Positions 1 through 20,485 of a stretch of DNA of 20,485 nt are shown here, piece by piece. A program made the position numbers and the translations under genes. Every line of letters begins with the position of its first letter. Position 1 is the stretch's first letter. Origin of the DNA: a virus. The stretch is from positions 1 through 20,485 of the IMG/VR virus record IMGVR_UViG_3300050020_000005; one strand, given 5' to 3'. Below the pieces are notes generated by a model, which was not told the DNA's origin, searched no databases, and worked only from the letters and a program-made list of their open reading frames with translations.

Positions 1-232
1 CTGCGCCATAGACCAGGAATAGCTGGCACGACACGCCGGACGCATTCGATATTTCGCCGCGAGAATTCAGCGGGATCGGATTGGGCAATGCGGTGTTGCC
101 GGCCGCATCCTGATAGGTCGCATAGTTGTTTCCGCCGACCTGGGTGAGCACGCTGCCGCCGGCCGCTGGCTCTCCGCGATTGTCGAAGAATTGCAGAATA
201 GTGGGCGGCGAAGAACCGACGATTGCAGTCAT
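1..232 (-). CDS. Tail fibre/tailspike N-terminal region (partial, runs off left edge)
   Basis: This is the 5' part of a minus-strand gene; the first 77 codons are present and the rest lies outside the window. The start ATG at 232-230 overlaps the stop of the preceding small gene as ATGA, and an AAGGAC Shine-Dalgarno lies about 9 nt upstream. The protein begins MTAIVGSSPPTILQFF and continues with a DNRGEPAAGG stretch, a YATYQDAAG stretch and NPIPLNSRGEI. This 'FFDNxGxPxAGG ... YxDAxGNT ... NPIxLNxRGE' pattern is the short N-terminal module seen on many phage tail fibres and spikes, just before a receptor-binding or depolymerase domain. Its place at the distal end of the structural operon agrees with that. 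The receptor-binding part cannot be seen, so a specific enzymatic activity is not claimed. Confidence 0.75.
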   Translation of the reverse strand, partial: MTAIVGSSPPTILQFFDNRGEPAAGGSVLTQVGGNNYATYQDAAGNTALPNPIPLNSRGEISNASGVSCQLFLVYGA

Positions 233-447
233 GCTATGATGTCCTTATGGGCATTGATTACCTGATACTCATTTTTCTCTTGAAGCTGCGAGAAAGCCTT
301 TTCGGAAAGTTCGCATCTTCCGAGAGCGATGAATATGTCATCAAGGATTACGATCAAGTCATTTCCGAGTCCATAGTTTGTGATGCGCCGCAGGAAGTCC
401 CGCACAAGCGCAAAAGCGCAAACCTGCATCTCGTGAAATAGGCTCAT
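229..447 (-). CDS. Small hypothetical phage protein (72 aa)
   Basis: This short gene is tied to both neighbours by ATGA overlaps: its ATG at 447-445 overlaps the transglycosylase stop, and its TGA at 231-229 overlaps the tail-fibre start. AAGGAA sits about 9 nt upstream of the start. The protein begins MSLFHEMQVCAFALVRDFLR, is mixed alpha-type with an acidic-hydrophobic centre (LIVILDDIFIAL), and has no signal peptide or motif I recognise. It could be a tail-assembly chaperone or fibre-attachment factor by position, but that is only a guess from context. A plus-strand frame of the same length over this region is a shadow: it has no coupling to other genes, whereas the minus frame is coupled at both ends. 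The gene looks somewhat richer in A/T than its neighbours. Confidence 0.65.
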   Translation of the reverse strand: MSLFHEMQVCAFALVRDFLRRITNYGLGNDLIVILDDIFIALGRCELSEKAFSQLQEKNEYQVINAHKDIIA

Positions 448-2762
448 TTCATCAGATTCCTTAGAAATACTTTTGGGCTAGGATTAAGCGTATCTTTTGT
501 TGCTCGCCAGTCTGAGATATTGCTAAGTATCTTTCTGCCATATGTCCCGACAGGTAAACCGTGCGCGGCATAATTGACCGCGCCTTCTATTCCCTTTTTC
601 GCGGCTTCGCCCATCTGCACGACCGCTGTATTGGAATTGTTGACCGCCGATCCGGCTGGCTGCCCCTTCACTAATTTTGCAACGTAGCCAAGATTATCCA
701 TTTGCTGCTGTTGCTCAGCTGGTAATACAACGCCTAGTTTCGGGCGCAGTTTCTCAAGCGCCGTATTGAAGCTGTCTTGAGCGAAGTTCCCCGCGTCTCC
801 TTCTTTCGTTGGCTTTATCTTCGCTACACCTTTCAAGTGATCCACTAGGCCGGCAGCAAGAGATTGTTGAGCGGCCGGAGTGTCGGCTAGATTCGCGTGC
901 ATAGTCTGAACGTCTTGCATTGGCGCTCTGACCACGTATTTGTCAATGAATGTATCTGGAACCGCGCTCCCATTTACGACCGCAGCGTATGCCGGATCGT
1001 TTTCTATTTTGGTATGCAATGCGCGGCCTGCCGCCAAAGCGTCATTTACCGAGTCACGATATTGGGCCGCGCTTGGCAGAAGGTCGGACTTATTCGTTGC
1101 TTCAATAATCGCAGACGCTGCTTTGCCGTTGTTTCCGCCGGCCATTGCTTCGCGACCAAGATTCATGCGCCAGTTGACGTACCCATCAGCGGTCAAGCCG
1201 CCGCGACGCGCATCGTCGACTAACTCGGAAACCTGACCGCCCGGATCAAACGTGGTCAGCTTCTTCGCCTTGAGCGCCGCCTGTGCGTCCTGTAGCATCT
1301 TGCCTGCGTCAAATATCGGTTCGTCTCCAGCTTGGGCGCGGATTGCATTCCACTTCTGATCTATGACTCCCTGCTCGCTGGCGTGTAGCGTTTTGTAGGC
1401 GTCAATCGGAATTTGTCCGACAGCGGGTTTGGACGTTTCATAAACATCAGGGGCCGCGCCTTCCCTGATCGTATTGGCATGGTCGATCAAATCCTGATTC
1501 TGCTTGTTCAATTGAGCCATGATCTTGGGGAATCTGAGCCTGTTGTTGATCTCGTTGCTCAGAATTTCCGGGTCTTGAGTGAGTTGCCCCTTTAGCAGTT
1601 TTGTACCAACAGCATCAGCAGCCACAGCCCTGTCCAGAACTTGCTGATTTATCATCTGCCCCGGCTTTAGACCCTGTACCGTTTTTGCCACCGTCGCCTG
1701 TAATTCCGGGCTTGAGTTGGCAACAGACGCCATCGCAATATCAGCCGGTTTCGCGCCAGCTGCGCCGACGCTCGCCATCTGACCGGCCACAGGCGCTTCA
1801 GCCGCAGGAGCCGCTGCTTTTGTGCCAGCCCCTATCCATTTGCTCCCCAAAGGCATCGCAGCCGCACCGCTGAGGGTGATCGCCTCAGTTGGACCCATGC
1901 CGGCCACCTTCGATGCGTCAATGGCATTCGCAACAGTTCCTAGCGCCTCCTGGCCCGCTTGAGACCTTGGCTGATAGGTAAGGCTCTCGGCTACGTCCTG
2001 CGCGTGCTGTGCGGCGTCCTGCGCGCCCTGAGCTGTACCGTACTTGCCGCTGGTCAGTCCATGCCACAAGCCGGCCAAAGCGCCCAACGGCTGCGCGACG
2101 GCTCCTGTTGCCAATGCTGCGCCTGCCTGAATCGGGCCTTTAACCAGACGGTCGTAGGTAGAAACAGGCGCTTCCTGCGCCGGCGCGCGCGCCTGTCCAG
2201 GTATCTGGTCCGCTAGGCTCGGCTGGCTCTCAGGGCCGGAAAGAGCAGTAAGCGCATTGGAAAACGGCAGCGGCTCGTTCGAGGCCTGTTTCGGCACGGC
2301 AGGTCCGGCAATGAAATTCGCCGCTTTCGAGACCGCCTGCTGCCCTTGCGGAGTCGTTGCCCCTTTGTAGATTTGGACCGCTTTCACCTTGTCGCCGCCA
2401 GCCTGTTGCAGCGCGTTGGCCCATATCTGAGCGCCAGCGTTGACGTTGGTTTGCGGATCAAGAATGCTTTGCGGAGTCGCGCCCATCCCCGCCAAGTGTT
2501 GCCCGTTGATCTGCATCAAACCGAAAGAACCACCGTTGCTGTCGTGCTGATTGATGGCGTTCGGATTGAGTGAAGATTCTGTGATTGCCAGCCGCTTCAG
2601 GTCCTGCGGGTCGACGCCATATTGCTTTCCTGCGTTTGCAAAAACAGAATCAAACTTTGACGGCGCAAGCGGAGCCGGGGTCTGCGCGGGCGCAGAAGTG
2701 GGCGCAGCTTGTTCCTGGCTCGGATCGCCTCCAAGCACCGACAGGGCGGCTTCCAGGGCCAT
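444..2762 (-). CDS. DNA-ejection / internal virion protein with lytic transglycosylase domain
   Basis: The 772-residue product has a Pro/Ala-rich N-terminus followed by an SLT (soluble lytic transglycosylase, lysozyme-fold) domain at about residues 36-145. The catalytic Glu is E62 in AITESSLNP, followed by GSFGLMQIN (residues 78-86), the standard SLT motif II, and an NVNAGAQIW helix. Such domains locally cut peptidoglycan so that ejected phage proteins and DNA can cross the cell wall. The remaining roughly 600 residues are long, Ala-rich and probably helical; residues 208-237 are hydrophobic and could insert in or lie on the membrane. In P22-like phages this position is taken by gp16, one of three ejection proteins, and the domain is also found in T7 gp16. 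The start ATG overlaps the previous stop as TAATG. The SLT assignment is secure; the ejection role is inferred from gene order. Confidence 0.88.
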   Translation of the reverse strand: MALEAALSVLGGDPSQEQAAPTSAPAQTPAPLAPSKFDSVFANAGKQYGVDPQDLKRLAITESSLNPNAINQHDSNGGSFGLMQINGQHLAGMGATPQSILDPQTNVNAGAQIWANALQQAGGDKVKAVQIYKGATTPQGQQAVSKAANFIAGPAVPKQASNEPLPFSNALTALSGPESQPSLADQIPGQARAPAQEAPVSTYDRLVKGPIQAGAALATGAVAQPLGALAGLWHGLTSGKYGTAQGAQDAAQHAQDVAESLTYQPRSQAGQEALGTVANAIDASKVAGMGPTEAITLSGAAAMPLGSKWIGAGTKAAAPAAEAPVAGQMASVGAAGAKPADIAMASVANSSPELQATVAKTVQGLKPGQMINQQVLDRAVAADAVGTKLLKGQLTQDPEILSNEINNRLRFPKIMAQLNKQNQDLIDHANTIREGAAPDVYETSKPAVGQIPIDAYKTLHASEQGVIDQKWNAIRAQAGDEPIFDAGKMLQDAQAALKAKKLTTFDPGGQVSELVDDARRGGLTADGYVNWRMNLGREAMAGGNNGKAASAIIEATNKSDLLPSAAQYRDSVNDALAAGRALHTKIENDPAYAAVVNGSAVPDTFIDKYVVRAPMQDVQTMHANLADTPAAQQSLAAGLVDHLKGVAKIKPTKEGDAGNFAQDSFNTALEKLRPKLGVVLPAEQQQQMDNLGYVAKLVKGQPAGSAVNNSNTAVVQMGEAAKKGIEGAVNYAAHGLPVGTYGRKILSNISDWRATKDTLNPSPKVFLRNLMK

Positions 2763-4279
2763 TACAGCTGCCCCTGCGCGAGCCGCTGCAAGGTAAGCGC
2801 CTTGGCCCTCAACTCCTTCGTCAGCGCGGTCCTGGCCGGCGTATTCGGCTGCCCAAGCACCCGGTTTATGGTTTCCGTGTCGCCGGTCTTCTGCGCGTTC
2901 TCAAGCATGGCAATCCGGGGATCGAAGGACTTGGCCCAGGCGTTGCGGAAGTCGCGCGCGGCGAATACGTCTTTCTGATTGTTCGGGTTGTTGATGGCCG
3001 CATTCATGCCCTGGCTGTAGAGCTCGTTTCCGGTCACATAGCCGTCATTGACCTTGGTGATGTTCTTGATGGCCTTTTCCGGGGAGTCGGTAGGCAGCAC
3101 GGCCTGCGCTGCCAGGCTTCTTGCTGCGTCCGTGTTCGCCCCCTGCGCCGCGGCGTTCTGCTCGATCTGCAGCGAGACGAAGTGCTTGAGTTGGGCGGTA
3201 TCCGCCGAGACATTGTTCGTAGATTGGATCCCGACCGAACCGAGCACCTTCGCAAGCTGACCGCCGCCGGTCCCGGTAAAGGCTTCCGGGCTCAGCTTCA
3301 ATATCTGATCGTTGGCGAAATGCTGCGCAGGGGCTTGGGCGGCGAGGTTGTTTGCGTCCGAGCGCATTTTCAGCACTTCAGGAACGGTCTGCGGCGTCTC
3401 GCCTGCAGGCAGTTGCATCATCGGCTTATACGGAGCGCCTGGCGGCGCGCTGATGGACAGATTGCCGCTTTGGTCCTTGTTGAACATCGCGGGGCGTCCA
3501 AGAACGTCCGTGCCCAAGGTCTGCTTCTCGCTCGGGGCAATAGTAGTGCTCGCCGCCGCGTTCGGCGCGAGATTCCCGATCTGCACGCTTGGCGCGTTTC
3601 CGCCAACTGCCGGCGTGACGATCGCCGGGGAGACCTGGCCGCCGAGTCCGACCGTGGTTGCGGTAGGCGACAAGCTCGCTTGCTGCTGTTCCGGCGTCAT
3701 TAGCGATTGCGACAGTTTGACCGCGCCGGCCGCTACATGAGGCCCGGGAGGCATTGCGCCGAGCATCGTTTTATAGGCGCCTACCATCTTCCCGAGGTCT
3801 GGATTGTCCGGGTTCGTCTGCTGCACCTTGTCCAGTTCTGCAGCGTATGCCGCCGGGTCAGTTACGCCAGCGCGCCCAAGCACACCAATCGGCCCAGCGA
3901 CGATATTCCGCTGCGCTTGAGTCAGGCTCTGCCTCGAGGAAGCCGCCTGCGTCTGCGCATTCGAAAGCGTGGACAGTTTCTGAATGTAGTCCGCGCCGGT
4001 ATAAGGGGCGATCTTCGGCACCATCCCATTGATCTTGCCCATGTCAATCTGGCCGTTCGTCTGCCAGTTTGTCGGGTCTTGCGTGAAGTTTTGCAGGTTT
4101 AGGCGTTCCTCGTTCGCTTGTTGGGCTTTCTGAACCTCTATCCCGCCAGTCGTTAGCTTCTGCGTGTTTGACTGAATGGTCTGCCCCTGCTGTTGCAGGC
4201 CCATCAGGTCCGAGATTGTTTTCAGCCCACGAGTCGGGTCAGTATTGACTCCCGCGGCTACGGGTGCGCCGAAGTCCAC
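2762..4279 (-). CDS. Internal virion / DNA-ejection protein (P22 gp20 position)
   Basis: This 505-residue protein starts with GTG (4279-4277), which overlaps the upstream TAG as TAGTG; a GGGG purine tract lies 5 nt before it. Its sequence is rich in Gln, Asn, Ala and Thr, beginning MDFGAPVAAG, with a helical N-terminal third (DLMGLQQQGQTIQS, EVQKAQQANEERL) and a C-terminal helical segment containing NNPNNQKDVFAARDFRNAWA. No enzyme motif is visible. It lies between the p32-like gene and the transglycosylase, where P22 encodes gp20, a pilot protein released from the capsid ahead of DNA. I infer the same role from order, composition and size (P22 gp20 is about 470 residues), not from clear sequence identity. 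A 372-codon plus-strand frame across part of this gene is a codon-bias shadow. Confidence 0.7.
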   Translation of the reverse strand: MDFGAPVAAGVNTDPTRGLKTISDLMGLQQQGQTIQSNTQKLTTGGIEVQKAQQANEERLNLQNFTQDPTNWQTNGQIDMGKINGMVPKIAPYTGADYIQKLSTLSNAQTQAASSRQSLTQAQRNIVAGPIGVLGRAGVTDPAAYAAELDKVQQTNPDNPDLGKMVGAYKTMLGAMPPGPHVAAGAVKLSQSLMTPEQQQASLSPTATTVGLGGQVSPAIVTPAVGGNAPSVQIGNLAPNAAASTTIAPSEKQTLGTDVLGRPAMFNKDQSGNLSISAPPGAPYKPMMQLPAGETPQTVPEVLKMRSDANNLAAQAPAQHFANDQILKLSPEAFTGTGGGQLAKVLGSVGIQSTNNVSADTAQLKHFVSLQIEQNAAAQGANTDAARSLAAQAVLPTDSPEKAIKNITKVNDGYVTGNELYSQGMNAAINNPNNQKDVFAARDFRNAWAKSFDPRIAMLENAQKTGDTETINRVLGQPNTPARTALTKELRAKALTLQRLAQGQL

Positions 4280-5043
4280 TAGATCCCCGCCGCGCCGGAG
4301 GCGATGTTACTTGCCGCGATGTTGCTTTGCTTGGACAAATCAGAAGGCGAAATGTAGTTACCGCCGTAGTTCCCGGAACTATTCCCAGACATAAGGTAAG
4401 CCAGTGGAACAGCCGAGCCAGAAAGCGCATTTGCTGCGCCCACGGTGCCAGCCGCTTGCGATCCCGCTGCTGCTGCTGTGGCTTGCGCAATGCCGGTGCC
4501 GAGTTGCGTACCTGACGTGCCAACATTGCTTGCAGCGTTCTGGCCCAGGCCAGCGATATCATAGAGTCGCGCAAAGATATTGTTTTGCTGCGACTGTGTG
4601 TTGTTGAAATAGTTCTGATAGTTCTGGCTCGCCTCCCCTACGTTGAAAGCGGTCAGGTCTTTCAGCGCGGGACCGGATAGCGCTCCGACTCCGGGAGTGT
4701 CAGCGTTCCGGATTGCCTGGCCGCCCGTTTTCAGCGCGAACTGGTAGCCGGGATAATTATCCAGTTGGGACTGACTTGGATTAAATGGCTGAGTAAGAGA
4801 GCCATTTGCGCCGCCCGAACTCGGTGTTCCTGGGGCTGTCCCGAGCAATTGGCTTAAGGTCTGAGTAGCGTCTTTCCCGGCTGACATGAACGGCTGTTCG
4901 TTGGCCGTGATCGTGTTGAACATGTTCTGCTGCACATTAGCAGCAGCTTCTTGTCCACTAGCTTGTGTGTTCGCAGCAGACTCAGAAGCGCTTGAACTTA
5001 GCAGGCTAGACCCTAGTATTGCACCAGCGACCCAGAAAGGCAT
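4279..5043 (-). CDS. DNA transfer / ejection protein, p32-like (P22 gp7 position)
   Basis: The product is 254 residues when started at the ATG 5043-5041, which overlaps the upstream TAA as TAATG and has AAGGAG 8 nt upstream. A start 21 codons earlier is open but would overlap the previous gene heavily and lacks support. The N-terminus is MPFWVAGAILGSSLLSSSAS, a hydrophobic small-residue segment. Around residues 90-200 comes the pattern FNPSQSQL, YPGYQFALKTG, ALSGPALKDL and NYFNNTQSQ, matching the family I know as phage DNA transfer protein p32 and its relatives. The C-terminus is Ala/Gly/Ser-rich. These are minor virion proteins that go into the host with the DNA. In P22-like order it stands where gp7 is. 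The family call is from motif memory, without a search. Confidence 0.75.
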   Translation of the reverse strand: MPFWVAGAILGSSLLSSSASESAANTQASGQEAAANVQQNMFNTITANEQPFMSAGKDATQTLSQLLGTAPGTPSSGGANGSLTQPFNPSQSQLDNYPGYQFALKTGGQAIRNADTPGVGALSGPALKDLTAFNVGEASQNYQNYFNNTQSQQNNIFARLYDIAGLGQNAASNVGTSGTQLGTGIAQATAAAAGSQAAGTVGAANALSGSAVPLAYLMSGNSSGNYGGNYISPSDLSKQSNIAASNIASGAAGI

Positions 5044-5243
5044 TATTGCGGCTCCTTGAATCGCTTGTCGCGTTCGGCTAGCATGGTGTCCGCAATCTCT
5101 GCGCATTCAGGGACCGTGCGTTGATGATCTGGCCCATAACCAATGTCCTTACCCGATCCTGGGTGACGGCTGATCGAAACGATGCCGGCAAAATAGCAGT
5201 CCCACGCAATGCGCCTCGCGGTTTCGTGATCGCTCACGTTCAT
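5043..5243 (-). CDS. Small hypothetical phage protein (66 aa)
   Basis: This gene is locked into the operon: its ATG (5243-5241) overlaps the previous TGA as ATGA, and its TAA overlaps the next start as TAATG. The protein begins MNVSDHETARRIAWDCYFAG and ends with a charged helix (CAEIADTMLAERDKRFKEPQ). It is soluble, with no signal or membrane segment and no motif I can name. Residues such as HPGSGKDIGYGPDHQ form a polar loop between two predicted helices; the GSGK stretch is not in a P-loop context. Its position among ejection and tail genes suggests a small virion or assembly factor, but function is unknown. Confidence 0.65.
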   Translation of the reverse strand: MNVSDHETARRIAWDCYFAGIVSISRHPGSGKDIGYGPDHQRTVPECAEIADTMLAERDKRFKEPQ

Positions 5244-5581
5244 TGGATAATCAGCCCGGACATGGTGAAGGTGATCGAAGTCGCCGCACTCGCATAGGCG
5301 CGTAGCGCGGAGGCCGCGGGAATAATCGCGCCGGCCAGTTCAGGCGAAACATAGGACTGTCCCGCCGCGAGCGTCATCGCTGAAATCAGGGTAGTCGCAG
5401 CAGCGAGAGCGCCGCCGGTCGTAATGCCAGCCGTGATCGTTACAGGGCCAGCCGTGGTATTGGTGAATACGGCGCGGCCGATCTTGGCGGCTGTAAGGGC
5501 GGGGGCGGTATAGACTGCGGCTGCGTCAGTGCCGGCGAGCTGTGCGGGCGCTACGAGTTGGGTAAGGGTGATTGTCGTCAT
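5240..5581 (-). CDS. Small beta-rich virion-associated protein (113 aa)
   Basis: The protein begins MTTITLTQLVAPAQLAGTDA and has the pattern 'AAAVYTAPALTAAKIGRAVF, TNTTAGPVTITAGI, LAAGQSYVSPELAG', with alternating hydrophobic residues typical of a small beta-sandwich. Proteins of this kind (xxYTAPAxTxxxIxxxxFTNTT) recur among phage head-tail or tail genes and are usually unnamed. The start ATG at 5581-5579 has a GGGAG purine tract about 10 nt upstream. It is the first gene after the 97-nt gap that holds a probable promoter, so it may lead a separately boosted transcript for the ejection cluster. The stop overlaps the next start as ATGA. The fold call is inferred from pattern only. Confidence 0.65.
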   Translation of the reverse strand: MTTITLTQLVAPAQLAGTDAAAVYTAPALTAAKIGRAVFTNTTAGPVTITAGITTGGALAAATTLISAMTLAAGQSYVSPELAGAIIPAASALRAYASAATSITFTMSGLIIQ

Positions 5582-5634
5582 CAGCGAATGCTCCCGAAAG
5601 GGTTGATTTGCACTCGCCTAAACGACGTGTGGCT

Positions 5635-5662
5635 ATTATATATCCGCGCTACGTGGGCGCAA
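5635..5662 (-). promoter_or_regulatory. Probable sigma70-type promoter before the ejection cluster
   Basis: In the 97-nt gap between 5582 and 5678 the minus strand reads TTGCGC (5662-5657), 16 nt, then a perfect TATAAT (5640-5635), within GATATATAATAG. This is the longest non-coding gap of the late operon and is clearly A/T-rich at the -10. The -35 matches only the TTG half of the consensus. It would drive the genes from 5581 leftwards. Phage late operons often rely on antitermination from one distant promoter, so an internal promoter would be an extra input. Confidence 0.4.
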
Positions 5663-5678
5663 TACGGGTGAGTGATAC

Positions 5679-6785
5679 CTAGTCAGATACCCAGGAACTC
5701 CCGTTGTAGAAAACCGGAGTAGTCACTGTCCCGCCGCCGACGAGAACGCCTAGAAACGTCGGCGCTACCGCATCGGTAACATAGGCGCGCATTCCGACAA
5801 CTCCCGCAGGAAGGGTTGCCACTGTGTAGCCCCCGGTTTTGATGGTAGTCGTCCCGCTGATCGCGCCTGCGGTGAGGGAGTTTCCATTAGTCGTTATGGC
5901 ACCGTTGGCCGCAATAGATAAACGGGCTGTGTTAGTTGTTAAAAAGTCTATTGGAATCCCCGTTTGTGCCCCGAATTGCATAGACGTTGCGTCGGCATAC
6001 CAATAACCTTTATGCCCTGCGGAGGTGTCAATGAATATCTGAGTAGATACCGCACCACCCCCAACAGTTAGTCCAGTACTCCCCACGCTCGTCACATTCG
6101 GCTGGGCTGCGGTGGAGAGGGTTCCGGCCAGTGTCGTGAAGGCTCCTGCGGCTGGTGTGCCTGAGCCAATAGAGCCTGGCGTGGACCAAGTAGCGCCTAG
6201 CAATTGCGAAGAATTAGCCGCAGTTCCACCACTGGCAAGATACGCACTGGATGCTGTGAAAGCCGCAGTTCCAAGCGTGCCGCCATCCTTGAGTAGCTTA
6301 CCCGTAGTTCCATCAAACAGCGCGACGTTGCCACTGACTGCACTAGCAGGACCAGCAACGTTCCCAGGAATCCCTGGCGATGCACTGTCTATAATATCCG
6401 CAATTAGCGCTTGCACCATTTGCAGCATCGACAGAAGTTGGGCGGCGTCAGCAGCGGCTGCGTCAATATCAGTCGAATCTACATCCCGCTGTCCCGGCTG
6501 AAGTTGGGCAACATCCGCGCCAAGCGCGTCAATGTCGACAGTATCGACTCCGTTTCCGGTTGATTCCGTTTCCGTGGTCTCGGCTATATCAGCGCCGTCA
6601 AGCAACAGCAGATCAATCGGCGTTATCGTCAGAGACCCGTTGGCCGCATTCAGAACCTGGGTGGTGAGGTTGTACAGCAGGAGATACCACGTTATGTCTA
6701 TGGTGACATTTCCTTCCGCGTCAGCCTTCCCGAGGGAGGCGGTCTGCGGCGGTATTATTTGAGGCAGGCTACCTGCGTTGCTCAT
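5679..6785 (-). CDS. Tail-fibre-like structural protein
   Basis: The 368-residue product begins MSNAGSLPQIIPPQTASLGK. It has a short N-terminal domain ending in TWYLLLYNL, an acidic segment with a 16-residue internal repeat (residues 80-117), a coiled-coil-like stretch (AQLLSMLQMVQALIADI), then fibre-type Gly/Thr/Ala-rich sequence including GNVALFDGTTGKLLKDGG, a common phage fibre motif. The C-terminus (YTVATLPAGVVGMRAYVTDA to PVFYNGSSWVSD) matches a short terminal module that I know from many phage structural proteins. ATG overlaps the gp10-like stop as ATGA. It lies where P22 has its tail needle gp26, so it may be a needle or side-fibre equivalent docking on the gp10-like closure protein. 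Fibre character is well supported by sequence; the exact position in the virion is inferred. Confidence 0.72.
   Translation of the reverse strand: MSNAGSLPQIIPPQTASLGKADAEGNVTIDITWYLLLYNLTTQVLNAANGSLTITPIDLLLLDGADIAETTETESTGNGVDTVDIDALGADVAQLQPGQRDVDSTDIDAAAADAAQLLSMLQMVQALIADIIDSASPGIPGNVAGPASAVSGNVALFDGTTGKLLKDGGTLGTAAFTASSAYLASGGTAANSSQLLGATWSTPGSIGSGTPAAGAFTTLAGTLSTAAQPNVTSVGSTGLTVGGGAVSTQIFIDTSAGHKGYWYADATSMQFGAQTGIPIDFLTTNTARLSIAANGAITTNGNSLTAGAISGTTTIKTGGYTVATLPAGVVGMRAYVTDAVAPTFLGVLVGGGTVTTPVFYNGSSWVSD
6435..6548 (-). repeat. Internal duplication in the tail-fibre-like gene
   Basis: Two copies of a 16-residue unit lie in tandem, VDTVDIDALGADVAQL (residues 80-95) and VDSTDIDAAAADAAQL (residues 102-117), separated by a short QPGQRD linker. 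The DNA copies share ATTGACGC and GCCCAACTTC. It looks like a small segmental duplication in a coiled-coil or collar region. Confidence 0.6.
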
Positions 6786-8341
6786 GCCGCGCTAAATGCT
6801 TTCAGGGTGACGCCAACAATGTCACGTCGTACCGGATCAATGACTTCAATATCTACTACGGTATCGCGTGCGAATCCGAGCTTTCGCCACATCGTGCGAT
6901 TCTTGGTTTCCCCGATCTTCCCTATTGGCGCATCCCATCGCATCCCGAATGTCTGCCCTCCGTCCCTAGAGATGGTAAGCGCGCACTGTGGATCGGAACC
7001 AAGTCCGCTAGCGTTGCCAACCCCTGGCGTAAAGTCGATTTGCAGGCTCGCCATAAATACGCGCCCGCGTTGCCCTTCATCCCAAATATGAGGAGACCGG
7101 CGTTTAGCAAGCAAGGGCCAGCCGGCATCTGTAAAAGCGTTGCGGGTGAGTTGATAGAGTGACCCGGATTGATAATCCCCTACGATCCGCATCCCGGCAA
7201 AGTTCATATAACAATTCGACCGATTGCGGTGAAATTGCTGAGTGTATGGATCGTATGACGGGCGTTTGTGGAGCAGCTTGCTCTGCGCGTCATAGACCCA
7301 AGTAACGTCCGCAGTAGGGAACGTAAGTACGTAGAATTCGTGCGTGTCCTCTTGATAGGTATAACCAATGGCATCCGAGGTAATGGCATAGGTGCCAACC
7401 TCCTTACCAAAAGCCGGCGTAGATACCACCGTCCCCGAGAATCCTTCTGTAAGAATAATCGTGTTCTCGCCTCGATCAGACCGGCCAAACATGATAATTC
7501 CGTCCTTACCAGCTGCACCGAACCGGGCTACAGAAGCCGTCGCTTTAGTGCCGAACTGCATCAAAGTACCGACAAGCCTCTGAAACGGGAAATACTGACC
7601 GCCGGCGTCATACCAGACTTCGGTCGTTTTCTCTCCGATCAGCCACAACTGCTCCTTGCTCTCAAATACCGCCATGAGATTATCGGAGGCTGCGTCTTTC
7701 AAGGCGAAGTAAGAACCGTCAAACCCGGTCCCGAACTGCGGATAGTTCGTGTAAAAGGTCTGCGTTCCTGGCTGATTGAAGATCCACCAGCCGTCAATAT
7801 AGGCAACGGTATCAGCGCCAAGAAAAGCCGGGTCAGTGATCTGGGCGAATGCCTGCGTTGCGATGTTGTACAGATACCCGTTAGGGCCATCCACAAGCAC
7901 CGCGTAGCCGCCGATGTTGTTGTCTCGGATGCAGACAGGGCCGGAAGCCGTTGAGAGCGTCCCTACGGCCGTTAGCGCCATTCCTGAGCTAACCAGATAG
8001 CAGGTATTTCCGATGACCGCCAAGGCCGTCTTCCAGCCGGGAAGTACCCAACATCCACGGACAGGAAGATTCGGCCCAGAGTAAGGCGTCGGCCATGTCG
8101 TTGGATCATCCCAAATCTTTCCGCCGCCGGGAGCGGTTGCAAGCGTGATAAGTCCCGGACAGCCTAGCAGCGCGACTACTTCCTTTGCGTTCTGAGGGTC
8201 GATTTCCGCATAGAAGTTCAGGCATATCTGCCTGTTCTGTGTCGGATTCGGCGCAACGTCCTCGCCGCCGACAAAGCCGAAGTCGCCAAAGAGTTGGAGC
8301 GCGGACGATCCAGGAAGGGACGGATTTAGCCCGGCAGCCAT
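6782..8341 (-). CDS. Packaged DNA stabilization protein, P22 gp10-like
   Basis: This 519-residue protein begins MAAGLNPSLPGSSALQLFGD and then has the signature CLNFYAEIDPQNAKEVVALL followed by GCPGLITLA. That 'C-N-x-Y-x-E ... GxPGL' opening is characteristic of the P22 gp10 family (P22 gp10 is about 470 residues), which plugs the portal channel and carries the tailspikes. The rest is repetitive beta-sheet with blades such as VLVDGPNGYLYN, GWWIFNQPGTQTFY, LWLIGEKTTEVWYD and HEFYVLTFP, consistent with a beta-propeller-like or stacked sheet fold. The ATG at 8341-8339 has a strong GGAGG 10 nt upstream and starts 3 nt after the gp4-like stop. Position directly after the gp4-like gene matches P22 order. 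Confidence 0.88.
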   Translation of the reverse strand: MAAGLNPSLPGSSALQLFGDFGFVGGEDVAPNPTQNRQICLNFYAEIDPQNAKEVVALLGCPGLITLATAPGGGKIWDDPTTWPTPYSGPNLPVRGCWVLPGWKTALAVIGNTCYLVSSGMALTAVGTLSTASGPVCIRDNNIGGYAVLVDGPNGYLYNIATQAFAQITDPAFLGADTVAYIDGWWIFNQPGTQTFYTNYPQFGTGFDGSYFALKDAASDNLMAVFESKEQLWLIGEKTTEVWYDAGGQYFPFQRLVGTLMQFGTKATASVARFGAAGKDGIIMFGRSDRGENTIILTEGFSGTVVSTPAFGKEVGTYAITSDAIGYTYQEDTHEFYVLTFPTADVTWVYDAQSKLLHKRPSYDPYTQQFHRNRSNCYMNFAGMRIVGDYQSGSLYQLTRNAFTDAGWPLLAKRRSPHIWDEGQRGRVFMASLQIDFTPGVGNASGLGSDPQCALTISRDGGQTFGMRWDAPIGKIGETKNRTMWRKLGFARDTVVDIEVIDPVRRDIVGVTLKAFSAA

Positions 8342-8344
8342 CGG

Positions 8345-9334
8345 CTACATGCCTCCGGTGAGAATCCAGCCAGCGTTTGCCCTATTGCCTCGCGTGAGTT
8401 GACGGTCATACCGAGATACCGCCGCCGGTTGCGCATTAAGTGCCTTGATGAAATCGACGGCCTCTTGGGCCAACTTAATCGCCAATGGCGAAAGCTGTAT
8501 CCCGTACTCAATCGAGATGTCGCGCATAAGCAGTAATTTCAACATTCTTGAGTACCCCTGCGGCATGACTAAAACCTGATTCAGCGTCATGTTGTCAAGA
8601 ATGGTATCCGTGAAAAGGTGCAGCGCGGCACCGTTGCTAGGCGTCTGATAGACGTTCAACACTCCATAGGGGAATTGATCGTTGTACCAGGCTACTGTCG
8701 GCCACGGACCCGGCTGCGCCTTGAAAAGAATCGACGTATATTGCGATTCCGTCTGGCACACATCAAGCGTGAAATCCAAATTGTTGAATCGCGTGAAGCC
8801 GTGCGTGATGCGCAAAGGTCGCTGAATCGGGAAGTCACCGGGCACCGTATAGACGAAGCTGTCAGCCCCATTTGAATTACCGGTTGCGTTAGCTGAAACC
8901 GTTACCGTGGTCGTGCCAATAGCTGTAACGGTTGTGTCAGTAGGAAGCAGTCCTTGCGTATCGGTCAGGATAGAGCCAGATCCCACTGCATAGGCCGCAG
9001 CAGCGCCAGCAACGAGATTCGCCGGGATATTCGTTACTCCGGTAATCACGTTCGATCCGCTCGTAAGTGTCCCGGTAAATGGCGATGACCCGACAAGCGA
9101 ACAAGTTGGATTGCCGACGCGGTATTGATTCTTTCCGGCCGTCCACGAAAGGATATTCTCGCCAGAGCCGAATACAAAGTTCTGGTCAGTTGAAATCGAA
9201 CCGAGAAGATCATTAAACGTCTCAAGGCAATCCGCTGCATCAGGCGCCGCAATGGTTTCTCCGGATTGGTACGCCATAACTTTCCGGAGCGCGCCCTTTA
9301 TAACGTCTAATGTGGTCGTGGTTCCGATGGTCAT
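8345..9334 (-). CDS. Head-closure/tail accessory protein, P22 gp4-like, with inserted beta module
   Basis: The N-terminus (TLDVIKGALRKVMAYQSG, then APDAADCLETFNDLLGSI) and the C-terminal helix (RMLKLLLMRDISIEYG, LAIKLAQEAVDFIKAL) fit the gp4-type tail accessory proteins of P22-like phages, which sit under the portal. At 329 residues it is about twice the length of P22 gp4 (166). Much of the excess is a Thr/Ser/Gly/Ala-rich beta module at about residues 80-165 (GTLTSGSNVITGV, TTVTAIGTTTVTVSANATGN), a type otherwise seen in fibres. A further beta-rich part follows before the C-terminal helices. ATG overlaps the PASTA-gene stop as ATGA. The assignment rests on order plus helix pattern, so it is good but not certain. 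Confidence 0.72.
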   Translation of the reverse strand: MTIGTTTTLDVIKGALRKVMAYQSGETIAAPDAADCLETFNDLLGSISTDQNFVFGSGENILSWTAGKNQYRVGNPTCSLVGSSPFTGTLTSGSNVITGVTNIPANLVAGAAAAYAVGSGSILTDTQGLLPTDTTVTAIGTTTVTVSANATGNSNGADSFVYTVPGDFPIQRPLRITHGFTRFNNLDFTLDVCQTESQYTSILFKAQPGPWPTVAWYNDQFPYGVLNVYQTPSNGAALHLFTDTILDNMTLNQVLVMPQGYSRMLKLLLMRDISIEYGIQLSPLAIKLAQEAVDFIKALNAQPAAVSRYDRQLTRGNRANAGWILTGGM

Positions 9335-9597
9335 GTGTTTGTACCTCCGGCAGGATAGGCGACGGACACAATGGGCGCGGATACAGTCAGCGTAGCCGCT
9401 GAATTAGCTGCTACGCTTGCGCCTGAAATTGGGGACTGATCGGTGACGACGTTTGTCTTGGCAGCAGACTTTACCCAGACTAATGCCACCGGATCAGCCT
9501 GAAAATAGCCGAGGGGGATAACGCGCACCCCCGCTGTGACCATCGAGGCTAAAGCGGCTTCATACTCCAAGCCGACGACATTGGGCATTGTTGGCAT
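9331..9597 (-). CDS. PASTA-domain protein (88 aa)
   Basis: The product is essentially one PASTA domain: MPNVVGLEYEAALASMVTAG, then VVTDQSPISGASVAANSAAT and TLTVSAP. The hallmark order 'PNVVGLxxxxA ... QSPxxGxxVxxxSxxTLxVS' is complete. PASTA modules are best known from penicillin-binding proteins and Ser/Thr kinases, where some bind peptidoglycan fragments or beta-lactams; in phage heads they occur as small unattached proteins of unknown role. An insertion (residues about 27-45, LGYFQADPVALVWVKSA) separates the first helix from the QSP motif. No signal peptide is present, so it most likely is a virion component. The ATG lies 3 nt after the preceding TGA; M4 is an alternative start. The stop overlaps the gp4-like start. 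Confidence 0.8.
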   Translation of the reverse strand: MPTMPNVVGLEYEAALASMVTAGVRVIPLGYFQADPVALVWVKSAAKTNVVTDQSPISGASVAANSAATLTVSAPIVSVAYPAGGTNT

Positions 9598-9600
9598 AGG

Positions 9601-9939
9601 TCATCGCTGCACTTCGCCGGCCTGGACTTCTATGATGGCCGTAGCACTCCCTGTCGGCGTTATTCCGGTAATGTATGACCCGGACGGAATGCCTAAAATG
9701 ACTTGGCTTCGCGCCATCAGCCAGAAGCATGATTGAGACAGGTTAGCAACGGCAGCATTGAGTTTCGCCGCCGCGTCAGTCGCCCCCCAGCCAATAACTA
9801 CGTCATCGGTTGCGTCAATATTTGTCACGCAGACCTGCTGGTCGACTGTATTGTTGAGCGATACCGCCTGGACCGAAGTCGGGACGGTATTCGCGCCGGT
9901 AAAACTGAGGATCGGCCCTGTTGGACGGAATGCGCTCAT
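9601..9939 (-). CDS. Small beta-rich head/decoration-like protein (112 aa)
   Basis: The protein starts MSAFRPTGPILSFTGANTVP and continues with VSLNNTVDQQVCVTNIDA, VVIGWGATDA and LGIPSGSYITGITPTGSATA, a pattern of short beta-strands and no catalytic motif. It ends IIEVQAGEVQR. The ATG at 9939-9937 has GAGGGG 5 nt upstream, a strong site. It lies in the block of small genes between coat and gp4-like, a region that in related phages holds virion decoration or neck proteins. It resembles the 113-residue protein at 5240-5581 in size and strand pattern, but I see no convincing shared sequence. Function is unknown; virion association is an inference. Confidence 0.62.
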   Translation of the reverse strand: MSAFRPTGPILSFTGANTVPTSVQAVSLNNTVDQQVCVTNIDATDDVVIGWGATDAAAKLNAAVANLSQSCFWLMARSQVILGIPSGSYITGITPTGSATAIIEVQAGEVQR

Positions 9940-9955
9940 ACAGACCCCTCAGTGA

Positions 9956-10531
9956 TTACGCGGTTCGCGTGAAGGTGTACGCCGTTGCGCTGGAAAACAT
10001 CAACGTGAAGCACGCTTGGCCAGTAACTCCGCTCGGAACGGTCAGAAGGCCTGCGCCAGCAGCAGAACCAGCCGCAGCAGCCGCAGACAGGATGCCGTTC
10101 ACCGCAACGGCGATGGTGACGGTATTGGCCCCGGCTGTATTGTCGATGTAGAGGTTGTGGACCGTGCCTTGACCCGCTCCCAGCGCAGCGCCCAGCAGCG
10201 TGCCAGTAGGTAGTGTGATGGTCGTAGCCGCAGCAGAGGTCGAGGTGATGTAGCCAGTCGCCACCTGCGCCGCAGTCGCTGCAGCCGTCGCGTTAATTGC
10301 GGCAGGAGCAGGGTGCGTGTCCACCGAGTTTGCAACCGGCAGAAACGTCGCGGATATCGGGGCGACCGATGGCGCCGTGACGGCACCGGTAATCGCGGCA
10401 GTCCCGGATGCCGTAAGTGAAGTCGCCGCTACGGTGTTCGGCGTAGTGGCCCCGATAGGACTGTTGTCCACGGAGCCGCCTACGATGGCCTGGTCCGAGA
10501 AGGCGACCCCTATGGCTTTGGTATTTGCCAT
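9956..10531 (-). CDS. Ala/Thr-rich beta-structured virion protein (191 aa)
   Basis: This protein begins MANTKAIGVAFSDQAIVGGS and is very rich in Ala, Thr and Ser. The first part (PNTVAATSLTASGTAAITGA) is fibre-like; the second (TTITLPTGTLLGAALGAGQG, HNLYIDNTAGANTVTIAV) is a beta domain with the 'Y-I-x-N-T-x-G-A-N-T-V-T' pattern seen in trimeric decoration or spike-base domains; it ends SSATAYTFTRTA. AAGGTG lies about 6 nt upstream of the ATG, and the gap to the preceding stop is 9 nt. A role as head fibre or decoration protein is plausible from composition and place; no enzyme motif is visible. Confidence 0.62.
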   Translation of the reverse strand: MANTKAIGVAFSDQAIVGGSVDNSPIGATTPNTVAATSLTASGTAAITGAVTAPSVAPISATFLPVANSVDTHPAPAAINATAAATAAQVATGYITSTSAAATTITLPTGTLLGAALGAGQGTVHNLYIDNTAGANTVTIAVAVNGILSAAAAAGSAAGAGLLTVPSGVTGQACFTLMFSSATAYTFTRTA

Positions 10532-10540
10532 GAGGTCACC

Positions 10541-10996
10541 TTACCAGTCAAGCTGATTGCCGGACGCCGGCGCAGACCAGTTCGGCTGCACGCGGAACAC
10601 GGTGACGTAATACGGTGCCGCCGTGGTTCCGGCTACCGGGGTAGGAGTCCCGGTGGTGCCGAAGAACGAAATCGCCAGGGTATCGGCAGCAGAGACTCGC
10701 GCATGGACGATGCTGGTAGTGGCCGTTTGCGCAGCCGAGGACCGGACCTCTATACGGTCAGTCGTCAGCAGACCTATTGCCGGATAGTATTGGGTCGTGC
10801 TTGCGGTCGCAGCAGTCCCGACAAAAGTCTGCTCGGTAATGATTGGGCCGGAACCGAGAGCCGCGGGAGTAAGGGCGACAGAGAAAGTGCCGACCTTCCA
10901 CATATTCCCGACCGGAAGCTGGACGGTATCCGGGCTGGTGCTGCTGTTCGGGCCCGGGTTGGAACCATCGACGTTTGTAGTAGCAGGGAAAGTCAT
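10541..10996 (-). CDS. Small virion protein next to coat (151 aa)
   Basis: The gene lies 12 nt downstream of the coat stop with AAAGGAG about 7 nt before its ATG (10996-10994), one of the strongest ribosome sites in the window, so high expression close to that of coat is likely. The protein begins MTFPATTNVDGSNPGPNSST and shows a disordered N-terminus followed by beta-strands (WKVGTFSVALTPAALGSG, TDRIEVRSSAAQTATTS, PYYVTVFRVQPNWSAP). No motif I can name. Gene order (immediately after coat), strong ribosome site and beta structure make a capsid decoration or head-stabilising protein the best guess; identity is not established. Confidence 0.65.
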   Translation of the reverse strand: MTFPATTNVDGSNPGPNSSTSPDTVQLPVGNMWKVGTFSVALTPAALGSGPIITEQTFVGTAATASTTQYYPAIGLLTTDRIEVRSSAAQTATTSIVHARVSAADTLAISFFGTTGTPTPVAGTTAAPYYVTVFRVQPNWSAPASGNQLDW

Positions 10997-11008
10997 GTCA
11001 TTGCTCCT

Positions 11009-12373
11009 TTAACCCGAAACCCGCACGCCCAGAGAGCGATACAGGGACGCAAAACCGTAGGCCACGTCAATCCGTGTCGGCTCCGCGTCGTTGTTAATCG
11101 TGTATTGCGTGGCGATCCGGAGGCTCAAGCCGAGATCCTCATCGTATGCCCGCGAGGCCTCGACGGCCGTCCGCGGGAGCGGAAGGTCAACAAAGGCCAG
11201 GGCGTAGGCGTCACGATGGAAGTACAGGTTCTCGGTCGAAGCGGTCGAGAGCGCAGCCCCGCCGTTCAGCGTCACAGCCGGAGTGCCGGTCCAGGCCGCC
11301 GTAGTGGCGACGTTCTGGAACTGGCCGCCGGTGATCGCGCACTCCGCGACTGTCACGGAAAGCGTGCCGTCCGATTTGGACGTGTAAAGCCCGGTCGTTG
11401 CGTTGAACGTGCCATTGGTCGGGGTCGCAGCAGCGAAGGCAGGGCCACCAGGCGCGGCGACGCCGACCATCTGGGCGTAACCACCGGGAGGCAGGACAAC
11501 AAACTGTTTCAGGCTGTTCCCGTAACGCCCACGATTCTGCGGGTTGACCGGGAACAGACCGGCCACCTGGATCGTGTCGCCAACCGTGCAAGCCGCTGAG
11601 CTATTGGTCAGGCCGGAGATATTGAAAACGCCGGTCTGCGCCCAGCCAGAGGTAAGAATTGCCGAACCGCCTGCGGCAGCGGTAACACCTGCCAGCACCG
11701 GGGTTCCAAGCAGGGAGCCGGTCGTGTAGTTGGCGATGTTCGGATCTTCGAACCAGTCGGCGCCGGCGGTCTTTGCCGCGACCATGCCGGTTTCGTAGAG
11801 CTTCGAAATGTCGGCCTGGGGATTGAACAGACCTTTCAGGCTGTCGGCCATGCTCGAATTGGCGAACGGGTGTAGGACCGCCGAAGGCATAACGCCCTTG
11901 GGCATACCTTCCGAAATCAGGATAGCGCGCGCATCGCTGAAGTTCTTGAAGCTGGTAGGCGGCGCGCCAGGCGTCCCGATGCGATTCGATGTGTTCTGCA
12001 TGGCGAAGTAGGCGCCGTCCGAGTCGATCCGGTTCCCGACTGCCATACACGCCGGGTTGATGAACCGTGACTCAAAGTCGTCGATGTCCAACAGCATGTT
12101 GATCGTGTTGAACTGAATGTCGACGTGGAACTGGTACAGGATCGACACCGGCACATAGTTCTCCGTGCTCGGCTCGACGTTCAGAGCCGGCCCGAAAGTC
12201 CCGAGGTAGCGCGGCGGCAGGCGCACATTGGCCGTTGCCCCGATTTTCCGGCCTTTTACGCCGAATTCCTTGTCGTATTGACGGTTGAATTTATCCGTCA
12301 GGACGCAGTGATTCGCCAATACAGGCAGAGCCCGATTGGTGATCATGCTGATGGTTAAAAGTTGGTTAGCCAA
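11009..12373 (-). CDS. Major coat protein, P22 gp5-like
   Basis: The 454-residue product begins MANQLLTISMITNRALPVLA and continues with the P22 coat family pattern: NRQYDKEFGVKGRKIGATAN, VRLPPRYL, FHVDIQFNTINMLLDIDDFE, SRFINPACMAVGNRIDSDGA. This is an HK97-type fold with the P22 extra domain; residues about 230-370 form the variable insertion region. P22 coat has 430 residues. The start codon is TTG (12373-12371) with GGAG 7 nt upstream; an in-frame TGA a few codons upstream and the absence of any ATG between force TTG or an internal M10, and the 'MAN-LL' start matches the family. The leader can fold into a three-way junction described separately. Gene order scaffold-coat agrees with P22. Confidence 0.93.
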   Translation of the reverse strand: MANQLLTISMITNRALPVLANHCVLTDKFNRQYDKEFGVKGRKIGATANVRLPPRYLGTFGPALNVEPSTENYVPVSILYQFHVDIQFNTINMLLDIDDFESRFINPACMAVGNRIDSDGAYFAMQNTSNRIGTPGAPPTSFKNFSDARAILISEGMPKGVMPSAVLHPFANSSMADSLKGLFNPQADISKLYETGMVAAKTAGADWFEDPNIANYTTGSLLGTPVLAGVTAAAGGSAILTSGWAQTGVFNISGLTNSSAACTVGDTIQVAGLFPVNPQNRGRYGNSLKQFVVLPPGGYAQMVGVAAPGGPAFAAATPTNGTFNATTGLYTSKSDGTLSVTVAECAITGGQFQNVATTAAWTGTPAVTLNGGAALSTASTENLYFHRDAYALAFVDLPLPRTAVEASRAYDEDLGLSLRIATQYTINNDAEPTRIDVAYGFASLYRSLGVRVSG

Positions 12374-12430
12374 AGCTGTTCTCCAGCGCCTTCAAGGCGC
12401 ATAACGGAAACGAAATTCCGCTAACAGCTT
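12373..12430 (-). promoter_or_regulatory. Predicted three-way-junction RNA in the coat leader
   Basis: The minus-strand transcript has perfect 8-nt outer arms, AAGCUGUU (12430-12423) and AACAGCUU (12380-12373). They enclose two hairpins: CGGAA/UUCCG with a 6-nt loop (12420-12405), and GCGCCUU/AAGGCGC (12400-12386; in practice about a 6-bp stem with a 3-nt loop). The GGAG ribosome site (12384-12381) falls in the junction, and the last U of the closing arm is the first base of the UUG start. This nested symmetry is directly visible. It is a candidate translational control element for coat synthesis; no ligand is known. Confidence 0.5.
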
Positions 12431-12439
12431 CGGTGGTGT

Positions 12440-13471
12440 TTAGTGTCGCTTCCTCATGGCGAGGTTCGCGTTGTTGCGCTTTTGCCAGTCTGAGATTGTT
12501 TCCCGGATATTCATGTCAACCGGGTCTTTCTCGACTGCTGCGCCAACTGTGCTAAGCGGCTGTATCACCGGGGCCGTGTTGCGGGCCTTGCTCGGGGTTA
12601 ATCCCGTCGTTTCGCTGGCCTTGATGGCCTCCGGTACCGCTTTGCTCGGCGTTGCGCCGTCTTTCGGTTCCTCTTTCGAGAATGGCTGAAGCGTACTCTC
12701 AATCTTTCCGATTTGCACTAGTTGCAAGGCCGGTTTGAGCTTGCTGAGTGATACCACCAGTTCAGGATGCTTCGCCAAGTGGTAGCCGAGCTCGGCGAAC
12801 ATTTCCGATTCCTGCATGTAGCCGGCGACTGCAGGCGGGATTATCTCATCCGAGCTTCCGGTCACTTCCTTGAAGTCAGGAACGAGCTTGATGGCGTCTT
12901 GAATGCGCTGCTTCGCCGTGGCTTCCATCTCAGCGAAGGAACGTTCCTGGGCCTGCTTCGCCTGCTCGGCGGCGTGCTTGGCGAGTGCCTGGTCAACCTT
13001 CCAGTCGGTCAGGGCTTCAACGTATTCGGTTTCCGTGCCGAAGTTCTGCCGGTCGGGCTTAGCGACTTCCTCCGCTTTCTCGGCTGGCTTGCCCTTGGCA
13101 GCATCCAATGCTGCCTGCAGCTGGTCGGCGCGTTGCTCGGCCAACTTCCGCTCGCTGTACTGCGCGGCCGCAAACTCCTCGGCTTCCTTCATTTCACGAT
13201 GCTTCTTGCCGATGGCCTTCAGCATCTTGGCCGACAGTTCCTTTTTCTGGTTCGCGGTCAGCCCGTCGTCGCCCTCTACATCGTCCGGGTGTTCCTCCTT
13301 GTTATCCGGCTTCGTTTCACCCGGAATAACGCCATCGCCGCTCGCAGCAGCCTCGGCTTTACCCTCCGCTTCCTTGTCTTTGCCATTGCTTTTGGGCGGC
13401 TCCGGCGCTTCCCCGAGCGCATCCGCAAGTACCGCCTCTTTGTTACCGCTATCCAGCACTACTATTGCCAT
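12440..13471 (-). CDS. Scaffolding protein (P22 gp8-like)
   Basis: Starting at the ATG 13471-13469 (AAGGAG 6 nt upstream), the product is 343 residues, beginning MAIVVLDSGNKEAVLADALG. A start 20 codons earlier is open but lies inside the upstream endonuclease gene and has no ribosome site. The protein is highly charged and almost wholly helical, with a disordered acidic N-terminal third (Lys/Glu/Gly/Ala-rich), a central coiled coil (KLAEQRADQLQAALDAAKGK, KHAAEQAKQAQERSFAEMEA), and a basic C-terminus (ISDWQKRNNANLAMRKRH). A basic C-terminal tail is how P22 gp8 contacts coat. P22 gp8 is 303 residues. Order portal-scaffold-coat gives the identity; sequence character fully agrees. Long leucine-rich plus-strand frames over this gene are shadows. 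Confidence 0.85.
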   Translation of the reverse strand: MAIVVLDSGNKEAVLADALGEAPEPPKSNGKDKEAEGKAEAAASGDGVIPGETKPDNKEEHPDDVEGDDGLTANQKKELSAKMLKAIGKKHREMKEAEEFAAAQYSERKLAEQRADQLQAALDAAKGKPAEKAEEVAKPDRQNFGTETEYVEALTDWKVDQALAKHAAEQAKQAQERSFAEMEATAKQRIQDAIKLVPDFKEVTGSSDEIIPPAVAGYMQESEMFAELGYHLAKHPELVVSLSKLKPALQLVQIGKIESTLQPFSKEEPKDGATPSKAVPEAIKASETTGLTPSKARNTAPVIQPLSTVGAAVEKDPVDMNIRETISDWQKRNNANLAMRKRH

Positions 13472-13487
13472 TTGTTGCTCCTTCCTG

Positions 13488-13979
13488 TTATTCAACTCTT
13501 GCAAATTCGCCATGCAAAGCATGACGTGCATTTTTTACAGCGACAACTGCTTGCTCGAATTCGTCGAATAGGCCAAGCCAATAGTCTTTCCACTGCAATT
13601 GGACTCTAGCTTGCCATTTGCGTTTGCCTTTATTCCACCTAACACCCTTAACGCCTGATTTGTTATCTGCTCGTATTAGCTGATTACATTGATTTTGGCT
13701 AGGATTGGCGGAACGAAGATTTTCTATCTTGTTATTTAGCTTATTACAATCCATGTGGTCTGTTGCCTCTGGCCATTGGCCATAGTGCCAAAGCCAAATA
13801 ATTCTATGAACGTAATACAGAGTTCCGTTGATCCGAACGGTGATATATCGATGGCCGCCCAGACTGCCGGCAACGGCCCCCTTCTTTGCCCGTGATCCGC
13901 GCGTCATTTTCCAAATCAATTGACCGCTGCAAGGGTCATAATCAAATAATTGGCGTACATCTGCTTGTGTAAGGCTCAT
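13488..13979 (-). CDS. HNH-AP2 homing endonuclease, free-standing
   Basis: The 163-residue protein starts MSLTQADVRQLFDYDPCSGQ. It contains an HNH_3-type nuclease (VHRIIWLWHYGQW, then TDHMDCNKLNNKIENLRS; metal or catalytic residues about H58, D74-H75, N79, N87) and a C-terminal AP2 DNA-binding domain at residues 106-162 (NKSGVKGVRWNKGKRKWQAR, then GLFDEFEQAVVAVKNARHAL). This HNH plus AP2 layout is the classic phage-borne homing endonuclease, which cuts a genome lacking the gene and spreads by repair. Its ATG overlaps the portal stop as TAATG, and it ends 16 nt before the scaffold start, leaving the scaffold ribosome site intact. The gene is visibly richer in A/T than portal and scaffold, suggesting recent arrival. 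No intron halves are evident around it. Confidence 0.9.
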   Translation of the reverse strand: MSLTQADVRQLFDYDPCSGQLIWKMTRGSRAKKGAVAGSLGGHRYITVRINGTLYYVHRIIWLWHYGQWPEATDHMDCNKLNNKIENLRSANPSQNQCNQLIRADNKSGVKGVRWNKGKRKWQARVQLQWKDYWLGLFDEFEQAVVAVKNARHALHGEFARVE

Positions 13980-16150
13980 TATTGCTTCGCCTCCGCTTGT
14001 TGAGCGTCCTCAATCATCCGCTCAGCCTCTTCCTTGTGGTGCTTTGCTTCAGCGTGCGTGTTTAGCAAGGAAGCCCCGGCGCGTATTTCCTCTTTCGCTA
14101 GCTCGGTATGAGAACTGACAGCAATATCCATGCGCTTGGTGTCGTCCGCCTGGCGTTGGCTCTCGGCGCGAACCTCGGTATCATGCGCCTTCGTCACCGC
14201 AGCCATGTGCGCCTTGGCCATACCGAACTTCTGCTCTTGCTCGAGTTCCTGATTCTTCTGCTGCAAGGCTTGGACCTCATTTGCCAGCGCCTGGACGATG
14301 GACTTGGCGCGGCCGGACAGCCCTTCCATGATCTTTTCCAAGCCATCAGGATTAGCCGCTTGAACGCGGTCTGCCAGCTCTTGCATGTAGGGATGATCGA
14401 TAGAGCGGAATACCAGGTCGGCCCCGAGCTTGACGACCATTTCAGCCAGGGCTGGAATATCGAGCAGCTTGAGCAGGTTTTCAGCGCCTTCCTCGCGTTT
14501 GGAGTCATAGCCAGGGCCTGTGTCCATCACCACGTCATAGCGGCCTACGGACAGATCATTCTTGATCTTCTCGATCCCGCCTTCGTTAGTGCGCTCGTTA
14601 AGCGTGACCATTTCCGGCGTTGAATCCTCGCCAATAATCCGCTGAATCCGCCCAGGCTCGGACATATAGATCGGAATCCACGAAACCATCACGCGCCAGC
14701 ATTGGGTAATGGCAAGAGTGAGATTATCGAAGTATTGGAAGTGCGCCTGATCGCTCAGGAATTGCCTACGCTTGTAGGCTTCTCCTGATACGACCTCGCC
14801 GGCCTTGTCCATTCCCGGCTCGCCCTGCATGTTGGCGACGGCCATCAGGTTCGTGCGCATCTGCTGAACAAACTCGGAGAATCCGGCTTCGATCTGCGCG
14901 GGCGGTTGTCTGGCAGGCGGCGGTGGCATCACCGGACCGCTAGACGTTTCGATCACCACCGGCTTATAGGTGAGCACCGAATAGGCTTTCTGATTGGCGT
15001 CGTCCCATTCCGGGTGACCGTCCAGCTGGCCTTCCGCCGCGACCCACGGCGCTTTCGGAGCAAGTCCTAGCCGCTTGATCTTGGCGACTTCGCCGTAGTT
15101 CACCATGCGCGCCGGGTCCATCAGGTTCTCGACCATGCCTTTGCGGATGATCCGCCCGTCAATGTCCTTGACGTTGCCCTCGACCCTGAAAACTGGAATG
15201 TAGATGCCGGGGAGTTGCTCGCGCTCAACGACTTTGCGCCCATTCAGCCGGAACCATTCGACCTGCATCTTTGAAGATTCGCGGTCTCCGTCGATCCTCA
15301 AGCCCCGTTCGGCAATCATGGCCTGGACCGCCTCGATCGGCAGCAGCTTGCCATCTTCGCCGCGTGGCAGTTCGGAGCGGTACTTCGTGAATTCCTCACC
15401 GCCTTGGCCGCGGAACAGGAAAAGCCGCTCGGCTTTCTCCCGTAGCCTGAAATACTCAGCCAAGCGCACTGATTCCTTGTCCTCCCAATCGAGCACCAGA
15501 TCATCGCGGCTCAGATCGGCCCAATCCCTATTCTCGGCGCGTGGGTAGCGCCTCTTGTACTCCTGCCGCGGCATTTTGATTGAAATGATGTTCCAGTTCT
15601 GGTCATTACCGGCCGGCATGATGGCGCCGGGGTCCATGAACACGGTGAACACGTTGCGGATCGGAAGAATCCGAAGGTCTTTCTGAAATGACTTGCGATC
15701 GACGAATTCGGCAACCAGGCGGAAGTAGCCCCAGCCGGCGTCAAGGGACGAGGTAGAGGCTTGGTCGTAAGCCACTGAGGCGTCGGATCGCGTCTCGACA
15801 TGCCGGCCGATCCCGTTCAGTATCTCGGCAATCTCAACATCGGCCCCATCGCCTACCGGATGGCACTTGCCCCTCGGGCGTTGCTGGCGGATGTTGTTCT
15901 CGACACGGCGCACCAGGGCATCGGTCAGGTTGATCGTCAGTTCCGGCTCATCCTCGGAGGCCGTGGTCGACGTGCTGTGATCCCACTGGTCGCCTTCGCG
16001 GAACATGATCGAGTCTTTGGCCCGCTTGCGATTGTCGGACTCGGCATCGATGCAGATTTTCAGGCGGTCTCTGGCCTCTTCCCATATCTGGGCTTCAGTA
16101 ATCGCCGCGAACTCGCGGTCGTCGTCCGTGCGGTCGGTTTCGTCGCTCAT
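13979..16150 (-). CDS. Portal protein (P22 gp1-like)
   Basis: The ATG at 16150-16148 overlaps the HAD-gene stop as ATGA and has GAGG 8 nt upstream, giving 723 residues (P22 portal 725). A start 8 codons earlier is open but unsupported. The N-terminus is acidic (MSDETDRTDDDREFAAITEA), followed by the family pattern FREGDQWDHSTS, LTINLTDALVRRVENNIRQQ, RPRGKCHPV and DAGWGYFRLVAEF, all typical of P22-type portals. The C-terminal 130 residues are helical and Gln/Glu-rich (VQALQQKNQELEQEQKFGMA, HHKEEAERMIEDAQQAEAKQ), matching the long barrel helix of P22-like portals. It forms the dodecameric DNA channel to which the terminase docks. Confidence 0.93.
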   Translation of the reverse strand: MSDETDRTDDDREFAAITEAQIWEEARDRLKICIDAESDNRKRAKDSIMFREGDQWDHSTSTTASEDEPELTINLTDALVRRVENNIRQQRPRGKCHPVGDGADVEIAEILNGIGRHVETRSDASVAYDQASTSSLDAGWGYFRLVAEFVDRKSFQKDLRILPIRNVFTVFMDPGAIMPAGNDQNWNIISIKMPRQEYKRRYPRAENRDWADLSRDDLVLDWEDKESVRLAEYFRLREKAERLFLFRGQGGEEFTKYRSELPRGEDGKLLPIEAVQAMIAERGLRIDGDRESSKMQVEWFRLNGRKVVEREQLPGIYIPVFRVEGNVKDIDGRIIRKGMVENLMDPARMVNYGEVAKIKRLGLAPKAPWVAAEGQLDGHPEWDDANQKAYSVLTYKPVVIETSSGPVMPPPPARQPPAQIEAGFSEFVQQMRTNLMAVANMQGEPGMDKAGEVVSGEAYKRRQFLSDQAHFQYFDNLTLAITQCWRVMVSWIPIYMSEPGRIQRIIGEDSTPEMVTLNERTNEGGIEKIKNDLSVGRYDVVMDTGPGYDSKREEGAENLLKLLDIPALAEMVVKLGADLVFRSIDHPYMQELADRVQAANPDGLEKIMEGLSGRAKSIVQALANEVQALQQKNQELEQEQKFGMAKAHMAAVTKAHDTEVRAESQRQADDTKRMDIAVSSHTELAKEEIRAGASLLNTHAEAKHHKEEAERMIEDAQQAEAKQ

Positions 16151-16416
16151 GCTAGCGCCCTCTGGAAAATCCAATGCGGCTTGTCGTCAATCCATACATC
16201 CATCAGTCGGCCTAGAGCGGCCATGAACGGCCCTTTTGCCTCGCGCGATGTGTAAATAATCTCCGACACTCCGTCCATGTCGCCGATTGGCTCATCGGGA
16301 TACCGCATCGTCACGCACACCACCTTATGCCCGCGTTCCGTTGCATCACGGATAAAGTGCTGCCATAGCTCAGGATCAGCGGTAAAGGTGCCGTCATAAT
16401 CGAGCGCGATTATCAT
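16147..16416 (-). CDS. Small HAD-superfamily hydrolase-like protein
   Basis: The product (89 residues from the ATG at 16416, which overlaps the terL stop as ATGA) begins MIIALDYDGTFTADPELWQH. It shows HAD motif I (D6-Y-D8-G-T), a motif II-like Thr (VCVTMR, T36), a Lys (K61 in REAKGPF) and the motif IV acid pair in DVWIDDKPHWI (D77, D78). With no cap domain it is a minimal HAD phosphatase-like fold; related small phage proteins are common near terminase genes but I know no established role. A start 4 codons upstream (16428) is also open; neither has a clear ribosome site, so coupling from terL is likely. Activity on nucleotide or polynucleotide phosphate is possible but unproven. Confidence 0.75.
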   Translation of the reverse strand: MIIALDYDGTFTADPELWQHFIRDATERGHKVVCVTMRYPDEPIGDMDGVSEIIYTSREAKGPFMAALGRLMDVWIDDKPHWIFQRALA

Positions 16417-18686
16417 CTGCGCATCCATGCGGTATTAGGGGCGCCACCAATGCGCCGATGAACAACGCGTGGCGGAGGTGTTGAGGGCTTTTCTTCGTGC
16501 ATTACAAGTTCGGGGAATAGGTCTGAGCAAGCCCAGACCATTGCATCCGCCCGGTTCGGGCTGTTCTCGCCCATGTAGCCGTGGGTCGTGAAGCCGATCA
16601 GTTCATCCTCTAGCTCGCGGAAGATGCCTCCCATGCGGATTTTGCCAGTCTCGACCAAAGCGGATATGGGCTCAGCCCTTACCACTTTCCCGCGGCTGGC
16701 GGTCACCGGCCGGAACGGGGTGCGCGGCCTGGCGGTACGGATGACGTTTCCAACCATCGCGCCGCCATAGTTGACCTCGGCAACGATCCGGTCTGCGCCC
16801 CAGCGGTCGAATGCGTCCGTCGCAACGCGACCCCATACTTTCGGCCCAGCCTTGCAGGTCAAGTCCTCAAGCACATAGCCGTTGCCATCGATCCCAAGCC
16901 CGCAGACAACTATCCCGATCTCGTCGTTGTCGATGTTGTCCACGTCATCAGCCCCGGAGGGGTCCACGGCGACCACGATGCGCAGCATTTCGGGCAGTTC
17001 GCGGTCAATGTTGCGCCACTTCTCAAGCATTTCGTCGGTGAACAAAGCGTTCGGAGAGGCGTCCCGGAACTCGCCTTCAAGGAAGCGCTTACGAAGGCGT
17101 ACAGGCAGGGATTCGAGCGTCTTGATGTAGTCCTGGCTCAGGTTCTGGACGTTATCGCGTGGATTGACCTGCATGAAGGCGTAGCTGTTGGGATCGCCAA
17201 GCTCCTGCCGCGTCTCCGGGTCAACCTTAGTCTTGAACATCCGGTAGGTCCAATGGGCTTTGTCGGGCGGATTTTCATCATAATAGGCCTTCATCACCAG
17301 TGGCTTGCCGGTCGCCCGGTCCTGCACGCGCTGCGCAAGCCGGGTGATGGCCATGTTGCGGCTTGAGTACGGAATCTGGCTGCACTCGTTGAAGAACAGG
17401 TCTGCGAACTCCGTGCCTAGAATCTTCTCCGTGCGCTCGCGGTCGTCCAAGCCACCGAACCAAAGCTCCGAGCCGCCGGGAAAGGTGGCATATAGATCGC
17501 TCTTGTTCAGGTCGTAAGGAACGCCGGGGAAGCACTTGGACATGACGGCCGGGAACGTGTCCAGCACGACCGATTGCTTGACGTGGCCGAGGCGGAAGCG
17601 AAGAATGGCGCCGCGCGAGCCGGGAGCCTTCAGCCTGCGCTGAACCTGCTTGCGCACGATCAGGAATGTCTTGCCACTGTTATGGTGCAGGATGCCGTTC
17701 GCAAAGTATTGCTCAGTCACAGGGACATGCAAGGTGTAATAGTCCGCTTCGGGGGATTCTGATATAATAAAGACCTTCTCTAAGCTATACGCAAACTGAA
17801 AGGGGCGATCGTATGAAAGACCGGCGAACAGGCAAAATCGGTAAAGAGCGGCGTCAACTCGTTGTTGAACTAATCGCCAAAGGCGCGACGGCTGGCGAGA
17901 TTGCAGACCAGTTGAACGTGAATCCAGAGACGATCCGTAAATTTGCTCGAAAGCACGGATATAAGATTCAGCGCGAGCCGCGGTCCATGGAGTCCCACCC
18001 TTGTTGGAATGGGGGAACGGTAGTGGACCGCACGGGTTATTTGCTTCGCCGCGTAGATGCGACAGGTCCATACGGATATCTAATTCGGGCAATTCAGAAG
18101 CGCGGTTACTTAGGCTCCGACCCGAACGGATACGCTCCTGAGCACCGCATTGTGGCGCATGACATGCTTGGCCGACCGCTGCACCCAGGGGAAGTCGTTG
18201 ACCATATCGACGGAAATAAGCGGAACAACGATCCGTCAAACTTGCGAGCATTCCCGTCAAACGCCGAGCATCTGCGCGTAACGCTGAAAGGAAAGATTCC
18301 GAATTGGACGCCCGAGGGTCGTGCAAAGTTCGTCGGACGGCCAATTGATCCGAACAGCGCAAATCAGAAGCGACTCGCCAAGCGCCGCCAGTCCAAAATC
18401 GGTGATCCGGAGTAACGGTTACAGACTTTCCGGACTCCGTTACAACTTTGAGCATCTTGGCGCGGCCCTTCAGGAAGGGGGCGCAAACCATTTGGACGCC
18501 GCGCGTAGTCAATACCGCGACCGGCTTACCAATTCTCGCAAGCTCTGCAATTGTCTTGGAGTGACCGTCAATAACGGCGTCCCCGGTCAGGCACCTTGAC
18601 CCGCCGGCCAGCAGGATGTGCTTCGCTGGGCCGTTCAGTATCTCCTGGGCCTCTTGCTGCTTGGCGGTCAACGTGAAATCAGCCAT
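16413..18686 (-). CDS. terL: Terminase large subunit with intein in the Walker A motif
   Basis: The 757-residue precursor carries a 305-residue intein (C32-N336); spliced TerL would be 452 residues. Exteins rejoin as LLAGGSR+SGKTFLIV, a complete P-loop. Walker B is FADLFFNECS (residues 427-436, catalytic E434). The RNase H-like nuclease is at about 570-720: VAVDPSG (D575), AEVNYGG (E637) and NRADAMVWA (D714). These are the ATPase motor and headful or cos nuclease of DNA packaging. Start ATG at 18686 overlaps the upstream HNH gene by 8 nt. The C-terminus overlaps the HAD-like gene as ATGA. Without splicing the P-loop is split by 305 residues, so packaging should depend on splicing. Motifs in both exteins are intact. 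Confidence 0.96.
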   Translation of the reverse strand: MADFTLTAKQQEAQEILNGPAKHILLAGGSRCLTGDAVIDGHSKTIAELARIGKPVAVLTTRGVQMVCAPFLKGRAKMLKVVTESGKSVTVTPDHRFWTGGAWRVASDLRCSDQLAVRRTLHDPRASNSESFLSALRADARRLTGMLASLTDRCSAYFRRYGQRLPLGAAVGQACHAPQCGAQERIRSGRSLSNRASELPELDIRMDLSHLRGEANNPCGPLPFPHSNKGGTPWTAARAESYIRAFEQIYGSSLDSRSTGLQSRQPSRLWRLVQQRVDAALYRFCLFAGLSYDRPFQFAYSLEKVFIISESPEADYYTLHVPVTEQYFANGILHHNSGKTFLIVRKQVQRRLKAPGSRGAILRFRLGHVKQSVVLDTFPAVMSKCFPGVPYDLNKSDLYATFPGGSELWFGGLDDRERTEKILGTEFADLFFNECSQIPYSSRNMAITRLAQRVQDRATGKPLVMKAYYDENPPDKAHWTYRMFKTKVDPETRQELGDPNSYAFMQVNPRDNVQNLSQDYIKTLESLPVRLRKRFLEGEFRDASPNALFTDEMLEKWRNIDRELPEMLRIVVAVDPSGADDVDNIDNDEIGIVVCGLGIDGNGYVLEDLTCKAGPKVWGRVATDAFDRWGADRIVAEVNYGGAMVGNVIRTARPRTPFRPVTASRGKVVRAEPISALVETGKIRMGGIFRELEDELIGFTTHGYMGENSPNRADAMVWACSDLFPELVMHEEKPSTPPPRVVHRRIGGAPNTAWMRR
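17760..17805 (+). promoter_or_regulatory. Extended -10 promoter and Shine-Dalgarno of the antisense HNH gene
   Basis: The plus strand has TGATATAAT at 17760-17768, a perfect extended -10 (TGnTATAAT) with no good -35, as is usual for this class. About 30 nt further, GAAAGGGG (17798-17805) lies 7 nt before the HNH ATG at 17813. On the minus strand the same bases encode intein residues I-I-S near block F and P-F-Q-F just before it. Thus start signals for one strand are written in the coding sequence of the other. Confidence 0.6.
17813..18415 (+). CDS. HNH homing endonuclease encoded antisense within the terL intein
   Basis: The 200-residue protein starts MKDRRTGKIGKERRQLVVEL. Residues about 15-50 form a helix-turn-helix (AKGATAGEIADQLNVNPETI, then RKFARKHGY), likely for target recognition. 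The HNH_3 nuclease is at about 107-155: YAPEHRIVAHDMLGRPLHPG, EVVDHIDGNKRNNDPSNLRA, with D130-H131, N135, N143 and H153 in the usual places. The C-terminus is basic (NQKRLAKRRQSK). It is the only gene on the plus strand and lies wholly inside the intein, between its splicing halves. It has its own promoter and ribosome site. By analogy with intein and intron endonucleases it should cut intein-free terL at the P-loop codons and spread the intein. Codon second positions of each strand face wobble positions of the other. Confidence 0.92.
   Translation: MKDRRTGKIGKERRQLVVELIAKGATAGEIADQLNVNPETIRKFARKHGYKIQREPRSMESHPCWNGGTVVDRTGYLLRRVDATGPYGYLIRAIQKRGYLGSDPNGYAPEHRIVAHDMLGRPLHPGEVVDHIDGNKRNNDPSNLRAFPSNAEHLRVTLKGKIPNWTPEGRAKFVGRPIDPNSANQKRLAKRRQSKIGDPE
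18412..18443 (+). repeat. 7-bp inverted repeat at the end of the antisense HNH gene
   Basis: GTAACGG (18412-18418) and CCGTTAC (18437-18443) are perfect inverted arms around an 18-nt loop, starting at the HNH stop codon. No T-run follows, so it is a weak terminator candidate at best; GTAACGGTTAC at the left arm is also a short palindrome. On the minus strand it codes for intein residues just before and in block B. Confidence 0.25.
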
Positions 18687-19110
18687 TTGCTAGTGACTCA
18701 GAAATTTCTTTATGCTTGCGGCGCCATACGGCCATCTCCTGTCTGGCTTTCCATTTCAAAGCCTTTGCTTGGTCCTTGCCTATTTCTTGATCGAGCGGAA
18801 GATCGGCGCGCAACTTCTTTACTATCGTCCGCAGTCTCGCTACCTCGGCCTCTAATTCCGAAATCCGCGCCTCGAGCTTCTTTCGTTGTGGGCGATTAGA
18901 ACGTATCCGCACTGGCCTGTTTTTCTCATGTTCGGCCTTATGGCACCGATAGCACAGCGTCTTGCCATTGTTGGGATCAAGGCTCAATTCAGGGTAGGTA
19001 GATTTCGGCTTGATATGGTGCGCGTGCAAATCTTCCGACTTACCACATTCACCGCACTTCCCGTCCCGACTCTTTACGGAATCAGCCCATGCCTTCATCT
19101 TCGTACTCAT
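18679..19110 (-). CDS. Packaging-associated HNH nuclease with C-terminal coiled coil
   Basis: The 143-residue protein begins MSTKMKAWADSVKSRDGKCG. It has a zinc-ribbon HNH: C19-x2-C22, H31-H32 in LHAHHIKP, N47-N48, then CYRCHKAEH with C53, C56, H57 and H61. Residues about 76-110 (KLEARISELEAEVARLRTIV, KKLRADL) form a leucine-heptad coiled coil, and the rest is a Lys/Arg/Trp-rich tail. HNH proteins beside terminase genes are known to be part of some phage packaging motors and to be needed for TerL-dependent end cleavage. Lying between terS and terL and overlapping the terL start by 8 nt supports that rather than a selfish role, although a homing origin is possible. Only weak purine sequence (GAAAGAA) precedes the ATG. 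Confidence 0.85.
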   Translation of the reverse strand: MSTKMKAWADSVKSRDGKCGECGKSEDLHAHHIKPKSTYPELSLDPNNGKTLCYRCHKAEHEKNRPVRIRSNRPQRKKLEARISELEAEVARLRTIVKKLRADLPLDQEIGKDQAKALKWKARQEMAVWRRKHKEISESLANG

Positions 19111-19152
19111 ATCAGTTCTTTCGGGCTATAAATGCGCCATTTCAACCCTAAC

Positions 19153-19632
19153 TTAACCATTCACGTCGCTGCCGTTCAGGACGAGCGCTATCGGGGCGCT
19201 TGGGTCACCTCTAAGCTCAATCTTGTCTCCGTACCGCTTAGGATTCCACTTGGCGAGCAACTTCAGGCGCGTCTCGATCTGCAGCTTTCGGTGGCCAAGC
19301 ATGTCCTCCACCTTCCGCTCGACACTTCCATCAGCCTTAGTCGTTGTTATTTCACCCGAAACTGGCGTGTCAGCAAGGCGCAGCGTGTCCTCAAGGATGG
19401 CCTCCTGCCCCAGTTCCCGCGCACGTGCGATGGCTGTAGCAAACGGGGGGTGCGCCTCCATCCAGTTATAGACGGTGCGCCATTCAATCCTCAGGTCTCG
19501 GGCTACTTGGCGCAGCGGGATGCCGTTCGAAACGTCTTGACATATTCGGTCAGCATAGGCTTGCGTGAACTTGCTGCCACTGCCCTTCGGGGCGCCAGTC
19601 TTGGCCTTCGGCTTAGCGGGCGCGCGGGTCAT
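19153..19632 (-). CDS. terS: Terminase small subunit
   Basis: From the ATG at 19632 the product has 159 residues; a GTG 9 nt upstream (19641) is the alternative. The N-terminus is basic (MTRAPAKPKAKTGAPKGSGS). A helix-turn-helix covers residues about 26-60 (ADRICQDVSNGIPLRQVARD, then LRIEWRTVYNWMEAHPPF). A helical oligomerisation segment follows (AIARARELGQEAILEDTLRL), and then HRKLQIETRLKLLAKWNPKR with YGDK, the typical signature of HTH terminase small subunits such as those of Sf6-type phages. It binds the packaging start site and presents DNA to TerL. The start overlaps the upstream gene by about 20 nt. A 42-nt gap separates it from the HNH gene. Confidence 0.9.
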   Translation of the reverse strand: MTRAPAKPKAKTGAPKGSGSKFTQAYADRICQDVSNGIPLRQVARDLRIEWRTVYNWMEAHPPFATAIARARELGQEAILEDTLRLADTPVSGEITTTKADGSVERKVEDMLGHRKLQIETRLKLLAKWNPKRYGDKIELRGDPSAPIALVLNGSDVNG

Positions 19633-19996
19633 GAGACTCACGGCTGTACCACGTCGAAATGAAGTTCTGAGCTTCCCCCGGATTGGTGAAGTGCAGCGCC
19701 CGTTCAGGCTTGCGATGATCGGCTTCCTCGGGCCAGAGTGTGATCGTGTAGTCGGGGCCGGTGTTGCGGACGTTCAGGAGTTGGCCGGGGTGCCAGTCTG
19801 CGGGGTATTGGGGCGCTGATAATTCGCAATCACATGGTCCATTCGGATAGGCTGGCATGTTATGGGTAGAGCAATCAGAAGCATGACGGTCAATTGACTC
19901 GGCCACTGCCGCGCCAACCGTTTCCCCAACTGCTATAGCAATAGCCTCCGTGATTACAATCTTAGGCTTGCGCGGCTTACCCTTAGGCCATGCCAT
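19613..19996 (-). CDS. Hypothetical phage protein upstream of terS (127 aa)
   Basis: Begins MAWPKGKPRKPKIVITEAIA, an N-terminal Lys/Pro-rich tail with a GKPRKP AT-hook-like string; then an Ala/Val helix (AIAIAVGETVGAAVAESIDR), a His/Cys-containing loop (HASDCSTHNMPAYPNGPCDC), and a compact C-terminal part (HPGQLLNVRNTGPDYTITLW, LHFTNPGEAQNFISTWYSRE). The two Cys-containing clusters could bind a metal, but the spacing fits no family I can name. The ATG has GGGG 6 nt upstream within AGGGGTCGAATATGG. It overlaps the small gene before it by 14 nt and terS after it by about 20 nt. Function unknown; DNA binding is only suggested by the tail. Confidence 0.65.
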   Translation of the reverse strand: MAWPKGKPRKPKIVITEAIAIAVGETVGAAVAESIDRHASDCSTHNMPAYPNGPCDCELSAPQYPADWHPGQLLNVRNTGPDYTITLWPEEADHRKPERALHFTNPGEAQNFISTWYSRESHDPRAR

Positions 19997-20138
19997 ATTC
20001 GACCCCTATTTCCCGGAATATCAACTGCGCGGCCCAGTCGAAAGCGTCCTTTAAGTCGCGGCATGGATAGAGAAGGCATTTATATTCAACGACCCATTCC
20101 ATTGAATAACGCTTGATGCGGGGCTTAGGGGATGCCAT
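19983..20138 (-). CDS. Small hypothetical protein (51 aa)
   Basis: ATG at 20138-20136 lies one nucleotide after the preceding TGA, and the TAA at 19985-19983 lies inside the next gene. The product begins MASPKPRIKRYSMEWVVEYK and has a C-terminal helix (CRDLKDAFDWAAQLIFREIG, ending VEYGMA). It is basic at the N-terminus and amphipathic after it. The tight coupling on both sides and protein-like composition argue it is real. No ribosome site is evident, so translation would rely on coupling. No family recognised. Confidence 0.6.
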   Translation of the reverse strand: MASPKPRIKRYSMEWVVEYKCLLYPCRDLKDAFDWAAQLIFREIGVEYGMA

Positions 20139-20139
20139 A

Positions 20140-20379
20140 TCAGTGAGTTGGCGCAGCTAATGCGCCCAACGTGAATTTGATGATTTGCTCGCCACTCTCT
20201 GGGCTCTCCACGCCGAAACCGACTTGACGCCCTTTCTGTGCCGTTTGAAGCAGGTCAAACAGCCATTTGCGCTCTTGATCGGTGAGGAAGTCGATATCCA
20301 GCTGAACAAGCTCGCGCCCTTCCTCGCAGCGCATGTCCAAACTGAGCGTGTTGTGTATTGGCTTGCGACTACGAACCAT
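20140..20379 (-). CDS. Hypothetical phage protein (79 aa)
   Basis: The ATG at 20379-20377 is preceded by GGGG with 7-nt spacing in GGGGATCGAATATGG, nearly the same start cassette as the gene at 19996; a TTG five codons upstream is open but unsupported. The protein begins MVRSRKPIHNTLSLDMRCEE; the acidic middle has a probable helix (FLTDQERKWLFDLLQTAQKG), and it ends with beta-like strands (RQVGFGVESPESGEQIIKFT). No motif recognised. It overlaps the preceding partial gene by 11 nt and is 1 nt from the next small gene. Function unknown. Confidence 0.6.
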   Translation of the reverse strand: MVRSRKPIHNTLSLDMRCEEGRELVQLDIDFLTDQERKWLFDLLQTAQKGRQVGFGVESPESGEQIIKFTLGALAAPTH

Positions 20380-20485
20380 ATTCGATCCCCACAACGTCCC
20401 GCTCGCTTGCGATGATGTGCGTCTTGTTTCCCCATTGAAACGATTGGAAATTGTAGCCGCGCGCGCCTTCAGGGCTTCCGAGTTG
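20369..20485 (-). CDS. 3' end of a hypothetical gene (partial, runs off right edge)
   Basis: The last 38 codons of a minus-strand frame are open to the window edge, ending in TAG at 20371-20369. The residues (QLGSPEGARGYNFQSFQWGN, then KTHIIASERDVVGIEYGS) look like real protein, with a strand-rich end. It overlaps the next start by 11 nt, in the same style as the other small genes here. The start is outside the window. Identity unknown. Confidence 0.5.
   Translation of the reverse strand, partial: QLGSPEGARGYNFQSFQWGNKTHIIASERDVVGIEYGS

Follow-up and report, generated by a model that had tools for sequence, protein, structure and literature searches.

Why should the major capsid gene of a tailed phage begin with TTG, within a folded leader downstream of the scaffold gene, and what does that leader do? 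The sequence studied, here called the window, is the whole 20,485-base virus record IMGVR_UViG_3300050020_000005. All genes considered here lie on its minus strand, so the relevant RNA is the reverse complement. Profile matches (PHROGs and Pfam-type) identify P22-type genes on that strand: portal, scaffold, coat and terminase. The scaffold gene (12440..13474, minus strand; phrog_8865 head scaffolding protein, PHROGs E 1.6e-29) has its likely ATG at 13474 and ends with TAA at 12442-12440 after the C-terminal residues RKRH; nearly all relatives carry RKRH or RQRH before the stop. After a gap of 66 nt comes the coat (major capsid) gene (11009..12373, minus strand), which encodes 454 aa of the P22 gp5 type (PF11651 E 2.3e-24, phrog_283 E 9.5e-57). 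Its TTG is the only plausible start: inspected by eye, the region from the in-frame upstream TGA to the TTG holds no ATG, GTG, TTG or CTG, and an upstream in-frame start is thereby ruled out.

The minus strand from 12442 to 12361 folds at -32.9 kcal/mol (z -4.59), and none of 200 shuffles is as stable. The plus-strand reading was rejected, its fold being weaker (-26.9 kcal/mol, z -2.0) and antisense to the genes. The scaffold–coat leader adopts a three-way junction made of an outer helix, a 7-bp hairpin and a 6-bp hairpin, which bears out the junction that an earlier note on this DNA had proposed at 12373-12430. The outer helix, P1, is present in both the MFE and the centroid fold; its 5' arm CCGAAGCUGUU occupies 12423..12433 and its 3' arm AACAGCUUUGG occupies 12370..12380 (both minus strand), the latter holding the start codon UUG (12373-12371). 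The eight-base perfect arms of the earlier note exist as a core running from A12430-T12373 to T12423-A12380, with the first base of the TTG in the last of the eight pairs, as described there. The helix itself is longer, since three further pairs (G12431.T12372, C12432-G12371 and C12433-G12370) bring it to 11 bp; the entire TTG codon and the next base are therefore paired. Hairpin P2 (12403..12422, minus strand; AGCGGAA-UUUCGU-UUCCGUU, arms 12422-12416 and 12409-12403) adjoins P1 on the 5' side, and hairpin P3 (12386..12400, minus strand; GCGCCU-UGA-AGGCGC, arms 12400-12395 and 12391-12386) is missing in some relatives. The ribosome site does lie within the junction: the junction strand UGGAG (12381..12385, minus strand) carries the Shine-Dalgarno sequence GGAG at 12384-12381, unpaired and 7 nt 5' of the TTG. 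The scaffold stop is close by, 9 nt before the 8-bp core and 6 nt before the extended helix rather than the 10 nt first given. In Rfam the window has no match at the gathering threshold, and positions 12250-12550 have none up to E 1.

Coat-protein searches for relatives yielded as many as 80 related viral contigs for each query, and bacterial genome bins supplied 4 contigs more. The structure survey covers 73 representatives with less than 80% leader identity, and 68 next-gene leaders in the same contigs serve as control. Coat leaders average a fold z of -1.9; 42% of them fall below -2 and 22% below -3. The next-gene leaders average +0.3, and not one falls below -2. Among the representatives the start codon is unpaired at 0.28 in coat leaders versus 0.55 in next-gene leaders, and the coat start with its Shine-Dalgarno region is less accessible than that of the next gene (p 9e-11) or of the scaffold (p 2e-10). 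The outer helix is present in 65 of the 73 and absent from the other 8; two inner hairpins accompany it in 26 leaders, one in 37 and three in 2. In many relatives the Shine-Dalgarno sequence is also held in the outer helix.

Pairing of the outer arms goes beyond what chance provides. Swapping arms between relatives gives less stable pairs than the native combinations (z -6.0). Because this test may partly reflect base composition, each 5' arm was also compared with shuffled versions of itself. The shuffling gives a mean z of -1.1, with 29% of leaders at p<0.05 (binomial p 2e-9) and a z of -3.9 for the window. RNAalifold on a MAFFT alignment recovers just five outer pairs because the arms drift too fast to be aligned by sequence; start-codon anchoring was used instead for that reason. 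The covariation set consists of 16 same-register relatives from which the two arms were cut out and anchored on the start codon and the partner of the following base. In this set 72.9% of outer-arm cells pair (58.1 ± 2.4 when shuffled), double changes fill 36 cells (17.8 ± 3.4) and the covariation score is 0.437 (0.218 ± 0.030), values that 0 of 500 shuffles reach in each case, with the caveats that the anchor was picked from folds and that, as the tool warns, related sequences can exceed such shuffles. Slid registers score 0.23 at most, and double changes occur in 9 of the 12 outer-arm pairs. Two other measures are unexceptional, with 57 of 500 shuffles reaching the number of pairs changed on both sides and 68 of 500 the number of further pair types. 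Across relatives the first base of the start codon takes part in an AU, CG, GU or UA pair; UUG starts mostly show A-U, GUG starts C-G and the AUG start U-A. The earlier note had staked its structure on arms that are conserved or covary; the arm sequences differ between relatives and their pairing is kept. Window fold, survey, arm shuffle and covariation all place the start region in RNA structure beyond chance.

The inner part of the structure bears on whether a protein might read it. The motif GCGGRAA in P2, the first hairpin, occurs in 24% of leaders versus 1% of shuffles and recurs though the outer arms drift fast, as might be expected if coat, scaffold or another phage protein bound the junction or P2 and repressed or activated coat translation. 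Scaffold synthesis in P22 is autoregulated, and the MS2 coat protein binds an operator hairpin that holds the replicase start in the phage mRNA. The present leader resembles that operator in holding a translation start within phage mRNA structure; it differs in forming a three-way junction where MS2 has one hairpin, and any protein ligand is hypothetical. Since P3 is often missing, the architecture varies between relatives and GCGGRAA could equally be kept by shared ancestry, a protein operator seems rather improbable. An element for mRNA processing or stability is far less probable still. Contiguous on their 5' side in the window, P1 and P2 would stack to about 18 continuous pairs that could invite a cut by RNase III or protect the 5' end of the coat mRNA, but such a role leaves the non-ATG starts and the position of the start codon inside the helix unexplained, and helix length and hairpin number vary between relatives.

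The start codon is as distinctive as the fold. Among the 87 contigs readable at the coat start after removal of identical leaders, the gene begins with TTG in 33, GTG in 32, ATC in 9, ATT in 5 and ATG in 8, so that 79 of 87 are non-ATG. In the same contigs the gene after coat starts with ATG in 78 of 78 cases and the scaffold in 65 of 78, the scaffold figure being approximate, as start calls for both genes were chosen among ATG, GTG and TTG by Shine-Dalgarno strength. The coat excess gives Fisher p 2e-38 against the next gene and 2e-23 against the scaffold, with relatedness ignored. The coat-protein tree shows at least 33 changes of start codon; switches between ATG and non-ATG number at least 7, and those between AUC/AUU and the rest at least 11. 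Non-ATG starts are thus not one frozen ancestral state. The lineage-wide rule that the major capsid gene starts with a codon other than ATG is real, and it was absent from the earlier note, ATC and ATT included. More distant phages have ATG coat starts in nearly all examples examined, the exception being Acetobacter phage phiAX1 with GTG. Xanthomonas phage PBR31 and the Manatee Spring phages share the gene family and the scaffold-then-coat order but have ATG coat starts, and the few leaders examined show no comparably sealed start.

Several other accounts of these starts were rejected. For AUC/AUU coats an upstream in-frame start is ruled out in 11 of 14 contigs, where the stretch from the start back to the in-frame stop lacks ATG, GTG, TTG and CTG alike. 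A scaffold–coat fusion by ribosome bypass does not fit, because scaffold stops vary (TAA, TGA, TAG) and the first coat codon in the 87 contigs is only TTG, GTG, ATG, ATC or ATT, never CTG or another Leu, Val or Ile codon. Nor is ATG avoided merely to suit pairing, since in one relative (L048) the same helix accommodates an ATG, paired with CAU. The data indicate that AUC and AUU can serve as starts of major capsid genes, and gene finders limited to ATG, GTG and TTG would truncate or misplace such genes. Six AUC/AUU leaders (L047, L060, L069, L077, L160 and L171) have a common context like TAAGGNG(C/T)AGCG(AAA/GCC)-AUC upstream of coat, a likeness in sequence that suggests a common or convergent start module.

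Noncanonical starts are known in cellular genes: infC begins with ATT in E. coli and ATC in Streptomyces, and Streptomyces sigR begins with GTC (PMC5472188). The AUC/AUU codons of infC are repressed by IF3, and the weak GTC of sigR sets its ratio to the partner RsrA (PMC5472188). A start of the infC type, that is, other than AUG, GUG or UUG, is found in 14 relatives, whose AUC/AUU codons are those of infC. The window differs from both systems in that its UUG is accepted by IF3 and its gene product is a very abundant structural protein. By analogy with sigR, a weak start may set the ratio of two interacting partners, here coat and scaffold.

The position of the 5' arm suggests a link between the leader and scaffold translation. 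In most relatives the arm lies between -15 and +10 nt, counted from the scaffold stop. Type A leaders, the window included, have an arm starting a few bases past the stop, within about 10 nt in most, and in type B leaders the arm shares sequence with the final scaffold codons, the conserved RKRH-stop among them; in both types a ribosome ending scaffold would sit on or beside it. Two type A leaders (L011 and L013) have arms starting 16-20 nt past the stop, where a terminating ribosome would probably not reach them. When the RNA is blocked to stop+12, the mean predicted cost of opening the coat start falls by 3.4 kcal/mol (11.9 to 8.5), compared with 0.5 (9.4 to 8.9) in shuffled leaders (p 6e-8). 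Blocking to +14 lowers the cost from 15.4 to 3.1 kcal/mol in L048 and from 16.4 to 7.6 kcal/mol in L016. The effect in the window is small: 14.6 kcal/mol becomes 10.5 with a block to stop+10 and 12.9 with a block to stop+14.

The likeliest reading of the leader is a gate that couples coat to scaffold: a cis-acting translational element in which coupling by RNA unfolding, together with a weak start codon, would tie coat to scaffold synthesis. We put the probability of this reading at roughly 0.55. It is based on the fold and its excess over chance, the covarying arms, the avoidance of ATG throughout the lineage, and a 5' arm located at the scaffold stop. On free mRNA the outer helix would lock away the coat start codon (plus the Shine-Dalgarno sequence in many relatives), so that 30S subunits would rarely initiate, and the weak start codon (UUG, GUG, AUC or AUU) would limit leaky initiation further and set the ratio. 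A ribosome ending scaffold would cover or melt the 5' arm and free the 3' arm; the coat start, in most cases 50-80 nt further on, would then be open to a second ribosome that need not collide with the first. In this way the making of coat would depend on that of scaffold. The leader structure is well supported in the window and its relatives. We infer that ribosomes open the helix, that coat output would depend on it and that its purpose would be to make no coat without scaffold.

Termination–reinitiation, as usually conceived, needs overlaps or very short distances (PMC10666635). The scaffold–coat gaps are too long for it, which makes unfolding the better variant. Coupling by unfolding is described for rpmI-rplT at a spacing of +52 nt and for MS2 coat-lysis, and structure right after an upstream stop can lower coupling (review PMC12548453). 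In E. coli rpmI-rplT and MS2 coat-lysis, as here, RNA structure conceals a downstream start that would become accessible through upstream translation, and the +52 nt stop–start spacing of rpmI-rplT is similar to that of the phage leaders. The MS2 lysis gene also uses a UUG start. The phage leaders differ in that the gene that would be controlled, from the scaffold gene, is the major capsid gene of a dsDNA tailed phage, that their arms covary with start-codon identity, and that their opening is predicted from sequence. No report of the leader element was found in the open-access papers searched.

Some observations weigh against the coupling gate. The switch envisaged in the earlier note, opened by a ribosome finishing scaffold, gains from the 5'-arm position and the occupancy calculation and is weakened by the small opening effect predicted for the window. 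A weak start is unexpected for coat, since more of it than of scaffold is required. Relatives with gaps of 13-21 nt, in which the outer helix is slight or missing, also keep weak starts, and weak start and helix are therefore separable traits. These helix-free relatives are also what would be expected if helix and weak start simply fixed a modest rate of coat initiation, independent of scaffold translation. AUC/AUU leaders are less paired at the start codon than UUG/GUG leaders (0.53 versus 0.20 unpaired, p 1e-4), a contrast that is marginal on independent pairs (median p 0.06), and their Shine-Dalgarno pairing is stronger (-7.1 versus -5.8 kcal/mol), as if total strength were held constant by different means. 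This fits a tuned rate as well as coupling. A fixed rate would leave aside that the 5' arm lies at the scaffold stop in most helices and that the relief predicted from occupancy is far above that of shuffled leaders, and such a brake is judged less likely than coupling, yet a serious rival.

The coupling gate may extend to a broader rule, which is offered tentatively: in this lineage the most abundant structural gene would have to avoid AUG, with coat made only by ribosomes that follow scaffold. The UUG, GUG, AUC and AUU starts would then belong together with the fast-drifting, covarying fold tied to the scaffold stop. In AUC/AUU members IF3 would act as the gate, the level or activity of the host factor controlling capsid production. 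The leader gives a concrete, testable candidate cis element for coat/scaffold balance across dozens of uncultured phages.

An HNH_3 endonuclease ORF (17813-18415, plus strand; HNH_3 E 3.8e-11, with a weak helix-turn-helix match) runs antisense inside the terminase gene (16413-18686, minus strand), wholly within its intein-coding part (Intein_splicing E 1e-9). An HNH concealed out of frame within an insertion in a phage methylase has been published (PMC11855218), in passages that make no mention of the opposite strand. Two further HNH ORFs (13488-13979 and 18679-19110, minus strand) match HNH_3 and HNH, one of them between portal and scaffold, making three HNH genes in about 6 kb. In seven relatives (L057, L059, L061, L063, L064, L065 and L075) coat homology begins abruptly near codon 28-34, as if an insertion split the gene. 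Positions 688-822 of L057 give a weak group I intron match of 20 bits, below the gathering value of 50. In L210 (1501-3016, MW202674) the coat is annotated as two pieces flanking an inserted small ORF.
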